Assembly: GCA_951812755.1 (NCBI GenBank)
Contig: OX638329.1
Coordinates: 1,845,339 to 1,909,338 of the forward strand
DNA from: an uncultured Latescibacterota bacterium
Lineage (GTDB): Bacteria > Latescibacterota > UBA2968
Reading direction: 5' to 3'
DNA: 64,000 bases
Positions within the stretch are counted from its first letter, which is position 1. The number at the start of each line of letters is the position of its first letter. Under the pieces are notes generated by a model. That model did no database searches. It was not told the origin of the DNA and worked only from the letters and a program-made list of their open reading frames with translations. Below are positions 1-64,000 of the stretch, piece after piece. Position numbers and translations under genes: made by a program.

Positions 1-521
1 TGGCTGCCGGGCACCACTTCTGTGACGCCGTATTCGATGGCATCAGCTCGGCTTAGCGGGAATAATACGTTTAACACAAAACACGGCAATGGGATCTTTT
101 TGTTGTGTCGGGATACATTGTCTGGCAATGGAAAGAGTATGCGGTCATCCAGATGCCATCCACCGCCCTGACCGGGTTCATAACGCAGGGCATTTTGCGA
201 CATCATGTGGCAATCATCACCCAGGATCGCTTCTGATAGGCTCACAAAAGGTTCCCGCGCAATCAGGTCCCGGAAATTGATGTCATACTCAAACATCCGC
301 ATCATACTGATGCCCCGAATATGGTCTCCTTCGGGTTCGTGCATTTTCGGGTCCTGATATTTTTGCTCCATTGTCTCCCGCAATACCAGTACTTCTTTCT
401 CGGTTAATACGCCTTTTAAAAACAAATACCCATCTCGGTGAAATTGCGCGACCAGATCCCGGGTTTTGTCTGCGCCATAAGGTTTGGCGTTTTTGTCGAT
501 TACGCTGTTTGTGGTGTACAT
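1..521 (-). CDS. Phytanoyl-CoA dioxygenase (PhyH) family protein, C-terminus cut by window edge
   Basis: The reading frame is open from an ATG at 519-521 to the left edge of the window, so the 3' part of the gene is missing. I translated it by hand. It begins MYTTNSVIDKNAKPYG, continues with FHRDGYLFLKGVL, typical of the PhyH N-terminus, and carries GGGWHLDDR, which supplies the His-x-Asp iron ligands of Fe(II)/2-oxoglutarate oxygenases. It ends at the edge in TEVVPGS, the start of the conserved PGSH motif. The family oxidises unactivated C-H bonds using 2-oxoglutarate. The substrate cannot be read from sequence. The gene is co-directional with the transporter upstream of it (532-1995). Confidence 0.85.
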   Translation of the reverse strand, partial: MYTTNSVIDKNAKPYGADKTRDLVAQFHRDGYLFLKGVLTEKEVLVLRETMEQKYQDPKMHEPEGDHIRGISMMRMFEYDINFRDLIAREPFVSLSEAILGDDCHMMSQNALRYEPGQGGGWHLDDRILFPLPDNVSRHNKKIPLPCFVLNVLFPLSRADAIEYGVTEVVPGS

Positions 522-531
522 TGGTACCTCA

Positions 532-1995
532 TTATTTCATTAATCCCAATATATCTTCATACACGGCCAGGCCTCCAAAATAGGTAAAGGCGAGGCCCGA
601 TATTATATTGAGCGCGACGAGAAACCAGCCCATTTGCAATGGAGGTGGGACGAATTTGCGGTCGATATAAATTATCGCAAAGCACCAGGGGCCAGCGAGG
701 AGCACCCCGGTGATGTGTAGTGGGATTGTCATAATCGAAATTGGGTTCCAGCCTATGCCATTCGGGTCCTGGGTGGCTGTCCACCAGGCATATAGCACCA
801 GTGCGCTACCTGCAATAGCGGTGTATGCCAGTGTCCATTTTCGCACATCGTTCAACGATAGGTTGCGCCATTTGGGGGTTATTGCGCGAATGCTTTCATG
901 CGCTGTGCGGACGTATAGTTCATACGCGCCGTACACGGTGCCAAAAATTGCGAAGAATACGCCGAGCTTGTACAGTCCCGAGAGAAATGTTTTGACGCCC
1001 GCGCTTTCGTGCAATTCCGTTAAAAATACGACCTGGTGGTTGTAGAGATCCATGCCGGACGGTACGATCTCTCGCGGATGTAACAGAGCTGCACCCAGGA
1101 TCAAAAAGGCCGCTGTGAATAATAACACGCTGGCAAATGATACGAGGGTATCGACCAGCGGTGCTTTTAACCACGCTTTGCCCAATTCGAGATTTTCTGG
1201 AGTTTCCGAGATGATTTCTTCTCCATTGCTGCGTCGGCCAATCATTCCCCACACCTTTTCTCGCAACATGCCCACATATCCCACATAGTCCTGTACCCCG
1301 CCGCCGATTACGCCCATGTACGCGACCATTTCGACAATTAGCGTGCGGTCTGCAAACATCGGGTTGCGCGATACCCATTCTGGATATACCGGAAATGTGG
1401 GGACTACTGCACCCATTAGTGCGGCAACCCAATCGGGATTTGCCGCTACTGTCGCTATTAACATGACCAGCAACATCAATCCCACGAGTGAGGTCTGTGC
1501 CTTTTCCAACAAGCCATAGCTCTGCTTCAGGGTTAGTACAATTAAAAATGCGATAAATATCAGGGCGATCAAATGCGGATATCGCGCCGGGTCGTCAAAT
1601 AATATCCACGACGAAATTGTGCCGAGCATAATGGGCAGGCTGGACAGATAAAACGGAAAACTCACGACCATTACCACGCCGACAACTGCCGGGAATAATC
1701 CTCTTGGGCCGGGCAATTGTGCCCAGCGTTCCATTGGGTGCTCGCCAGTTAGTGTCATATATCGCGCCGCGGAGTACACTTGAACGACTTTTGTGATGCA
1801 AAACAGGCTGAATGCCCAGAACATCGCGTAGCCAAAAATCGCGCCGCTGCGCGATGCCCACACGGTTTCCCCACTGCCGATCGTTACCGATGCGATAATT
1901 GCGCCTGGTCCAAAGAATTTTAAAAAATCGCCGACCTTCCGCGAGCGCAATGCCGCCGCCAGTTCTGGAAATTCCAGTTTTTTTGATTCTGTCAT
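532..1995 (-). CDS. Nramp-like transporter lacking the canonical metal-site motifs
   Basis: This is a 487-residue polytopic membrane protein with about eleven hydrophobic segments. The opening GPGAIIASVTIGSGET aligns with Nramp transmembrane helix 1 (GPGxxxxxxxxDPGN). The Asp-Pro-Gly-Asn metal site is replaced by Gly-Ser-Gly-Glu, and the Met-Pro-His motif expected in helix 6 is also absent (AYMGVIGGGVQDY in that region). By established Nramp knowledge these residues bind the transition metal, so this member probably carries a different substrate. An AGGAG ribosome site lies 6 bases before the ATG. It sits 10 bases upstream of the partial PhyH gene and is likely co-transcribed with it. Confidence 0.75.
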   Translation of the reverse strand: MTESKKLEFPELAAALRSRKVGDFLKFFGPGAIIASVTIGSGETVWASRSGAIFGYAMFWAFSLFCITKVVQVYSAARYMTLTGEHPMERWAQLPGPRGLFPAVVGVVMVVSFPFYLSSLPIMLGTISSWILFDDPARYPHLIALIFIAFLIVLTLKQSYGLLEKAQTSLVGLMLLVMLIATVAANPDWVAALMGAVVPTFPVYPEWVSRNPMFADRTLIVEMVAYMGVIGGGVQDYVGYVGMLREKVWGMIGRRSNGEEIISETPENLELGKAWLKAPLVDTLVSFASVLLFTAAFLILGAALLHPREIVPSGMDLYNHQVVFLTELHESAGVKTFLSGLYKLGVFFAIFGTVYGAYELYVRTAHESIRAITPKWRNLSLNDVRKWTLAYTAIAGSALVLYAWWTATQDPNGIGWNPISIMTIPLHITGVLLAGPWCFAIIYIDRKFVPPPLQMGWFLVALNIISGLAFTYFGGLAVYEDILGLMK

Positions 1996-2008
1996 GATTT
2001 CTCCTATT

Positions 2009-2046
2009 AAAAACCCCAGCCCAACCGATTTTACGGAGGACTGGGG
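2009..2046 (-). terminator. Rho-independent terminator after the cyclase-family gene
   Basis: On the minus strand a CCCCAG...CTGGGG stem is followed by TTTTTAAT. It lies just after the stop of the gene at 2063 and just before the ribosome site of the transporter gene at 1995. Confidence 0.6.
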
Positions 2047-2062
2047 ATTGGAAGGTGCGACA

Positions 2063-3001
2063 TTATTTTACGGCGATTGGATTTCCCGGGGAACCTGTTC
2101 CGCCTTTCAGGCGCAATGGCGAAAATATAAATGCAAATTCATACGCCTGATCTTTTGCCAGTTCTTCCAGGTCCAGGTTTTCCAGGATGTAAATTCCATG
2201 CTGGACGATGAGCAACTGATGTACGGGAAAAGCCAGCGACTCATCCTCGCCAGGTACGACTTCGAGGCCCCAGGTATCGCCTGCGACCATCGCAATTTTT
2301 TGATCTACCAGCCATTGGCCCACGGCCATTCCAATACCCGGCTGGCCTTTATTGAATGTTTCGTTGTCTTTCATCCACAGGGTGCCGTGTCCCGTGCGGA
2401 AGATCACTACATCGCCTTCTCCCACGGATACATTTTGTTTTTTGAGTGCTCCCTCGGTATCGGCCACTGTGATTACGTATCCGACCTCCAATCGCTCGAC
2501 ACCTTTGTATCCCGCCACGTCTATCAGTACGCCGCGCGTGAAGAATGCCCCCACCTTTTCCACGCCCAATTTTTCCAGGCCATAAGGTTTGCTAAAGTCC
2601 GCGCTCTTAAAGCCATTGTAATACACATCCTCGTTTCCTACCCGCGTACCAATATGCCCCAATCCATCGAATTGTGTACCGATTTGACCGATTTCGCCAC
2701 TGAACATCTCGTCGTGCCACACGAGTTGGTTATCACCGAGCGGCCCACCGCTTGGCCCACCGACGATTGTCAAACTGTAATGCCTTGAACCAAATAGTGG
2801 TATCCCGTGTTCATATACCTTCCCCAATTGGTAGATTTTGCCGGTTTTGATCAATTTGTTCGCTTCCATCACTTTGGCGGGTGTCAACCGGTTTGCGGCA
2901 CCCCGTTCATCTTCGGGACCCCACTCCGATGGCGATTGCTGGGCATATACTGGCACCAGCATCAAATTGACCAGTAGTGCTATAAACAGTATGCGGTTCA
3001 C
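2063..3001 (-). CDS. Secreted cyclase-family (kynurenine-formamidase-like) hydrolase
   Basis: I place the start at GTG 2999-3001 because a strong AAAGGAGGG site precedes it by about 5 bases. A further ATG 48 bases upstream would overlap the neighbouring gene. The protein begins MNRILFIALLVNLMLVPVYAQ, a clear Sec signal peptide. The mature part has the cyclase family layout: WGPEDERGAANRLTP near the N-terminus and GTQFDGLGHIG, where the family normally has an HxGTHxDxxxH metal-binding motif. The first His positions are only partly conserved (LVWHDEMF). The family includes kynurenine formamidases and esterases with a divalent-metal site. Signal and sequence suggest a periplasmic hydrolase of unknown substrate. 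Confidence 0.75.
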   Translation of the reverse strand: MNRILFIALLVNLMLVPVYAQQSPSEWGPEDERGAANRLTPAKVMEANKLIKTGKIYQLGKVYEHGIPLFGSRHYSLTIVGGPSGGPLGDNQLVWHDEMFSGEIGQIGTQFDGLGHIGTRVGNEDVYYNGFKSADFSKPYGLEKLGVEKVGAFFTRGVLIDVAGYKGVERLEVGYVITVADTEGALKKQNVSVGEGDVVIFRTGHGTLWMKDNETFNKGQPGIGMAVGQWLVDQKIAMVAGDTWGLEVVPGEDESLAFPVHQLLIVQHGIYILENLDLEELAKDQAYEFAFIFSPLRLKGGTGSPGNPIAVK

Positions 3002-3035
3002 GATTTCCCTCCTTTGAAAAGATACCGATTCGCGA

Positions 3036-3908
3036 TTAAGCCTTCTCATAAAGTGCGATGCTTACCTGTGTGCCGGGAAATAGCGCAGATGGATATACCC
3101 ACATTTCGTCTCCCCGAATGTACACCCGTTCATCTCCTGATCGAATGTGTAAACGCCCGCTGTTTTCCTGGCAGATTTGTTTCACAATGTATAGACCCAG
3201 CCCCCGTGTATCACCCCGCGAGACGGTCTTTTGGATTGCCATTTTTATTGCCTGACTGTGCGACCAGTGCGCTGCATCGTGTCCTGTTGACAAGCTTTCG
3301 CGAATGCCAATACCCAGGTCGCATACGCCGATAATCGCAAATTTCCTGTTCAATCTGTGATTGGTATAGCGCTGCGCGACCACAAATCCTTTATCCCCGC
3401 TGTGGTCCAGAATATTGTGACACAATTCGGCTACGACGTTTTTAAATCCTGTAATTTCCCGCACGGTATAGTGCAGTTCTTCGCTCAAGATGGCGCCGAC
3501 CCGCGATTCAATTACACTCAGAACTTGCTCGATATCGCTCCGTTGCTCGATGGTCGTGATTTCCAGCAGGCTTTCGTTGTGTGTTCTCGGCTGTCCCGTT
3601 TGCGGTGCTCGCGCCACTGTTACATAAGACTTGAGCGCGTCAAATACTTTCATGCGGGTCAAATAACGCTCGACGTCTGAATTTTCGGGTATTCGGCACG
3701 TAATATCCCAGTATTTGGCACTCAGATGCCGGCCAATCAAACACAACATCCCCATGCCATAGGGATCGACAAAACCCAAATTTGACAGATCCAGAACTAT
3801 ATTATCTTCCTCTCGTCGCGTCCGGAACGCCTCGAGATCGCGCAGTACATTGTCACACGAAACAGCCGATAAATTCTGTTCCGCTATCGCCAGCGTGTCG
3901 TTATTCAT
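3036..3908 (-). CDS. STAS domain fused to a GHKL/anti-sigma-type ATPase domain
   Basis: The 290-residue protein has two parts. Residues about 1-95 look like a STAS or anti-sigma-antagonist fold (NIVLDLSNLGFVDPYGMGML, the beta-strand/helix around the usual phospho-acceptor position). Residues about 150-285 form a GHKL ATPase with N-box VVAELCHNILDHS, G1 box CDLGIGI and G2 box TRGLGLYIVKQ. No histidine phosphotransfer domain is visible. By family knowledge such proteins act as serine-kinase/anti-sigma switches. It follows the GWxTD gene by only 4 bases, so it is probably translationally coupled. The tie between this switch and the GWxTD pair is inference. Confidence 0.75.
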   Translation of the reverse strand: MNNDTLAIAEQNLSAVSCDNVLRDLEAFRTRREEDNIVLDLSNLGFVDPYGMGMLCLIGRHLSAKYWDITCRIPENSDVERYLTRMKVFDALKSYVTVARAPQTGQPRTHNESLLEITTIEQRSDIEQVLSVIESRVGAILSEELHYTVREITGFKNVVAELCHNILDHSGDKGFVVAQRYTNHRLNRKFAIIGVCDLGIGIRESLSTGHDAAHWSHSQAIKMAIQKTVSRGDTRGLGLYIVKQICQENSGRLHIRSGDERVYIRGDEMWVYPSALFPGTQVSIALYEKA

Positions 3909-3912
3909 GTGT

Positions 3913-6339
3913 TTAGTTGCGCACGCGGAATATGGCTCGGCGCTTGGCGCGTTTTTTGACCTGCAAATCCGTTATTGCGACTTCGAGTTTGTACACGCCG
4001 CGCGGCATTTTGGACAGGTCAATTTCCAGGAAGGTGAAGTCGTCGGATTTGTCGCCGGCATATACAGAACTGATCGATGTGCGGCTTTGCTGCCCGGCTC
4101 GGCGCAGTTCTTCGAGGGACTCGGCCATCAGGTTGCGTTCGGCAGGCATGTATTGCACTTCAAAATCTACGGTTTTGGCTTTGAGATTTTCTTCCCCGCC
4201 AGCCATGGCATCGCCTAACTGGGCTTCTTCATCTGGCATCTCGTCTTCGCCAAATGTGCCATCTGTGCCGTCGAGCGCGCTGCCTGCGGCGAGTATTTCA
4301 CTACTGGAGCGATCATCTTCTTCTACTTGCGCCAATTCTTCGGCAGTTGGCACAATTAGCAATCCGCCTACCTTTTTGAGGGCTACGGCGCCAAACATCG
4401 CGGGATTTACTTCCTCATTATCGGGAACGCTAATGGTGTAGGTGATTTCGTATTGGGTGCGTCCAAATTCGTCTTTTTTCAGGTTGTAGATTTCCAGATA
4501 GACATAGGCCGATTGCCCGGTGCGATATGCGCGGAGAGGATTGGGTGCAATGCGCAAATCCATTCGCGTTTCGGGAAAGGGTTTGGCCAGTTCAATTTTT
4601 TTGGCGAGCAACAGATCGCTCATGTCCAGGCTTGATTCAGATACTGTCAAAAGGCGTTCTGTGCGGAATGTGCCGATGGAGCCGCTGGTTCTATCGCCCA
4701 CTTCGACCACGATATTATAAGTGCCCTGGGGAAGTGTCATGGCGCGTTGGCTCAACAAATACTGCGGGGCATTGCCTCCTTTGGGCTTCTTTTGCTCAAT
4801 CGGTCGCACATTGCGGTAGATGTCTTGCCACCGGTAATCGAACATAAATAACCCTTCATCCATGACGATCATCTGGTCGTTCTTTGCTTTTAATTTGCCC
4901 GTGGGAATGGCATAAGCGATTTCCATGCGCATGTTTTTTCCCGAGCGGAAGGCGGTGATCTGGTGTGGCATGGAGTATTTTCTGTTCTGGAATGGATCGA
5001 CAAAACGCGCTTCTTTTTTCTTAAATGCCGCTCGGTTTTGTATTTCAAAATACTCTTCGCGCATCCTGTCGCTCGCCCATCGCGTGTTGGTAGATCTCCT
5101 GAAGAGCGTTTGTTCTACTTGCCTTGAATCCACATTGCGGGTTCTCAGGGCATTGGGGTCCGTGCCTGTGATATCGACCGTGCTGCTCGGTCCGACTTCG
5201 CCTGCAAATCCCCAACCGTCAACGCCATTCACACTTTGAAATGTGAACCTGTATCCCCCGTAATACCACGTTTCCTTGAACATGGGAAATACGCCCGTTG
5301 TTCGCCGCTGATATTTTCCGTATTTGATATAGGTTTGTCCGCGAATGGTCTTCCACCCTTCGATGTTTCTCGCAGGCACGCTAAAGCGCAGATTTGCATA
5401 GGCCACGCGACCGTAGTGCTCCATCCGACGCTCGTTGTGATTGGTCAGAAATAGCGGATCATTCTTGTTCCAAAATTGCGTCAATGCCTCAGAATCCTTC
5501 CACTCGCTATCGTCGCCGACTTGCATGGCTTTTGAGATGCGCGCACTGTCTTCTTTTGATGCGATGAGATCCACGGATTCCATCATTTTGCGCTGTTCGG
5601 GATCCATGGCTGCAATGGCCTGTTCATACAATTTGTTCGCCTCTAAAAGCTCTCCTTGAATTTGATGGGAGTAGGCCAAAAATAACTGCGCGTTGGTATC
5701 GCCAGGAAATCTCCGCATCATCCGCCGCATCACCCGTTGCATGGCGGGGATTCTCCTGTGTTCCAGATGCGCCAGTCCCAATAGATAATAGGAGTCCTGA
5801 TAGTCTGGATCGACCTCCAGGCTCTTTTCAAACAGCATCACAGCCTGGTCGTATTCGTTCTTGGCAAAAGTTCGAATGGCTCGCCGCTGCGGTATTACCC
5901 GGTCGCGCGTGATCATGTATTCGCCGAATATATGGCGACCAGCATCGTAGGCTGCAATAGCTGCATTGGGAAATTTTTCTATGACTTTTTCATAGTGTGC
6001 CTTGGCCTCGCGCTGAAATCCCCGGTTCCACAATGCCTCGCCGTGCAAGAGTTGATATTGCAGATTTTCCGTGTCAATCCGAATTGCTTTTTCACTGGCT
6101 TCTACTGCGCGGCGTCGAAACTCGGGCGTGTCCAGACGAATGTAGAGGCGGGTCAGTTGTGCAAGTGCCGGGGTATATTTGCCGTTTTTCTTTAAGACCT
6201 GCTTAAATTCTTCCACGCTTTCTTTTGGTTCAATTTCATTCATGCGCGACAGGGCAGCGTGATAGAGCGAATCTACTTCGCCAGTCCATGCCGGTGCTGC
6301 GACCAGGCAGGTGAGGATCAAAAGCGAGAAGGCTTTCAT
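3913..6339 (-). CDS. GWxTD-domain protein with TPR-like N-terminus (paralogue 1)
   Basis: The start is taken at the ATG at 6337-6339, which has a GGAG site and begins a signal peptide (MKAFSLLILTCLVAAPAWTG). The protein is about 808 residues. Residues about 25-260 are TPR-like helical repeats (YYLLGLAHLEHRRIP, AIRIDTENLQYQLLHGEAL). The middle contains the GWxTD-family segment PLFLTNHNERRMEHYGRV followed by GQTYIKYGKYQRR. The C-terminal 300 residues are beta-rich. An acidic linker (EEDDRSSSEI, FGEDEMPDEEAQLG) separates the last two beta regions. The family is usually exported and of unknown function. It is the second of two tandem copies, and the N-terminal half is almost identical to its neighbour. 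Confidence 0.8.
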   Translation of the reverse strand: MKAFSLLILTCLVAAPAWTGEVDSLYHAALSRMNEIEPKESVEEFKQVLKKNGKYTPALAQLTRLYIRLDTPEFRRRAVEASEKAIRIDTENLQYQLLHGEALWNRGFQREAKAHYEKVIEKFPNAAIAAYDAGRHIFGEYMITRDRVIPQRRAIRTFAKNEYDQAVMLFEKSLEVDPDYQDSYYLLGLAHLEHRRIPAMQRVMRRMMRRFPGDTNAQLFLAYSHQIQGELLEANKLYEQAIAAMDPEQRKMMESVDLIASKEDSARISKAMQVGDDSEWKDSEALTQFWNKNDPLFLTNHNERRMEHYGRVAYANLRFSVPARNIEGWKTIRGQTYIKYGKYQRRTTGVFPMFKETWYYGGYRFTFQSVNGVDGWGFAGEVGPSSTVDITGTDPNALRTRNVDSRQVEQTLFRRSTNTRWASDRMREEYFEIQNRAAFKKKEARFVDPFQNRKYSMPHQITAFRSGKNMRMEIAYAIPTGKLKAKNDQMIVMDEGLFMFDYRWQDIYRNVRPIEQKKPKGGNAPQYLLSQRAMTLPQGTYNIVVEVGDRTSGSIGTFRTERLLTVSESSLDMSDLLLAKKIELAKPFPETRMDLRIAPNPLRAYRTGQSAYVYLEIYNLKKDEFGRTQYEITYTISVPDNEEVNPAMFGAVALKKVGGLLIVPTAEELAQVEEDDRSSSEILAAGSALDGTDGTFGEDEMPDEEAQLGDAMAGGEENLKAKTVDFEVQYMPAERNLMAESLEELRRAGQQSRTSISSVYAGDKSDDFTFLEIDLSKMPRGVYKLEVAITDLQVKKRAKRRAIFRVRN

Positions 6340-6376
6340 GGTAATCTCCATTAAAGGGTTCTTTTGCGAGTGGCGT

Positions 6377-8689
6377 TTACTCACGGACTCGGAACACGGC
6401 GTTGCGCTTTACTTGTTTTTTTACCTTCAAATCCGTTATTGCGACTTCGAGTTTGTAAATGCCACGTGGCATCGTAGATAGGTCGATTTCCAGGAAGGTG
6501 AAGTCGTCGGATTTGTCGCCGGCATATACTGAACTGATCGATGTGCTACTCTGCTGACCGGCCCGGCGCAGTTCTTCGAGGGATTCGGCCATCTGATTGC
6601 GTTCGGCCAGGACGTATCGGACTCTCAAATTCGCTCGCTTTTTGCGCGTTTGTGTATTTCCAGATTGGGCTTTCTCTTTTGACGCGTCGCTGGTAACACT
6701 TTGTCCGGGCGGCGACACAATGAGCAATCCGTCTAGCTCTGTAAGGTCTATGGCGCCGAACATCGAAGGATCTACTTCCCCTTTATCGGGTACGCTGATG
6801 CTATAGACAATTTGATATTGGGTGCGTCCAAATTCGTCTTTTTTTAAGTTGTAAATTTCCAGATAGACAGATGCCGATTGCCCGGTGCGATATGCGCGGA
6901 GAGGATTGGGTGTGATGCTCAGGTCTGTGCGCTTTTCGGGAAAGGGATTGATTGTTTCAATTTTCTGGGCGAGTAACAGGTCACTCATGTCCAGACTTGA
7001 TTCAGATACGGTCAAAAGGCGTTCTGTGCGAAATGTGCCGATGGTGCCGCTGGTTCTATCGCCTACTTCGACTACCACATTATAGGTGCCCTGAGGAAGT
7101 GTCATGGCACGTCGGCTCAACAGATATTGCTGTGCATTTTTCCCCGATGGTCGTTTCTGTCCAATCGGTCGCACATTGCGGTAGAGGTCTCGCCACAGGT
7201 AATCGAACATAAATAACCCCTCATCCATGACGATCATCTGGTCGTCATTTGCTTTTAATTTGCCCGTGGGAATGGCATAAGCGATTTCCATGCGCATATT
7301 TTTCCCTGCGCGGAAGGCGGTGATCTGGTGCGGCAAGGTGTATTTCCGACTGTGGAATGGATCGACAAAATGAGCTTCCACTTTTTTAAACGCCGACCGA
7401 TTTTTAATGTCGTAATACTCGTCAAGGATTCGTTTACTCCTCGGTATCGAACTTCTCGAACTCGAACTTCCCAACCTCCTCGAGCTTCTTCCGAACGAGC
7501 CCATTCTGGCTGCACGCGTCACATCGACCGTGCTGCTCGGTCCCACTTCACCCGCAAATCCCCAACCGTCAACGCCATTCACACTTTGAAAGACGAAGTG
7601 GTATCCGTCGTAGTACCACGTTTCCTTGAACATGGGATATACGCCTGTTACACGTCGCTGATACTTTCCGTATTTGATGTAGGTTTGTCCGCGAATGGTC
7701 TTCCACCCTTCGATGTTCCGCGCGGGTACGCTAAAGCGCAAATTGGCATACGCCACGCGCCCGTAGTGTTCCATCCGACGCTCGTTGTGATTGGTCAAAA
7801 ATAGGGGATCGTTCTTGTTCCAGAATTGCGTCAATGCTGCAGAATCTTTCCACTCACCATCGTCGCCGACTTGCATGGCTTTTGAGATGCGCGCACTGTC
7901 TTCTTTTGATGCGATGAGATCTACAGATTCCATCATTTTGCGCTGTTCGGGACCCATGGCTGCGATGGCCTGTTCATACAATTTGTTCGCCTCTGGAAGA
8001 TTGCGCTGAAGCTGGTGCGAATAGGCCATGAACAACTGCGCGTTGATGTCGCCAGGGAATCTCCGCATCATTCTCCGCATCACCCGTTGCATTGCGGGGA
8101 TTCTCCTGTGTTCCAGATGCGCCAGTCCCAACAGATAATAGGAGTCCTGATAGTCTGGATCGACCTCCAGGCTCTTTTCCAATAGCATCACGGCCTGGTC
8201 GTATTCGTTCTTGGCAAAGGTCCGAATCGCACCTCGCCGCTGAATGATCCGGTCGCGCGTGATCATGTATTCGCCGAATATATGGCGGCCAGCATCGTAG
8301 GCTGCAACGGCTGCATTGGGGAATTTTTCTATGACCTTTTCATAGTGCGCCTTTGCTTCGCGCTGAAATCCCCGGTTCCACAATGCCTCGCCGTGCAAGA
8401 GTTGATATTGCAAATTTTCCGTGTCAATCCGAATTGCTTTTTCGCTGGCTTCTACTGCGCGGCGTCGAAACTCGGGCGTGTCCAGGCGAATGTAGAGGCG
8501 GGTCAGTTGTGCAAGTGCCGGGGCATATTTGCCGTTTTTCTTGAGTACTTGCTTAAATTCTTCCACGCTTTCTTTGGGTTCAATTTCATTCATGCGTGTG
8601 AGTGCGTCGTGATAGAGTGAATCTACTTCGCCAGTCCATGCCGGTGCTGCGATCAGGCAGGTGAAGATCAAAAGCGAGAGGGCTTTCAT
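6377..8689 (-). CDS. GWxTD-domain protein with TPR-like N-terminus (paralogue 2)
   Basis: The start is the ATG at 8687-8689, preceded by AAGGAG and beginning the signal peptide MKALSLLIFTCLIAAPAWTG. The 770-residue product has the same order as its neighbour: signal, TPR-like repeats, GWxTD segment, beta-rich C-terminus. Two stretches differ strongly. One is a Ser/Arg-rich block (MGSFGRSSRRLGSSSSRSS, encoded near 7430-7510) where the paralogue has an unrelated sequence. The other is a shorter basic linker (NTQTRKKRANLRVRY) in place of the acidic one. The rest is highly conserved even at the nucleotide level, which indicates recent duplication or gene conversion. The gap to the next gene is 37 bases. 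Confidence 0.8.
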   Translation of the reverse strand: MKALSLLIFTCLIAAPAWTGEVDSLYHDALTRMNEIEPKESVEEFKQVLKKNGKYAPALAQLTRLYIRLDTPEFRRRAVEASEKAIRIDTENLQYQLLHGEALWNRGFQREAKAHYEKVIEKFPNAAVAAYDAGRHIFGEYMITRDRIIQRRGAIRTFAKNEYDQAVMLLEKSLEVDPDYQDSYYLLGLAHLEHRRIPAMQRVMRRMMRRFPGDINAQLFMAYSHQLQRNLPEANKLYEQAIAAMGPEQRKMMESVDLIASKEDSARISKAMQVGDDGEWKDSAALTQFWNKNDPLFLTNHNERRMEHYGRVAYANLRFSVPARNIEGWKTIRGQTYIKYGKYQRRVTGVYPMFKETWYYDGYHFVFQSVNGVDGWGFAGEVGPSSTVDVTRAARMGSFGRSSRRLGSSSSRSSIPRSKRILDEYYDIKNRSAFKKVEAHFVDPFHSRKYTLPHQITAFRAGKNMRMEIAYAIPTGKLKANDDQMIVMDEGLFMFDYLWRDLYRNVRPIGQKRPSGKNAQQYLLSRRAMTLPQGTYNVVVEVGDRTSGTIGTFRTERLLTVSESSLDMSDLLLAQKIETINPFPEKRTDLSITPNPLRAYRTGQSASVYLEIYNLKKDEFGRTQYQIVYSISVPDKGEVDPSMFGAIDLTELDGLLIVSPPGQSVTSDASKEKAQSGNTQTRKKRANLRVRYVLAERNQMAESLEELRRAGQQSSTSISSVYAGDKSDDFTFLEIDLSTMPRGIYKLEVAITDLKVKKQVKRNAVFRVRE

Positions 8690-8723
8690 GGGGAGGCTCC
8701 TTGTGGTAGATGCTGGTGGGGTC

Positions 8724-9797
8724 TTAAAATCTATAAAATGTCTTTGCATTTTCGTACAGGATTTTTCCCAGCAATGCATCTGACAAGCCTCTGGGAATTG
8801 CGTCTATCGGCGCGTCGAAATGATAGTGTGGATAGTCCGTGGAAAACATCAGCATGTCATCGGAGTCCAGATGTCCTATGACTTGCAACAGATGTTCGGC
8901 TTCGGGCGGGGCGTCCAGGGGCTGTAGCGTCATCCGAATGTGTTCGCGGATGTATTCCGACGGTGGGCGTTTGACCCACGGGATATCGCGTCGCAGCCCT
9001 TTCCACTCTTTATCCATGCGCCACATCCAGGCAGGCATCCATGTCCAGCCGCCTTCGATGAGTATCACGCGCAGTTCTGGAAACCGATCAAACGCGCCTT
9101 CTACCACCAGACTCATGACCTGTGACTGAAATATTTGCGCCATACCGACCATTTCTTCGGCGTAGGTCGAAGGCCAACCAACGGGCGTGGGCGGCAGACT
9201 CGATGCACCGCCGTAGTGTATCCCGATGGCGAGGTCGCGTTTTACCGTTGCTTCGAATAATGGGTCGTACACGCGCTTGCCATAAGGTTGATATGATCTG
9301 ACCGGCACAATGACCTGCACAAAGCCCGGATGGTCACCAAATCGTTCAATTTCGCGTGCGGCGAGTACTGGATTTTGGCTGGGTACTACGAGGGAGGCGC
9401 GCAATCGGTCGTCTTTGTTTAACCACGCGTCGATTTGCCACTGGTTGATCGCGGTTGCAAGCGATGCGGACAGGTCCTCGTTGTGTACGCTTTGCACGCG
9501 GTAAGCACAGGTTAAGATCCCAATTTCGACATCCCAGGTGTCCAGCGCCTGTTTTTTTAGCAATCCAAAATCAGACCCCGGCGGACCATTTTTCGGCTTT
9601 GTTCCTTTTCGCGCAGATGTGGGTGCTCGCGCGGGATAATCACTCGCATTGGGTCCCACAAATGCCGATTCGTTAATGTATGCAACCCAGTGTTCTTCCA
9701 GATATGGAATCAGTGTTTTCAAACTGGGCAGTTCATTGTGAATATCACAATCGATGATGGGATGGTAGAAGGGGTTGGCAGGTGTATTGCGCGCCAT
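8724..9797 (-). CDS. Amidohydrolase 2 family metal-dependent hydrolase
   Basis: I use the ATG at 9795-9797 (MARNTPANPFYHPIIDCDIH) because the more upstream start would overlap the stop of the preceding gene. The product is 357 residues. Its first strand DCDIHNE supplies the metal-binding Asp-x-His. Later conserved points are GIHYGGAS, the VVEGAFDRFPELRVILIEGG strand, and FSTDYPHYH near the C-terminus with the final Asp of the TIM-barrel site. These fit the amidohydrolase 2 group, which includes decarboxylases of aromatic acids. It closes a four-gene minus-strand cassette (12571 to 8724) and probably acts on a sugar-acid or aromatic intermediate. That substrate is inference. Confidence 0.8.
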   Translation of the reverse strand: MARNTPANPFYHPIIDCDIHNELPSLKTLIPYLEEHWVAYINESAFVGPNASDYPARAPTSARKGTKPKNGPPGSDFGLLKKQALDTWDVEIGILTCAYRVQSVHNEDLSASLATAINQWQIDAWLNKDDRLRASLVVPSQNPVLAAREIERFGDHPGFVQVIVPVRSYQPYGKRVYDPLFEATVKRDLAIGIHYGGASSLPPTPVGWPSTYAEEMVGMAQIFQSQVMSLVVEGAFDRFPELRVILIEGGWTWMPAWMWRMDKEWKGLRRDIPWVKRPPSEYIREHIRMTLQPLDAPPEAEHLLQVIGHLDSDDMLMFSTDYPHYHFDAPIDAIPRGLSDALLGKILYENAKTFYRF

Positions 9798-9811
9798 GGT
9801 AACTGTCCTGA

Positions 9812-10624
9812 TTAATATCCCGCTCCGCGACAATACTGATACATTTTGGCACTGCGGGTCGCTTCATTTATCGCGTCTTCGCCTTCGTAAACTGGCGCGC
9901 CGGGGCAGGCTGTGACCCAGCGGTCATATCCCGTGTCTTCAAGTACGTTTGCCAGGTCTGGAAAATCCAGGGCTTCGCCGACGCCTACAGAGACCCATTG
10001 GGGCGTGAATCGTCCCTCTGCATCCCGCGTGATGTTCTCATCTGCCCAGTCCTGCAAGTGTACGTAATTGAGCTGGTCTTTAAAGTCGCGCAAGGATTGT
10101 GCAGCGTCATAGTCCCAGAGTTGTGCGTGTGATACGTCGATACACAGTTTTGCTTTTTCGAGGTGTTGCATATACAGCGTCCAGTCTTCTTTGGAATCTA
10201 CCAGCAGATTTGTGTGGATGTGATAACTCAATTCCAAATCGTATTGCGCCGCGTAATCAGCCCAGTTGTCTGCCGCTTCAGCCGCCTGTTTGATATCGTC
10301 TTCGGTGATGTCCCGATCTTTGGGTTTGGGACCGCTCATGTACATAAAGCAATCTACTTCCATCTCGGCGGCAAAATCTATTCGCCGTTTGTTGCGTTCC
10401 TGGTGTTCCCGATCGGATATTTCGGGCGATCCTTGCGCTGTGTACACGGCCATGGGCAATCCGACATTGTCGCAGATTTTCCGAATGCGACTCGCCGGTC
10501 CCAACCAATCCAGCGGCAACCGACATTCCCAGCCATCCCAGCCCGATTTTTTCAGGGCTTCAAGGGCTTGCTCCAGGTCTGGATTTCTCCATCGCAATGC
10601 ACAGTATCCGAGTTTAAATGCCAT
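9812..10624 (-). CDS. Sugar phosphate isomerase/epimerase-like TIM barrel
   Basis: This 270-residue protein has the AP-endonuclease-2/xylose-isomerase-like fold: MAFKLGYCALRW at strand 1, LKKSGWDGWECRLP at strand 2, LSYHIHTNLLVDS, KLCIDVSHAQLW and LNYVHLQDW as later barrel strands with the expected His, Asp and Glu positions. The family isomerises or epimerises sugars and inositol derivatives. It lies between the amidohydrolase and an enolase-superfamily protein with short gaps of 14 and 21 bases, which supports one transcript. A GGAGA site precedes the ATG. Confidence 0.8.
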   Translation of the reverse strand: MAFKLGYCALRWRNPDLEQALEALKKSGWDGWECRLPLDWLGPASRIRKICDNVGLPMAVYTAQGSPEISDREHQERNKRRIDFAAEMEVDCFMYMSGPKPKDRDITEDDIKQAAEAADNWADYAAQYDLELSYHIHTNLLVDSKEDWTLYMQHLEKAKLCIDVSHAQLWDYDAAQSLRDFKDQLNYVHLQDWADENITRDAEGRFTPQWVSVGVGEALDFPDLANVLEDTGYDRWVTACPGAPVYEGEDAINEATRSAKMYQYCRGAGY

Positions 10625-10645
10625 GATGATCTCCTTTCTCCCACT

Positions 10646-11884
10646 TTATCCAAATAATTCCCGATATTCTCGATCAAATGCGTCTGTTCCGTCGTCCAGT
10701 TTTAATTCCAGGCGGATGCCCGGTAGAAAGCCCGTTAGTTTGCCCGACAGGAAATCGTCGCGGTAGCTTCCGTCTGGATAATGGGTCTGTGGTCCGTCGG
10801 GCCAGCATATTGTGTGAATCTGGCGCTTTTCTTCGAGCTTAAAATCCGGATCGACGCGATAGCGTTCAATGACGTCCCAAGCGAGTTCAATACCCAATCC
10901 GGGTGTGTTGGGTACGCGTATATGCCCGCCTTCTACTTTGAAGTCTTTGACGAGTGGATGCGTCCAGATGTTCACACAGGGGATCGCGGGCCAGCGTGCG
11001 TGAGATAATACAGCGCCCAAATGTACGCCCCACATGGTGGTCAATCCCGATCCCACCAGTTGCAGCCAGAATGGCATGTTGGCCTCAGCGGCGAGGGTGC
11101 CCTGTTTCATTACGCGACTCGCGCCACCACCTACGACAAATCCATCGCATACGCCTTCGCGCACTGCTGTCATAAAGGGGGGATTGCCAAAGTGCATGGC
11201 AATGGGGCTGGCGATTTTTTGTCGCAGCAGGGCGTTGCCCGCTACGTCGTTTTGCGGGATTGGCGTTTCGACCATTGCCAGTTGGCTATATGTGTCTTCT
11301 AACCGGCGGATTAAGGGTGCGGCTTGATCCACGCCGAGCAATAGGCCGTTGAAATCCGCGTCGATTTTGAAATAGTTCGGTACAGATTTTCTGACGGCTT
11401 CAAGTTGTTCTTCGGGATAAAACCAGGGGCGTGTTTTCACCTTCATTGTGGTGAATCCGTGGTCTATCGCCGCCTGTGCTTCCATAACCCATTCTTCGGG
11501 GGTGCGGTCCTGTGACCACCACGATACGGGGCATGTTTCTCGATATTGCACGCCCAGCAGTTTGTGACACGGTACGCCGAGTGTTTTCCCAGCGGCATCG
11601 AAGAGGGCCATCTGCAAGCCAGCGCCCAGGCTGTCATCCCACAAATGATCGAATATGTTCTTTCCGCGCACGCGGGCAAATTGCTTTTCATTCGATTGCC
11701 CCCACGTATATCGCGTCAGGGTTTCGCCATATCCGGTTACTCCCGCAGAGGTCGTTATTTTGCACACATCTACAAGTGACCAAAATGGTACCCGAGTTTG
11801 TTTTACTTTTGCACACCGCGGATGAAATGGGACGTGCAGAAGGATGTGTTCAATATCCGCAACTTCGCAGTCTTTGGAGGTCAT
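10646..11884 (-). CDS. Enolase-superfamily (mandelate racemase-like) protein, unusual metal ligand
   Basis: The 412-residue protein has an N-terminal capping domain and a barrel with TTMKVKTRPWF (KxK motif on strand 2), KIDADFNG (first metal ligand Asp), MVETPIPQ (second ligand Glu) and then IAMHFGNPP, where the family normally has Glu or Asp as the third ligand but here shows His. The C-terminal segment (GGGASRVMKQGTLAAEANMP, then GLTTMWGVHLGAV) is typical. The enzyme group abstracts a proton next to a carboxylate. The His substitution may alter metal binding. The gene starts 15 bases after the stop of the beta-propeller gene and belongs to the same cassette. Confidence 0.78.
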   Translation of the reverse strand: MTSKDCEVADIEHILLHVPFHPRCAKVKQTRVPFWSLVDVCKITTSAGVTGYGETLTRYTWGQSNEKQFARVRGKNIFDHLWDDSLGAGLQMALFDAAGKTLGVPCHKLLGVQYRETCPVSWWSQDRTPEEWVMEAQAAIDHGFTTMKVKTRPWFYPEEQLEAVRKSVPNYFKIDADFNGLLLGVDQAAPLIRRLEDTYSQLAMVETPIPQNDVAGNALLRQKIASPIAMHFGNPPFMTAVREGVCDGFVVGGGASRVMKQGTLAAEANMPFWLQLVGSGLTTMWGVHLGAVLSHARWPAIPCVNIWTHPLVKDFKVEGGHIRVPNTPGLGIELAWDVIERYRVDPDFKLEEKRQIHTICWPDGPQTHYPDGSYRDDFLSGKLTGFLPGIRLELKLDDGTDAFDREYRELFG

Positions 11885-11899
11885 TTTGGATTCCCTTTG

Positions 11900-12571
11900 T
11901 TAGACAATCAACCGACCGATAGTACAATTGTGGGCGTCGCAGTACCACAGGACGCCATCGTGCATGGTCATGCCGTGTACTTCATCGGGTGCTTCTACGC
12001 GGATTACGTCGTACACGCGCCCATCTGCTGTGCCGAGTAAATTTACCGTGCCTGCAGATGTATCCGCCACCCACAGTTTATCGTCTTGCCAGGCCAATCC
12101 GTGGTTGCGGAGGCCAGGTGTCCGAAATGCGTGTTCTTCTGTCCAGGTTTCGGTATCTACCACATGTACAAATTGCGAGGGTGGGGACGCAATGTAAATT
12201 TTGCCGTCGCGCCATTCCAATCCGTGTGCGCCGGTTTCTGAGGCGCCTTCCATGCCTTCGCGCCAGGACGCGACGCCAACGCCGGGAGAATCGTATTTGG
12301 CAATGGTTTTGCCCGTTTTCATATCGAGTTTTGCTATTTGCAATTCAAATGTGGATGCAATCCACACATGTCCGCCACCGAGTGTGATTCCGCTCGAATG
12401 CTCTGTGTCTGTTTGCGCCTCAAATAGCACGTCGCCCGTTTCCCAATCTACTTTGTAAATTTTCAGATCTACCTGGTCGATAATCCACAGGCCATCTGGC
12501 GCGGCTTGCAAACCATTTGGTTGGGGACCCGGACTCTTGAAATGCTTTTCGACCTTTGCTATTTTTATCAT
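11900..12571 (-). CDS. Small beta-propeller protein (Vgb/SMP-30-like repeats)
   Basis: The 223-residue protein consists of repeated four-stranded units: PNGLQAAPDGLWIIDQVDLK, SSGITLGGGHVWIASTFELQ, GAHGLEWRDGKIYIASPPSQ, NHGLAWQDDKLWVADTSAG, VHGMTMHDGVLWYCDAHNC. Each ends in a G-hydrophobic-WxxD/S pattern of about 42 residues. Such propellers occur in lactonases and streptogramin lyases, but catalytic residues cannot be assigned. There is no signal peptide. It is the first gene of the cassette, with an AGGAG site before the ATG, so it may be a lactonase or sensor for the pathway (inference). Confidence 0.65.
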   Translation of the reverse strand: MIKIAKVEKHFKSPGPQPNGLQAAPDGLWIIDQVDLKIYKVDWETGDVLFEAQTDTEHSSGITLGGGHVWIASTFELQIAKLDMKTGKTIAKYDSPGVGVASWREGMEGASETGAHGLEWRDGKIYIASPPSQFVHVVDTETWTEEHAFRTPGLRNHGLAWQDDKLWVADTSAGTVNLLGTADGRVYDVIRVEAPDEVHGMTMHDGVLWYCDAHNCTIGRLIV

Positions 12572-12844
12572 GGTATGGCTCCTGTTGTTAAGCTGTTAGC
12601 AGTCAGCGGTCAGCAAAACCTGTGCTGTACATGAAAGCCGTCATCGCGGCATGTTTTTAGCCGCGATCCAGAAGGGTTTTGTCATTACTGTGGTTGTGGT
12701 ATTGTAAGCGGTCTGTTTCCCGCCTCTACTCATCCTAAAACCACGTATGACGTAATGTAATACATCTTTTTCTTGAGGCAAGACATTGTACTATGCTACA
12801 TTTTCTTTGACTTGTCGATTTTCGAGTGCCATTTTGTTTTTAGC
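12572..12844. other. Divergent intergenic region, 273 bp
   Basis: It separates the minus-strand cassette from the plus-strand PBP operon. It holds one short copy of the dispersed hairpin repeat (12640-12671) and an AT-rich stretch before 12845. I see no clear promoter on either strand. Confidence 0.6.
12640..12671 (+). repeat. Dispersed hairpin repeat, short form (copy a)
   Basis: The sequence contains ATCGCGGC and GCCGCGAT as a perfect 8-bp inverted repeat around an 8-base loop, followed by CCAG. It is the short form of the family described under findings. Confidence 0.75.
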
Positions 12845-13651
12845 ATGATTCGACTTCCCGAAAATATCAAGGCAATTCTTTTCCGTTGTCGCGTAAGGTA
12901 CCTGCGTCCGTTGGCGGTGACGCTGCTTCTTGTAGCCGTGCTCGGTGCAGGTGTTGCCTGGAGCGAATATCAGACCAATTGGTTTGCGCGACGCCTTGGG
13001 GTATTTTTGCTTTCGACCAATGCTTTGCGCCCTGAAAGTGGTGCGATCTGGAAGGATATTCAAGCACAGGCGCGAACTCAGCAAGCCATCGATACAGCCG
13101 ATCCTTTACCTGTGCCACGAGCGGGTTTGCCCGATGCGGTTATACGCAGTCGTTTTGAGGGTTCGCACGTGCCCGAATCTGGTATTCCAGGCTATGTCGC
13201 TATCTACAAGATACCACTGCCCGGTGTTGATCTCAATACCAGACCGCTCGGCGATGTGATCGCTAGTTTGCGGGTTTACCGCCAGGGGCTTGCGATTGTC
13301 AAAGCATTGCATTTGCCGGATGTGCATTTCCACGCGGAGGTACGCAAACAGATTGATCACCTCTACGCCCAGGTGGGCGATATTGAGGCTGTGGCGCCAG
13401 ACACCCTGGGCATAACCAATCCCGATTCGCTCAAGGCTGCTGTTTTTTTGGAACTCGCCACCGCGGTTATTCCCGATTTGAGACTGCGCGAAAAAGATGC
13501 TCTGATCAATGCGTATCAAAATGGGCAGATTGTGCAAATTTTCTTGTATCGCGACCTCGGGCGTTTTCGCGGCGAACTTTTCCGCGAAGGAAGCCAGATT
13601 CCTGTTATTTTTGAAATTGAGGCGGGTGCTGTTTCTGAAATTATGGAGTAA
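12845..13651 (+). CDS. Unknown protein with N-terminal membrane anchor, coupled to PBP1
   Basis: I prefer the ATG at 12845 (MIRLPENIKAILF), since residues upstream of it look non-coding, although no good ribosome site is visible. The 268-residue protein has one transmembrane segment near residues 20-40 (LAVTLLLVAVLGAGVAW) and a mixed alpha/beta remainder with no motif I recognise. Its stop overlaps the start of the penicillin-binding protein gene (TAATG), so the two are translationally coupled. That suggests a periplasmic partner or regulator of cell-wall synthesis, which is inference from context only. Confidence 0.6.
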   Translation: MIRLPENIKAILFRCRVRYLRPLAVTLLLVAVLGAGVAWSEYQTNWFARRLGVFLLSTNALRPESGAIWKDIQAQARTQQAIDTADPLPVPRAGLPDAVIRSRFEGSHVPESGIPGYVAIYKIPLPGVDLNTRPLGDVIASLRVYRQGLAIVKALHLPDVHFHAEVRKQIDHLYAQVGDIEAVAPDTLGITNPDSLKAAVFLELATAVIPDLRLREKDALINAYQNGQIVQIFLYRDLGRFRGELFREGSQIPVIFEIEAGAVSEIME

Positions 13652-15717
13652 TGGCACATCCTATGAAATTAATCTCACATCGCGGTTTCTTCCTTATCAT
13701 TTTGCTCATTGCCGATGTTTTGCTCATTGTATTGGGCGCGGCATGCTGGCTTGTGATTACCCTGCCGAGGCTGCCCGACGATCCCGATAGCTTATTGGCG
13801 GAGTCCGGCATCAATATTTACGCAGCTTCTGGGGAGTTGCTCTATACTGTTAATCAGCGCGTGGGGCGCGTTGGTCTCGACGAGGTGCATCCGCATTTTG
13901 TTCAGGCTGTGCTATCTATTGAAGATGCGGATTTTTATCATCACCGCGGGTATAGTATTAAAGGCATGATCGGTGCTTTTTTTAATAATATTCGACACTG
14001 GGGCAGGGTGCGGGGAGGGAGCACACTCACGCAGCAGATTGTAAAAAATATCTTTCTCACGCGAGAAAAGTTTTATGTGCGAAAATTGAAAGAAATACTT
14101 CTCGCAACGCAACTCGAAGCCCTTTTTGAACGCCACTATGGTGCGGGCTATAAAGACCGATTGTTCGAGATTTATATCAACGGCAGTTTTTACGGTGCCA
14201 ATGCTTATGGTATTGCCGATGCGGCGCAGACCTATTTTGGCAAAAGTGCCGCGGATCTTACGCTTATCGAGTCTGCAATACTTGCCGGACTTCCCAATGC
14301 GCCGAGTGTGCTCAGTCCTTTTCGCAAAGACCAATCTCGCGTTCTGGCGCGTGCTACGCTTGTCTTGAACCGCATGCAGGCATTGGGTTTTATTAGCGGA
14401 GAAGAAGTCCAGGATGCACTAACTTCGGAATTGCAACTCGTTTCTGAACGTATGCCCCAAAATCGGACGCCGTATTTTGTCGAGACGATTAAAGCCGAGG
14501 TTACACGCTTGTGGGGCGCTCAGGCACTGAGTTTTGGCGGTTTGAATATTTATACGACGCTCGATTTGTCTATGCAACAGGCTGCCGAACGAGCCGTGGC
14601 CAGAGGGTTGGCTGATCTGGATGCGCGTTTGGGATTTTCAGATTATGGCAGTGCATCATCTGATCAGCGCGCCGATTATGTTCAGGGCGCGTTAATTTGT
14701 CTGGATCCGCGCACTGGATATGTCAAAGCTATGGTGGGTGGGCGCGATATTTTTATTAGCTATTACAACCGTGCCACGCAAGCGCGTCGTCAACCGGGTT
14801 CGGGTTTTAAGCCTTTTGTGTATCTGGCGGCTTTTGAAAGCGGTGCTTTTTCGCCGGTTTCTCTTTTTAATGATACGCTGCGTACCTATCGCGTGAATGA
14901 TGAGGACTGGTCGCCCAGGAATTTTGCAGACAAATATCTGGGGCTTACGACTGCGGCGAATGCGCTGGTCAAATCGGCAAATGCGACGAGTGTGCAAATT
15001 GCAATGGATATTGGTCCCGACCGCATTGTCGATCTGGCTCAACGTCTGGGTGTTCAGAGTCGGCTCAGACCGTATCCGAGTATTGCACTGGGCGCGCAGG
15101 AGGTCACTTTGCTCGATATGGCTGTTGCCTATGGCGCGATTGCCAGTTATGGTTTTCGCGTGATGCCGACATTTATTGCGCGGATTGAGGATGCCACAGG
15201 GCACACGCGCTATGTACATCGGCCAAATCCCATGCTTGTTATCGATCCCGGACATGTGGTGATTATGGTCAATTTGATGCAACATGTTGTCAACCGCGGT
15301 ACGGGTCGTGCGATTCGCGCGCTTGGGTTTCAGGGTGCTGCTGCGGGGAAGACGGGTACTACAAATGACAATACAGATGCCTGGTTCACGGGTTTTACGC
15401 CCGATCTGGTTGCGAGTGTGTGGATTGGTTTTGACAACCGCGAGGGCGGGCGGCTGATCGAGAAAAGGAGCAGACGCCAGATTACTGGCGGTAGTGGTGC
15501 TGCACCGATATGGGCTGCGTTTATGAAGAGTATAGATAAACCATCGCGGGACTTTATTACGCCCACAGGTGTTGCCGCGCATACTGTGAATTTGCGGAGT
15601 GGTGTTGCCGATACTTCTGATGGGGCTGTGACCCTCGTTCTGCCCGAAGGTGTGGTGCCCAATACGCCGGCAGATACGTTGCGGTTTCTGCGGTTGGAGA
15701 GAGAAGTAACCCCTTAG
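13651..15717 (+). CDS. Class A penicillin-binding protein (PBP1, GT51 plus transpeptidase)
   Basis: The 688-residue protein has one N-terminal transmembrane helix. Residues about 60-240 form a GT51 glycosyltransferase with SIEDADFYHHRGYS (catalytic Glu) and RGGSTLTQQIVKNIFL. The transpeptidase follows: PGSGFKPF gives the SxxK serine, KSANAT matches the SxN motif, and GKTGTTNDNTDAWF contains the KTG box. It polymerises and cross-links peptidoglycan in the periplasm. The start overlaps the previous stop. An alternative ATG lies 12 bases inside (MKLISHRGF). A very stable terminator follows the gene. Confidence 0.93.
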   Translation: MAHPMKLISHRGFFLIILLIADVLLIVLGAACWLVITLPRLPDDPDSLLAESGINIYAASGELLYTVNQRVGRVGLDEVHPHFVQAVLSIEDADFYHHRGYSIKGMIGAFFNNIRHWGRVRGGSTLTQQIVKNIFLTREKFYVRKLKEILLATQLEALFERHYGAGYKDRLFEIYINGSFYGANAYGIADAAQTYFGKSAADLTLIESAILAGLPNAPSVLSPFRKDQSRVLARATLVLNRMQALGFISGEEVQDALTSELQLVSERMPQNRTPYFVETIKAEVTRLWGAQALSFGGLNIYTTLDLSMQQAAERAVARGLADLDARLGFSDYGSASSDQRADYVQGALICLDPRTGYVKAMVGGRDIFISYYNRATQARRQPGSGFKPFVYLAAFESGAFSPVSLFNDTLRTYRVNDEDWSPRNFADKYLGLTTAANALVKSANATSVQIAMDIGPDRIVDLAQRLGVQSRLRPYPSIALGAQEVTLLDMAVAYGAIASYGFRVMPTFIARIEDATGHTRYVHRPNPMLVIDPGHVVIMVNLMQHVVNRGTGRAIRALGFQGAAAGKTGTTNDNTDAWFTGFTPDLVASVWIGFDNREGGRLIEKRSRRQITGGSGAAPIWAAFMKSIDKPSRDFITPTGVAAHTVNLRSGVADTSDGAVTLVLPEGVVPNTPADTLRFLRLEREVTP

Positions 15718-15788
15718 CCTCTCTTGGTACCCTGCTGGCGTTCCCGGAAGGGGTGTTGCACTCAATCTGTGTTTCAATGCTGTTGCGG

Positions 15789-15861
15789 TAAGCCAGACTG
15801 GTTGTATCGTCGGACGATATGTCGTCTGATGATACAAGACCCTATCTGGCTTTTATTTTTT
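15789..15861 (+). terminator. Strong nested-hairpin terminator after PBP1
   Basis: The outer stem AAGCCAGA/TCTGGCTT encloses an inner stem TTGTATCGTCGGACGA/TCGTCTGATGATACAA with 14 of 16 pairs. TTTTATTTTTTAT follows directly. Confidence 0.8.
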
Positions 15862-15934
15862 ATAAAAAAAACAGGTATTTAGAGTGCGTCTAATATTTCG
15901 TTTAAACAAGGGATTTGCTTGTCGGATTTGTATT

Positions 15935-15970
15935 AGGCGATATATCGTCCAAATGGTATGAAATATCGCC
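15935..15970. repeat. Inverted repeat AGGCGATAT...ATATCGCCT
   Basis: Nine-base arms pair perfectly around an 18-base loop, followed by TATATTATTTTTAT. It could be a second terminator or an operator for the gene at 16093. Confidence 0.5.
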
Positions 15971-16092
15971 TATATTATTTTTATATCTTAAATAAAAACA
16001 ATATTTTATATATAAATTACTCTTTACGTAAACTCATATCGACATATATTTTCAAAGGTATGCATATTTCAACGACGTAAAGGGAGGGTACA

Positions 16093-18519
16093 ATGATATT
16101 CAAGAGAAAGTCTATTATTGGATTGTTGGTGGCGATGGGGCTTGTTTTCGCAGGGGTTGCTTATGCCCAAACCGCAGCGGATGTGGATTATGATGGCGAT
16201 GGCGTAGTTGGGGTTGGCGATTTCTTGTTGTTTGTCGCCAGGTTTGGGACCAGTCAGGGTGATGGAAAGTACGAGGCAAAGTACGATCTGGATGGTGATG
16301 GACAGGTGGGTGTGTCAGACTTTTTGGTGTTCGTTGGGTTTTTTGGTCAAAGTACTGTTTCCAAAGAGGCTCCTCCGATATTAAAGCGGATCGGCGACCA
16401 AAGTGTACCAGCGGGCGTTAAATTGACTCTGAATTTGATCGCTTCCGATCCAAATGGGGATAACCTGACCTACTCGGTGAGTGGTCGCCCAGCGGGATCA
16501 TGGCTGTCGGGAACTACCTTCAGTTGGACCCCAACCAGCGGTCAGTCTGGAACGTATCGGGTCACGTTCACAGTAAGAGACGGCAAAGGGGGAACAGATA
16601 CCGAGACGATCACCATTAGTGTCGTAGCGTTCCGGTTCAATTTGATCAGGTACCAAGTTGAGACCGAGTTGCCCAGCTTTGTCAATATTATGTTCCAGGT
16701 GCAAGACTCCGATGGGCAGGGAGTGAACTTCCTGAGGACCGAACACTTTGAAGTGAAAGAGGATGGCCGGGCGGTATCTCCTACCGAGTCGGCGATGCGT
16801 ATTCGTAAGCGGGATGTCATTCCCTATTCGCTGAAGACTGTTCTGATGCTCGACACCAGCACGAGTGTAAGGGATCAATTAGAGGATATTAAAGACGCGG
16901 CGATCGCTTTGGTGGAAAACATGACCGATCAGCAAGAGTTCGCGTTGTACGAATTCTCTGAAGAACCGGTTCTCTTGCAGGATTTTACGAATGATGTAGA
17001 GGTCCTGACCAGGGCGATCCGGGGTATCCGTTTGGGGTTTGCGACCACCAACCTGTACGGTAGTGTTATTGAGGGAAGTGCGCGGTGGAAGGATATCTAT
17101 GCTGTAACCGAAGTACAGCAAGGGTTTATGATCATCCTGACCGACGGGAGTGACACACAAGCGTCCAGTACCCTGGATGAGGCACTCAGGGCGCGGGGAA
17201 ACAAGAATATCTACACAATCGGCCTGGGGGACGAGATCGAACCGGATGTCCTGCGACGGCTTGGCAATGCCGGGTTTTTCGAACTCGGTGATGTGAGCGA
17301 ACTGGCCGCCCAGTTTATCGAGATTCAGAACGAGATTGCGTTGTTTGCGGATAGCTTCTACCAGCTAAATTATATGAGCCCTAAGCGGGGAGACAGAGAT
17401 CATACGCTGGAGTTGCGTGTGAAGGAGAACCAGAACAATTCCACAGTCCGAGGGGGGTTCAACAGCAGGTGTTTCTTTTCGACGCGCGACCCGATCGTGG
17501 TCGTCAATCCTTCGTGTTCCAATAATAGAGGGATTGAGGAACTGCGAATCCCTGAGGGCGATGCAGTGCAGCTCCAGGCTGCGACATACCTGGGTACCCA
17601 ATCCCCGCAGTATAGCTGGACATCGAGCGATAACCATATCGTCGTGGTAGTGCAAGATGCGGATGATCCGGCGATGGCGTTGGCAGCAGCGGTTGGGGAC
17701 GGCGGACAGACCGCGACTATAACGGTGTTTGACCATGCAAATGGGTTGAGCAGACAGGTGAAGGTAGAGGTATTACCTCTAATTTCCTTCACATTATCAG
17801 GGGACGCATCGCTGGAGATGGTATGGATAGAGCCGGGAACATTTCAGATGGGATCGCCTTCCTCCGAGCAGGGTCGATATAGTGACGAGGGACCAGTGCA
17901 TGACGTGACGATCAGCCAGGGATTCTACTTGGGGACGTATGAGGTGACGCAGGAGCAATGGGAATCAGTGATGGGTACTCGTCCTTGGCAAGGTGAAAGT
18001 TATGTGCGTTCGGGATCGAATTATCCTGCGGTATATGTATCGTGGGAGGATGCACAGGAGTTTATCCGCCGTTTAAATGCGTCTCAGGGTTCGAATGTGT
18101 ATCGTTTGCCAACAGAGGCAGAGTGGGAGTATGCGTGTCGGGCTGGGACAACGACGCGCTGGTCTTTTGGAGATGATGAGAGCCAATTGACGCATTATGC
18201 GTGGTATCATGATAATGCGTGGGGTGTGGGAGAGCAGTATGCTCATCTCGTAGGCACAAAACGAGCGAATCCCTGGGGCTTGTATGACATGCATGGCAAT
18301 GTGTGGGAGTGGGTGCAGGATTGGTATGGTAATACTTATTATCGTTCTTCTCCATCGGTGGATCCGGCTGGTCCGTCGTCAGGCTCGTTTCGCGTTATGC
18401 GGGGCGGTTTCTTCTTCGACGGCGCCCGGAGTTTGCGGTCGGCGATTCGCAACCACAATTATTCGCCCAGCTACCGCGACGGCACCGTTGGGTTTCGTCT
18501 TCTGAGACAGGCCCAGTAG
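16093..18519 (+). CDS. Secreted vWA protein with C-terminal FGE-like domain; probable DGR target
   Basis: The 808-residue protein has a signal peptide (1-25), then two EF-hand-like dockerin-type repeats (31-86, DYDGDGVVGVGDFLLF and DLDGDGQVGVSDFLVF). A cadherin-like Ig domain follows (92-177), then a vWA domain (248-415) with a complete DTSTS MIDAS motif at 254-258 and ILTDGSD at 348-354. After an Ig-like region comes an FGE/sulfatase-modifying-factor fold (574-805: MVWIEPGTFQMGSP, RLPTEAEWEYACRAG, GNVWEWVQDW). The catalytic cysteines of true FGE are not seen. The last 38 residues have the codon pattern of a DGR variable region. The likely role is a surface or secreted ligand-binding protein. 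The GGGAGGG site is 6 bases before the ATG. Confidence 0.85.
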   Translation: MIFKRKSIIGLLVAMGLVFAGVAYAQTAADVDYDGDGVVGVGDFLLFVARFGTSQGDGKYEAKYDLDGDGQVGVSDFLVFVGFFGQSTVSKEAPPILKRIGDQSVPAGVKLTLNLIASDPNGDNLTYSVSGRPAGSWLSGTTFSWTPTSGQSGTYRVTFTVRDGKGGTDTETITISVVAFRFNLIRYQVETELPSFVNIMFQVQDSDGQGVNFLRTEHFEVKEDGRAVSPTESAMRIRKRDVIPYSLKTVLMLDTSTSVRDQLEDIKDAAIALVENMTDQQEFALYEFSEEPVLLQDFTNDVEVLTRAIRGIRLGFATTNLYGSVIEGSARWKDIYAVTEVQQGFMIILTDGSDTQASSTLDEALRARGNKNIYTIGLGDEIEPDVLRRLGNAGFFELGDVSELAAQFIEIQNEIALFADSFYQLNYMSPKRGDRDHTLELRVKENQNNSTVRGGFNSRCFFSTRDPIVVVNPSCSNNRGIEELRIPEGDAVQLQAATYLGTQSPQYSWTSSDNHIVVVVQDADDPAMALAAAVGDGGQTATITVFDHANGLSRQVKVEVLPLISFTLSGDASLEMVWIEPGTFQMGSPSSEQGRYSDEGPVHDVTISQGFYLGTYEVTQEQWESVMGTRPWQGESYVRSGSNYPAVYVSWEDAQEFIRRLNASQGSNVYRLPTEAEWEYACRAGTTTRWSFGDDESQLTHYAWYHDNAWGVGEQYAHLVGTKRANPWGLYDMHGNVWEWVQDWYGNTYYRSSPSVDPAGPSSGSFRVMRGGFFFDGARSLRSAIRNHNYSPSYRDGTVGFRLLRQAQ
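18403..18519 (+). other. Putative DGR variable region (VR)
   Basis: In residues 771-805 the positions that vary in FGE-type DGR targets are almost all NNC or NNT codons (TTC, GAC, GGC, AGT, ATT, CAC, TAT, AGC, TAC, GAC, GGC, ACC). Each can arise from AAC or AAT by changes at the first two bases. Interleaved codons (CGG, TTG, TCG, GCG, CGC, CCC, GTT, GGG) contain no adenine. This is what adenine-specific mutagenic retrohoming leaves. No template repeat is seen in the window, so the assignment is by pattern. Confidence 0.65.
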
Positions 18520-18629
18520 CTCTTTTCTCTTTTACGCTTTTGCGCTTTGTTGTTTTGAGTTGGTATAAATTGTGAATATGTCTGTTAGCTTATGTGTGTG
18601 TATGTTTTGGAGGGGTAAACTGGCGTGAG

Positions 18630-18665
18630 CGCAATGCCGAGCGTGTGTAACCGCCGTGCATTGCG
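18630..18665. repeat. Inverted repeat CGCAATGC...GCATTGCG
   Basis: Eight-base arms pair perfectly around a 20-base loop, between the FGE-like gene and the HRDC gene. The role is unknown. It sits where many DGRs keep their template RNA, but no template-like sequence is present. Confidence 0.4.
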
Positions 18666-18691
18666 TGTGCGACAGTTTGGTGGGGGTGTTT

Positions 18692-18714
18692 CCCGCGAAG
18701 CGGGTCAATTTTTT
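18692..18714 (+). terminator. Hairpin CCCGC-GAA-GCGGG plus T run
   Basis: A five-base stem with a GAA loop is followed by TCAATTTTTT. It ends 10 bases before the HRDC ATG, so it may end the target-gene transcript or act as a leader attenuator. Confidence 0.5.
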
Positions 18715-18724
18715 GAGGGTATGA

Positions 18725-19192
18725 ATGAATGTGCGTGTGTTTACACTGCCTTTCAGTTCGGCTTTGGGTGGTTTTGACGATGGCGCGGTGCGTGAATTTG
18801 TCAAGGACAAAGAAGTGCTCGCGGTTCGAGATCACTTCTTTTTAAAAGATGAATCTCCCCACCTTGTTCTTGTCGTCACGTATAATATGCCGCGCCCAGA
18901 GCAAGAGATATCCACCCGAAAACCGCAGGTCAAAGAGGGTGGTCGTGATCGAGAAGCGTGGCGAAAGACATTAGAAGAAGCCGATTGGCCCTTGTTCAAC
19001 ACGCTCAGAGATTGGCGCAACGGACAGGCAAAAGAAGAAGGCATCCCGCCTTATGTCATCTGCACGAATCAGCAACTGGCTGAAATTGCACACCGCCGCC
19101 CTCTTAGCTTAAACAAACTTGCGGCTATTGAACGACTGGGAAAGGCCAAACTCGAACGGTATGGAAAGGCGATGCTGGGTTTCGACTTCTGA
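18725..19192 (+). CDS. HRDC-domain protein, DGR accessory type
   Basis: The 155-residue protein starts MNVRVFTLPFSSALGGFDD, then REFVKDKEVLAVRDHFF. It ends in an HRDC domain (about 88-150: LFNTLRDWRNGQAKEEGIPP, ICTNQQLAEIAHRRP, LAAIERLGKAKLERYGKAML). From established knowledge, small HRDC proteins of this layout are accessory genes of DGRs, either replacing or accompanying Avd next to the reverse transcriptase. Here it sits directly behind an FGE-type target gene but no reverse transcriptase follows. GAGGG precedes the ATG by 5 bases. HRDC domains bind nucleic acid, so a role in handling template RNA or cDNA is likely. Confidence 0.75.
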   Translation: MNVRVFTLPFSSALGGFDDGAVREFVKDKEVLAVRDHFFLKDESPHLVLVVTYNMPRPEQEISTRKPQVKEGGRDREAWRKTLEEADWPLFNTLRDWRNGQAKEEGIPPYVICTNQQLAEIAHRRPLSLNKLAAIERLGKAKLERYGKAMLGFDF

Positions 19193-19415
19193 GCACATGG
19201 TATTGCCCGATGAGGCCGTTTCAAGGATCGGTCTCCTGTGCATAAGGCCCTGTCCCGGGCTTCATCCTGCGCCGACATAGTTCGGACAAAGAGAACCGCT
19301 CGGCTCCGGCTGGTAGGTTATATCTCGAAGGCTGGAATCGATAGCAAAAGCCCGATCTGGTTAGGACAGGTCGGGCTTTTTGTTTCTGTTTAAGGCGCAA
19401 GATTGGGAGATCGCA
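19193..19415. other. Intergenic 223 bp between HRDC and Rpn-like genes
   Basis: No reverse transcriptase motif, no template-repeat match and no gene is visible. It contains the bidirectional terminator at 19346-19388. Confidence 0.6.
19346..19388 (+). terminator. Bidirectional terminator
   Basis: AAAAGCCCGA pairs with TCGGGCTTTT around a 15-base loop and is followed by TGTTTCTGTTT. It lies between convergent genes (HRDC plus, Rpn-like minus), and the A run at its left side also allows use on the minus strand. Confidence 0.8.
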
Positions 19416-20321
19416 TCACTCCTCTAACATATCCCGAAATGCCTCCAGACTGGACACCTGTATCGCTGCACGGTGCAACTGCTTGAGGTGTTGCAAATCT
19501 TCGATGGCAGCAATGCGAGCAGATAGGGGGTCTGTTTCGGACAAATCAAATCGAATCTCCAACACTTCAAGGATTCCTTCGAGTGTGCTTTTTATTTCTC
19601 CTTCCGCTCTGCCCTGCTTAATGCCCTGCTCAATGCCTTGTTGCTTAATGTATTGTGCAAACGATGACTCGCGCATAATGGCATCCATAAGACCCTCCTG
19701 TAATAGAATACGATTGATCAGTCTCGGATCATACTCTAACCCACTCAATATCATCAACCGACCCAAAAAGTCAACCTTTATTGATTCATCCACTGGCAGC
19801 GCATTCGTCGCGTCAACACAGTGACGCAACCACGTCTCTGAATCTATGCCAGCAGGACGTTTCATCAACGGTGCAAATGGAAACAAGCCCGAAGGCTCGC
19901 CATCAACAATATCCTGTCCCTCTATCTCACTCAACCGAATCACTGTGTATTTGATCACAACAAGATGGCCGGATATTTCCTGAATATAGTGCCCCGGATC
20001 GCGCCGACCTGCACTGCGCCGTAAATAGATCACACTGGAATAAATCGGCAGGTCGTGCTGCTCAATCGCACGTATAATATAGCCCGCCATGCGGCGCGGC
20101 ATAGATGGATCGTCAGTCGTCTGAAACTCGTGATGCACCAATGTCTCCTTGCCTGAGATATGGACGCGGATGAGGCTGTCCATGTGTCGTGTATCAACCG
20201 TGTTTTGCTCTGTGTCGAGTATGTTGAGGACCTCTACATCGTCCTGTTCAAGTGTGAGTCGGATAAAGTCTTTGGGATAGGTCTGGATCAGATCTTTGGA
20301 GACAGAGTCATATTCGGCCAT
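19416..20321 (-). CDS. Rpn family (recombination-promoting nuclease-like) PD-(D/E)XK protein
   Basis: The 301-residue protein shows the Rpn/putative-transposase pattern: HMDSLIRVHISGKETLVHHE followed by FQTTDDPSMPRRMAGYI, containing the Glu-x-Gln form of the PD-(D/E)XK active site, then the PIYSSVIYLRR strand. The C-terminal part has the short repeat KQQGIEQGIKQGRAEGEI and an alpha-helical tail, typical of this family. Members cut DNA and promote RecA-independent recombination, and they behave as mobile or defence-associated genes. It is convergent with the DGR-type locus. The initial ATG starts MAEYDSVSKDLIQTYPKDF, which is normal for the family. Confidence 0.8.
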   Translation of the reverse strand: MAEYDSVSKDLIQTYPKDFIRLTLEQDDVEVLNILDTEQNTVDTRHMDSLIRVHISGKETLVHHEFQTTDDPSMPRRMAGYIIRAIEQHDLPIYSSVIYLRRSAGRRDPGHYIQEISGHLVVIKYTVIRLSEIEGQDIVDGEPSGLFPFAPLMKRPAGIDSETWLRHCVDATNALPVDESIKVDFLGRLMILSGLEYDPRLINRILLQEGLMDAIMRESSFAQYIKQQGIEQGIKQGRAEGEIKSTLEGILEVLEIRFDLSETDPLSARIAAIEDLQHLKQLHRAAIQVSSLEAFRDMLEE

Positions 20322-20695
20322 GTAGGATGCCCTGGGTCTGATGAGTGAATTTTACACGCAACAGTCAGACCCTGAGCAAATATCAAGCCAACATCACAGA
20401 AATTGAGTGATAAATTGTATGGACAGAAGCTCAAATACCCTCATCATGCTTTTAATATGCTGTATTGCGCCCTTAACGTGAATGTAAGAGTCGCCTTTGG
20501 AGATACATACAAATGGAAGACGCTGTGATACAAAAGTGTACATTTTGATCCATGAATGGACGGTATAGTGAAAGATATGTACTTCTTGTTCTGTTTGTGA
20601 CCGCGTGCGTGAAAGTCGTTGACAAGGCTGAGGGGTCGCCCATAATTTTGATTTGAGAAAGCGAATATTACAAACAGTTATTCAAAGGAGACACC
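20322..20695. other. Intergenic region, 374 bp
   Basis: The region divides the minus-strand Rpn-like gene from the plus-strand metallophosphoesterase operon. Apart from the promoter at 20619-20648 and the AAAGGAGACACC ribosome site at its end, I see no gene or repeat. Confidence 0.6.
20619..20648 (+). promoter_or_regulatory. Sigma70-type promoter for the metallophosphoesterase operon
   Basis: TTGACA at 20619-20624 is followed after 16 bases by CATAAT (20641-20646), or after 18 by TAATTT. It lies about 50 bases before the start codon. Confidence 0.6.
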
Positions 20696-21628
20696 ATGGA
20701 ACCCTGGTCTTTTCTTCATATCTGCGATATGCAACCCGGTTCGCCCCGGTCTTTTCGCTTTAATCAGCGAAATATGGACAATTGGCAGACAGCGTACCGG
20801 CAGATTCAAGGTATTACCGATGTCGATCTTCTTCTCGTGGGTGGCGATCTCACGCGGGATGGGGCGCTCCACGACTTTGAGTATGAAGTTGCCAAACGCG
20901 AACTCGATGCTTTGCCGTATCCGTATTATGCGGTTCCCGGCAATATGGATACGTGCAACAAGCATACCGATAAAAATGGTGCTACCGGACGCGAGGATAT
21001 TCGCCTGAATGTCACTGCCGAGCAACTGGATTCGTTTGTGCCTTTTTTTGGTGATTTTCCCTGGAGTTTTGTTCATAAGAATGTGCGTTTTAGCGGATTT
21101 TATGCGGCTGTGGCGGGTTCGGGATTATCTTATGAGACGCGCATGTGGCACTGGCTGGAAAGTGAGTTGCCGTCCCTTCCCCGTGCGGCGCATCACGTTG
21201 TGACCATGCATTATACCCTGTTTATGGATACGCTCGATGAACCCAAATGGGATATTACAAAAGCGGACGAGTATAGAGATTGGTATTTTTCTATTGATCC
21301 GCCACACAGACAGCGCATTTTTGAGGCGTTTAAAAGATCCGGTGTGTCCATTGTTCTCAGCGGACATATTCACTGCCGACGTCCGCCCCAAATTGTTGAG
21401 GGTATTTCTTTTTATCGCTGTGCTGGTATAGCGATGCCCCAGGCTGCCGACCGGTGGGATGATGGCGATCCCACGTTGGGGTTCTATCGTTTTGACGTGA
21501 CAGACGCTGATCTAACCCCTACATTTATTCCTCTAACTGAAGAATCGCAATCTAACGCGGGATATGGTCCAGGGGGACATCCCAGACCTGAAGAACGCGA
21601 TTATTCGCTCGCGTGGGAGACAGGTTAG
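20696..21628 (+). CDS. Calcineurin-like metallophosphoesterase
   Basis: The 310-residue protein has the metallophosphoesterase motifs in order: FLHICDMQ (first Asp; the usual DxH is DxQ here), LLVGGDLTRDG, VPGNMD where GNHD is usual, VTMHYTLF and LSGHIHCRRPP. These bind two metals and hydrolyse phosphoesters. The DxQ and GNMD forms are departures from the consensus, so catalytic efficiency is uncertain. An AAGGAG site stands 7 bases before the ATG. It heads a plus-strand set with the small protein at 21662 and the 580-residue protein at 21916. Confidence 0.82.
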   Translation: MEPWSFLHICDMQPGSPRSFRFNQRNMDNWQTAYRQIQGITDVDLLLVGGDLTRDGALHDFEYEVAKRELDALPYPYYAVPGNMDTCNKHTDKNGATGREDIRLNVTAEQLDSFVPFFGDFPWSFVHKNVRFSGFYAAVAGSGLSYETRMWHWLESELPSLPRAAHHVVTMHYTLFMDTLDEPKWDITKADEYRDWYFSIDPPHRQRIFEAFKRSGVSIVLSGHIHCRRPPQIVEGISFYRCAGIAMPQAADRWDDGDPTLGFYRFDVTDADLTPTFIPLTEESQSNAGYGPGGHPRPEERDYSLAWETG

Positions 21629-21661
21629 AGGCTGGGCAACTATGTAAAGAGGAGAAATAAG

Positions 21662-21910
21662 ATGAACCATATGCGGAGACTCGACCCAGTTATCGAGGTG
21701 TACAAAAAGGATGTTGATCGAACACTCATTCGCAGAAATCTCAAACTTTCTCATGAAGAACGGTTGCAAAATGCGATGGAACTCCAACGTTTTGCACAGG
21801 AATTGCGAAAAGCTGGGCGTCGTGTCAAGCGAGCGGCAGGCAGACCCAAAGATCTTGAAGCAATTTCAGAACTTGAGACTATTCGAGAAGAGGAACAAAA
21901 AGAGGAGTAA
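21662..21910 (+). CDS. Small charged helical protein, unknown
   Basis: The 82-residue protein (RRLDPVIEVYKKDVDRTLIR, LKLSHEERLQNAMELQRFAQ) is rich in Arg, Lys and Glu and predicted helical throughout. An AGAGGAG site lies 8 bases before the ATG, and the stop is 5 bases from the next ATG, so translation is likely coupled. I have the impression that proteins of this type occur beside nucleotidyltransferase or toxin-antitoxin genes, but no such partner is present here. I do not assign a function. Confidence 0.6.
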   Translation: MNHMRRLDPVIEVYKKDVDRTLIRRNLKLSHEERLQNAMELQRFAQELRKAGRRVKRAAGRPKDLEAISELETIREEEQKEE

Positions 21911-21915
21911 CTTTC

Positions 21916-23658
21916 ATGTCTGTTTTACATATTACGTCACCTGCTGCCCCTCCAGAGTGGGCACTTTTGCAACGCGAATTGATGCGCGCGCAGGCCACGG
22001 CCTGCGAGGTTTTTTATCACCGATATTTTGACAGCCGGGGGTATCTCAAGTGTATTCCGCGGTGGGGGGGTAATGATGGTCCGGATGATGCGATAGAAAA
22101 TCTTACCGGATATTCAATGGTGCATACCCTGGGGGGACCAGCGCATATCCTCGATCTCTACAAGCAGGCGTGGGAAGGGCATATTGAGCAGTATTCCGAG
22201 GCGAAGACCGAGGTTGTGCCTATCGGGCGCGATGGTATGTATTACAAGGAGTTTCCCGCGTGTTTCGATTGGTTCCACCACGGGGAATCGCTCACTATTT
22301 TCAATTTGCAGGGGTTGTCCGATCCGCATGAGGACACATTTGGTCACCGCGTGCGTCGCTACGCGGGTTTTTATATGGATGAAGATCCCCAGGCGAAGAA
22401 TTACGATCCCGAGCACAAGGTCATTCGCAGCCTTTTTAACGGTAGTCGGGGACCTTTATTGCGAAAAGCCACGGGGCTCGATTGGGCAGGGGATCCCTTT
22501 GAGGTTGAGGGTCGCTTTCCCGCACCGCGCCACGGTGAACGCAATTTTGAAGAGATGCTTATGCATTTTGAAGATTATACCGATGTGATCGGCGACCATC
22601 CCCTGAATCTCGCGGCTACTACGCTGGGTCTGAATGCTTTTGCGCTGGCCGGTGAGGAGAAATACCGCTCATGGTTGCTCGGATACGTCGATGCGTGGGC
22701 TGCTCGCGCGGCTGAGAATAACGGTGTTCTTCCGTCCAATATCGGTCTTGACGGTGCGATTGGCGGTGCGTGTGATGGCAAGTGGTATGGCGGTTGTTAT
22801 GGCTGGGGATTTACTGTGGTTGTTCCGCAAACAGGTGCGCTTTCCAACCGCAATTCCATAGCTCGTGGTATAGCGGGTTTTGGCAATGCCCTGCTTCTGA
22901 CGGGTGACCAGAAATATCCCCATGTCTGGCGTACGATGATCAATGCGGTGAATAGCAATAGCAAAAATGTCGATGGGGAAATACAGTATCCGCACATGCA
23001 CGGCGATGATGGCTGGTATAGCTATAGCTCCCAGCCCTTCAGTCAGGGTGCGCTCGATGTTTATTATTGGACGATGGATGAGGCCGATCTTGAGTACATT
23101 TCCGCTGATCCATGGATAGACTATCTTCGCGGGAATAATCCCGATCATCCTGCACGTACCTTGCGAAATGCTTTGAGCGCGATTCGCGGGAAGATGGAGA
23201 ATGTGCGCAATGATACGTCTTCTACGGATACCCGATTATCCGATGATCCATTGCCCTATAATCCCGCAACTACTGTGAACGCGCTTATTCAGCTCCAGCT
23301 CGGTGGTCTGGCGCCGCGACACGGCGAACCCCTGCATTGTCGCGTGCGTTATTTTGATCCCGAGAATCGCCGTCCCGGGTTGCCGTCTGATGTGGCTGCT
23401 CTCGTAGAGACGCTGACTGCGGATCGTGTTGTGCTGTCACTCGTGAATGTCAATCAGACCGAATACCGCGATCTCATTATTCAGGGTGGTGCTTATGCCG
23501 AGCATCAGATTACTGCTGCGGAGGTTGATGGTAGTGTATTTGATCTCGATGCATCCTGGATGCCGGTCCGCCTTGGTCCCGGTTGCGGAGCGCGACTTGT
23601 ACTTAAAACAGAACGTTATGTCAATTCACCGACTTTTGCGTTTCCTTGGGAGAGATAA
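21916..23658 (+). CDS. Uncharacterised 580-residue alpha-helical enzyme-like protein
   Basis: No signal peptide is visible. The central part has a repeating aromatic/helical pattern (YCHRYFDSRG-like start at residues 35-45, GGACDGKWYGGCYGWGFT, GIAGFGNALLLTGDQKYPHV, MHGDDGWYSYSS) that resembles (alpha/alpha)6 barrels of glycan-active enzymes. The last 130 residues are beta-rich. I do not recognise the family with confidence. Neighbouring genes for phosphoesterase and DUF362 give no substrate. The alternative is a structural protein of similar fold. Confidence 0.65.
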   Translation: MSVLHITSPAAPPEWALLQRELMRAQATACEVFYHRYFDSRGYLKCIPRWGGNDGPDDAIENLTGYSMVHTLGGPAHILDLYKQAWEGHIEQYSEAKTEVVPIGRDGMYYKEFPACFDWFHHGESLTIFNLQGLSDPHEDTFGHRVRRYAGFYMDEDPQAKNYDPEHKVIRSLFNGSRGPLLRKATGLDWAGDPFEVEGRFPAPRHGERNFEEMLMHFEDYTDVIGDHPLNLAATTLGLNAFALAGEEKYRSWLLGYVDAWAARAAENNGVLPSNIGLDGAIGGACDGKWYGGCYGWGFTVVVPQTGALSNRNSIARGIAGFGNALLLTGDQKYPHVWRTMINAVNSNSKNVDGEIQYPHMHGDDGWYSYSSQPFSQGALDVYYWTMDEADLEYISADPWIDYLRGNNPDHPARTLRNALSAIRGKMENVRNDTSSTDTRLSDDPLPYNPATTVNALIQLQLGGLAPRHGEPLHCRVRYFDPENRRPGLPSDVAALVETLTADRVVLSLVNVNQTEYRDLIIQGGAYAEHQITAAEVDGSVFDLDASWMPVRLGPGCGARLVLKTERYVNSPTFAFPWER

Positions 23659-23715
23659 ATTCAGCAATTAATAAGTGACGTTACGCATAGGCACAATATA
23701 ATGCGATAATGCGCC

Positions 23716-23811
23716 TGTCATTCTGAGCGTAGCGTAGCGGAGTCGAAAAATCTTCTACCAACGCAGGTGGAACAGATGCTTCGGCTCCGTTCCACTCCGC
23801 TCAGCATGACA
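23716..23811. repeat. MITE-like element with nested inverted repeats
   Basis: Outer arms TGTCATTCTGAGCG and CGCTCAGCATGACA pair with one mismatch. Inside, GCGGAGT pairs with ACTCCGC and GTGGAAC with GTTCCAC. The 96-bp element lies in the spacer between 23658 and 23856. Similar TCATTCTGAGCG repeats are common in many bacterial genomes. Confidence 0.7.
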
Positions 23812-23855
23812 AAACCACAGACCTGTATAACATCAGTTAATAAAAGGAGTTTCTT

Positions 23856-24806
23856 ATGTCCAGAATTAACGTCAGTCTTGCCCGCCGCGAAAATCGCCGG
23901 CAGAATGTATTTGGTGCGCTCGATCTCATTCGCGATGATGTGGTTCCCAAACTCGCCGAGCAGGTGATGCTCAAACCCAATTTTCTTTCGTCTAAAAATC
24001 AACTGGCGTCTTCTCATCCCGATGCGATACGAGGGGCTATTGATTTTTTGCTCACTACGCCCAATCCACCGGATGAAATCCTTATAGCCGAGGGAGGTAA
24101 CGAAGATATTCCGGGAGAGGCTTTTGACAATTTTGGGTATCACGCTTTGAAAGAAGAATACGATGTTCCCATTCGACTTATTGATCTCAATTCCGAGACC
24201 CGATGGGAAACTGTGCCGATTCTCCTCGACGACCGAACGGAATACCAGGTGCATATGCCCAAAACCGTGCTCGAATGCCCCTGCACGATTTCAATGGCGG
24301 TTGCCAAAACCCACGATGTTACAGTTGTTACGCTCGCGCTCAAGAATATGATTATGGGAACGATTCGCAAAGAGGACCGCGTTAAAATGCACGGGTTTCC
24401 CTCGCATCCAGAGCGCCAGCGTCCCAATGAGTCCAAGCGCCTCAATGTCAATCTCATTCGGCTCGCCAAATATCTGGCACCGGATATCGGCGTGATCGAT
24501 GGTACTGTCGGTTTGCAGGGCAATGGCCCCGGGGGGACGGATTCGGTTGATCTGGGCGTTGCTGCAGCGAGTGTGGATGTTTTTGCTGTGGATGCGGTTA
24601 TGACCAGTGTTATGGGTTTTGAACCCGCTAAGCAAGGGCTTCTCTATTATGCCAATCAACTCGGCATTGGTGTGACTGATCTCAACAATATCAATATTCT
24701 CGGAACTGCTATCGAAGATGTCGCCACGGCGTTTAAGCCACACAAGTGGATCGAAGAACAACGCCAGTGGCACGAACCAAATGCCATGGCCGATATTTTT
24801 GCGTAA
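23856..24806 (+). CDS. DUF362 family protein
   Basis: The 316-residue protein matches the DUF362 pattern: a conserved VMLKPNFLSS followed by HPDAIRGAIDFLL, AEGGNEDIPG, ISMAVAKTHDVTVVTLALKN with MIMGTI, and GVIDGTVGLQGNGPGG. No ferredoxin cysteine cluster is present. DUF362 proteins are of uncertain function, and some are linked to radical or metal-cofactor chemistry. A GGAG site lies 8 bases before the ATG. The stop is close to the TTG start of the glycosyltransferase gene, consistent with one transcript. Confidence 0.8.
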   Translation: MSRINVSLARRENRRQNVFGALDLIRDDVVPKLAEQVMLKPNFLSSKNQLASSHPDAIRGAIDFLLTTPNPPDEILIAEGGNEDIPGEAFDNFGYHALKEEYDVPIRLIDLNSETRWETVPILLDDRTEYQVHMPKTVLECPCTISMAVAKTHDVTVVTLALKNMIMGTIRKEDRVKMHGFPSHPERQRPNESKRLNVNLIRLAKYLAPDIGVIDGTVGLQGNGPGGTDSVDLGVAAASVDVFAVDAVMTSVMGFEPAKQGLLYYANQLGIGVTDLNNINILGTAIEDVATAFKPHKWIEEQRQWHEPNAMADIFA

Positions 24807-24823
24807 TAGTACAGGAGCTTTTC

Positions 24824-25894
24824 TTGCCTACTATTGTTCTCATTGGGGGCGGTACCGCAGGGCATGTTACGCCCAATATTGCGCTGTTGCCCGCTTTGCG
24901 CGATGCGGGATACGATGTGCATTATATCGGTACGCGGGACGGTATTGAGCAAGAACTGATCGCACGGGAGGGCATTCCTTATTATGCGGTTCCCGCAGGC
25001 AAACTCCGCCGCTATCTGGACTGGCAGAATTTTACCGATCTGGCCCGCATCAAGTTGGGGTTTCTCAAGTCGCTGTTGCTTCTCGTTCGTATCAGACCCG
25101 ATATCATTTTTAGCAAGGGGGGATTTGTCACGCCGCCCATTATCTGGGCTGCGTGGTTGTTGGGCATTCCCGTTGTGTGTCACGAATCAGATCTCACGCC
25201 GGGGTTGGCCAATAAGCTCTCTCTTCCGTTTGCAAAGCGCGTTTGCTATGCTTTTGCCGAGACAGCCAAATATTTGCCCGCTGGCAAAGCGGTTCACACG
25301 GGTATTCCGGTTCGGGCAGAACTCGCAAATGGCGATGCTCAAAAAGGGCGTGATTTGTGCGCTTTTGCGTCCGAGAAACCCGTTATTCTCATCATGGGGG
25401 GTAGCCTGGGATCGCGTGCGATTAACGCGGCGGTTCGCGCTGCACTTCCCGATTTGCTTGTCGATTACCAGATTTGCCACCTGTGCGGGCAGGGCAATCT
25501 CGATTTGGCTCTCGACCAGACCGAAGGCTACGCGCAGTTTGAATATGTCGCGGATGACTTGCCCCATCTTTTTGCGGCGGCCGATTTTGTTGTTTCTCGC
25601 GCAGGTGCTACCGCGCTCTTTGAACTTCTCTCGCTCCAAAAACCCGCGCTTTTGATTCCCCTTTCTCTGCAAGCCAGTCGCGGAGATCAGATCGAGAATG
25701 CCGAAGCTTTTCGAAATGCCGGTTATAGCCTCGTCCTCTCAGAAGAGGGGCTTACGCCCGACAGGCTTTGCAAGGCTATCCGCGATCTGCGCGATCAGTG
25801 TGATGCGCTCCGTCGATCTATGTCCGATTGGCGCAGGCGCGACGCTGTTGCGGAGATCCTTTTAATCCTCGCCGATTGTCTGAATAAGAATTGA
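24824..25894 (+). CDS. murG: MurG-type UDP-GlcNAc transferase
   Basis: I place the start at TTG 24824-24826, 7 bases after CAGGAG. An upstream ATG would lie inside the DUF362 gene. The resulting 356-residue length fits MurG. Motifs in order: VLIGGGTAGHVTPNIALLPA, FSKGGFVTPP, CHESDLTPGLANK, IMGGSLGSRAIN and the acceptor/UDP signature SRAGATALFELLSLQKPALL. MurG adds GlcNAc to lipid I at the cytoplasmic membrane to make lipid II. It lies outside a dcw cluster, so it may be a second or specialised copy. Confidence 0.85.
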   Translation: MPTIVLIGGGTAGHVTPNIALLPALRDAGYDVHYIGTRDGIEQELIAREGIPYYAVPAGKLRRYLDWQNFTDLARIKLGFLKSLLLLVRIRPDIIFSKGGFVTPPIIWAAWLLGIPVVCHESDLTPGLANKLSLPFAKRVCYAFAETAKYLPAGKAVHTGIPVRAELANGDAQKGRDLCAFASEKPVILIMGGSLGSRAINAAVRAALPDLLVDYQICHLCGQGNLDLALDQTEGYAQFEYVADDLPHLFAAADFVVSRAGATALFELLSLQKPALLIPLSLQASRGDQIENAEAFRNAGYSLVLSEEGLTPDRLCKAIRDLRDQCDALRRSMSDWRRRDAVAEILLILADCLNKN

Positions 25895-25899
25895 GTACT

Positions 25900-27870
25900 A
25901 TGGCACAAGGAACACATCCATCTGCTGAACCCACTCGGTTTGTAACAGAAGCCGTTACGCTGAAGTCCATTTTGGTGGGCATTGTGGTTGTGCTGCTATC
26001 CGAAGCCTATATCACATGGGGTATGTTGCATCTGGCTTCTCGTATGAATAAGTCCTATCTGCCGATGGGGCTGTTTTTTGTATATGTGGTTCTGGTGTTG
26101 GTAAATATCGCGTTTGATCGGGCAAAGAGCAAGTGGGCACTTTCTCAGGCCGAGTTGCAGGTTGTGCTCGGTATGGGATTGATTGGGGCGTTTTTTCCAT
26201 TTTTTGGTCTGGCGAGTTTTTTGCCCACGGTGATTGCGGCGCCTTTTTATCTGGATACGCCGGAGAATGGATGGCGCGAGCTTTTGCACGAGCATATTCC
26301 AAGCTGGATTGTTTTGCACAATGAAGATGGGGCAGCAACGCTGTTTTACGAGGGTCTTGCCCCGCATCAGCCGATTCCGTGGGGTGCATGGGTGGTGCCA
26401 CTTTTCTGGTGGGGGTCTTTGATTTGTGCTATTGGTTGGTTGACGTTGTGTATCATGGTGATTTTGCGTAAGCAGTGGGTGGAAAATGAGCGGTTGGAAT
26501 ATCCGCTGATGAATGTGAGCATTAAGATGGCTGCCGGGTCAGATGATGCGGAGGGCATCGCGCATATGGTTCGGCAGCGTGGGTTTAAAATTGGCTGTTT
26601 TCTGGGTGCTATAGCTGTTTTGTGGAATATTGTGACGTTTTTTTATCCTTTGATACCGCGATTGCCCACAACGCCAAATGCCGCCAGTTGGTTGCGCTGG
26701 ATGGAAGGCGCGCCGACGTTCTGGGTGCAGATAAGTATTTATATTATTGGCTTTGCCTATTTTGCGCGTGTGGAGGCTCTGTTCAGTTTTTGGGTGTTTT
26801 TTGTTTTGACGGGTATTGAGATGTCTGTGTTTGACCGTCTCGGAGTGGGGTCTTCTGTTGGGCAGGGAGGGCTGGAGGCGGTTCGGTCTCAGAGTTTTGG
26901 CGCGTTTGTGATGATTGTGCTGGTGAGTTTGTGGATGTCGCGTGGGCATTTAAGGTCTGTTTTTCGGAAGGCATTGAGGGGGGATGAGGAGGTCGATGAT
27001 TCGCGGGAGGTTTTGTCTTATCGCACGGCGGTGTTTGGACTGGCAATAGGGTTGCTTTATGTGGGTGGGTGGTTGCATCTGGCGGGTATGGAATTGAAGG
27101 TGCTGGTGCTTTATATGTTTTTTGCGCTGGCTGCTTATATTGGTCTGTCGCGAATTGTGGCTGAGATGGGGTTGCCTTATGCGAATATCTCGGATACGGC
27201 ACTGAATTTCGCGCCTATTTATATTTTGGGGTCGCGTGCGATTTCCGCACCTTCTATGGTGAGTCAGGGTTTTATCTACGCGCTTTTTGCCACGACGCGC
27301 GGGTTCCTCGGTCCGCCCCTGGCACAGACGCTGAAGCTGACGAGTGGGTTGAAGTTTCGGCGCAATCGGTTGATTGGTGCGATTGCGATTGCAGTGATGC
27401 TGGGATTCGTGGGATCTATTGGCGATACGGTTTACACCTCCTATCGGCACGGTGGATATAATCTGGGGGGGTTGACGAGGGTGACGGGTGTTCGGAACAA
27501 TTATCAAAAAGCTGTAACCTGGATCCGCAATCCCCAACCGCCGGATTGGGATAGGCTCACGTTTGCCGGTTCCGGTATGGCGATTGTGTTGTTGTTGACT
27601 TTTTTGCGCTATAACTTTATCTGGTGGCCTTTGCCCGCTGTTGGTCTGGCGCTGCAAGGTATGTATATGGCGCGCCGTCTGGTGTTTCCGGTTTTTATGG
27701 TGTGGGTCTATAAGTCGCTTATTCTAAAGTTTGGTGGTGTTGCAATGTACCGCAGGGGGCAGCCGTTTTTTATTGGCTTGATGGTGGGCTATGCTTTTGC
27801 GGTGTTTTTTTCGACTTTGATCGATCATATCTATTTCTTTGGGCAAGGCCATGTGGTGCATGATTTTTGA
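25900..27870 (+). CDS. Large polytopic membrane protein (DUF6785/DUF6784-like)
   Basis: The 656-residue protein has about 14 hydrophobic segments (ILVGIVVVLLSEAYITWGML, LPMGLFFVYVVLVLVNIAF, FWWGSLICAIGWLTLCIMVI). It has short conserved loops such as ALSQAELQVVLGMGL, NERLEYPLMNVSI and MGLPYANISDTALNFAP. The layout resembles OPT-like transporters and the DUF6785 family of planctomycete-type genomes. The start is either this ATG or a TTG at 25891 that overlaps the murG stop by 4 bases. The function is unknown; transport is inference from topology. Confidence 0.7.
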   Translation: MAQGTHPSAEPTRFVTEAVTLKSILVGIVVVLLSEAYITWGMLHLASRMNKSYLPMGLFFVYVVLVLVNIAFDRAKSKWALSQAELQVVLGMGLIGAFFPFFGLASFLPTVIAAPFYLDTPENGWRELLHEHIPSWIVLHNEDGAATLFYEGLAPHQPIPWGAWVVPLFWWGSLICAIGWLTLCIMVILRKQWVENERLEYPLMNVSIKMAAGSDDAEGIAHMVRQRGFKIGCFLGAIAVLWNIVTFFYPLIPRLPTTPNAASWLRWMEGAPTFWVQISIYIIGFAYFARVEALFSFWVFFVLTGIEMSVFDRLGVGSSVGQGGLEAVRSQSFGAFVMIVLVSLWMSRGHLRSVFRKALRGDEEVDDSREVLSYRTAVFGLAIGLLYVGGWLHLAGMELKVLVLYMFFALAAYIGLSRIVAEMGLPYANISDTALNFAPIYILGSRAISAPSMVSQGFIYALFATTRGFLGPPLAQTLKLTSGLKFRRNRLIGAIAIAVMLGFVGSIGDTVYTSYRHGGYNLGGLTRVTGVRNNYQKAVTWIRNPQPPDWDRLTFAGSGMAIVLLLTFLRYNFIWWPLPAVGLALQGMYMARRLVFPVFMVWVYKSLILKFGGVAMYRRGQPFFIGLMVGYAFAVFFSTLIDHIYFFGQGHVVHDF

Positions 27871-27905
27871 GGGCAAGCAATTTCTACAACCGATAGGAGC
27901 GTACA

Positions 27906-28802
27906 ATGGGAAAGAAACGGATTAACAGATGTATCGAGCTTCTCGATCAGGGCGAGTATCTCTATTATACGGGTGCTGGCCCTCTTACGTATGAGAATGG
28001 GAAGAAGCAGGCAAAGACGTGGGCGGATTTTTTAATGGTGGATTACGAGCACAGTCCGTTTGATGTGGTTGGTCTTCGCGCGTTTATGCAAGGGCTGGTG
28101 GATGGCGGTCCCACAAATTCGGGGCATCGCACGCCGACTGTGTTTGCGACGTTGCCGTCCAATTGTCGCACTGTGCAGGAGGTTCGCGCCAATGCGTGGC
28201 AGATCAGGCATGTTTTGAGTTCGGGGGTGCATGGTATTTTGCATACGCATGCGAGGCAGGCCGATGCGGTGAGGGCGTTTGTCGAGGAGTGCAGGTATCC
28301 CTTCCAGACGGCCGGGCTGGATCGTGGGCTGGTGCAGGGTCAGCGCGGGGCGGGTGGTCAGGGATATGCCGCGGGTATCTGGGGGCTTAAAGGACCGGAG
28401 TACACGCAGGTAGCCGATCCATGGCCGCTGAATCCAGATGGCGAGTTGATGCTGGGGCTTAAAATTGAGGACAGGGAGTGCGTTGCGAATGCCGAGTATA
28501 TATGCAAGGTGCCGGGGCTGGCATTCGCGGAGTGGGGTCCGGGAGATATGGGCATGTCCTACGGTTTTGCCGATGCACACGATCCGCCTTATCCGCCGGT
28601 TATGGAGGAGGCTCGAAGTATTGTGAAGGGTGCGTGTGATGATAATGGGATTCATTTTTTGTGTTCGTGGAAGGATTCCTCGAAGAGTGCGGAGGAAAAT
28701 ATCCGGTTTTTGATGGATTGGGGCGTCAGGATTCTCTCTGGCGGGGGAGAAGATCAGGCGAAGATTGGTCGCGCAATTTCAGGTAGAAAGATGCCTGTGT
28801 GA
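27906..28802 (+). CDS. HpcH/HpaI aldolase-citrate lyase family protein
   Basis: The 298-residue protein has the HpcH/HpaI TIM-barrel layout: WADFLMVDYEHSPFDVVGLR (metal-site region), VFATLPSNCRTVQEVRANAW, LSSGVHGILHTHARQ in place of the usual Gly-Ile/Glu pattern, and KIEDRECVANAEYICKVPGL with the conserved Glu ligand. The family splits or forms 2-keto-3-deoxy acids with divalent metal. An AGGAG site precedes the ATG by 7 bases. The last 45 bases of the gene are present again, diverged, at 34926-34972 beyond the inserted defence genes. Confidence 0.8.
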   Translation: MGKKRINRCIELLDQGEYLYYTGAGPLTYENGKKQAKTWADFLMVDYEHSPFDVVGLRAFMQGLVDGGPTNSGHRTPTVFATLPSNCRTVQEVRANAWQIRHVLSSGVHGILHTHARQADAVRAFVEECRYPFQTAGLDRGLVQGQRGAGGQGYAAGIWGLKGPEYTQVADPWPLNPDGELMLGLKIEDRECVANAEYICKVPGLAFAEWGPGDMGMSYGFADAHDPPYPPVMEEARSIVKGACDDNGIHFLCSWKDSSKSAEENIRFLMDWGVRILSGGGEDQAKIGRAISGRKMPV

Positions 28803-28896
28803 GAGGGGAGAGGTCAATGGGAAAGAGCTGAAAGAGGACGCAGGAGTGGTCTTTCAAATCAGTTTGTTTATTAACTTAATCCAGAAGATTTTGATT

Positions 28897-28928
28897 GTCA
28901 TTGCGGCATGATTTTAGCCGCAATCCAG
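28897..28928 (+). repeat. Dispersed hairpin repeat, short form (copy b1)
   Basis: ATTGCGGC and GCCGCAAT form a perfect 8-bp inverted repeat, followed by CCAG. Confidence 0.75.
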
Positions 28929-28937
28929 TGGTTTTGG

Positions 28938-28995
28938 TTGTCATTGTGGCATGGTGTTGAGCCGCCGCGCGCAAGCACAGTGCCAGTAATCCAGT
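28938..28995 (+). repeat. Dispersed hairpin repeat, long form (copy b2)
   Basis: It has GTCATTGTGGCATGGTGTTG, then GCCGCC, an internal GCGCAAGCACAGTGCCAG segment and the AATCCAGT end, as in the other long copies. Its AATCCAGTCTATC tail matches copy c at 35060. Confidence 0.75.
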
Positions 28996-29060
28996 CTATC
29001 AAAATAAAAAATGTTAGCTAACTTTTTGGGGATTATACACCAAAAGGCCGGAGAATTTTT

Positions 29061-30188
29061 GTGTCTGGTTTACTCATCCAACATGCCAGATGGCAAGGGG
29101 CACTCGTTACGCCAGATGACACATGGCTTGAAGGCGGAGCAAAATGTGGTTGCATCTGCATAGGTTGTGATGAACCGCTCGTCCTGCGACGAGGAGAAAA
29201 AAAGCGGTGGCACTTTGCTCACCATGCAGAAACTTCCTGTGGTGGAGAAACCTATATCCACAAAGTAGTTAAAGCATGGATCGCTGAAAAACTGATCGGC
29301 CAGGTTATTCCATTATCAGCACATCCCGAATTAGATAGTCCTCAAGAATTTTGTGTTGAAGAGGGATGGCAAGAGGAGCACAGTAAGGAGACTGATAGAA
29401 TATATGACGTGGTTCTCGAAGGTATGTTTCTATACGAAAAAACCGAACAAGAGAAGCGGGGACGCCTCATATTTGAGGTGTATTACAGCAATGCAAAAGA
29501 TGATGAATTTAAGTTACAAACGCAAAAAGAAGGGAGTTATATCCTTGAGGTCAATGCGAAGGAATTTTATGGGGATGGACGAGAAAATCTTACCGTAGAA
29601 AGGCTCGTAAAAAATAGTGATTGGATATGGTTTACGGAAAATCAGAAACTTTGGGGATATAATTCAAGCAAAGATGTGCGTGAGATTGTAAGAGATTGGA
29701 TCGCTAAAGAAATTTGGATCAATGAAGAAATAATGGACGAGCCTGTGCATTCTAAAGAAAAACAGGATCCTATAAGGAGAGGACCATTTTACCGCCAATT
29801 TCCTTTTGGAGAAGAAAATGATCATATAATGGATGGGCCATTTAAGGAATGTGGTGTTGGATTCTATAATGGGTACTTTGAAAGAGAGGTTCCTTTTTAT
29901 TTTTATGGAGAAAAGTGCTGGCGAAATAGATGTAGCCAGAAAACTGGTAGAATATATGACATTGTTTTTCAAGGTTGTTTTGTAGGCATATTTGCCAAAA
30001 ATAGTAAGAGAGGGCATTTGATATTTCAGTTGGTAGATCACTTTAATGCACATGATGATGATTTTAAGCTACAAATACGAAAAGCAAAGTTTTGTGTTCT
30101 TGAAGTCGATATACATAGGTTCTTTGGGGATGGATTGAAACCTCCTACTGCTGAGAGGCTCATGGCAAATAGCCGGTGGGTATGGTGA
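29061..30188 (+). CDS. CoiA-like protein with duplicated nuclease-like domain
   Basis: The GTG start at 29061 follows GGAG by 6 bases. The 375-residue protein begins with the CoiA-type zinc ribbon (CICIGCDEPLVLRRG, then RWHFAHH). Two related domains follow: RIYDVVLEG...LIFEVYYSNAKDDEFKLQ at about 112-170, and RIYDIVFQG...LIFQLVDHFNAHDDDFKLQ at about 297-355. The first keeps Asp and Glu expected for a PD-(D/E)XK-like core, while the second has Gln for Glu and looks inactive. CoiA-like proteins act on DNA in transformation. The gene is AT-rich compared with its neighbours, suggesting transfer. Confidence 0.6.
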   Translation: MSGLLIQHARWQGALVTPDDTWLEGGAKCGCICIGCDEPLVLRRGEKKRWHFAHHAETSCGGETYIHKVVKAWIAEKLIGQVIPLSAHPELDSPQEFCVEEGWQEEHSKETDRIYDVVLEGMFLYEKTEQEKRGRLIFEVYYSNAKDDEFKLQTQKEGSYILEVNAKEFYGDGRENLTVERLVKNSDWIWFTENQKLWGYNSSKDVREIVRDWIAKEIWINEEIMDEPVHSKEKQDPIRRGPFYRQFPFGEENDHIMDGPFKECGVGFYNGYFEREVPFYFYGEKCWRNRCSQKTGRIYDIVFQGCFVGIFAKNSKRGHLIFQLVDHFNAHDDDFKLQIRKAKFCVLEVDIHRFFGDGLKPPTAERLMANSRWVW

Positions 30189-30370
30189 TAGACGAACAAG
30201 ACAAATTTAAAAAGGACAATTCGGCTGTTTAGTAGTGCCTTAATTTTTTTAAGGACCAATGAGTTTCAAGAACGAATATGTCAGAGATTAAGGGAAACTT
30301 GCTTGGCGACATTTATCAGGGCAAACTACCTCGTTTCTGCCGTCGCCATGATTGATAGTTTGAGGAATAT

Positions 30371-33300
30371 ATGACACAAGCTGGTGGGCCCGCTGCGATA
30401 AACGGATTTCTTTATCAGATCCTCCATCATATTGAATGGGTAGCCGATGTTAGCTTGAAGGAAGCCGATCAAGAGGTAGAGAACGCTCTTCTTGTACTGG
30501 AGCCACGAAATGGTGGCGACGCACGGATGGAGGCACCTGACCACTATCTCGTCGAACAGTATAAGACGCGGGCCAACGCCCCTTGGTCACTTACTGACAT
30601 GGAAACTATCCTGCGTGATCTTCGCAAGGCTGTGCCGTCTTCACTGCCCGGGAATGCCCACTATCGCTTTGTGACTGATGGGCGTGCTGCCGAAAGATTA
30701 GGAGAGTTCAAGGCTTTCTTGGACGCATTAAAGTCGGTAGAAGGGCCAGATTATCTGAATAATGACGAAAAGAGAAAATTCAAAAACGGGCTTACTGTAA
30801 CTGACCGGGAATTTTTCGACCATATAGTCAAGAAAACGCGAAGCGGTGATCCCCAATTGCATGCCAATGAACGCGCTGTTGTCTTCCACTTGCTTTCCCG
30901 CTTTGAAATGGAATTCTGTGTAACCGGTAGTAGCCTGATCGAAAAAATCGAGAAAGGCCTGCGTCCTTACGTCGCCAATCTTGGTGATGAGTGTAGGGTT
31001 CGACATGATTTGGTTGGTCGCCTGATGGATAGATTGAGCGAGGGGGTACTAAAGCTGGACTCTGCCGATCTTGATAGCTTGCTTCGAGAGGCCCACCTTA
31101 GTCCAGAACGGCTTCGTAAGCTTAAGAGGCTTTCGGAAACGATGGCTAAATTGAGTCGAGATCGTTTGGGCCGCATAGGATACCAGTCCGAGAAAGATGT
31201 GCGGGAGGTGCTGGCCTGGCCGGAGGCGAAGCCAGTATTGCTGATTACCGGTGAGAGTGGTGTGGGTAAGACATGGCAACTTGGCAAGTACTTAGAAGAG
31301 TGTGTGAAAGCGGGGCGGACTGCTACATTAGTACTTGGTGCTAAGACCACTGGAGACATTCTAACACAAGCGGCGTGTGATATCTGGCAAAGCGGTCTTG
31401 GTGAAACGTCTGAGAAGACGTTGATCGCCGTATCCAACTTCTTGAGTGAAATTGCCCCTAATATCCCTATTCCGTTGCTTACTGTTGCCGTTGACGACAT
31501 TCAAGAGGACGATGTCGCTCGCAGTCTCATCCGACAGGATTGGATAGATTGGGGTATGCGCCTGATATTAACCGTTCCGAATACGGTGGCCCGTGCGCTT
31601 GAACATACAGATAGCGAAATCATACATGTGCATCGTATCGATGACTTCTCCGATAACGAACTCGATGTACTACTCAAGCGACATGGGCAGCGATGGGCGG
31701 ATCTCCCGTCAGACCTGAAGAAGCTGTTGCGTAAACCCATCCTCGCGGGGATATACTTAGAACTTTCCTCTCAGGACATGCCGTGTAGTGAATATATGTC
31801 GTTTCAGGACGCGCCGTATAGCGAATATGAGATATTTGAAAAATACTGGCAGAAGATGGTAGCCAAGTGTCAACTCGGTGACGAAGGAATCGTAACGGTG
31901 CTCGCTGCCCATACGCATGAAGGTAAATCCTATCCACTTCTCCGATCAGAGTGGCGAGGGATCGGACTGAATGGTGAAAGTTTAGCGCGGCTCCAAGCTT
32001 CAGGCTGGCTGCGTAGCCTCGAAGACGGCGAGGTCGAATTTGTCCATGACCGTTTGCTCAATTGGGCAGTAGCAAAATCTCTTGCCCGGAAATTTCAACG
32101 TAAGGAACTGTCTATTGATGAACTTTGTGACACCTTAGTTGCCGAGAGCCACGGACATGAAGAGCGTCTCTTTCGACGGCTCGGCTATGTACCGATGGAT
32201 ACGTTTTGGTTATTGGCAGACGGGGCTACACACTCTAAGACACTCGGTAAACTCGTGGCAAAAATGGATAACTACATCTCGGAAGGCTACATTCATCGCC
32301 TGCCGACACTTGGGCAGCGATCTATTCCTATTCTTCTTGAGCTACTTAACAGGACTACCTCCGACTCGGATTGCAGTTACAAAGTCAGTCTGATTCGCAA
32401 AGCCTTTGTTAATCTCGCCCAGCAAGAAAAAATCGAGTTGGAGGAGATTACGGCATTATTGAACAAACCGGACCCACTTCAGCAGTCCGTGGCGATGGCC
32501 GTGCTTGACGCCGCGCCCGATCCTCGTCATCTTGATCGTTTATGGGACCTGCACCAACAATGTGCAGATGCACGGGATAACAACATAGATGGTTACAATA
32601 TAGCAGATTACCAGACCAGCTTTGCAGCCTTGCAAGCTGGGATCAAGCTGGATCCAGAGTGGCTCCGTAACCGCATCCTTGCTGCTGATAAGAATGGGGA
32701 AAGGGTTGTTGAACTTGGATATCTGCTGAGTGGGCTTGAGCATCCCGATGCCATCGCTATCTGGCAAGATACGTCCGATGTATTGATGTGTAAGCTTTTG
32801 CCAAATAAACCGCGGAGCCTTATCAATTGTATCGCACGTTTTGGAGATCGTGAGAAGATTGACTTTGTGATCGAACACCTGTCGTGTTCGGAAGATTTTG
32901 CGAGCTGGGCGGCTTTTAGGGCGTTGACAATTCTTGCTCCGCAGGAGGCAATTGATCGGCTTGTTGAGATTGAGGAAAGTGACCGGTATTTAACACGCAA
33001 TGAATGGCTTCCGCATCTTTTACGGGTTCATCCTGAACAGACACGCCAGAGAATTCTCGAACTCGCCCAATCTGATCCGAAGGGATACCGGCTAATTACC
33101 AACATTTTTTGGGAACGACCGAATGAACTGGATGAGACCATGCTGCGATTCGTACTTCGTACGCTTGAGACAGACCTGCTTGATATCAGGGAAGCCTTCA
33201 CAGAAGACCCCCCTATACTCTATCATCCGCTGGAATTCTTCAGTCGTATTTCCTGTCCGAAACTCCTAAAAATATTACAAATGGAGGCGGGCGGCGAATT

Positions 33301-34954
33301 GGAACGGCTTATTATCGAAGTTGCATTTAGCCGCCTGCATACGAACGATGGTTACTTAGATTCTGTCTTGGAGAATGCTCGCCGTATCCTCATCCTCATA
33401 GAAGGCCAAGGCATCACCACTCTAATCAACCGGGAGTTAGCATCCGAGCATTTCTGGGTACGACATGGCGGGTTGAAGTGGGCCTTCGTCCGCCCCGACG
33501 ACATTACTATAGAACAGCTTGCCGCTATCGTACAACGTCCCATTCCCCGCGACGCTAATGGGAATCTGGAATCTGAACCCTTCCGGGATTTTGACCAAGC
33601 CCTGACTGCCCTTGCAGCATCAGGAGTTGATTCGGTTCTGGTTGAAATACTAACAGAGATACTAACGCAGACTGACATAGTGGATATGCTGCCAATTCGT
33701 TTGGCTCACCTTCGAGCACACTGTGGCCCAATGCCCAAAGCCCTGACCGATCCCGCACTACGGATACTGCAAGATACGGCACTACCCGAAGATTTGTTAC
33801 TACCCTCTCTGGTGATTGCTTGGCTAAGTGCCGATACTGATTTTATCCCAACGGTGCGTACAGTCCTTGAGCGAGCAGGTCCAGGAAGCCAAATCGCAAA
33901 ATATGCTTGTATAGCTCTCCAAGAGCTTGATGATCAATCGGATGAATTTGCGCGGCTGGCCGCGCAATTGGCCCGGACGAAAGAGAATGCCTATCAGGGC
34001 CTGAGAGCCTTGAGATGCCTTGAACATAGAGGGATAGAACCTCTACAGAATTGGGTACAAAGTCCGGGTACTGCGGAGCGAACAAAATATATTGATGGCG
34101 TGATTCGTACCCTTTACCGCTATGTCGAAACCCGGGAATTTGCTGTTGATGCTGCTGTGGAGCAGTGTCGGCGTCTGCACAGAGGTTTCATGGATGATCC
34201 GCTCTACGACATTGCGGCCGAGTCGGACAATCTCGACCTGCGGAAGCAAATCCTTGACGTGGCTTTCGCTGAACGTGCATACGTGGCTATGGAGTCGCTT
34301 AGAGCTATCCAGGGTCTGGCAAAATTCGATGTTGCTCGCGCTATAGAGGCAATTGAACGCGGGCTTCAATTTCATCCAAATATCGAACGAGATTTATGCC
34401 TTCTCCTTGTACGCATTGCGCCTGAGACAGCGGCGAAGAAGCTCCTTGACGCTATAATTAAGACCGAAAGGAAGTCCTTGATTCCTGTGGTGGGACGGGC
34501 ATTGCGCCGACTTGACCCAACAACTGTTGCGCCATCTGTCGTCGAACAAATGTCTATTCCATTGAGCAGCAGACGAGAATCCGTAGCTGAGTTGGCGGGA
34601 TGGCTACCTATCTCTGAGATCACTGAAGCGTTGGACCATCTCGCTGACCATGACAGTTCGATAGATGTCCGCCGCGTCGCGTTAGATGCGCTAGAACGTC
34701 AGCACCTGGCGAAAATGGTCTGTGAACTTCTTGAAGACTTTCCAGTCGCCAAGCCAGAACATCAATGGGCACTACTTATCGCGATCTTGGAAGTCGCCGA
34801 TCCTTATCTGCTCACTGACCGCGAAGATCCGTTATGGCTTGGACATGTTTTTAAGGAGAGTGTCCCTCGTGCTTTTGTGCATCACGCTAAAGAGGTGCTT
34901 GAGAAGCGAAAGCAGGAAGAATCACGCGCGAATCGGTCACGCAATTTCAGATAG
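30371..34954 (+). CDS. Avs-like STAND NTPase with Cap4-like nuclease domain, candidate antiviral protein
   Basis: The 1527-residue protein has an N-terminal region starting GGPAAINGFLYQILHHIEW and carrying HYLVEQYKTR (Gln63-x-Lys65), like the QxK active site of Cap4/DUF4297 nucleases. The STAND P-loop is GESGVGKT at 294-301, with Walker B TVAVDDIQ near 371-378 and LILTVPNTVARALEHTD behind it. Residues about 650-1500 are helical HEAT/TPR-like repeats, the usual sensor part. By family knowledge such proteins sense a phage protein and then cut DNA. The last residues (RANRSRNFR) are read out of frame through a duplicated aldolase gene end. Confidence 0.72.
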   Translation: MTQAGGPAAINGFLYQILHHIEWVADVSLKEADQEVENALLVLEPRNGGDARMEAPDHYLVEQYKTRANAPWSLTDMETILRDLRKAVPSSLPGNAHYRFVTDGRAAERLGEFKAFLDALKSVEGPDYLNNDEKRKFKNGLTVTDREFFDHIVKKTRSGDPQLHANERAVVFHLLSRFEMEFCVTGSSLIEKIEKGLRPYVANLGDECRVRHDLVGRLMDRLSEGVLKLDSADLDSLLREAHLSPERLRKLKRLSETMAKLSRDRLGRIGYQSEKDVREVLAWPEAKPVLLITGESGVGKTWQLGKYLEECVKAGRTATLVLGAKTTGDILTQAACDIWQSGLGETSEKTLIAVSNFLSEIAPNIPIPLLTVAVDDIQEDDVARSLIRQDWIDWGMRLILTVPNTVARALEHTDSEIIHVHRIDDFSDNELDVLLKRHGQRWADLPSDLKKLLRKPILAGIYLELSSQDMPCSEYMSFQDAPYSEYEIFEKYWQKMVAKCQLGDEGIVTVLAAHTHEGKSYPLLRSEWRGIGLNGESLARLQASGWLRSLEDGEVEFVHDRLLNWAVAKSLARKFQRKELSIDELCDTLVAESHGHEERLFRRLGYVPMDTFWLLADGATHSKTLGKLVAKMDNYISEGYIHRLPTLGQRSIPILLELLNRTTSDSDCSYKVSLIRKAFVNLAQQEKIELEEITALLNKPDPLQQSVAMAVLDAAPDPRHLDRLWDLHQQCADARDNNIDGYNIADYQTSFAALQAGIKLDPEWLRNRILAADKNGERVVELGYLLSGLEHPDAIAIWQDTSDVLMCKLLPNKPRSLINCIARFGDREKIDFVIEHLSCSEDFASWAAFRALTILAPQEAIDRLVEIEESDRYLTRNEWLPHLLRVHPEQTRQRILELAQSDPKGYRLITNIFWERPNELDETMLRFVLRTLETDLLDIREAFTEDPPILYHPLEFFSRISCPKLLKILQMEAGGELERLIIEVAFSRLHTNDGYLDSVLENARRILILIEGQGITTLINRELASEHFWVRHGGLKWAFVRPDDITIEQLAAIVQRPIPRDANGNLESEPFRDFDQALTALAASGVDSVLVEILTEILTQTDIVDMLPIRLAHLRAHCGPMPKALTDPALRILQDTALPEDLLLPSLVIAWLSADTDFIPTVRTVLERAGPGSQIAKYACIALQELDDQSDEFARLAAQLARTKENAYQGLRALRCLEHRGIEPLQNWVQSPGTAERTKYIDGVIRTLYRYVETREFAVDAAVEQCRRLHRGFMDDPLYDIAAESDNLDLRKQILDVAFAERAYVAMESLRAIQGLAKFDVARAIEAIERGLQFHPNIERDLCLLLVRIAPETAAKKLLDAIIKTERKSLIPVVGRALRRLDPTTVAPSVVEQMSIPLSSRRESVAELAGWLPISEITEALDHLADHDSSIDVRRVALDALERQHLAKMVCELLEDFPVAKPEHQWALLIAILEVADPYLLTDREDPLWLGHVFKESVPRAFVHHAKEVLEKRKQEESRANRSRNFR

Positions 34955-35144
34955 GAAAATGCCTGCGTGAGTGTATGCAACTTATTGGCCTTTCAAATAA
35001 GTTTCTTGCTTGAATCCACTGGACGCCTGCTTAAAACATGCAGGCGTGACGAAAGACGGTTGTCATTGCGGCAGGGTTTTAGCCGCTACGCCGCAGGCAC
35101 AACGTCAGTAATCCAGTCTATCACTATCAGAAAAAATGTTAGCA
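34926..35144 (+). repeat. Right flanking duplication of the defence-gene insertion
   Basis: In the +1 frame relative to the STAND gene, this region encodes ARIGHAISDRKMPA and a stop, matching the aldolase C-terminus AKIGRAISGRKMPV. It continues with CTTTCAAAT, a long hairpin repeat and AATCCAGTCTATC...ATGTTAGC, as on the left side. Confidence 0.7.
35060..35117 (+). repeat. Dispersed hairpin repeat, long form (copy c)
   Basis: GTCATTGCGGCAGGGTTTTA, GCCGCTACGCCGCAGGCACA and ACGTCAGTAATCCAGT follow each other. The tail matches copy b2. Confidence 0.75.
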
Positions 35145-35180
35145 GATTTTTTTCAAAGACCACTTATTTTAGGAGGAACT

Positions 35181-36176
35181 ATGGCAGAGTCAACCGAACA
35201 GCCTGTAGGCGGAGAACCAACCGTTACACGACAGCTCTCGTTTCACGGTCAGGGCGGTTCTTTATTTGGCATTCATATCGTGAATATTTTGCTCGCGATT
35301 ATCACGCTGGGTATCTACTATTTCTGGGGTAAAGTCAGGGTCCGAAACTACATGCACAGCCAGACCGAATTTGAGGGTGATCGCTTTGCATATCACGGAA
35401 CCGGCAAAGAACTTTTTATCGGCTGGCTGAAAGCAATGGTTTTTTTGATTGTGATCGGCGGGCTCTCCTTTGGCATACAGCTTTTCGGTAAAAGCTTTAC
35501 CTCGCAGATCATCGGCACGCTCATCTTATATGTGGGTATCCTCTTTTTGCTTTTCCCTGTTGCCATTGTCGGTGCCTGGCGTTTCAAGTTGAGTCGTACG
35601 TCGTGGCGGGGGATTCGTTTTTCTTTTAGAGGCCATACGCGCGAATTTTTCCGCATCTATTTTCCCGGCATGTTTCTTACTCTGATCACATTGGGCTTTT
35701 ACAGTCCCTATTTTGAAGTGCGCCTTCGGAAATTTCTCGTCAATCAGTCTTATTTTGGCAATGCCCAGTTCCACTTTGATGGCGATGGTCGAGATTTGTT
35801 TTGGGGCAATTTTTGGGCCATTGTCCTGGCCATTCCCACGCTGGGAATTTATCCCTTCTGGTATGCTGCCACCCGACACAGATATTTCTGGTCACGCACG
35901 ACATTTTCAACAGCGCAATTTCGTTCCACCATGTTGGGCGGTGATCTTTTTGTGTTTCAGCTCGTCAATGGTCTGTTGCTTATCTTCACGTTGGGGTTGG
36001 CGCAGCCCTGGGTGCTTGTACGCAGTGCGCGATTCACTTTTGAACGGATTCTTCTTGAAGGGGATCTCGACCTCGACGTCATTGAGCAAGACGCACGGGA
36101 TGCCTCGGCTACTGGAGAAGGCATGACTGATTTTCTGGATACGGAATTTCTGGATATCGATTTGGGGCTCTTGTAG
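35181..36176 (+). CDS. DUF898 (YjgN-like) membrane protein
   Basis: I choose the ATG at 35181 because AGGAGG lies 5 bases before it. The 331-residue protein has two copies of the DUF898 unit: FHGQGGSLFGIHIVNILLAI then LGIYYFWGKVRVRNYM, and FDGDGRDLFWGNFWAIVLAI then LGIYPFWYAATRHRYFW. Four to six transmembrane helices are visible. The family is of unknown function and often sits next to an M48 peptidase, as here. The stop overlaps the GTG start of the next gene by 1 base, implying coupled translation. Confidence 0.85.
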   Translation: MAESTEQPVGGEPTVTRQLSFHGQGGSLFGIHIVNILLAIITLGIYYFWGKVRVRNYMHSQTEFEGDRFAYHGTGKELFIGWLKAMVFLIVIGGLSFGIQLFGKSFTSQIIGTLILYVGILFLLFPVAIVGAWRFKLSRTSWRGIRFSFRGHTREFFRIYFPGMFLTLITLGFYSPYFEVRLRKFLVNQSYFGNAQFHFDGDGRDLFWGNFWAIVLAIPTLGIYPFWYAATRHRYFWSRTTFSTAQFRSTMLGGDLFVFQLVNGLLLIFTLGLAQPWVLVRSARFTFERILLEGDLDLDVIEQDARDASATGEGMTDFLDTEFLDIDLGLL

Positions 36177-37282
36177 TGGACACATTGCGACAGAACAGAT
36201 GGGATGGTCGTTATTTCGATGGCCAATCTACTACCCCTCACCTTGTTAGCATTACCATCTCAAAAGACGGCCTGGTGATTGCGAAGGACGATGGCACGGA
36301 ATACCAGTGGTATTTTCATCAGATCAGACAGTCTCAGGGTGCTTATACGGGTGAGCAGGTGCGCGTGGAAAAAGGGGATGAAATGCTCGTCGTTGACGAC
36401 TCTGATTTTTTGCGGGCTATTCACGAAATCGCACCGAATCGCAGCAGTTTTCACAACCCGCGTTTCCGCAGACACAGAACGGCACTCACAGTGCTATCTG
36501 CTGTGGCAATTATTGTCATCGGTCTGGTGCTCTATTTTCGCGGCATTCCAACGCTAACGGATCTTGTGGTGGTTTATTTGCCCGTCCGTTGGGAAGAAAA
36601 ACTCGGTGCTCAGGTCGTTTCATTGCTCGCCCCCGAAGATAGACGAATTGACGATCCAAATTGCCAGAAAGCCATTGAAGGCATTGCCCATTTGCTCATG
36701 GAAACCGAACAGTCATCCCCCTACAATCTGCATATTATTTTGAAGCGAGATCCAGTTATCAACGCCTTTGCAGCACCTGGCGGATATATTGTCATACACG
36801 ATGGATTGCTCAGAAAAACCAAATCGCCCGAGGAACTCGCCGCTGTGCTTGCACACGAAATTCAGCACATCCTTCAGCGCCATTCAACGCGGGCAATTCT
36901 CCGCGAATTGTCAATTGGCATGCTCTTTTCTGCCCTGTCGGGAGATGCGGGCGGGCTGCACTACGCGCTTGAAACAGTGCGTACATTGGGCGGGCTGCGC
37001 TTCCGCCGCCAGGATGAAGCCGAAGCTGATCAAAAAGGCATGCAAATGCTTCAGAAGGCCAAAATTGATCCCAAAGGCATGGTTGCGTTTTTTGAAACAC
37101 TGGAAAAAGAAGTGGGAGATATTCCCCGTTTTTTGAGCTATGTATCAACCCATCCGCGCACCGAAGAACGTATTGAGCAGTTAAAACAGATGGCCGATCA
37201 GAGCGATTACGAATCTGTTGTCCTCTTGCCAGATACCGACTGGTCAGATATTCAGAAGATGTGTGTCAGAAGGCCAAAATAG
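36176..37282 (+). CDS. M48 family zinc metalloprotease, membrane-anchored
   Basis: The 368-residue protein starts at GTG 36176, overlapping the DUF898 stop (TAGTG). Residues about 100-120 form a transmembrane helix (ALTVLSAVAIIVIGLVLYF). The catalytic motif is LAHEIQHILQ (HExxH), with RRQDEAEADQKGMQ providing the third zinc-binding Glu. NAFAAPGGYIVIHDGLL is the conserved segment before it. Members degrade or mature envelope proteins. Pairing with DUF898 suggests the membrane protein is its partner or substrate channel, which is inference. Confidence 0.87.
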   Translation: MDTLRQNRWDGRYFDGQSTTPHLVSITISKDGLVIAKDDGTEYQWYFHQIRQSQGAYTGEQVRVEKGDEMLVVDDSDFLRAIHEIAPNRSSFHNPRFRRHRTALTVLSAVAIIVIGLVLYFRGIPTLTDLVVVYLPVRWEEKLGAQVVSLLAPEDRRIDDPNCQKAIEGIAHLLMETEQSSPYNLHIILKRDPVINAFAAPGGYIVIHDGLLRKTKSPEELAAVLAHEIQHILQRHSTRAILRELSIGMLFSALSGDAGGLHYALETVRTLGGLRFRRQDEAEADQKGMQMLQKAKIDPKGMVAFFETLEKEVGDIPRFLSYVSTHPRTEERIEQLKQMADQSDYESVVLLPDTDWSDIQKMCVRRPK

Positions 37283-37337
37283 GAGATGTAATTTATACCT
37301 GTTTATCGGTGATTTTGAAGGGTTTTGAGGAGAGTTT

Positions 37338-38774
37338 ATGAAACAACCCAATATTCTATTCATTTTTAGCGATCAACACCGCCACGATGTGCTGGGCCGT
37401 GCCGGGCATTCGCTGGTTCAGACGCCGAATTTGGATCGGTTGGCGGATTTGGGTATGCGTTTTGAACGGACGTGGACGCAGTGTCCGGTTTGTATGCCGT
37501 GCAGGGCTACGATGATTACGGGACGATATACGCATGAACTGGGGTTTACGTCCAATGTCACGGCTGATCGTGGGGATACGGTTGATGATAGTCCTTTTAA
37601 ACCCGCGTGGCCGACGATTATGAAGCAGTTGCAGGGCGGGGGGTATGAGACCGCGTCGATCGGCAAGACACATTATCACGGGCGTCCGGGTTCTCTGGAG
37701 GCGGGAGAGCGTGGAGAGCGTTTTGATACGCGGCAGTTTGGGGATTTTGTGAAGGGTTTTGGATGGGATTATGTGATGGAGGAATACGACAGGTATGGAC
37801 ATGTTCAAAGCCATGTGAAAAGCCCGTATATGGATTTTCTCAAAGCGCGAGATCTCCTGGAGGCGCATCAGGAACAGATCAGAGGGATTTTCAGGCTTAC
37901 GCCCACGCACTGGCGGGGCGAGACGAGTGTGTTGCCGCAAGAATGCGAGTTGTCCAGTTTTATTGCCGATCACGCGATGGATTGGCTGCAATCGCGCGAT
38001 TCCGAGAAGCCCTTTTATCTCCATCTGGGGTTTGTGCAGCCGCATGTTCCGCTGATGGATGATCCGATTTGGGCGGCTTATTATGCCGATGCCGATATCG
38101 AATTGCCCGATATGACGATGCCGGTAGCCACGAATGAGGTTTGGACAGAAAAGGTCAAACGGCTCAAAGCGCATTCTCAGGTTCAGACCATGACGGATGA
38201 TTTTGTGCGCGAGGGTATCAGGCATTACCTGGGTGCTGTTTCTCTGGTTGATCAGAAGATTGGCGAGGTGATTGATACGCTGGATGCATTGGGGGAACTG
38301 GATAATACGTGGATTATTTACAGCGCGGACCACGGTGAGATGCTCGGCGAACACCATTTGTGGGCAAAGCACTGTTTTTACGAGGGTTCGGTTCAGGTTC
38401 CGCTGATTGTCAGTCCGCCGGATCGCAAGGGTAGAGGGGTTTGTAGCGATCTCACGCAGTTGATCGATGTGGTTTCGACTATTGCGGAGATCGGACAGGT
38501 GGCACCGCCGGAGGGTGCTCGCGGGCAGTCTTTGTTGCCGTTGTTGGGACACGGCTCTGGGGGATATGAGTACGTGTTTTCTACGATTGAGGATTGGTCC
38601 GGGATGAGGAGTGAAGACTATCGCTTTACGCTGCATATTCCAACGGGGACGCCCTGTGAGTTGTACGATTTGGCAAGAGATCCGGGCGAGTTGAATAATT
38701 GCGTGGAGGATCCCACTTATCGGGAGATCGTGGCTCAGTTCAAAGCGGTCGTTTTGGACCATCGCGCCGGTTGA
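37338..38774 (+). CDS. Type I sulfatase (FGly-dependent)
   Basis: The 478-residue protein opens with PNILFIFSDQHRHDVLG, giving the Asp-Gln metal pair. The formylglycine motif CMPCRATMITGRY (CxPxR) marks type I sulfatases: the first Cys is converted to formylglycine. Later motifs: ASIGKTHYHG, IYSADHGEMLGEHHLWAKH, and WSGMRSEDYRFTLHIPTGTP. It hydrolyses sulfate esters, probably of polysaccharides. No signal peptide is apparent. It precedes an FAD oxidoreductase and a heparinase-like lyase, a set suited to breaking down sulfated glycans (inference). Confidence 0.87.
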   Translation: MKQPNILFIFSDQHRHDVLGRAGHSLVQTPNLDRLADLGMRFERTWTQCPVCMPCRATMITGRYTHELGFTSNVTADRGDTVDDSPFKPAWPTIMKQLQGGGYETASIGKTHYHGRPGSLEAGERGERFDTRQFGDFVKGFGWDYVMEEYDRYGHVQSHVKSPYMDFLKARDLLEAHQEQIRGIFRLTPTHWRGETSVLPQECELSSFIADHAMDWLQSRDSEKPFYLHLGFVQPHVPLMDDPIWAAYYADADIELPDMTMPVATNEVWTEKVKRLKAHSQVQTMTDDFVREGIRHYLGAVSLVDQKIGEVIDTLDALGELDNTWIIYSADHGEMLGEHHLWAKHCFYEGSVQVPLIVSPPDRKGRGVCSDLTQLIDVVSTIAEIGQVAPPEGARGQSLLPLLGHGSGGYEYVFSTIEDWSGMRSEDYRFTLHIPTGTPCELYDLARDPGELNNCVEDPTYREIVAQFKAVVLDHRAG

Positions 38775-38785
38775 GGGCTATGCAT

Positions 38786-40042
38786 ATGAATGAAGAGGCA
38801 GAGATATTGATTGTTGGTGGTGGGGCAATCGGTGTTTGCTCGGCTTATTATTTGAATGCTGCGGGTAGAGATGTCGCGCTGGTTGATAAAGGCGATATTT
38901 GTTCGGGGTGTTCGTATGGGAATGGGGGGCTTGTTGTGCCGAGTCATAGCATACCTTTATCCGCTCCGGGGGTGGTGTCTCAAAGCTTAAAGTGGATGTT
39001 GAATCCAGAGAGTCCGTTTTATATTAAGCCGCGATTGGACCGGGATTTGATTTCCTGGTTGTGGCATTTTCGCCGTGCATGCAACGAGAAGCATGTTGTG
39101 AGGGCTACGCCTGTTATTCGAGCGATGAATATGGCGAGTGTGTCGTTGTTTGAAGAGATGACATCGCTCGATGGCATGGATTTTGGGTTTGAGAAGAGGG
39201 GGACGATCACGGCGTATAGAACCGAGAAGGGTTTGGCAAAGGCGGTCAAAGACGCGCGTTTTTTGTCGGAGATGGGGGTTGAGACGCGGGTTCTCGATGG
39301 GGATGAAATGGTGGGATTAAATCCCGGCATTCAGATACGGGCGATTGGCGGGATATATTTTCCCGAGGATGCCCATCTCGTGCCGCATCGTTTTGTGCGT
39401 GGGTTGGCGCAGTATGTGGGTGAAAAGGGCGTTCGCATCCATAGGGAGACAGAGGTCCTGGGGTTTAAGACTTCGCGCGATCGCGTGGTTGCTGTGCAAA
39501 CGACTCGAGGTGATTTTCGGGCGGAGCAGGTTATTTTGGCGGGTGGGTCTTGGTCGCCTATGATTGCTAAAGATCTTCATATCAATCTGCCTATTCAACC
39601 TGCCAAGGGATATAGTATTACTTTTAAGCGGCCTGACGTTTGTCCGACAACGCCATTTTCTTTGGGGGAAGCCAAGGTTGGTGTTACGCCTATGGGTGAT
39701 ATGTTGCGGTTTGCGGGTACACTCGAATTGGCGGGGCTTGATTTTTCGATCAATCAACGGCGCGTGCAGGCCATTCTCAAGGCTGTGCCCGACTATTTTC
39801 CCGATTTGAATCCCGACCATCTCGATATGATAGAAATTTGGTGCGGTTTGCGACCCTGTACGCCCGATGGTGTGCCATTTCTGGGTCGCACACGCGCGTT
39901 TGATAATGTGATTGTCGCTGCTGGTCATGCTATGATCGGCATTTCTCTGGGTCCTATTACCGGAAAGCTGGTGGCAGAACTGATTTCTGATGAAGTGCCT
40001 TCTATTGATTTGTCTGCACTGAAAGTGGATCGGTTTGGGTAG
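38786..40042 (+). CDS. FAD-dependent oxidoreductase (DadA/glycine oxidase-like)
   Basis: The start is the ATG at 38786, 8 bases after GAGGG; another ATG is 6 bases upstream. The 418-residue protein begins with the dinucleotide-binding motif ILIVGGGAIGVCSAYYL and has GDICSGCSYGNGGLVVPS, the DAO-type N-terminal extension. The C-terminal WCGLRPCTPDGVPFLGRT and AAGHAMIGISLGPITGKLV are typical of D-amino-acid dehydrogenases. It oxidises an amine or amino acid with FAD. The substrate is unknown. Confidence 0.85.
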   Translation: MNEEAEILIVGGGAIGVCSAYYLNAAGRDVALVDKGDICSGCSYGNGGLVVPSHSIPLSAPGVVSQSLKWMLNPESPFYIKPRLDRDLISWLWHFRRACNEKHVVRATPVIRAMNMASVSLFEEMTSLDGMDFGFEKRGTITAYRTEKGLAKAVKDARFLSEMGVETRVLDGDEMVGLNPGIQIRAIGGIYFPEDAHLVPHRFVRGLAQYVGEKGVRIHRETEVLGFKTSRDRVVAVQTTRGDFRAEQVILAGGSWSPMIAKDLHINLPIQPAKGYSITFKRPDVCPTTPFSLGEAKVGVTPMGDMLRFAGTLELAGLDFSINQRRVQAILKAVPDYFPDLNPDHLDMIEIWCGLRPCTPDGVPFLGRTRAFDNVIVAAGHAMIGISLGPITGKLVAELISDEVPSIDLSALKVDRFG

Positions 40043-40151
40043 GAGGGAAAAGTCGGGAAAAGGATTTCCCTCCTACTGTTGGAGCGGTATCTTTGTCGCG
40101 ATCACCTGGCTCTTGCCATGAAACCACAAGACCTGAATAGAGAGGTGAAAT

Positions 40152-41921
40152 ATGGTGAAGATGTTGCTGAGGGATGTTGCGATGTCCGATCTGGCGGAGA
40201 TTTACGAGCGGAATGCAGATCGGTCCCCCGCGCCGTATCTCAAAGATGCAGAGGCGGTGGAGCGGGCGAGGGAATTGGCGAAGAAGAATGGGATGTGGGA
40301 TGATTTGAGCGAGAATTTGGATGGGAGCCGGGAGATTCCCGTGTTGAAGCGGTCGGCTTTTCGCAATTATCAGCGCGTTGGAGATCGCAATTTGCCACAG
40401 GCTGTAGCGGGCAACCGCAGACGCGAGTTGGAGCGGGCAGTGATGGCTTTGTGGCTGGGGCATCCCAATGCCGATGTAGATTATTTGCAGGATTTGCTCT
40501 GGGCGTATTGCGATGATCACACATGGGTGATGGCCGCGCACGAGGGGCGGGCTATTGATCTGGGGTCGGCTGCGTTGGGTGCTGCGTTTGCAGAAATTTT
40601 ACATGTTCTGGGAGATCAACTCGAGGCGGAGGTGGTAGAGCGCGTTTCGCGGAAGATTGAGGAGCATATTTTTGAGCCGTTCTGGAATTATAGACATCTG
40701 GATTTCTGGAAGACCGTGCGGATGAATTGGAATCATGTTTGCAATGGCGAGATTATCCGCGCCGCGCTGTATCAGATTGAGGATCCCGTGGTGTTGGCTC
40801 ATATGACCCACGCGGCGATTGTGAATTTGACGTATGCGATAGATGGCTTTACTGATGATGGCGGGTGCGAAGAGGGTCCGGGTTATTGGGAATACGGTTT
40901 TGGGCATTTTTTGTACGTTGCCTATGCTCTGTATTTAAAGACCAATGGGGAATTGAATTTGATGGTGGATGAAACAGGCAAGATTCATCGGATATGCGAG
41001 TATCCGCTCGCGGCGCATATTCAGGGTGCGTTGCGCTCGACGTTTGCGGATTCGAGCCACGGATATACGGGTGCGCGGTCTGCTATGATTGTCAATGCGT
41101 TTTTTGATATGCCCGAACTATATGCCCTGTGCGACAAGCATTCGGATAATACTTTGAAGGTGCGGGATATGCACAGTTTGGCGATGTATTCCGGGTTTGA
41201 AGTGGAGACAGAGGCGGATGATCGGGATTATGTTTTGTCCGATTTGGGACAGGCGAAGTTGCGAGGGACACCCGGGAAAGAGCAACTGACGCTGATGTGT
41301 CTGGCGGGAAATAATGGGGTGCCGCACAATCACAACGATATAGGGAGTTTTATTGTGCATCGCGGAGACGCGCTCTGGCTGACGGATCCCGCAGGTCCTG
41401 TTTATAGCCAGAAAACCTTTGGTCCCGATCGCTACGATATTCTGTTTTGCAATGCATTGGGCCATTCTGTGCCCGTGATCAACGGGCAGTTGCAGCAGCC
41501 CGGCGGCGAGTATTTCGGTACGTTGGTGGTGGAAAATTTGAATGGCGAGGGGGAAAAACGCGCGGTGATAGATATGACGCATGCGTATCCCGAAGGTACG
41601 GTGAAGAGTCTGACGCGCACCTTTATGCTGGATGGGAATGTTCTGACGATGGAAGATCGCTATGTGTTTGACGGTGTGCCGCAGACGCTGGAGGAGGGGT
41701 TTATTACGTTTGAGGATGTGCAAGTTGACGGGGGTTCGGTTCAGATCGGTCCCAGAGGTGAGGGGATTACACTTTCAGCAGTGGATACGCCGGGTGCGTT
41801 TTCGGTTAAGAGGTTTGAAGAGGAATCAAAAGAAGGGCGCACAGATGAGGTGGTTACGCGCGTGATTTTTACGCCCGCAGAGCTATCGCAAGATCTCTGT
41901 TTGCGGTTTGCGATGGGGTGA
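40152..41921 (+). CDS. Heparinase II/III-like polysaccharide lyase
   Basis: The 589-residue protein has an (alpha/alpha) toroid N-terminal half (ELERAVMALWLGH, MNWNHVCNGEIIRAALYQIE, DGGCEEGPGYWEYGFGHFLY) and a beta-sandwich C-terminal half (MCLAGNNGVPHNHNDIGSFI with the His-Asn-His-Asn catalytic region, and RYDILFCNALGHSVPVINGQ). These are the hallmarks of heparinase II/III and oligo-alginate lyases. No signal peptide is apparent. The ATG follows AGAGAGGTGAAAT. With the sulfatase it suggests uronic-acid polysaccharide degradation, which is inference. Confidence 0.82.
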   Translation: MVKMLLRDVAMSDLAEIYERNADRSPAPYLKDAEAVERARELAKKNGMWDDLSENLDGSREIPVLKRSAFRNYQRVGDRNLPQAVAGNRRRELERAVMALWLGHPNADVDYLQDLLWAYCDDHTWVMAAHEGRAIDLGSAALGAAFAEILHVLGDQLEAEVVERVSRKIEEHIFEPFWNYRHLDFWKTVRMNWNHVCNGEIIRAALYQIEDPVVLAHMTHAAIVNLTYAIDGFTDDGGCEEGPGYWEYGFGHFLYVAYALYLKTNGELNLMVDETGKIHRICEYPLAAHIQGALRSTFADSSHGYTGARSAMIVNAFFDMPELYALCDKHSDNTLKVRDMHSLAMYSGFEVETEADDRDYVLSDLGQAKLRGTPGKEQLTLMCLAGNNGVPHNHNDIGSFIVHRGDALWLTDPAGPVYSQKTFGPDRYDILFCNALGHSVPVINGQLQQPGGEYFGTLVVENLNGEGEKRAVIDMTHAYPEGTVKSLTRTFMLDGNVLTMEDRYVFDGVPQTLEEGFITFEDVQVDGGSVQIGPRGEGITLSAVDTPGAFSVKRFEEESKEGRTDEVVTRVIFTPAELSQDLCLRFAMG

Positions 41922-41940
41922 GTTTCTGGGAGGATTAGTC

Positions 41941-42756
41941 ATGTATAAAATTTCTTATGACGGTAGCAATAAGAAGGTGATGTGGCAGGAGATGTGGCGG
42001 CACGAGTTTTTGGACGCTTTGGAGCGCGATCCCGTGGTGATTGTGCCTGTGGGATCTGTGGAGCAGCACGGTCCGCATTGTCCAATGGATGTGGATATTT
42101 CAGCACCGTTCTATATGGCGGTAGATGTGGCACAGCGCGTGGATGATTTTCCCGTGATTGTCGCGCCGCCGGTGTGGTCGGGGTTTACGCATTATAATAT
42201 GGGATTCCCCGGTACGATTAATTTGAGCTTGGAGACGTTTCAGAATTTGCTGGCGGATATTTTTCGCAGTATTTATGCGAATGGGTTCAAGCGGATTATT
42301 TCCGTGAATGGACACGGGGGCAATGCCGCGCCCTGTCGCGCTGTTTCGTGGCAGGTGGCAGAGGAGAATATTTTTACGCTGTCATTTAGCTGGTGGGATA
42401 TGGTGGATAAGGAACTGCGGGAGTGGAGTGCGACAAACGAAGGCGTGGGGCACGCCGGGGAGTGGGAGACGGCTGTGCAGCTTCATTTGCGGGAACATCT
42501 CGTTGATAAGAGCCGTATTGATAGCGATATGACGGGGACGAGACCGTTTAGCGATGAGCTGTCATTTGCGGAATTTGCCGAGCGGCGCCGGGATACGAAA
42601 AAAGATACGGGTATCATGGGCGATGCGTTTGCTGCGAGCGCGGAAAAGGGCGCGCGCATTTTTGAACTGGCTTGTGAACGCCTGGAAAAGCTGGTGCGCG
42701 AGTATCACGAGTTGCCCGTGCGCGAATACCGGGAGTTCGGGTCTCACTGTATTTGA
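41941..42756 (+). CDS. Creatininase family amidohydrolase
   Basis: I choose the ATG at 41941, 10 bases after GGGAGG, rather than one 33 bases upstream inside the lyase gene. The 271-residue protein has the metal motif VIVPVGSVEQHGPHCPMDVD, then NGFKRIISVNGHGGNAAPCR and NEGVGHAGEWETAVQLH, all conserved in creatininase/mycofactocin-MftE-like amidases. The enzyme probably cleaves a cyclic or linear amide. A partly deleted copy of the gene's 3' two-thirds lies at 45257-45520 beyond the WD40 metalloprotease gene. Confidence 0.85.
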   Translation: MYKISYDGSNKKVMWQEMWRHEFLDALERDPVVIVPVGSVEQHGPHCPMDVDISAPFYMAVDVAQRVDDFPVIVAPPVWSGFTHYNMGFPGTINLSLETFQNLLADIFRSIYANGFKRIISVNGHGGNAAPCRAVSWQVAEENIFTLSFSWWDMVDKELREWSATNEGVGHAGEWETAVQLHLREHLVDKSRIDSDMTGTRPFSDELSFAEFAERRRDTKKDTGIMGDAFAASAEKGARIFELACERLEKLVREYHELPVREYREFGSHCI

Positions 42757-43062
42757 GAGCTAAACGCTTGGTGTGGGTATCCGCAATGTTCATAAGATTG
42801 TGGAGAACGAAGTGCATTCATTTTGGACATCAAAAATACTGCTAATTATTTCGCACGCTGGTCTTGACAACGAGTTTTTAATTGGTTATTTTTTTGAAAT
42901 TTATATGCTAATTATTTCGCATAATATCATTCAGAGTAATAAAAAGGAGTTAAACGCTTGGTGTGAGTTAAGCTCTACGTTGAGTTGAGAAGGTCTTGAA
43001 GAAAAAGGTGTCAGTGATTATCATGCGTTAGTTTTGTTGTCTCCCAATCAGGAGCAGATGCT
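42757..43062. other. Intergenic region, 306 bp, with two sets of 15-bp direct repeats
   Basis: TAAACGCTTGGTGTG occurs at 42761 and 42951. GCTAATTATTTCGCA occurs at 42841 and 42907, on either side of the promoter at 42864. No gene is seen. Confidence 0.6.
42864..42892 (+). promoter_or_regulatory. Sigma70-type promoter upstream of the WD40 metalloprotease gene
   Basis: TTGACA at 42864-42869 is separated by 17 bases from TATTTT at 42887-42892. Two copies of the 15-mer GCTAATTATTTCGCA flank it and may be regulator sites. Confidence 0.5.
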
Positions 43063-45252
43063 ATGAAAAAATTAGTTTATCTGTGTGTATTTGTGTTCAT
43101 TTGTGGTTGCTTTTTGTCTGTCAGCTATGCTTCATCCCCACCGGCAAATAATGTCCATATTTGCGAGGTTTTCGACTACGAAGACATGCGGACACGCGAT
43201 AGCCTGTATGCTGCCGCAAAGCAAGCATTAAATGTGGGCGAACCGCGCACCGTGCGAATGATCTACTTCTTGCCGAATGATCGCCCGTTTCAGGAAGCAG
43301 TGGTTGATTCGATGAAAGTTACAATTCGCCAGGTTCAGACGTTTTATGCCGATCAGATGGAGGCACATGGCTATGGTCGCAAGACCTTTCGCTTTGAAAC
43401 CGATGCACAGGGCGATCCAGTGGTCCATCGCGTGGATGGGCAGCATCCCGATAGTCAGTATCTCGACGATACATTTAACGCTTTGTTTGACGAGATTGGA
43501 CAAGCATTTGATGCCACACAGAATATTTACTTTATCGTCGTTGACAATAGTACGAATCGAATTGGGCAGGCAGCCGGTAGTGCAAGACTGATGGGGAAAA
43601 ATGGTGGCGTTTGCTTTGTGCCTATCGGATTTCACTGGACAACGGCGGCCCATGAACTCGGACACACTTTTGATTTGCGTCACGATTTCAGAGATGAGGC
43701 TTATATTATGTCTTATGGAAAAAGCCGACGAAGCTCTTTATCTGCGTGCCATGCTGAATTTTTGTTCGTGCATCCCTATTTCAATCCCGATATACCAACT
43801 GAAGAGACGCAGCCACCAATTATCGAACTCGTTTCGCAGACTGGATATCCAGCCAGTTCAAAGAGCGTTTCTATCCAACTCAAAGTCAGCGATTCGGATG
43901 GGCTGCATCAAGTGATCTTATTTATTACAACAATCCCCCCACACTCTGCTACTGGATCTTATGAAGTGAAGTCGTGTCGTGGATTGACAGGCGAAAGTGA
44001 TGCCATTGTTGAATTTGATTATGATGGCGTTATTCCATCTGATAGCAGCACGAATCTTTCTGATCCTTTCGAGCATCGGATTTATGTCGAGGCTGTTGAT
44101 TCTTTTGGGAATGCTGGCAATACGCGTTTTGAGCTATTTGATATTTCGACTCAGCGCAATCTCATCGCTACCCTTGAAGGACATACGAGGAGAGTCAATT
44201 CAGTGACGTTTTCACCTGATGGTACCACCCTCGCTTCTGGGTCATGGGATCCCTCAATCAAGCTATGGGATGTTGCGACACGGGCAAATATTGCCACGCG
44301 TACACGGTTTACGAGTGGCGTTTATTCAGTGTCATTTTCACCCGATGGGGCCATTCTCGCTTCTGGGTCTGGGGACACGGTCACTCATCTGTGGGACGTT
44401 GCTACGTGGGCAATAATTACCACGCTTCAAGGACATACAGATGAGATCAATTCAGTGTCATTTTCACCCGATGGGACCATTCTCGCTTCTGGGTCAGAAG
44501 ATCGCACAATCAAGCTGTGGGATGTTGCGACACGGACAAATATTGCCACGCTTGAAGGACATACAGATGATGTCACTTCAGTGTCATTTTCACCCGATGG
44601 GGGTATCCTTGCTTCTGGGTCTTGGGATGACACAGTCAAGCTGTGGGATGTTGTCACGGAGACAAACATCGTTACACTTACAGGGCATGAGGGCAACGTC
44701 ACTTCAGTATCATTTTCACCTGGTGGCAGAATCCTTGCTTCTGGGTCTTGGGATGATACAGTCAAGTTATGGGACGTTGTCACGGGGACAAATATTGCCA
44801 CGCTTGAAGGACATAGGGGTAACGTCACTTCAGTGTCATTTTCGCCCGGTGGGGCCGTTCTCGCTTCTGGGGCAAGGTCATGGGATCGTACAGTCAAGCT
44901 GTGGGACGTTGTCACGGGGACAAGCATCGCTACGTTTACAGGGCATAGGAGTAGCGTCACTTCAGTATCATTTTCGCCCGATGGGGCCATCCTCGCCTCC
45001 GGGTCATGGGATGACACAATTAAACTGTGGGATATGTCGCTGTATATCACCTCTCCTACGCCAGCCTCTGCATCCGACTTTGATGGCGATGGAACTGTTG
45101 GCTTTGCTGATTTTTTGCAGTTTGTGGAACAGTTTGGGTTAAATCAGGAAGATGAGGCGTATCAAGCGCGATTTGATCTGGATGGGGATGGTGTGATTGG
45201 GTTTGGGGATTTTTTGGTTTTTACTAACAACTTTGGTAAAAAAGTGTCATGA
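43063..45252 (+). CDS. Secreted metzincin-like protease with seven WD40 blades and EF-hand doublet
   Basis: The 729-residue protein has a signal peptide (MKKLVYLCVFVFICGCFLS, possibly a lipobox at GC). A metalloprotease domain follows with HELGHTFDLRHD (HExxHxxDxxH; consensus metzincin has Gly at the eighth position) and Met-turn YIMSYG. An Ig-like segment precedes seven WD40 blades at about residues 367-665, each near 42 residues and nearly identical (VSFSPDGAILASGSWD and KLWDVVT units). The end carries DFDGDGTVGFADFLQF and DLDGDGVIGFGDFLVF, the same calcium-binding doublet seen at the N-terminus of the protein at 16093. The gene is inserted between creatininase duplicates. Confidence 0.85.
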   Translation: MKKLVYLCVFVFICGCFLSVSYASSPPANNVHICEVFDYEDMRTRDSLYAAAKQALNVGEPRTVRMIYFLPNDRPFQEAVVDSMKVTIRQVQTFYADQMEAHGYGRKTFRFETDAQGDPVVHRVDGQHPDSQYLDDTFNALFDEIGQAFDATQNIYFIVVDNSTNRIGQAAGSARLMGKNGGVCFVPIGFHWTTAAHELGHTFDLRHDFRDEAYIMSYGKSRRSSLSACHAEFLFVHPYFNPDIPTEETQPPIIELVSQTGYPASSKSVSIQLKVSDSDGLHQVILFITTIPPHSATGSYEVKSCRGLTGESDAIVEFDYDGVIPSDSSTNLSDPFEHRIYVEAVDSFGNAGNTRFELFDISTQRNLIATLEGHTRRVNSVTFSPDGTTLASGSWDPSIKLWDVATRANIATRTRFTSGVYSVSFSPDGAILASGSGDTVTHLWDVATWAIITTLQGHTDEINSVSFSPDGTILASGSEDRTIKLWDVATRTNIATLEGHTDDVTSVSFSPDGGILASGSWDDTVKLWDVVTETNIVTLTGHEGNVTSVSFSPGGRILASGSWDDTVKLWDVVTGTNIATLEGHRGNVTSVSFSPGGAVLASGARSWDRTVKLWDVVTGTSIATFTGHRSSVTSVSFSPDGAILASGSWDDTIKLWDMSLYITSPTPASASDFDGDGTVGFADFLQFVEQFGLNQEDEAYQARFDLDGDGVIGFGDFLVFTNNFGKKVS

Positions 45253-45256
45253 TGTG

Positions 45257-45520
45257 TGCCGCCGGTGTTGTCGGGGTTTACGCATTATAACATGGGATTT
45301 CCCAGGACGATCAATATGCGTTTGGAGACGTTTCAGAATTTGCCGAACGTAGGCCAATACCAAAAAGGATACGGATATCATGGGTGATGTATTTGCTGCG
45401 AGTGCAGAAAAGGGCGTGCGCATTTTTGAACTGGCATGTAAACGCTTGGAAAAACTGGTGCGGGAGTATCACGAGTTGCCCGTGCGCGAATACCGCGAGT
45501 TTGGGTCTCACTGTATTTGA
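45257..45520 (+). pseudogene. Creatininase gene remnant with internal deletion
   Basis: The first 90 bases match 42165-42250 of the intact creatininase gene and the rest match 42579-42756. About 328 bases are missing between them, with GAATTTGC (45336-45343) at the junction. The same octamer flanks the missing part in the intact gene (42243 and 42571). It ends in the same SHCI and TGA as the parent. This is a duplicate decayed by recombination between short repeats. Confidence 0.85.
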
Positions 45521-45545
45521 AATTTCAGGGAGAGAGGGTACGACG

Positions 45546-46493
45546 ATGTCAAATTTAAAAGTGGGGATTATCGGTGCGGGAGGTCACGCGCAGAGCCACT
45601 TCAGGATGATCCAGGATGAGCGGGAAATGGAGTTGGTTGCGGTTGCAGACCTGGATCCAGAAAGACTGGCGCACACGCGAGAAACACACGGCGTGACGTC
45701 CCTTTTTACGGATTACCGGGAGATGATCGAGAAGGTGCAACTGGACGTGGTCTATGTTGTGACCTTTCCGGGACCACTGCCCGACATTGTGATCGACTGT
45801 CTGGAGGCCGGACTGCATACCTCGGTAGAGAAGCCGCCGGGCATCAGTTCAGATCAGACCCGACGAATGATGGAGGCCGAACGGCGATCCAGCGCCAAGG
45901 CGATTGTCTCGGTAAACCGGCGGTACATTCCAGAAGTGCTGGCGATTCGGGCCATGCTGCAAGATCGAGGTGGACCCGTTCATGTGGCGGCGACGTACAA
46001 CAAGCCGCATATTGGGGATAAGGTCCGGGATGTCGGACATCTTATCCGATTGGACGCGATCCACCACGTGGATCTGTTGCGGTGGCTGGCAGGTGACGCG
46101 ATCGAGGTGTACTCAGAGGCGTGGTCTGCTCCCTCCCACCCTGCCGAGATGCGCCACAATGCCGTGATCAAGTTCGAAAGCGGATGCCGGGGCGTGATGA
46201 TGAGCCACTACGCTGTTGGATACCGCATTCAGCGGTTTGAGGCGCATGCGGAAGACTTCAGCGCGTACGTGGATCTCACGAGTGGCCCCAGGTGTGAGAT
46301 CTATGCTGACGGAGGACCGTTTGAGGGCGAGTTGGATCTGGAATCGGTCGGTGGTCCCAACTTCAACGAGACCCGGCATTTCGTGGAGTGCATACAAAAC
46401 GATACGCAGCCGTGGAGCACGCTTGAGGATGCGATCAAGACGATGAGGTTGTGCGAAGCGATTGAGGCGGGACATAAAGGTCAACTGGAATGA
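45546..46493 (+). CDS. Gfo/Idh/MocA family oxidoreductase
   Basis: The ATG at 45546 starts MSNLKVGIIGAGGHAQSHFR, the NAD(P) Rossmann motif, 315 residues in all. Conserved downstream are AVADLDPERL, HTSVEKPPGISSDQ with the EKP lysine, and the substrate-domain segment DAIHHVDLLRWLAGD. Such enzymes oxidise or reduce sugars and inositols using a nucleotide cofactor. An in-frame upstream start in the pseudogene is rejected for lack of a ribosome site. It heads an operon with an enolase-superfamily enzyme, an amidase and an isomerase. Confidence 0.85.
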   Translation: MSNLKVGIIGAGGHAQSHFRMIQDEREMELVAVADLDPERLAHTRETHGVTSLFTDYREMIEKVQLDVVYVVTFPGPLPDIVIDCLEAGLHTSVEKPPGISSDQTRRMMEAERRSSAKAIVSVNRRYIPEVLAIRAMLQDRGGPVHVAATYNKPHIGDKVRDVGHLIRLDAIHHVDLLRWLAGDAIEVYSEAWSAPSHPAEMRHNAVIKFESGCRGVMMSHYAVGYRIQRFEAHAEDFSAYVDLTSGPRCEIYADGGPFEGELDLESVGGPNFNETRHFVECIQNDTQPWSTLEDAIKTMRLCEAIEAGHKGQLE

Positions 46494-46515
46494 TTTTTTG
46501 GGTTTGGGTCGCGGT

Positions 46516-47637
46516 ATGAAGATCGTCGATATAGATACTATTATGATTAATTCTCCTGGCCGCAAGTGGACGATTGTTCGGGTCCATACCGATGAGGGAC
46601 TTATGGGTTTGGGTGAGGCCACGTATTCGAATAAGGAACCCGTGGTCTGTGCGGCGGTTGAGCATATGAAGCAAGAACTCATCGGGTGCGATCCCGCGCG
46701 GATTGAGTATCTGTGGTACTATTTGTTTCGGCAATCTTCTCTCAGTGGTATCTGGCGCATGAGCGGGCCAGTGTGGATGAGTGCGCTGTCGGGTATTGAT
46801 CAGGCTTTGTGGGATATCAAGGGCAAGGTGGCGGGTATGCCGGTTGTGGAGTTATTGGGCGGTGTGTTCCGCGATCAGGTCGAGGTGTACACGCATTTTG
46901 GCGGGAGTACGCCAGAGGCGGCTGCAGCGCACGCGCAACGGCTGACGGAACTCGGTTTTCGGGCACTTAAAGGCGGTATGGGTAGCGATAGTGATGATCA
47001 ATTTGATCCGTATGTCGAGACGGGCGATCCCAGACAAACAGCCGCCCGTTTTGAAGCGGTGCGCCAGGCAGTGGGTCCCGATGTCAAGCTGTTTATCGAT
47101 TGTCACGGGCGTTTGACTGTGTCCGGTTGTATTCGTCTGGCACGAATACTGGAGCCTTTTGATCTGTACGCGTTTGAAGATCCGGTACCGCCAGACGATT
47201 TGAGCGCTTATCCCAAGGTGCGGCACGCTATTAATATTCCGGTGATGGGGTCGGAGCGGCTCAATACGAGGAGCCAGTTCCGCCAGTTGTTGGATCTGGA
47301 TGGCGTCGATATTGCCCAGCCGGATTTGATGTATGCCGGGGGGATTACAGAGGTGCGGAAGATCGCCGCGATTGCCGATACGTACCACGTTCCCATTTCG
47401 CCGCATAATACCAAGGGTCCGGTGGGCATTGCCGCGGCAACGCATCTGATGGCGTCTATACCCAATGCCGCGCCTATGGAATTGGTTACCGGTATTGATT
47501 GGCGCGATGAGATTATCACTGAGCCGCTGAGAATTGAAGCCGGGTGTATATTGCTGCCACAGGGACCGGGCTGGGGCATAGAACTCGATATGGATGGTGT
47601 TGAGAAACACCGCTGGCGGCTGGGGGATCCGCGGTAA
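46516..47637 (+). CDS. Mandelate racemase/galactonate dehydratase-like enzyme
   Basis: The 373-residue protein starts at ATG 46516 (MKIVDIDTIMINSPGRKW); a longer start would overlap the previous gene. Metal ligands are clear: LFIDCHGR (Asp), AFEDPVPPDD (Glu) and MGSERLNTRSQF (Glu). VPISPHNTKGPVG gives the general-base His. GMGSDSDDQFDP is a lid segment. These match acid-sugar dehydratases such as D-galactonate dehydratase. It likely dehydrates a sugar acid in the operon's pathway, with the Gfo/Idh enzyme upstream and the TIM-barrel isomerase downstream. Confidence 0.85.
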   Translation: MKIVDIDTIMINSPGRKWTIVRVHTDEGLMGLGEATYSNKEPVVCAAVEHMKQELIGCDPARIEYLWYYLFRQSSLSGIWRMSGPVWMSALSGIDQALWDIKGKVAGMPVVELLGGVFRDQVEVYTHFGGSTPEAAAAHAQRLTELGFRALKGGMGSDSDDQFDPYVETGDPRQTAARFEAVRQAVGPDVKLFIDCHGRLTVSGCIRLARILEPFDLYAFEDPVPPDDLSAYPKVRHAINIPVMGSERLNTRSQFRQLLDLDGVDIAQPDLMYAGGITEVRKIAAIADTYHVPISPHNTKGPVGIAAATHLMASIPNAAPMELVTGIDWRDEIITEPLRIEAGCILLPQGPGWGIELDMDGVEKHRWRLGDPR

Positions 47638-47664
47638 AGATACCTATTACAAAGGAGATTTTTC

Positions 47665-48576
47665 ATGCGTCACTTCACGCGCACGCCCCATTATAGCGGG
47701 CCGGATGATCCGGCTATTGGCGAGGTGCGCGGTTCTCTCGCTCTGGGTGAGACCGTGGTTATTGAGACGATTGGTGGCGCTGACAATGATTTTGAGGCTG
47801 CTGGTGAGACCCGTGCGGGGATGATTACTTCTGGGGAAAGCCACCGCCGCTACGCCCGCCCTGGCGGTCCTTTCCGCATTGAGGAGATTGCGCCCGATGA
47901 CTGGGTCGCTATTGAGATTATCGATATTGAGGTGGGTCCTTACGGCTTTTATCGCAATGGCGGTCCCAACTGGGGCAACTGGCGTTGCGTGGCGCCTGTG
48001 CGCGATGGGTTGATCCACTTTCCGCCGGATTTTGTGGTGCCTGTGCGCCCTATGGTTGGTGTGGTTCAGTTGGAACCGTGGGCTGCCCATTCGATTGATC
48101 ACGGTGGCAATATGGATTTTAACGCGATTCAGCCGGGTAGTACTGTGCATATTCGCGCCCAGAAGCCCGGTGGATTGCTCTCTCTGGGCGATGTCCATGC
48201 GCGGATGGGCGATGGCGAGTTGACTGGTGCGGGTGTTGAGATCGACGCGGCGGTTACTATAAAGGTGGATCGCTCTCCCGGGTTTCCCAATAGCAGTCCG
48301 GTGGTAGAGACGACTACTGTGGTAGAAGCCGCTGAGGAGTATCTGACCAGTGCCCGGGCGACTGAGTGGGGCGAGGCTCTCAGGCTGGCATGGTTGGAGA
48401 TGGTGGCGCTGATTATTGATCGCTACGATACCACGTATGAATACGCCAATATGATTGTGGGCACGATTGGCGATGCGCGGCCCGGCTTTGCTACTGGTTA
48501 TATGGGTAGCTATGTTACATGTCAGATTGCTGTGACCAAGGAATTGCGGCGCACCGGAGTGCCGTATGAGGCGTAG
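47665..48576 (+). CDS. Acetamidase/formamidase family protein
   Basis: The 303-residue protein has the FmdA/AmdA signature: WAAHSIDHGGNMDFNAIQPG with the metal-binding His/Asp cluster, and LLSLGDVHARMGDGELTGAG. The N-terminal LGETVVIETIGGADND is typical of the family. An AAAGGAG site precedes the ATG by 9 bases. It should hydrolyse short amides to ammonia and an acid. Its position after a sugar-acid dehydratase suggests release of an amide-linked part of a substrate (inference). Confidence 0.85.
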   Translation: MRHFTRTPHYSGPDDPAIGEVRGSLALGETVVIETIGGADNDFEAAGETRAGMITSGESHRRYARPGGPFRIEEIAPDDWVAIEIIDIEVGPYGFYRNGGPNWGNWRCVAPVRDGLIHFPPDFVVPVRPMVGVVQLEPWAAHSIDHGGNMDFNAIQPGSTVHIRAQKPGGLLSLGDVHARMGDGELTGAGVEIDAAVTIKVDRSPGFPNSSPVVETTTVVEAAEEYLTSARATEWGEALRLAWLEMVALIIDRYDTTYEYANMIVGTIGDARPGFATGYMGSYVTCQIAVTKELRRTGVPYEA

Positions 48577-48614
48577 GGGTTTTGAGGTTTACAACATTAA
48601 CGAAAGGATTTGCT

Positions 48615-49388
48615 ATGTATTTGTATGGGATTCGCAATGCGAGTCTGAATATGGATTGGGGAAAAGATGCTTTTGCCGCAGCAGGGGATATTGGGTTTGA
48701 TGGGGTGGAGATTGTGCTGCGAGAAGAGGAGCGGTTGGATTGGCTTTTGAGTGCGGCGGGTAGGGAAGAGGTTAGGGGATGGGTTCAGGAGACGGGCGCG
48801 CAAGCGTGTTCTATCAGTTTTGCCCTGTTTCGGGCATACAAGGGAAATGAGGAAGATGAGGCTGTGCGTGACCGCGTGGTGGGTCTTGTGCAAAAGGGGG
48901 TCCGCGCATGTAAGGGGATGGGGGGTGTCGGTATTTTACTTCCGTATTTCGATGCGGAGAATCTCGATATGTCGAGCGCGCATGCAGAATTGCTGATTGA
49001 AGATTTGAAGCGATGCGCTCCTGTCGCTGAAGACGAGGGCATTGTGGTTGCTCTGGAGACGAGTTTTTCACCGGGGTTGTTGAGGACGATTTGCGATGGT
49101 GTGGGGTCTGAGATGGTGGGGGTATATCAAGATACTGCGAATGCGCTGCAATACGGGTACGATTCGGTCGATATGCTCGTTACTTTACCGGAACATACCA
49201 AACTGATTCATCTGAAGGATACACAGCGTTCTGATCTGGGCGAAGGTACTGTGGATTTTCCCGCGTGTCGAGATGCGATTGCACAGATCGGTTATGAGGG
49301 TTGGCTGATTTTTGAAACGCCAGGGGGGGCCGATCCTGTGGCTTCGGGAGAGAAGAATTTGGCGTTTGCAAAAGATATGTTTGGGTAG
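48615..49388 (+). CDS. Sugar phosphate isomerase/epimerase-like TIM barrel
   Basis: The start at ATG 48615 follows AAAGGA by 6 bases; an upstream start is rejected. The 257-residue protein has the xylose-isomerase-like fold: GDIGFDGVEIVLREEERLDW, VALETSFSPGLLRTICDGVG, VGVYQDTANALQYG and TKLIHLKDTQRSDLGEGTVD. The His/Glu/Asp positions of the metal site are visible. It belongs to the same operon as the three genes before it and is the last plus-strand gene before the minus-strand block. Confidence 0.82.
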   Translation: MYLYGIRNASLNMDWGKDAFAAAGDIGFDGVEIVLREEERLDWLLSAAGREEVRGWVQETGAQACSISFALFRAYKGNEEDEAVRDRVVGLVQKGVRACKGMGGVGILLPYFDAENLDMSSAHAELLIEDLKRCAPVAEDEGIVVALETSFSPGLLRTICDGVGSEMVGVYQDTANALQYGYDSVDMLVTLPEHTKLIHLKDTQRSDLGEGTVDFPACRDAIAQIGYEGWLIFETPGGADPVASGEKNLAFAKDMFG

Positions 49389-49390
49389 GT

Positions 49391-49477
49391 TGGCAGAGGG
49401 TGAGGGACTCGAACCCTGTGCGGTTGCCCGCACCACCGACCAATGTCAGGCGGCCCACCACGGACCGTTCACCCCCT
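49391..49477 (-). ncRNA. tRNA-Sec-like element with a four-base anticodon loop
   Basis: Read on the minus strand from 49477: an 8-bp acceptor AGGGGGTG/CACCCTCT, discriminator G and encoded CCA. The D arm is CGGTCC-GTGGT-GGGCCG with six base pairs, then comes CTGAC-ATTG-GTCGG. A 6-bp long variable arm follows (GTGCGG-GCAA-CCGCAC), and the T arm is AGGG-TTCGAGT-CCCT. An 8-bp acceptor and 6-bp D stem are hallmarks of tRNA-Sec. The expected seven-base loop with TCA is missing, so it cannot decode as it stands. It may be a pseudogene, a tRNA-like RNA, or an assembly deletion of three bases. Confidence 0.5.
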
Positions 49478-49513
49478 ACCTATTTTGACAAAACTGCGCG
49501 CTCAAGGGTTTCT

Positions 49514-50485
49514 TCAAGGGTGAGGGCGCAGTTCACCCAGGGATTGTTCACCGGGTTGAATATATTCTACGGCTGGGCTTTCGATGCGTCCGTAGGCATT
49601 CCACACTTTGAATCCGAGCAAAGACAGGAGATCGGGCGATGCCTCGGCGAGGACTTTGGTATCCGTGCCTACGGTAAAATTCTCCTGTGGACGGAATTGG
49701 GGTCCGCAGAATGTGGTGAGTATGGCCCAGCGCTGTTGGTCGCTTATATTGGCTCCTGTGCCGTGCCAGATGCGTCCGTCGAGGAATCCAACTGTGCCGG
49801 CCGGACCTTCGAGGGCGACTGTTTCGATGGTGTTGTCATCGGGGTTGTCTGGCCGTCGTCCCCATAGATGACTGCCGGGAACGATGCGGGTGCCGCCGTT
49901 TTCTGCTGTGAAGTCGCCGATCATCCATACTACGTTGAGAACTACGCGGGGCCAGATGGATGCGGTATCGGGGTGATCTGTTTGCTCGCGGGTGATGGAA
50001 CCTGCGGGTAGATGCGTTCGGTCCGGGCGCGTTGGCATGGGCATCCACCACTGGTCTGTGTGCAGGCGCATGGGAACGCCGCCGGGTTTGGCGATATTGG
50101 CGGAATGGCTCGATAGCAAATAGTTATCACCGAGTGCGTGATCTACGATGTTGCGAACGCCCGTGTGTAAGAGCATGTCTTGAAATACCTGACCCTTGTT
50201 GATCAGCATCCACACGCGCTGGTTTACGCCTCCTGCAGATTGTGTAAACGCCCCTCCGCGCACCTGCCCTTTTTTATTTCGAAAATCTCCCCAGTTCTGT
50301 TTTGAACCTCCGTCTTCAAATGCGAGCCCGCGCTGTTTTTCGGCTATGGCCTGTTCTTTTAGACGGGTTTTTATTTTTGAGAGTTCTTCTGCATTGAGCG
50401 CGTTGGCGAGCAGGCCATAACCACAGGTGTCGAGTTGGGTTTTGACCTGTGCGAGATCTTCGGTTGGTTGTGGGAGTTCAGACAT
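49514..50485 (-). CDS. Phytanoyl-CoA dioxygenase (PhyH) family protein
   Basis: The 323-residue protein has the PhyH fold: LDTCGYGLLANALNAEEL at the N-terminus, MRLHTDQWWMP giving the His-x-Asp iron ligands, NGGTRIVPGSHLWGRR, and LDGRIWHGTGANISDQQR giving the distal His and the 2-oxoglutarate-binding Arg. It is a predicted Fe(II)/2-oxoglutarate oxygenase of unknown substrate. It is the last gene of a minus-strand run, 15 bases after the MFS gene. The tRNA-Sec-like element lies 36 bases beyond its stop. Confidence 0.87.
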   Translation of the reverse strand: MSELPQPTEDLAQVKTQLDTCGYGLLANALNAEELSKIKTRLKEQAIAEKQRGLAFEDGGSKQNWGDFRNKKGQVRGGAFTQSAGGVNQRVWMLINKGQVFQDMLLHTGVRNIVDHALGDNYLLSSHSANIAKPGGVPMRLHTDQWWMPMPTRPDRTHLPAGSITREQTDHPDTASIWPRVVLNVVWMIGDFTAENGGTRIVPGSHLWGRRPDNPDDNTIETVALEGPAGTVGFLDGRIWHGTGANISDQQRWAILTTFCGPQFRPQENFTVGTDTKVLAEASPDLLSLLGFKVWNAYGRIESPAVEYIQPGEQSLGELRPHP

Positions 50486-50500
50486 GTGTATTCCTCATAA

Positions 50501-51799
50501 TTATCGGGACAAAATGCCATACTGGCGCAGGGTGCTCTCCAGTGTTGGCCTACTAAGGCGAATGCGGTCGTCGTTTAGCAAATAGGAGAAGACGTAGCCG
50601 AGGCCGAGCATAAAGATCCCGATTAAGAAGCAATATATGACTGCGCGGTCGGGGTATTGGTCTTTCAGGTATCCCACATAGAGCGGTCCGCAGATTCCCG
50701 CTGCTGCCCAGGCGGTTAGAATTGCCCCGTAGATGTTGGACATTTTTTTGCTGCCAAAAACGTCGAGGACAAAAGATGGCATTGTGGCAAAGCCACCGCC
50801 AAAGCACAAGAGAACATAACAAACGAGCGCGGAAAAGATCCAGGGGTTGCGTTCTGTCATCAAGATACCGAAGACGATCATCTGACTGGCGAGCAAAATT
50901 CTGAATACGCCAACGCGACCGATGCGATCCGATAGCAATCCCCAGAACAGCCGCCCCACACCGTTGCACAGGGAACTGACGGCGATCAGTGTGGCTCCAT
51001 ACTCGGCGAGTGTTACCGGCTCCAGGGACGGATCTGCAAATCCCCAAACTTCTTGCAGGAGTTCCGACTGAAAGCTGATGACGGAGATGCCCGCGGCGAT
51101 GTTGAAAAAAAATACGATCCACATGAGGACAAATTCAGAAGATCGCAGATAGGGCGCGACGGAGTCTTCGAATTCCATAGGTTCATCGTCAGCAACGGGT
51201 ACAACGGCGGTTTTGGGATCGCTCAACACAAAGCTGGAGGGCAACAGAATACAGGCAAATACTATGCCGAGCCACAGGAAGACGAGGGTCAGATCCGACT
51301 CTGTTCGCAGCACGAGAAAGGGTGCCAGCACTTTGCTCAAGAGAAATGCACCCACGCCAAAACCCATTACGACGATTCCGGTTACCAGACCCTTGCGATC
51401 TGGAAACCACTTTGCCGCGGTTGCAACCGGCGTCACATAGCCAAGCCCAATGCCTGCACCGCCGATAACGCCGTATCCCAGGTAAAAGAGTGGGATAAAG
51501 TCCAGATGAAGGGCGAGGCTCGCAATCATATAACCGCCGGAAAACATGACGCTGCCCGCGACTGCGAGTTTGCGAGGTCCGAATCGCGGTAGCATCGCGC
51601 CTGCCCAGGCCGCGGATGTGCCGAGGGAAAAGATCGCGATACTAAAAGCCCACGCGGTTTCTGTGAACGTCCAGCCGAGTTGTCTGACCAGAATTGTTTG
51701 AAAGAAACTCCACGCGTACACGGTGCCGAAACAAAGTTGCAGGAGCGTGCATAAGAGCGCGATGACTGAACGTGGAATCTGTATTTCCCGTTTTGCCAT
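50501..51799 (-). CDS. MFS transporter, oxalate/formate antiporter (OFA)-like
   Basis: The 432-residue protein has 12 predicted transmembrane helices. The start IALLCTLLQLCFGTVYAWSF and the first cytoplasmic region are of OFA type, and KWFPDRKGLVTGIVVMGFGV is the signature of that group. AGAMLPRFGPRKLAVAGS fits loop 2-3. OFA members exchange small carboxylates. The start is two bases from the stop of the sensor-like gene 51802-52518, and the two probably share a transcript with the substrate-binding protein. Confidence 0.8.
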   Translation of the reverse strand: MAKREIQIPRSVIALLCTLLQLCFGTVYAWSFFQTILVRQLGWTFTETAWAFSIAIFSLGTSAAWAGAMLPRFGPRKLAVAGSVMFSGGYMIASLALHLDFIPLFYLGYGVIGGAGIGLGYVTPVATAAKWFPDRKGLVTGIVVMGFGVGAFLLSKVLAPFLVLRTESDLTLVFLWLGIVFACILLPSSFVLSDPKTAVVPVADDEPMEFEDSVAPYLRSSEFVLMWIVFFFNIAAGISVISFQSELLQEVWGFADPSLEPVTLAEYGATLIAVSSLCNGVGRLFWGLLSDRIGRVGVFRILLASQMIVFGILMTERNPWIFSALVCYVLLCFGGGFATMPSFVLDVFGSKKMSNIYGAILTAWAAAGICGPLYVGYLKDQYPDRAVIYCFLIGIFMLGLGYVFSYLLNDDRIRLSRPTLESTLRQYGILSR

Positions 51800-51801
51800 T
51801 T

Positions 51802-52518
51802 TTATGTGTCCGGTTGCTCGTTTTTTTCGCCCTTAGAAACATAGAGGAGGAGGTGAGCCAGGTGCCCGACCTCGTCGTCGCGCGATAGCAATTTGTCGTC
51901 CGAGGCTCTATTTTCTCCACCTGCGAGACTCACTGCATAAGCGAGGAGATCGCCGAGGGGATTTGCCGCGAGGTTGACGAGCCATATCGCTGCAAAGAAG
52001 CCAATCACGAGTATGATGCAGATGAGATAGACCTGTCTTCCGATTGCCCGTTGTATTTTCAGTGCAATTAGTCCTGTGTCCATGCCCACGTGAACCGTGC
52101 CGGCAATGCCTGCCAGAATCGGACTGCCAACTTCCACGAAATCGCCCATTCCGGGTAGATTGCGCTCTATGGCTTCTGTCTTAAATGGGTCGTCTGTTCG
52201 AATGACTTCGGGAATGCCAGGCACAAATGTGTGGGCGAGAAATTCACCTGATTCATCTGTGATATAGATGTATTTGATGCTCTGAATTTCGACGAACTGA
52301 TCGATGAGCGACTGCAAAGCCGCGAGATCCCGATTTAAGAGAATATCGACACTGGAATCGGCGATGGTTTTCGCGATGTTCTTGCTGTTGTTCTCGTATT
52401 CTTCCGACAAATGCGTATCGACCGTATAAATACACAAAGCGGATGTTGACAGGCTGATCACACCAAATAGCGAGAAAATGCCGAACCGGGTTTTTTGAAA
52501 GAGTTTTTTGATTTTCAT
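51802..52518 (-). CDS. Membrane sensor fragment: cache-like domain plus HAMP, no output domain
   Basis: The 238-residue protein has a transmembrane segment at 11-30, a periplasmic cache-like sensor (about 31-165, with SIKYIYITDESGEFLAHTF), a second transmembrane helix (YLICIILVIGFFAAIWLVNL) and a HAMP-like start (ANPLGDLLAYAVSLAGG). It stops without any kinase, cyclase or methyl-accepting domain. Its start overlaps the substrate-binding protein gene by 4 bases, so the two proteins are made together. It may hand a ligand signal from that protein to a separate partner, which is inference. Confidence 0.7.
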   Translation of the reverse strand: MKIKKLFQKTRFGIFSLFGVISLSTSALCIYTVDTHLSEEYENNSKNIAKTIADSSVDILLNRDLAALQSLIDQFVEIQSIKYIYITDESGEFLAHTFVPGIPEVIRTDDPFKTEAIERNLPGMGDFVEVGSPILAGIAGTVHVGMDTGLIALKIQRAIGRQVYLICIILVIGFFAAIWLVNLAANPLGDLLAYAVSLAGGENRASDDKLLSRDDEVGHLAHLLLYVSKGEKNEQPDT

Positions 52519-53837
52519 TTTATGCCAAACCTATCTTCCCAGTTATCCAGCGTGACAAAACGGCCGTTTTCGACAACTGTGTAATAGACTCGCTGTAGGC
52601 CCTGTCGTCGGTCTGGACCAAAAGAGACCTGTTCACCGATGCCCAGATCGAAATCTCGAACGCTGAAGACTGCGTCTTCGAGCTGGCTTCGCTGCGGGTT
52701 GTCGCCGACGCGACGCAGAATTTCAACCATCAATTTGGCGTTGAGAAATCCCTCGAGGCTGACAAAGCTCTGCGCAAAGGGTGTGTAGTCTTCTTTCACC
52801 AGTTCTTCGGGTGGTTGAGGGGCGTATTGTTGCATCATTTCGCGGTACTCCTGGACGGCTGGTGTGGATGTTTCTTCGTAACTGGGCACGACCTGGGAAT
52901 TTACGAGCAGTTGCGTGTATGGGTCGCTGTTTTCTTGTCCTTCGGTGAGGAGTTTTAAGAGGTTTTCACTTCCAACAAAGGACAAGTTGGCAATTGGAAC
53001 CCGCAGACCCAGGTCAACGGCATCGCGTGCAAAGGCCGCACAGGCCGCATAGGCTCCGATGCAGATCACCGCTTCCGGGTCTGATGCTTTCAGTATTTCG
53101 ACCTGTTTTCGCATGCTGCCGGTAAATTTTTCTCCGCGGCGATACGTGGCTTCACCCACTATTTGTTCTCCGTGCCGCTTCAAGGCACTTCTTACGCCTG
53201 CCCATCCGCTGCGACCATAAGCATCGGCTTGATAGAATACGGCAATGCGTTTTCGGTTGATGCGAACAAAATTATCGACGAGGCCGGCGGTTTCCTGGCG
53301 GTAGGAAGCGCGCAGATTAAAGGCAAAGTCGCCATAAGGCGGTTCTCGCTGGGGTTGCGCGCCGGTAAATGGAAAGAATAGGAAGATGTTTCTATCCTGG
53401 AATTTTTTGAGCATGGGAAGTACGCGGGTTACGGTGGGGGTTCCGACATAACCGAAGAGCAAAAATACTTCGTCCTCCAACATCAATTGCAGGGTGTTTT
53501 TGACGGAGGGGTCGGGCTGGTAGCCATCGTCATAGGTTTTGAGAACTACTTTGCGCCCCGATATGCCTCCCTGTTGATTGATGTGTGTGAAATACGCACT
53601 GGCACCGCGATACAGTTCGATGCCCAATCCCCGGGACGGACCGGAGAACGCTGCGGACACGCCGAGTATGATCTCGGTGTCGGTCACGCCAGATGATGTC
53701 TGTGTCATGGTGTGCCTCCTTGTTTGTGGTTCAAGCTGGCCGGTGTTGGCGACCGCTATCAGAGTTTTCAACCAGGGGGCGATCGCGCAACAGGCAAGGC
53801 CGGAACGGATGAGTGCTCTTCTCGTTATTGGTTTCAT
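52515..53837 (-). CDS. Branched-chain-amino-acid-type periplasmic substrate-binding protein
   Basis: I choose the ATG at 53835-53837 (MKPITRRALIRSGLACCAI), which begins an exported N-terminus with a twin-arginine-like TRRALI segment. The longer start would overlap the PhyH gene. The product is 440 residues. It has the LivJ/AmiC-like type I periplasmic-binding fold: TDTEIILGVSAAFSGPSRGL, INQQGGISGRKVVLKTYDDG, VFLLFGYVGTPTV, and AVFYQADAYGRSGWAGVRSA. No permease or ATPase gene is near. The stop overlaps the sensor fragment gene. Confidence 0.83.
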   Translation of the reverse strand: MKPITRRALIRSGLACCAIAPWLKTLIAVANTGQLEPQTRRHTMTQTSSGVTDTEIILGVSAAFSGPSRGLGIELYRGASAYFTHINQQGGISGRKVVLKTYDDGYQPDPSVKNTLQLMLEDEVFLLFGYVGTPTVTRVLPMLKKFQDRNIFLFFPFTGAQPQREPPYGDFAFNLRASYRQETAGLVDNFVRINRKRIAVFYQADAYGRSGWAGVRSALKRHGEQIVGEATYRRGEKFTGSMRKQVEILKASDPEAVICIGAYAACAAFARDAVDLGLRVPIANLSFVGSENLLKLLTEGQENSDPYTQLLVNSQVVPSYEETSTPAVQEYREMMQQYAPQPPEELVKEDYTPFAQSFVSLEGFLNAKLMVEILRRVGDNPQRSQLEDAVFSVRDFDLGIGEQVSFGPDRRQGLQRVYYTVVENGRFVTLDNWEDRFGIK

Positions 53838-53872
53838 ACGGGATGTACTCTTTCGCTGACGCCCAGACCTGA

Positions 53873-54673
53873 TCATTCTTCGAGTGTTGGGCGATTTAGC
53901 CGCGTGTGATAGGGCGGTTCCATGACCGCGCGTTGCCGTTCGTTTGCCCATTCGGGTGTGTCGTAGGCGCGTACATAAGCCATGTTGCCGGCGGTGTAGC
54001 GGGTGAGCGTTGATCGCCGCGGATGGTCCGCTGTCCAGGGCAGGGTGCCGTGTGTGACGGCTTCTGTGAAGATGATTGCGTCGCCTGCCTTACAGGTGAT
54101 CTGGCGAATGTGTTCCTGGTGTTTTTGATACAGGCGCATTTCCTGCGGACAGGGATAATTGCTTTTGTGCGATCCCGGGATGAGGGAGAGACCGCCATCG
54201 CCCGGGTTGACATCGGTGAGTTGGATGGAGACGACGGTGAGTCCGTTGTGCATTTTGCCATCTTTGAATATATAATACTGGTTGGGGTCAAATCCGGGTC
54301 CAGAGGAGCCGTGGAAGCGATGGCCTTCTGCACCTTTGTCCATCCAGAGTAGAAACATCTGGTGATCTATGCGGAAGCCTTTGCCGAGTATTTCGTTGAG
54401 ATAGGGCACAATGCGGGGGTGCGCCAGCATGTCGCGAAAGGGATTGCACCAGGGTTCGTCCCAGTGGATAAGTTTGCCCAGTTCGCCGCGACCATGCGTG
54501 CCTTCAAGGGCTGGTGAGTCGCCGTCAAGACGCTGTTCTCTCGGGCGAACACGCCCCTTGTCGAGGTGGCGATCAACTGCTTCGTTCGCCAGGGCGAGTT
54601 CGTCTTCGGTCAAGACGTTTTCAACGACGAGATACCCGTTGAGGTCAAAGAGATATTTTTCGTCTTCGGTCAT
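53873..54673 (-). CDS. PhyH-like protein with altered iron-ligand motif
   Basis: The 266-residue protein fits PhyH: FDLNGYLVVENVLTEDELAL, GGLSLIPGSHKSNYPCPQEM, and a C-terminal AVTHGTLPW holding the distal His. Where the family has His-x-Asp, this one has HRFHGSSGPG, and there is no nearby acidic residue. A subgroup of PhyH proteins carries this HG form. It may bind metal differently or need another residue. It lies before the substrate-binding protein gene in the same direction. Confidence 0.78.
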   Translation of the reverse strand: MTEDEKYLFDLNGYLVVENVLTEDELALANEAVDRHLDKGRVRPREQRLDGDSPALEGTHGRGELGKLIHWDEPWCNPFRDMLAHPRIVPYLNEILGKGFRIDHQMFLLWMDKGAEGHRFHGSSGPGFDPNQYYIFKDGKMHNGLTVVSIQLTDVNPGDGGLSLIPGSHKSNYPCPQEMRLYQKHQEHIRQITCKAGDAIIFTEAVTHGTLPWTADHPRRSTLTRYTAGNMAYVRAYDTPEWANERQRAVMEPPYHTRLNRPTLEE

Positions 54674-54733
54674 TGTAAATCTTCCGATTCAGGGGTTTCA
54701 ATATTGGTGCGGACGACGAGCGTATGTTTGGGC

Positions 54734-55225
54734 TTATTTGAAAATTGGGTCTGTGGTTCGAAATTTGAGATTGTCTTTTGTCTCAATTTCAGTAATGACC
54801 TTCCTCACATCGGTTTGCATCAAAATCCCATGTTCCCATAGCGCACGCAAAATTTCAGTCAAGTTGACGCAATCTATTCCGTTTCCCAGGCAGTGATGTT
54901 TAACCCGCCGCTCGTTGCTAACAAAAATGGCACTCAACCGTTTACAAATCGCCATTGACTCGCGCTCACCTGCACCAAGCGTCCAGGGCAAGGTCGCCAT
55001 GAACCTTTGGTCAACAGCCGTCGGATGATATGTTGCGATTCGCCCTTGAGAATGCAACGCCATGATGTGTTGTGCAAAGTCAAATCCCTTAGCGATGCCT
55101 GTTTTTAATTCGTTCTCTACAGCGGCGGAGATGTTGAGCGAATCCTCATTAAAGACGGTAAACAACAAGGGAAGCTGTTGAATTTTAGAGAATATGGAAA
55201 GCACATCTGTATCGATAAAAACCAC
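54734..55225 (-). CDS. PIN-domain toxin (DUF3368-like)
   Basis: The 163-residue protein starts MVFIDTDVLSIFSKI with the first PIN Asp, then NISAAVENELKTG (second acidic residue), LGAGERESMAIC (third) and FVSNERRVKHHC where the usual TDD is SNE. NLTEILRALWEHGI ends the fold. PIN toxins are Mg-dependent RNases. The UPF0175-type antitoxin gene lies 45 bases upstream in the same direction, and the pairing is as in known DUF3368/UPF0175 loci. Confidence 0.75.
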   Translation of the reverse strand: MVFIDTDVLSIFSKIQQLPLLFTVFNEDSLNISAAVENELKTGIAKGFDFAQHIMALHSQGRIATYHPTAVDQRFMATLPWTLGAGERESMAICKRLSAIFVSNERRVKHHCLGNGIDCVNLTEILRALWEHGILMQTDVRKVITEIETKDNLKFRTTDPIFK

Positions 55226-55270
55226 CCCTAAGCCCCTTTGACGCTGTCGTTTGATGAGCGAAACGCCCGC

Positions 55271-55561
55271 TCACAAAGCTTCGGTTTCATCGACTTCGAC
55301 GATTTTCGAGATGCCTTTCGCTTCCAACATAGCTTCAAATTCAAAACGGTGGATTCCAGCCAATTCTGCGGCTCTGGCGAGTGTCACTTCATGTTGTTGA
55401 TAGAGCAAAATTGCGGCATCAAGGCGAGATTCCTTTTTATTAGTGACCAGTTTTTCAAGGGCATCGGTCATCAATGCATGCGAGTCGGCATAAAGCCCCG
55501 CGTCAATCAGGGCTTTCACCTCTTTTTCGAGGGCGGGTGAGTGAATTTCAATCTGGAGCAT
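55271..55561 (-). CDS. UPF0175-type antitoxin
   Basis: The 96-residue protein has a short N-terminal domain (LQIEIHSPALEKEVKALI) and the UPF0175 helix-turn-helix-like stretch AAILLYQQHEVTLARAAELA followed by GIHRFEFEAMLEAKGI. It should bind its own promoter and neutralise the PIN protein made from the gene downstream (54734-55225). No strong ribosome site is seen before the ATG at 55561. Confidence 0.7.
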   Translation of the reverse strand: MLQIEIHSPALEKEVKALIDAGLYADSHALMTDALEKLVTNKKESRLDAAILLYQQHEVTLARAAELAGIHRFEFEAMLEAKGISKIVEVDETEAL

Positions 55562-55574
55562 GGCTATCGTTTCT

Positions 55575-55675
55575 TTTTGTGGCGATCAATCGCCAGGATT
55601 TTCACATATGCAGAAGAACCTGCTACGGCATTAGAAGACTGCGATGAGTGGTTTGAAAAGCTCGATGCTCGATAA
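55575..55675 (+). pseudogene. Remnant of a small HicB-like antitoxin gene
   Basis: On the plus strand a frame without a start codon reads RSIARIFTYAEEPATALEDC and on to DEWFEKLDAR before a stop. The pattern aromatic-Thr-x-x-EEPATAL resembles the end of HicB-like antitoxins (TPEEAL). It lies between the UPF0175 gene and the metallohydrolase gene. It is too short for a firm assignment. Confidence 0.3.
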
Positions 55676-55687
55676 TAGACCCTGAGA

Positions 55688-57133
55688 TTATTTTATCAGA
55701 CTCGCATACGCTTCTCGTCCCTGGCGGAATAGGTCTTTGACTTCTTCGCGTTGCTGGTCGGTGTTGTAGCGGCCATAGGTGTCGATCCATTTGAGCGCGT
55801 CTTCGATGCCGTTGAGAAAATACTGCGCGGATTCATTGCGCTCGGCAGGTGGACGGCCGCAGGCAAAATAAACCGGGCTGCTGTGCGCGTAGATCGATTG
55901 GTCAAAGCTGTCGCGCTGGTTGCCCCACAGCCGGGCGGCGACCCAGCCGTCGCGGTCGATATTTACCCGATGGCGAATGGCGCCCTCGCGTTTGCCTTCG
56001 GGATAGTTTTCCCTGTGAATGATGTGCCCATTCATCGCGATTTCGGCGCAGTGAATGGGGTGATAGGATGTGAATGTGGATTCTATGTCGAGCGAGCCGC
56101 CAGAGGGCAATTCGACTGTGGCGCCCATGGGGTGATCGTTTACGTTCAGGTCAATGGCGGGGCCATTGGTGATAAAGGTGTTGCCCGATTTCATACCGGC
56201 AATCCAGTTTTCGTAGGAGAATGCGCCTTTGGTGTTGACATAGACGCGGTTGTTGGAGCAGACGAACCAGTCGGTGCCAGTGGAGGCGGGCAAGGCGATG
56301 CCACAATTGAGCAGTTTGTACCACAGGTCGTATTCTGGGTCCATCCAGAAGGGGTCGAACAGGTTGAAGGCGTCCAGTTTGCCCAGTGCTGCGGCAATGG
56401 GGGCTTCCATGCCGCGGCCGTTGTGACACCATATTACAATACCACCTTGATCGCGGGCTTCGTCGCAGCAAAAGGACAGCGGCGGATAGTCGGGGTCGAA
56501 TTGCGCGGTGAGGATGTGGCCGCGGCTGACGGGTTGGATGAGGTTGCGGATGTTGAGGAACATGACGTGTCCATATCCAAATCCCCAGGGCGAGTTTTCG
56601 CCGTAGTGGCGGTTTTCTTCGCCGATGTCGAGTACGTGGTGTGCGGTGGTAAATTCGTTCATTACGCCGATGGGATATTTGTTGCTGGCGTAGGGGAGTT
56701 GCCTTCTGTCGAGGACGCTTACGACGGTGACGTTGTAGCCTTCTACGCTACAGTCAATGGATAGACGGTCGTCAGGACGGGTTTCTTTTTCGTCGTAGTG
56801 GATGTGTGTGTTGCCCGGATACCAGTTGTTTTCCTGCGGGATATACCAGCGGTTGAGGGTGATTTCGATGTCTTTGACGCCGTTTTCCGGCATTTCGACT
56901 ACGGTGCGGATGGGTTCGTATTCCGTGCCGCGTTCGACCAATATGTCGGTGCGCCCGCGTGGGGCTTGAACTTCAAATTCGCCATCGCAGAAGAAGAAGG
57001 GTGTGCCGGGTCCGCGTTTGAGCATGGCGTCGCGCGGGTGGCAAAAACGACCGTTGGCGGTCAGGACGTGTACTTTTGCGTTGATGTGTTCGCCTGTCGC
57101 GCTGTCAATAATATGTCCGTGCAGGGTGCCCAT
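55688..57133 (-). CDS. CehA/McbA family metallohydrolase (PHP-like)
   Basis: The ATG at 57131-57133 (MGTLHGHIIDSATGEHINAK) follows GGGAG by 6 bases, and the upstream frame looks non-coding. The 481-residue protein opens with a beta-sandwich domain (residues 1-115). A PHP-type metal domain follows: NWYPGNTHIHYDEKE gives His-x-His, then VVSVLDRRQLPYAS, GGIVIWCHNGRG (His) and PASTGTDWFV (Asp). These match CehA/McbA hydrolases of carbaryl-like esters and phosphoesters. The natural substrate is unknown. Confidence 0.8.
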   Translation of the reverse strand: MGTLHGHIIDSATGEHINAKVHVLTANGRFCHPRDAMLKRGPGTPFFFCDGEFEVQAPRGRTDILVERGTEYEPIRTVVEMPENGVKDIEITLNRWYIPQENNWYPGNTHIHYDEKETRPDDRLSIDCSVEGYNVTVVSVLDRRQLPYASNKYPIGVMNEFTTAHHVLDIGEENRHYGENSPWGFGYGHVMFLNIRNLIQPVSRGHILTAQFDPDYPPLSFCCDEARDQGGIVIWCHNGRGMEAPIAAALGKLDAFNLFDPFWMDPEYDLWYKLLNCGIALPASTGTDWFVCSNNRVYVNTKGAFSYENWIAGMKSGNTFITNGPAIDLNVNDHPMGATVELPSGGSLDIESTFTSYHPIHCAEIAMNGHIIHRENYPEGKREGAIRHRVNIDRDGWVAARLWGNQRDSFDQSIYAHSSPVYFACGRPPAERNESAQYFLNGIEDALKWIDTYGRYNTDQQREEVKDLFRQGREAYASLIK

Positions 57134-57176
57134 AGATAACTCCCGGTTTGGGTGACTGCCTGCTCTGTGGGGGCGT

Positions 57177-57599
57177 TTACTCCAAATTGAGCTTGTCTGC
57201 AAATGCCAGCATTTTTGCTTCAACCTCTTGGGCAATCGGCTGTAGTGTTTCCTGATTGATTTCGATCTGCTGAATCCTTTCATCCACATTTGTCGAGAGA
57301 CAAAAACGCAGGTTGTGTGTCAGGTCGTGTATCGCGTGCCCGATATGGTCTCGTACCGTTCCGGGGGGATACATCCACTGCCTTGCACGGGTCTGTTTCA
57401 GGTTGATGTGGCAGTGGCCCTTTCCTCCGTGTTTTTTTGCTTCTCCAAAGCAGTCCAGACGTAAAACCTCCTGATTATAAGCATACACAGATGCTGCGGG
57501 TCCGTAACCGGCGCGGTCATTCCGCCAATAGACGTCCAGCCGCACATCGTCTTGTATCGGATATGTAACCCGATCTTGTCTGCCTGGTTGTGTATCCAT
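57177..57599 (-). CDS. Uncharacterised 140-residue protein
   Basis: The protein (MDTQPGRQDRVTYPIQDDVR, RWMYPPGTV-like loop, HDLTHNLRFCLSTNVDERIQ) has a mixed beta start and a long C-terminal helix, with no transmembrane segment or signal. I do not recognise a family. An AAGGAAA site lies before the ATG. It is 43 bases upstream of the CehA-like gene in the same direction. The preceding 219 bp hold two hairpin repeats. Confidence 0.55.
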   Translation of the reverse strand: MDTQPGRQDRVTYPIQDDVRLDVYWRNDRAGYGPAASVYAYNQEVLRLDCFGEAKKHGGKGHCHINLKQTRARQWMYPPGTVRDHIGHAIHDLTHNLRFCLSTNVDERIQQIEINQETLQPIAQEVEAKMLAFADKLNLE

Positions 57600-57663
57600 G
57601 TCATTTCCTTTCTGTTGTGGCGTGTTATGGCCTGTGAGCAGCTTCGTGGATGGCGTATTCTTT

Positions 57664-57718
57664 CTTTGTCATTGCGGCATGGTGTAAGCCGCCACGCGCA
57701 GCACAACGAAGTAATCCA
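57664..57718 (+). repeat. Dispersed hairpin repeat, long form (copy d1)
   Basis: TTGTCATTGCGGCATGGTGT, AAGCCGCCACGCGCAGCACA and ACGAAGTAATCCAGT follow each other, slightly shortened in the middle. Confidence 0.75.
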
Positions 57719-57726
57719 GTGGTTTT

Positions 57727-57784
57727 TAGTCATCATTCCAACATGATGTTGAACCGCCACGCCGCAGGCCTGACGAAGTAATCC
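57727..57784 (+). repeat. Dispersed hairpin repeat, long form, diverged (copy d2)
   Basis: GTCATCATTCCAACATGATG, TTGAACCGCCACGCCGCAGG and CCTGACGAAGTAATCCA keep the 3' half. The stem of the 5' half has decayed. Confidence 0.65.
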
Positions 57785-57818
57785 ACGATATATCAGATTT
57801 TGAACATGTCAGTGTAAT

Positions 57819-58382
57819 TCAAGAAGTGATTGTATGTTCTGATAGTTTGCCGACAAATTCATCGGACGGCAAAATTTCGACCTCATCGACAATTTGGCGT
57901 GATAAGACACTTCTGAGGTTGCTGAGTAAATCAATTTTCAGATTATTAAAAAATATGGCATCCTGTGTCTCATTCATGCCGCTGACGATGAGCCAGAACT
58001 TGTACTTTTTTGTTCCCAGAAGATCTCTTGCGTCTTGGCATACCGCAGATAGGCGACATAATACAAGCGCTGACCCATAAGCCTTTAATTGATTTTCTTG
58101 TCGGATGTACCTGTCGATAAATTGCTTTTGGTCGGTGCTTTCAAGATAATGATATTCGTTTTGCAAATCCCTGTGCTGATCTATGAGCCTGGTTTCTTCG
58201 ATCAAGATAATAGTATCGTCCTGGCTGAGCATAAAATAATCACAGCAATTACAAGTGCCTAAACCTACTTCAAGCCTCATATCAGGACGTGATTGTTTGT
58301 AATCCATACGATATGCATGGTGGTCTTGAAGAGGTGTACCAGCGAGTTCAATCGGTTCCAGGAATTTTTCGAGGTCAATCAT
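57819..58382 (-). CDS. Partner protein of the AAA ATPase, unknown; possible nuclease-like fold
   Basis: The 187-residue protein has no signal or membrane segment. A central stretch (CNCCDYFMLSQDDTIILIEE, then TRLIDQ) resembles the Asp-strand-Glu core of PD-(D/E)XK nucleases, but the Lys is replaced by Thr. A helical part (RQENQLKAYGSALVLCRLSA) and a strand KFWLIVSGM follow. Its ATG overlaps the stop of the AAA gene (ATGA), so the proteins are made in fixed ratio. Two-gene ATPase/effector pairs of this size are common in defence systems. That role is inference. Confidence 0.55.
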   Translation of the reverse strand: MIDLEKFLEPIELAGTPLQDHHAYRMDYKQSRPDMRLEVGLGTCNCCDYFMLSQDDTIILIEETRLIDQHRDLQNEYHYLESTDQKQFIDRYIRQENQLKAYGSALVLCRLSAVCQDARDLLGTKKYKFWLIVSGMNETQDAIFFNNLKIDLLSNLRSVLSRQIVDEVEILPSDEFVGKLSEHTITS

Positions 58383-59797
58383 ATCCCCTCGATGTACAGA
58401 TCGGAGAACGGCCTGGTCAATTCGTACATAATTTTTCCCATCTTTGTTTCAAAATCCTCTTCGACATTATTGTCATTGGCAGGAAAATGGTTGAGCGCAA
58501 TGAGTTGTTCATCATCCGGGTTCTTCTTCACGCGGACTTCCAGCCATTTGAGGATATCTACGCTGTGCGTGGCAATCACGACGTTTACTCCTCCTTTTGC
58601 AAGCTCAAATAATGCCTCAGCTATGACGACCTGCCATGCCGGATGCAGATGCGCTTCTGGCTCATCAATAAATAGAAATGTCCCTTTGTCCAGTACCTTG
58701 CGCTCAATCAACAATGCCAAGATGCCGAGGTTGGCGATTCCCATAGCTGTGACAGGCAATGAGAAATTGCGGCCATTTTCATGGAAGGATAAATTGCCGG
58801 TCTCGGAAATTGCAATTTTCCCCCCCATGACATTTTTGCCAGTCAACTTTGCATATACATCCGGGAAGGCCATTTTCCCAGTGTATTCAAATTTCAATGC
58901 GCTTGCAAGATCATAAAAATATCTTGGAACACCACTGAGTCTTTCTCTGTTATCCCCGTATCGCTGTTCGTTATCCTTGGTGTTTTCCAACGCGGTTTTC
59001 AATTTCCAGTAAACGGGTGATTCCAGATAGATTACTCTGGAGTACTGTTGCAATCGCTGTTCCCAAGATATATCTATTTCAAATCCGTTTTCCTCGTCCG
59101 AGAATCCGAATGCTCCAAAATTCTCAACGTTGATCTCTGATGGTGTTTCTTCTTCTCTTATTAGATCAGAAACATTTGGCACTTGAAAATTCCGTATCAA
59201 ATTCTGTTTGATTTGATACGATATACCGGCAAAAATAGAATTTTCTGCATTTGTTTGGTGAAGTTTCTTTTTTAATTCCGATAATAAATTTGTCACGATG
59301 TCCAGGTCTGTCCGCCTAAAAGAGGAGATTCTCAACCCTGTGTTCAAATCTATCCGCTGTCTATCCATCTCTTCTCCCTTTATTCTTTTTAGAAGAGACT
59401 TGGGAATATCGACAGCTATTTCTTGCACTTTTTCTGTCTGGCTGATAAGGGCAGATATAATCTCATCCAACTGGTCAATAGAAGCCTCCTTAATGAGAAC
59501 TTTTAATTTTTCAGCCTCATTTTTCATTCCAGATAACCATGATATTGTAGCTTTATCAGAACGTGTCTCTCGATCTGGCCTCGTCACTATCATCAAGTTG
59601 CGATAAACAGGCCCAACCAGATTGTTTAGATATGTCTCGACAGGGTTTACATTCATTGCGTTGAATATTGAATACAAGAGTTTTGAGACAAAGCTCTTTC
59701 CCGTATTGTTTGGTCCCGCAAATACAGTGAATTGGCCGATGCTGATTTCTGCATCTTCGAGTTTGCCGATGTTTTTGATTTTTACTTTGAAAGCCAT
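58379..59797 (-). CDS. AAA-15/OLD-like ATPase, first gene of a coupled pair
   Basis: The 472-residue protein starts MAFKVKIKNIGKLEDAEISI, with P-loop FAGPNNTGKSF at 27-37 and, near the C-terminus, GTFLFIDEPEAHLHPAWQVV (Walker B and ABC-like signature region) and NVVIATHSVDIL (H-loop). A coiled-coil-rich middle (about 100-220) separates them. It belongs to the SMC/OLD-like ATPases that serve in DNA repair and phage defence. No TOPRIM domain is fused, so the partner gene downstream is the probable effector. The start is normal, 153 bases from the terminator of the next operon. Confidence 0.8.
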   Translation of the reverse strand: MAFKVKIKNIGKLEDAEISIGQFTVFAGPNNTGKSFVSKLLYSIFNAMNVNPVETYLNNLVGPVYRNLMIVTRPDRETRSDKATISWLSGMKNEAEKLKVLIKEASIDQLDEIISALISQTEKVQEIAVDIPKSLLKRIKGEEMDRQRIDLNTGLRISSFRRTDLDIVTNLLSELKKKLHQTNAENSIFAGISYQIKQNLIRNFQVPNVSDLIREEETPSEINVENFGAFGFSDEENGFEIDISWEQRLQQYSRVIYLESPVYWKLKTALENTKDNEQRYGDNRERLSGVPRYFYDLASALKFEYTGKMAFPDVYAKLTGKNVMGGKIAISETGNLSFHENGRNFSLPVTAMGIANLGILALLIERKVLDKGTFLFIDEPEAHLHPAWQVVIAEALFELAKGGVNVVIATHSVDILKWLEVRVKKNPDDEQLIALNHFPANDNNVEEDFETKMGKIMYELTRPFSDLYIEGI

Positions 59798-59891
59798 GGC
59801 AGGTTTGATTGATAAGTTGGATATATGCTGCGTGGTGTTTGTTCAGGGTATTGCCAGAATCCTATATTAAGATACATATCTCAGGATAAAA

Positions 59892-59930
59892 AGAAAAGCC
59901 CCGCTTTGACCATTGTTTTTTGGGCGGGGC
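59892..59930 (-). terminator. Terminator of the TIM-barrel/cupin transcript
   Basis: On the minus strand GCCCCGC and GCGGGGC form the stem, followed by TTTTCTTTTT. It lies 21 bases after the stop at 59951. Confidence 0.75.
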
Positions 59931-59950
59931 GTTTTGTATTTGATCGCTGG

Positions 59951-61525
59951 CTATTGGTCGTCAGTTTGGGATTGGACCAGGCATTCTATGTGATCGACGA
60001 TGATATCCTCTTCGATATTCTCCACGGATTTTGCGATGGTCAGGCCCAGGTGGTTGTCGCCATAAATAAATGGCGGGTTTGATAGCGCGATTGTACACGA
60101 TGGGGGTTGGTCGTCATTGGGCCAGGTCCATGTCAAATTTTGAGATGGGATTTTTGCGCCGTTGATGTCGATTGTGAGAGCGTCGTCTTTTGACAAGCCC
60201 TGTGCAAAGAAAGTAAGGGCGTTTTCTGAGGGAGTGGATTCTGAGGGGAGATGTTCACACAGGCGAAATCTGAAGGTGTCTCGTTGTCCCGTTTTTTGGC
60301 GGGAGAGGACAAGTTCTTCTTTTTCATAGACCTCGCCCAAACTTTTGCTATTTGCCCAGAGTGAACGGAATGTGTAGTGTCGGTCTGGGCCGATGCTTTG
60401 AGGGTCTTTTAATTCTTTGAGGTCGTTCATCGCCGCTGGATACATTGCGGGGTTTTGTGCGCCACTATTTCCCGGGGGCTCAAACTGAGGTCCCCAGTGA
60501 AAGAAGTAATTTTGGGTCGAGAATCCGTCGGCACCTGCGGCATAGAAGTTTTGCAATGCAGCGCGGTATTGGGGCATGTCCATGAGGAATTCTGTATCGA
60601 TACTGAGCCTGGGCTGCACTTGAGGATAGACATAACAGTTGTGTTGCCGGGCTATTGATACAAAGTCTTCGTATTTTTCGTTGAAGTCGGTGAATCCAAA
60701 ATCTCCAGGTGCGACATAGTCGATCAGGCCCTCTTTGATCCAGGTGGGTACGTCTAAGCTCAGCTTTTTACAGCCCGCCATTTGCTGGGGTACGCGAACG
60801 CCGAGGATGAGGTTCCGCTCTCTGCCTGTCGGGGAACGGGCATTATCCAGCATGTTGCGGACTTGTCGGATAAAGCCGGTCATGGTGCTGTGGCTGTGTG
60901 ATAGTTCAGCTCTGGGAAAACATTCTGCCAGGCGCGTGAAGTTAAATTCCATGCCGTCGATGTCGAAGCGATTGGCGACTTCTTCCATGATGGCGAGGAG
61001 AAAGGCGCGTACTTCTGGTATGGCATAGTTTAAGGAGCATCCGTATTTGCGGTTTTCGGGCGGTGCGCGTCTGGTGGAGGGTTTGTATTCTCTGAGTACC
61101 CATTCGGGTTTTTCGTCGCAGAGTTTTTTGAAGAATTCCGTGTGGTGGCCGTGGCGGTCGTTCATTCGAAAACCAGCGATAAATTCCATGCCCTGCTTAT
61201 GGCATTCGTCGATATAGACTTCGACGGGCATGGTGCCCGTGTCCATTATGGGTATCAGGCGCTGGTGCTGGTGACGGATGTCGTAAGGGCATTTGTCGGT
61301 TCGCCAGAACATGGTCATTGCTTCGGCGAATATTTCCTGTACGAGGGTGTCGATACTTCCCGCGGAGGCGTAATTGCGGACGATCTGACGCAGTTCTTCG
61401 GGTTTGGCCGCGGGAACGCTGAGGTGGCTGGTGGTGTTTGATGGATCGCTGACGTAGATGAGACGGCGCGTGCCGCGGGGTTGCAAGCGGCCCAGGCGGG
61501 GGGATGATGTTTGTGAAGTTGGCAT
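59951..61525 (-). CDS. Putative glycoside-hydrolase-like TIM barrel protein
   Basis: The ATG at 61523-61525 is preceded by AAGGACGG and starts MPTSQTSSPRLGRLQPRG. The 524-residue protein has a TIM-barrel core: RRLIYVSDPSNTTSHLSVPA, RFDIDGMEFNFTRLAECFPR with an acid residue pair, IDYVAPGDFGFTDFN and YPQVQPRLSIDTEFL. The last 130 residues are a beta-sandwich. This is the layout of GHL10-like uncharacterised glycosidases. No signal peptide is seen. The stop of the cupin gene overlaps neither start. The substrate is unknown. Confidence 0.65.
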   Translation of the reverse strand: MPTSQTSSPRLGRLQPRGTRRLIYVSDPSNTTSHLSVPAAKPEELRQIVRNYASAGSIDTLVQEIFAEAMTMFWRTDKCPYDIRHQHQRLIPIMDTGTMPVEVYIDECHKQGMEFIAGFRMNDRHGHHTEFFKKLCDEKPEWVLREYKPSTRRAPPENRKYGCSLNYAIPEVRAFLLAIMEEVANRFDIDGMEFNFTRLAECFPRAELSHSHSTMTGFIRQVRNMLDNARSPTGRERNLILGVRVPQQMAGCKKLSLDVPTWIKEGLIDYVAPGDFGFTDFNEKYEDFVSIARQHNCYVYPQVQPRLSIDTEFLMDMPQYRAALQNFYAAGADGFSTQNYFFHWGPQFEPPGNSGAQNPAMYPAAMNDLKELKDPQSIGPDRHYTFRSLWANSKSLGEVYEKEELVLSRQKTGQRDTFRFRLCEHLPSESTPSENALTFFAQGLSKDDALTIDINGAKIPSQNLTWTWPNDDQPPSCTIALSNPPFIYGDNHLGLTIAKSVENIEEDIIVDHIECLVQSQTDDQ

Positions 61526-61546
61526 TTGGTCCGTCCTTGTTCGCAT

Positions 61547-61987
61547 TTATGGAGGGGCTGTCTGTTGCGGTTGCGCACCATTGGGCAGGGGAGGAACGTC
61601 GATGCCTGCCTTTGGCAGGGTGCCGGTCATTTCCTGCTGGGGATGTGCGATGAAGCCTGCGGCACAGCAGTAGATCATTTTCAGGGGTACGTCTCCCGTG
61701 TTGGTGAGTTGATGGTATTCTCCTGGGGGAATGTACACGGCCTGACCGGCTTTCAGGGTTTGTTTTTCAGTGCCGAGACACATTTCGCCTTCGCCTTCGA
61801 TGACGAAGTAGATTTCTTCCTGTGCCTGATTGTGCCAGGGCACCTGCCCTCCGTTGGGTTCAAAGGTGACATAGCCAACGGAGAATTCCTCTGTGGGGAT
61901 GGGGGTGCCAGCACCTGCAACAGGCTGTGTTCTTCTGCGTGCGGGAAATTGTCGGCCTTCAATTTTCCGCAGGTCTGAGATGATCAT
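61547..61987 (-). CDS. Cupin-domain protein
   Basis: The 146-residue protein has the cupin 2 motifs: PWHNQAQEEIYFVIEGEGEM (GX5HXH-type with the first His and Glu) and AGQAVYIPPGEYHQLTNTGD (second motif). The usual final His of motif 1 is replaced by Asn-Gln, so metal binding is uncertain. Cupins of this size are sugar-binding or isomerase/dioxygenase-like. A Pro/Gln-rich tail follows. It is the gene upstream of the TIM-barrel protein, and both are likely in one transcript. Confidence 0.75.
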   Translation of the reverse strand: MIISDLRKIEGRQFPARRRTQPVAGAGTPIPTEEFSVGYVTFEPNGGQVPWHNQAQEEIYFVIEGEGEMCLGTEKQTLKAGQAVYIPPGEYHQLTNTGDVPLKMIYCCAAGFIAHPQQEMTGTLPKAGIDVPPLPNGAQPQQTAPP

Positions 61988-62042
61988 ACACTTACTCCTC
62001 GTCAGTACACGATAGGTGGTGGGGCGGGGTTCGTCTATTCGT

Positions 62043-62633
62043 CTAATCAGCGGCGACTGAGTCGCGGGTTTTCATTTTTTCGCGCTCTTTGATGAGCAGG
62101 TTCATCCAGTGTTTCATGTACTGTCCGTGGTCATTCCACACGCGCCCACTGACCAAATTGCCGTCGATGACGCACGGTTCATCGACGAAGATGCCGCCAC
62201 AGACTTCGAGGTCAAATTGGCATTTCCAAACGCAGGCCATGCGCCGTCCTTTGACTACGCCCGCGCGACACGGGATTTCAACGCCGTGACAGACGCTGGC
62301 AACGGGTTTGTTGTGTTCAAAGAAATAGCGCGTGATGCGAATGAGGTCGGGGTCGTCGCGGATGTATTCGGGGGCGCGTCCGCCAGAGAAGAAGATGCCG
62401 ACGTATTCGGATGGATCAACGTCCCGAAAGGCGATGTCGGCATTGATCGAATACCCTTTCCATTCTTCGGTGATGTCCCAACCGGGGGAGATTTCGTGGA
62501 GTACCATTTGATAGCGGCGCTTGTCTGGACCGGCGACAACGGGGGTAAATCCGTCTTCTTGTATCCTGAGAAATGGGTATAGCGTATCGACGGTTTCTGT
62601 GGCGTCTCCAACGATGATGAGAACTTTGTCCAT
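62043..62633 (-). CDS. DJ-1/PfpI family protein
   Basis: The ATG at 62631-62633 follows AAAGGAG by 6 bases and starts MDKVLIIVGDATETVDTLYP. The 196-residue protein has GIFFSGGRAPEYIRDDPDLI and ASVCHGVEIPCRAG, where the Cys is the nucleophile elbow of DJ-1/PfpI proteins and the Glu at VGDATET is the usual partner. Members act as glyoxalase, chaperone or amidase. The role here is not fixed by sequence. It ends 55 bases before the cupin gene. Confidence 0.85.
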   Translation of the reverse strand: MDKVLIIVGDATETVDTLYPFLRIQEDGFTPVVAGPDKRRYQMVLHEISPGWDITEEWKGYSINADIAFRDVDPSEYVGIFFSGGRAPEYIRDDPDLIRITRYFFEHNKPVASVCHGVEIPCRAGVVKGRRMACVWKCQFDLEVCGGIFVDEPCVIDGNLVSGRVWNDHGQYMKHWMNLLIKEREKMKTRDSVAAD

Positions 62634-63050
62634 GACGGTCTCCTTTAAAAAAGGTAAAAGGTAAAACGTAAAATGTGAGACGTTAAAAGCTACCGTCATT
62701 GCGGCAGGGTGTTAGCCGCCACGCCGAAGGCACAACGCCAGTAATCCAGTAGTGAAGCAAGTAGCTTGGTCCCTTGTCTTTCATCTGCGTCCATCTGCGG
62801 ATTAATCCACGATCATGGTTTTGTGTTCCTGAGCAGATCGCACGATGGCGTCGGCCCTGCTCGGATGTGACGATCAGGGATGCGATCTTCAGAGGAGAAG
62901 TGGTTGGGTATAAAGAAATGCTACGAGAGGAGAGATAAAAAAAATATTATGGCTTCAACAAACATATATAACCTGCTTGTTCGAAGTGATGATCTGTCGT
63001 AAATGCCTCTGTCAGGTGACGCTCTTGCATCAGTACGAAACTCGAGCAAT
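62634..63050. other. Intergenic region, 417 bp
   Basis: It contains hairpin repeat copy e (62694-62750), a short generic stretch ATCTGCGTCCATCTGCGG, a possible gene remnant near 62815-62880, and the VapC-like remnant at 62947-63081. No intact gene is seen. Confidence 0.6.
62694..62750 (+). repeat. Dispersed hairpin repeat, long form (copy e)
   Basis: CGTCATTGCGGCAGGGTGTT, AGCCGCCACGCCGAAGGCAC and AACGCCAGTAATCCAGT follow each other, closest to the consensus of the long form. Confidence 0.78.
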
Positions 63051-63081
63051 CTACAAGAGTCCACTCCTTGTCATCTCGTTT
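62947..63081 (-). pseudogene. Truncated VapC-type PIN toxin gene
   Basis: In the frame following the antitoxin, the minus strand encodes KRDDKEWTLVDCSSFVLMQE, then RHLTEAFTTDHHFEQAGYIC and LLKP before a stop. This is the C-terminal end of VapC (DCxSFxxM, TTDxHFxQAGF). The first two-thirds of the toxin, including the conserved N-terminal Asp, is missing, and the remnant overlaps the antitoxin gene end. A deletion has joined antitoxin and toxin tail. Confidence 0.75.
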
Positions 63082-63302
63082 AGGGATTTGCCAATGTACT
63101 GATCGTGATGATCTGCCCAATTGGGAATAGAGCCTTTTAATGTCCCTATAAATTCCTCCAATGGGTCATTCTCAAGACGCTCAGTTGCCTCAGCCAGGAG
63201 ATTAGCAGCTAAAACTTCTGGGAGTTGCCCAATATGTGCCGCGGATTTTCTCAACGAATTATACACTTTCTCTGGTACTTCGAATGTAAGGGTGTGTCCC
63301 AT
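63051..63302 (-). CDS. Antitoxin-like protein of a broken VapBC locus
   Basis: The 83-residue protein (MGHTLTFEVPEKVYNSLRKS, then AAHIGQLPEVLAANLLAEAT) resembles antitoxins paired with VapC toxins. An AGGT site lies 4 bases before the ATG. Its end (NEMTRSGLL) is encoded by bases that in the next frame belong to a VapC tail, so the natural C-terminus was probably lost and replaced. It may no longer have a cognate toxin in this locus. Confidence 0.65.
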   Translation of the reverse strand: MGHTLTFEVPEKVYNSLRKSAAHIGQLPEVLAANLLAEATERLENDPLEEFIGTLKGSIPNWADHHDQYIGKSLNEMTRSGLL

Positions 63303-63410
63303 AGCTTACCTCCGGCAATTATTTTAGAACGACAAAATAATACGGGCATTCCCATTGTGTAAATCTACTATGATGCAATCAAGAGTCAAGAAATTATCAT
63401 ATTGATACAG

Positions 63411-63905
63411 TTACCCCTCCACTGCCCTTCGTATTTGGTCAGCGAGTGCTTCCATTTCACTTTTGGAAATATCCAAAATCCCTTCGCGTGTGCTGATGGC
63501 CTTAGTCTGTTGTTTCTCGTAGGGAACTCCGGGGGGCAATGGAGCTATATGCCAGTGCACATGCGCGTTTCCTTGTTTACTCCCAAGAGATAGGATATAC
63601 ATCCGTTCTGTTCTGACGACTTTTTTGATGGCTTCTGAAATGTCGTATATGAGGGATTGGATTCTCAAATATTCGTCTTTTTTAAAGTCACTCGTTACAT
63701 GCTCTCTATGTCTGATGGGAGACACCAGGACATATCCGTATAGCCGCGTGTACTTGTTCATGAATGCAACTGCAAAGTCGTCTTGATAGACTATGTGATG
63801 AGGGTTTTTGCCTGCCAGCATTTCGCATATAAAGCAGGGTCCGTTTCTAACGCGTTCTGTGTATGTTTCAATGTCGTGATGCTTTAGTTTTTGCACATTT
63901 TCCAT
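63411..63905 (-). CDS. HIT family protein
   Basis: The 164-residue protein has GPCFICEMLAGKNPHHIVYQ with the zinc-type Cys-x-x-Cys at the start, then the HIT region YVLVSPIRHREHVTSDFKKD and the active site QGNAHVHWHIAPLPPG (HxHxH form). These are nucleotide hydrolases or transferases acting on dinucleoside polyphosphates. It is monocistronic here, as a terminator-like hairpin lies just upstream (63935-63975). The window ends 95 bases beyond its start. Confidence 0.88.
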   Translation of the reverse strand: MENVQKLKHHDIETYTERVRNGPCFICEMLAGKNPHHIVYQDDFAVAFMNKYTRLYGYVLVSPIRHREHVTSDFKKDEYLRIQSLIYDISEAIKKVVRTERMYILSLGSKQGNAHVHWHIAPLPPGVPYEKQQTKAISTREGILDISKSEMEALADQIRRAVEG

Positions 63906-63934
63906 GGGTTGTCTTTCTGGTGGATTGTATTGTC

Positions 63935-63975
63935 AAAAAAATAAGCGACCGAGAGCAAAAGCCCGGGGTCGCTTA
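63935..63975 (-). terminator. Terminator of a gene beyond the right edge
   Basis: On the minus strand TAAGCGACC and GGTCGCTTA form the stem, followed by TTTTTTTGAC. It would end a transcript from the right and separate it from the HIT gene. Confidence 0.7.
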
Positions 63976-64000
63976 AAATATAAACACAGTGCCTGCCAAA

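Follow-up and report, generated by a model that had tools for sequence, protein, structure and literature searches.

Remains of a diversity-generating retroelement, very probably inactive, beside an FGE-domain gene of a Latescibacterota bacterium

Our analysis indicates that the region in and behind an 808-aa ORF of an uncultured Latescibacterota bacterium is very probably what is left of an HRDC-type diversity-generating retroelement (DGR), a fossil from which the reverse transcriptase (RT) and nearly all of the template repeat (TR) have been deleted, rather than an active DGR. The last variant of its variable repeat (VR) now appears frozen, and ongoing diversification of this VR is not supported. 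The window, that is, the whole 64,000-nt stretch of DNA analysed, is G000:C1:1845339-1909338, part of a genome assembled as a single contig of 6,530,187 bases (99.58% complete). In window coordinates, the features of interest are:

16093-18519, plus strand: DGR target gene, 808 aa (Pfam; orthologs with the same architecture in the relatives G007 and G046)
18409-18506, plus strand: VR, 15 AAY-derived codons amid A-free framework codons, ending TGGGTTTCGTCTTCTGAG (codon pattern and relatives)
18617-18678, no strand assigned: imperfect inverted repeat, 76% over arms of 21 nt, lying roughly 100 bp beyond the stop codon of the target, between the target and the HRDC gene
18725-19192, plus strand: HRDC-domain accessory gene, 155 aa (PF00570, E=2.5e-20), its C-terminus fused to the template tail
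19176-19193, plus strand: 3' tail of the lost TR, TGGGTTTCGACTTCTGAG, 17/18 identical to the VR end at 18489-18506
19183-19293, plus strand: post-template element, made up of the TR-type end CTGAGCACA and some 100 bp whose homologue in locus L188 lies 3' of the TR (alignment)

The target gene and its variable repeat

Behind an N-terminal signal peptide, read from the sequence, Pfam finds a dockerin-like repeat, Ig/He_PIG, VWA and FGE-sulfatase domains in the 808-aa ORF. The FGE (C-type lectin) domain is C-terminal, at aa 575-805 (PF03781), and the protein ends RGGFFFDGARSLRSAIRNHNYSPSYRDGTVGFRLLRQAQ. An AlphaFold model of this domain (pTM 0.86) has Treponema denticola TvpA (2y3c, TM 0.83) as its best PDB fold match, and TvpA is the first match of the target by sequence as well, so that profile, model and fold match all describe a C-type-lectin-fold target with the VR at its C-terminus. 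The first-pass annotation had placed the VR there, where known targets carry theirs, and this placement holds. True FGE (formylglycine-generating enzyme, sulfatase-modifying factor) has a catalytic cysteine pair. No such pair follows RGGS in the target (RGGFFFDGARSLRSA), while paralog L017 has it (RGGSYLCHDSYCNRY), which makes an enzymatic role for the target domain unlikely. Most simply, this secreted VWA/dockerin/lectin protein is predicted to be a surface or extracellular ligand-binder.

The 15 variable codons are TTC (18409), TTC (18415), GAC (18418), GGC (18421), AGT (18430), ATT (18445), AAC (18451), CAC (18454), AAT (18457), TAT (18460), AGC (18469), TAC (18472), GAC (18478), GGC (18481) and ACC (18484). 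C or T is the last base of every one of them (P = 6e-5 from local usage), and all can be derived from AAC or AAT by changes at bases 1 and 2; the 20 framework codons are free of A throughout (P = 0.002, given the residues), just as had been described for codons 773-798 at first reading. Every A between 18400 and 18504 sits within a variable codon. Among 12,768 windows drawn from the main ORFs of the stretch, a 30-codon run without A outside NNY codons is unique to the VR, and the same stretch in the FGE paralogs of this genome holds 2-12 codons with A in an NNR context, against 0 in the target ORF. The residues F, D, N, H and Y themselves force part of the C/T-ending pattern, and for this reason the comparison with relatives outweighs the test on the single sequence.

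Orthologs with the same architecture are found in G007 (835 aa) and G046 (1052 aa), and a third, in G003, has the same flanking genes, a 689-aa penicillin-binding-type protein and a 309-aa phosphoesterase (names from sequence reading). The G003 ortholog (L151, G003:C35) is interrupted just before the VR by a stop and by an internal gap that takes out part of the FGE domain, and could be a pseudogene or an assembly fault. When windows of 26 codons were slid over the whole gene and scored as differences at positions 1 and 2 minus twice those at position 3, the one starting exactly at 18409 came out above all others in the comparisons with G007 (Fisher p = 7e-6) and with G046 (p = 0.0019); for G003, p = 0.015. 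Among VR codons differing at base 1 or 2, base 3 was kept in 17/21, 11/14 and 9/10 cases in the three relatives, and within G046, which has three VRs of the target's class, all 47 of 47 differing codon pairs change bases 1 or 2 with the third base unchanged. FGE sequence upstream of the VR shows ordinary third-base change. Variation between species is present at the variable codons, which share their third bases with relatives, and the VR substitutions are confined to template adenines, positions that are deduced from the relatives (except at 19185/18498) because the template itself is lost. Such base-1/2-biased change is the fingerprint of a DGR, one that diversifying selection would not be expected to leave, and it bears out the mark of adenine-directed mutagenesis that had been proposed from codon composition. 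In G003 and G007 the VR is kept and the HRDC gene lost; their VRs therefore back the target but not the cassette.

Remnants of the cassette downstream of the target

The sequence behind the VR retains parts of a cassette. Where an IMH and post-VR hairpin might be looked for, the VR ends CTGAGACAG against the TR-type end CTGAGCACA, and the imperfect inverted repeat at 18617-18678 is possibly a post-VR hairpin or a terminator. G046 has a different, strong inverted repeat at the equivalent place after its VR. The next gene supplies the accessory protein, which in DGRs may be Avd or HRDC and is HRDC here, with identities of 33% to the accessory protein of G048, 48.7% to that of L188 and 53% to that of G046. 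This gene ends in ...CTGGGTTTCGACTTCTGAGCACATGG, running into a template tail of only 18 nt whose sole mismatch with the VR end is an A in the template copy (19185) against a T in the VR (18498), the kind of difference to be expected between template and variable copies. The post-template element that follows aligns with positions 6387-6497 of L188 at 75% over 112 nt (E 2e-14; 7e-17 pairwise), and G031 has the same element at the same spacing, so that a three-way alignment of the stretch, L188 and G031 stays in register. L188 (SXND01000129.1) carries, within 4337-7741, a VR, HRDC, an Avd-like ORF, a TR and a second VR, with an RT lacking most of its N-terminal part; given this internal deletion in the RT, activity of the L188 cassette is unproven.

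What survives is therefore the arrangement VR, HRDC, [RT missing], TR tail and post-TR element, which in turn points to deletion in place of the RT and nearly all of the TR. With a cassette-type accessory gene and a template tail adjoining the target, the attribution of the signature to a DGR, first made from the VR alone, gains a second footing.

In the history we propose, the ancestral order would have been the target gene with its VR, the HRDC accessory gene, RT, TR and post-TR element. In copying the TR RNA, RT would have inserted random bases wherever the RNA had A; with the VR replaced by this cDNA, the AAY codons for the ligand face of the FGE/lectin domain would have been randomised. 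A later deletion would have taken out RT and all of the TR except its last ~20 nt, to which the HRDC end became joined, possibly via a 4-bp microhomology, TGGG, which is common to the HRDC end and the template end. The receptor would keep the last variant written, and rewriting by its own cassette would no longer be possible. Observed directly are the VR pattern, the HRDC gene, the TR tail, the post-TR element and the lack of an intact RT, a full TR and Avd; we infer that an RT once lay at this exact spot, that a single event deleted it, and that the protein functions as a receptor.

Related losses are seen elsewhere in the phylum. In G046, a broken HRDC gene is followed at once, at the matching place, by 18 residues of RT motif, GLPIGNLTRQYFAAFYLG. 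The G046 locus (L104, L342) has an ORF of at least 907 aa with two FGE domains, each with its own VR, and the broken HRDC gene comes after it. In G031 (L103, G031:C250), the end of the ORF has a VR-like first half and a template-like second half (AAT CGC AAC AAC AAC ... AAC AAC AAC) that leads into post-TR sequence, an apparent VR x TR recombination product, which suggests that the DGR core was deleted there by recombination between the repeats. A tentative and rather doubtful extension of these cases is that loss of RT and template by deletion in place, recurring time and again, is how these Latescibacterota generally fix hypervariable receptors. The stretch, G046 and G031 would then have been frozen independently of one another, an outcome perhaps favoured after a binding variant had proved useful.

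Missing template and RT, and a second DGR class

A near-identical template with AAC/AAT codons had been expected somewhere in the genome, and this expectation failed: beyond the 18-nt tail no TR is present, nor is an intact RT. The VR itself and an A-aware IUPAC pattern (<=3 mismatches) matched only the VR, which was also the only match in the genome in a BLAST search with the inferred AAC/AAT template, so that all there is of a TR for this VR is the 18-nt 3' tail with its post-TR element. Searches of the genome with PF00078 and a two-sequence DGR-RT profile found no intact DGR RT, and Avd is likewise absent from the genome; the stretch has no RT with (I/V/L)GxxxSQ and YxDD, and a lenient tblastn for RT debris over its 64 kb returned only noise. 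Rfam gave no match over 18300-19500. Among 60 phylum genomes no TR was found beyond G048's own type and the G031 chimera, and a profile search recovered an intact DGR RT in 2 of 64 phylum genomes, although further ones could be concealed in fragmented MAGs. In viral contigs, searches with two TR patterns turned up nothing TR-like; the RT profile did find phage DGR RTs there, with no matching template at the viral loci examined, and phage records held no post-TR element. The signature is best called historical because there is no TR beyond the tail and no intact RT.

These searches bear on the best of the alternatives, that a DGR active in trans, with RT and TR on a plasmid, phage or unassembled replicon, still rewrites the VR. 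Several relatives, among them the single-contig G046, do keep clean VRs without an RT, and little drift seems to have accumulated, as the variable codons keep the third bases seen in relatives. Against this, the cassette's TR tail and post-TR element adjoin the VR, so the template was local and is lost, and neither the phylum genomes nor the viral contigs yielded a matching TR. We consider continued rewriting in trans improbable.

The sole RT piece in the genome belongs to another DGR. It is 148 aa long (C1:4897154-4897513; L001, L160), truncated at both ends and without the GxxxSQ segment; it aligns at 84% identity with residues 239-360 of the RT of G008, a genome of the same genus in which that RT is intact, and lies close to FGE paralogs. 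Six orphan VRs of the G008-type class are scattered over the genome, and the inferred class-1 template matched only VRs in it. G008 itself has a complete Avd-RT-TR DGR (L149, G008:C1:4206001-4226000), made up of Avd (PF22296), an RT bearing the motifs GLPIGNLTSQ and YVDD, and a template located immediately behind the RT stop codon. Within 16 kb there are at least five FGE-type VR targets (the two checked by Pfam are both kinase-FGE). Mismatches between the five VRs and the template fall on 89 adenines and on 1 of 400 non-adenine positions. The remains of this DGR type and those of the target cassette together indicate, therefore, that two DGR classes once worked in the lineage, neither of them complete in G000.

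Could this second DGR (Avd-RT-TR1), rather than its own cassette, have served the target? Its truncated RT and its orphan VRs are indeed in the genome, and yet direct comparison shows that the framework bases of the target VR misfit TR1, the accessory gene here is HRDC and not Avd, and the local TR tail matches the target's own VR class, which leaves service by the second DGR very improbable. The idea that no retroelement was involved, and that a ligand-binding loop simply came under ordinary diversifying selection, can practically be dismissed even though the C-termini of FGE-like proteins vary in all paralogs throughout the genome. Selection would neither spare third bases, as is seen in all three relatives and within G046, nor strip A from framework codons, and the adjacent HRDC gene, TR tail and post-TR element would all need independent origins. 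Deletion of a local HRDC-type cassette is thus the reading we retain.

Comparison with known systems

Codon composition alone, as the case illustrates, is enough to recognise a DGR target, and even with the template gone the target can be confirmed by setting orthologs against each other at each of the three codon positions and by finding the deletion scar. A phylum is also added whose members include a genus with a complete DGR, truncated DGRs and orphan VRs side by side; there one can ask at what frequency and in which sequence hypermutation systems disappear, and whether selection still acts on the frozen receptors.

RT-less orphan targets and degenerate DGR loci are already known (PMC4891356, PMC10907252); the deletion scar here is unusually legible. 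The nearest likeness is to the TvpA DGR of T. denticola, with an FGE-subtype C-type-lectin target, a C-terminal VR and an HRDC accessory gene (PMC4891356, PMC6328139), HRDC being the accessory gene that T. denticola DGRs use (PMC4891356). There, 8 of 17 isolates are listed with target genes but without RT/TR and were read as remnants (PMC4891356, PMC6328139). Unlike TvpA, the present target adds dockerin, Ig and VWA domains, belongs to Latescibacterota, and lies next to a deletion scar that keeps the TR tail. Thiohalocapsa PB-PSB1 likewise has degenerate DGR loci with key machinery missing or pseudogenised, and vWA and kinase are among its target architectures; each class keeps one complete locus there, whereas here neither of the two DGR classes does (PMC10907252). 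Within the phylum, the DGR of G008 shares the genus and has FGE targets like those here, but its TR is of another class and it uses Avd, while the intact DGR of G048, from a distant family with its own TR, runs target-HRDC-RT-TR, the same order as here up to the RT.
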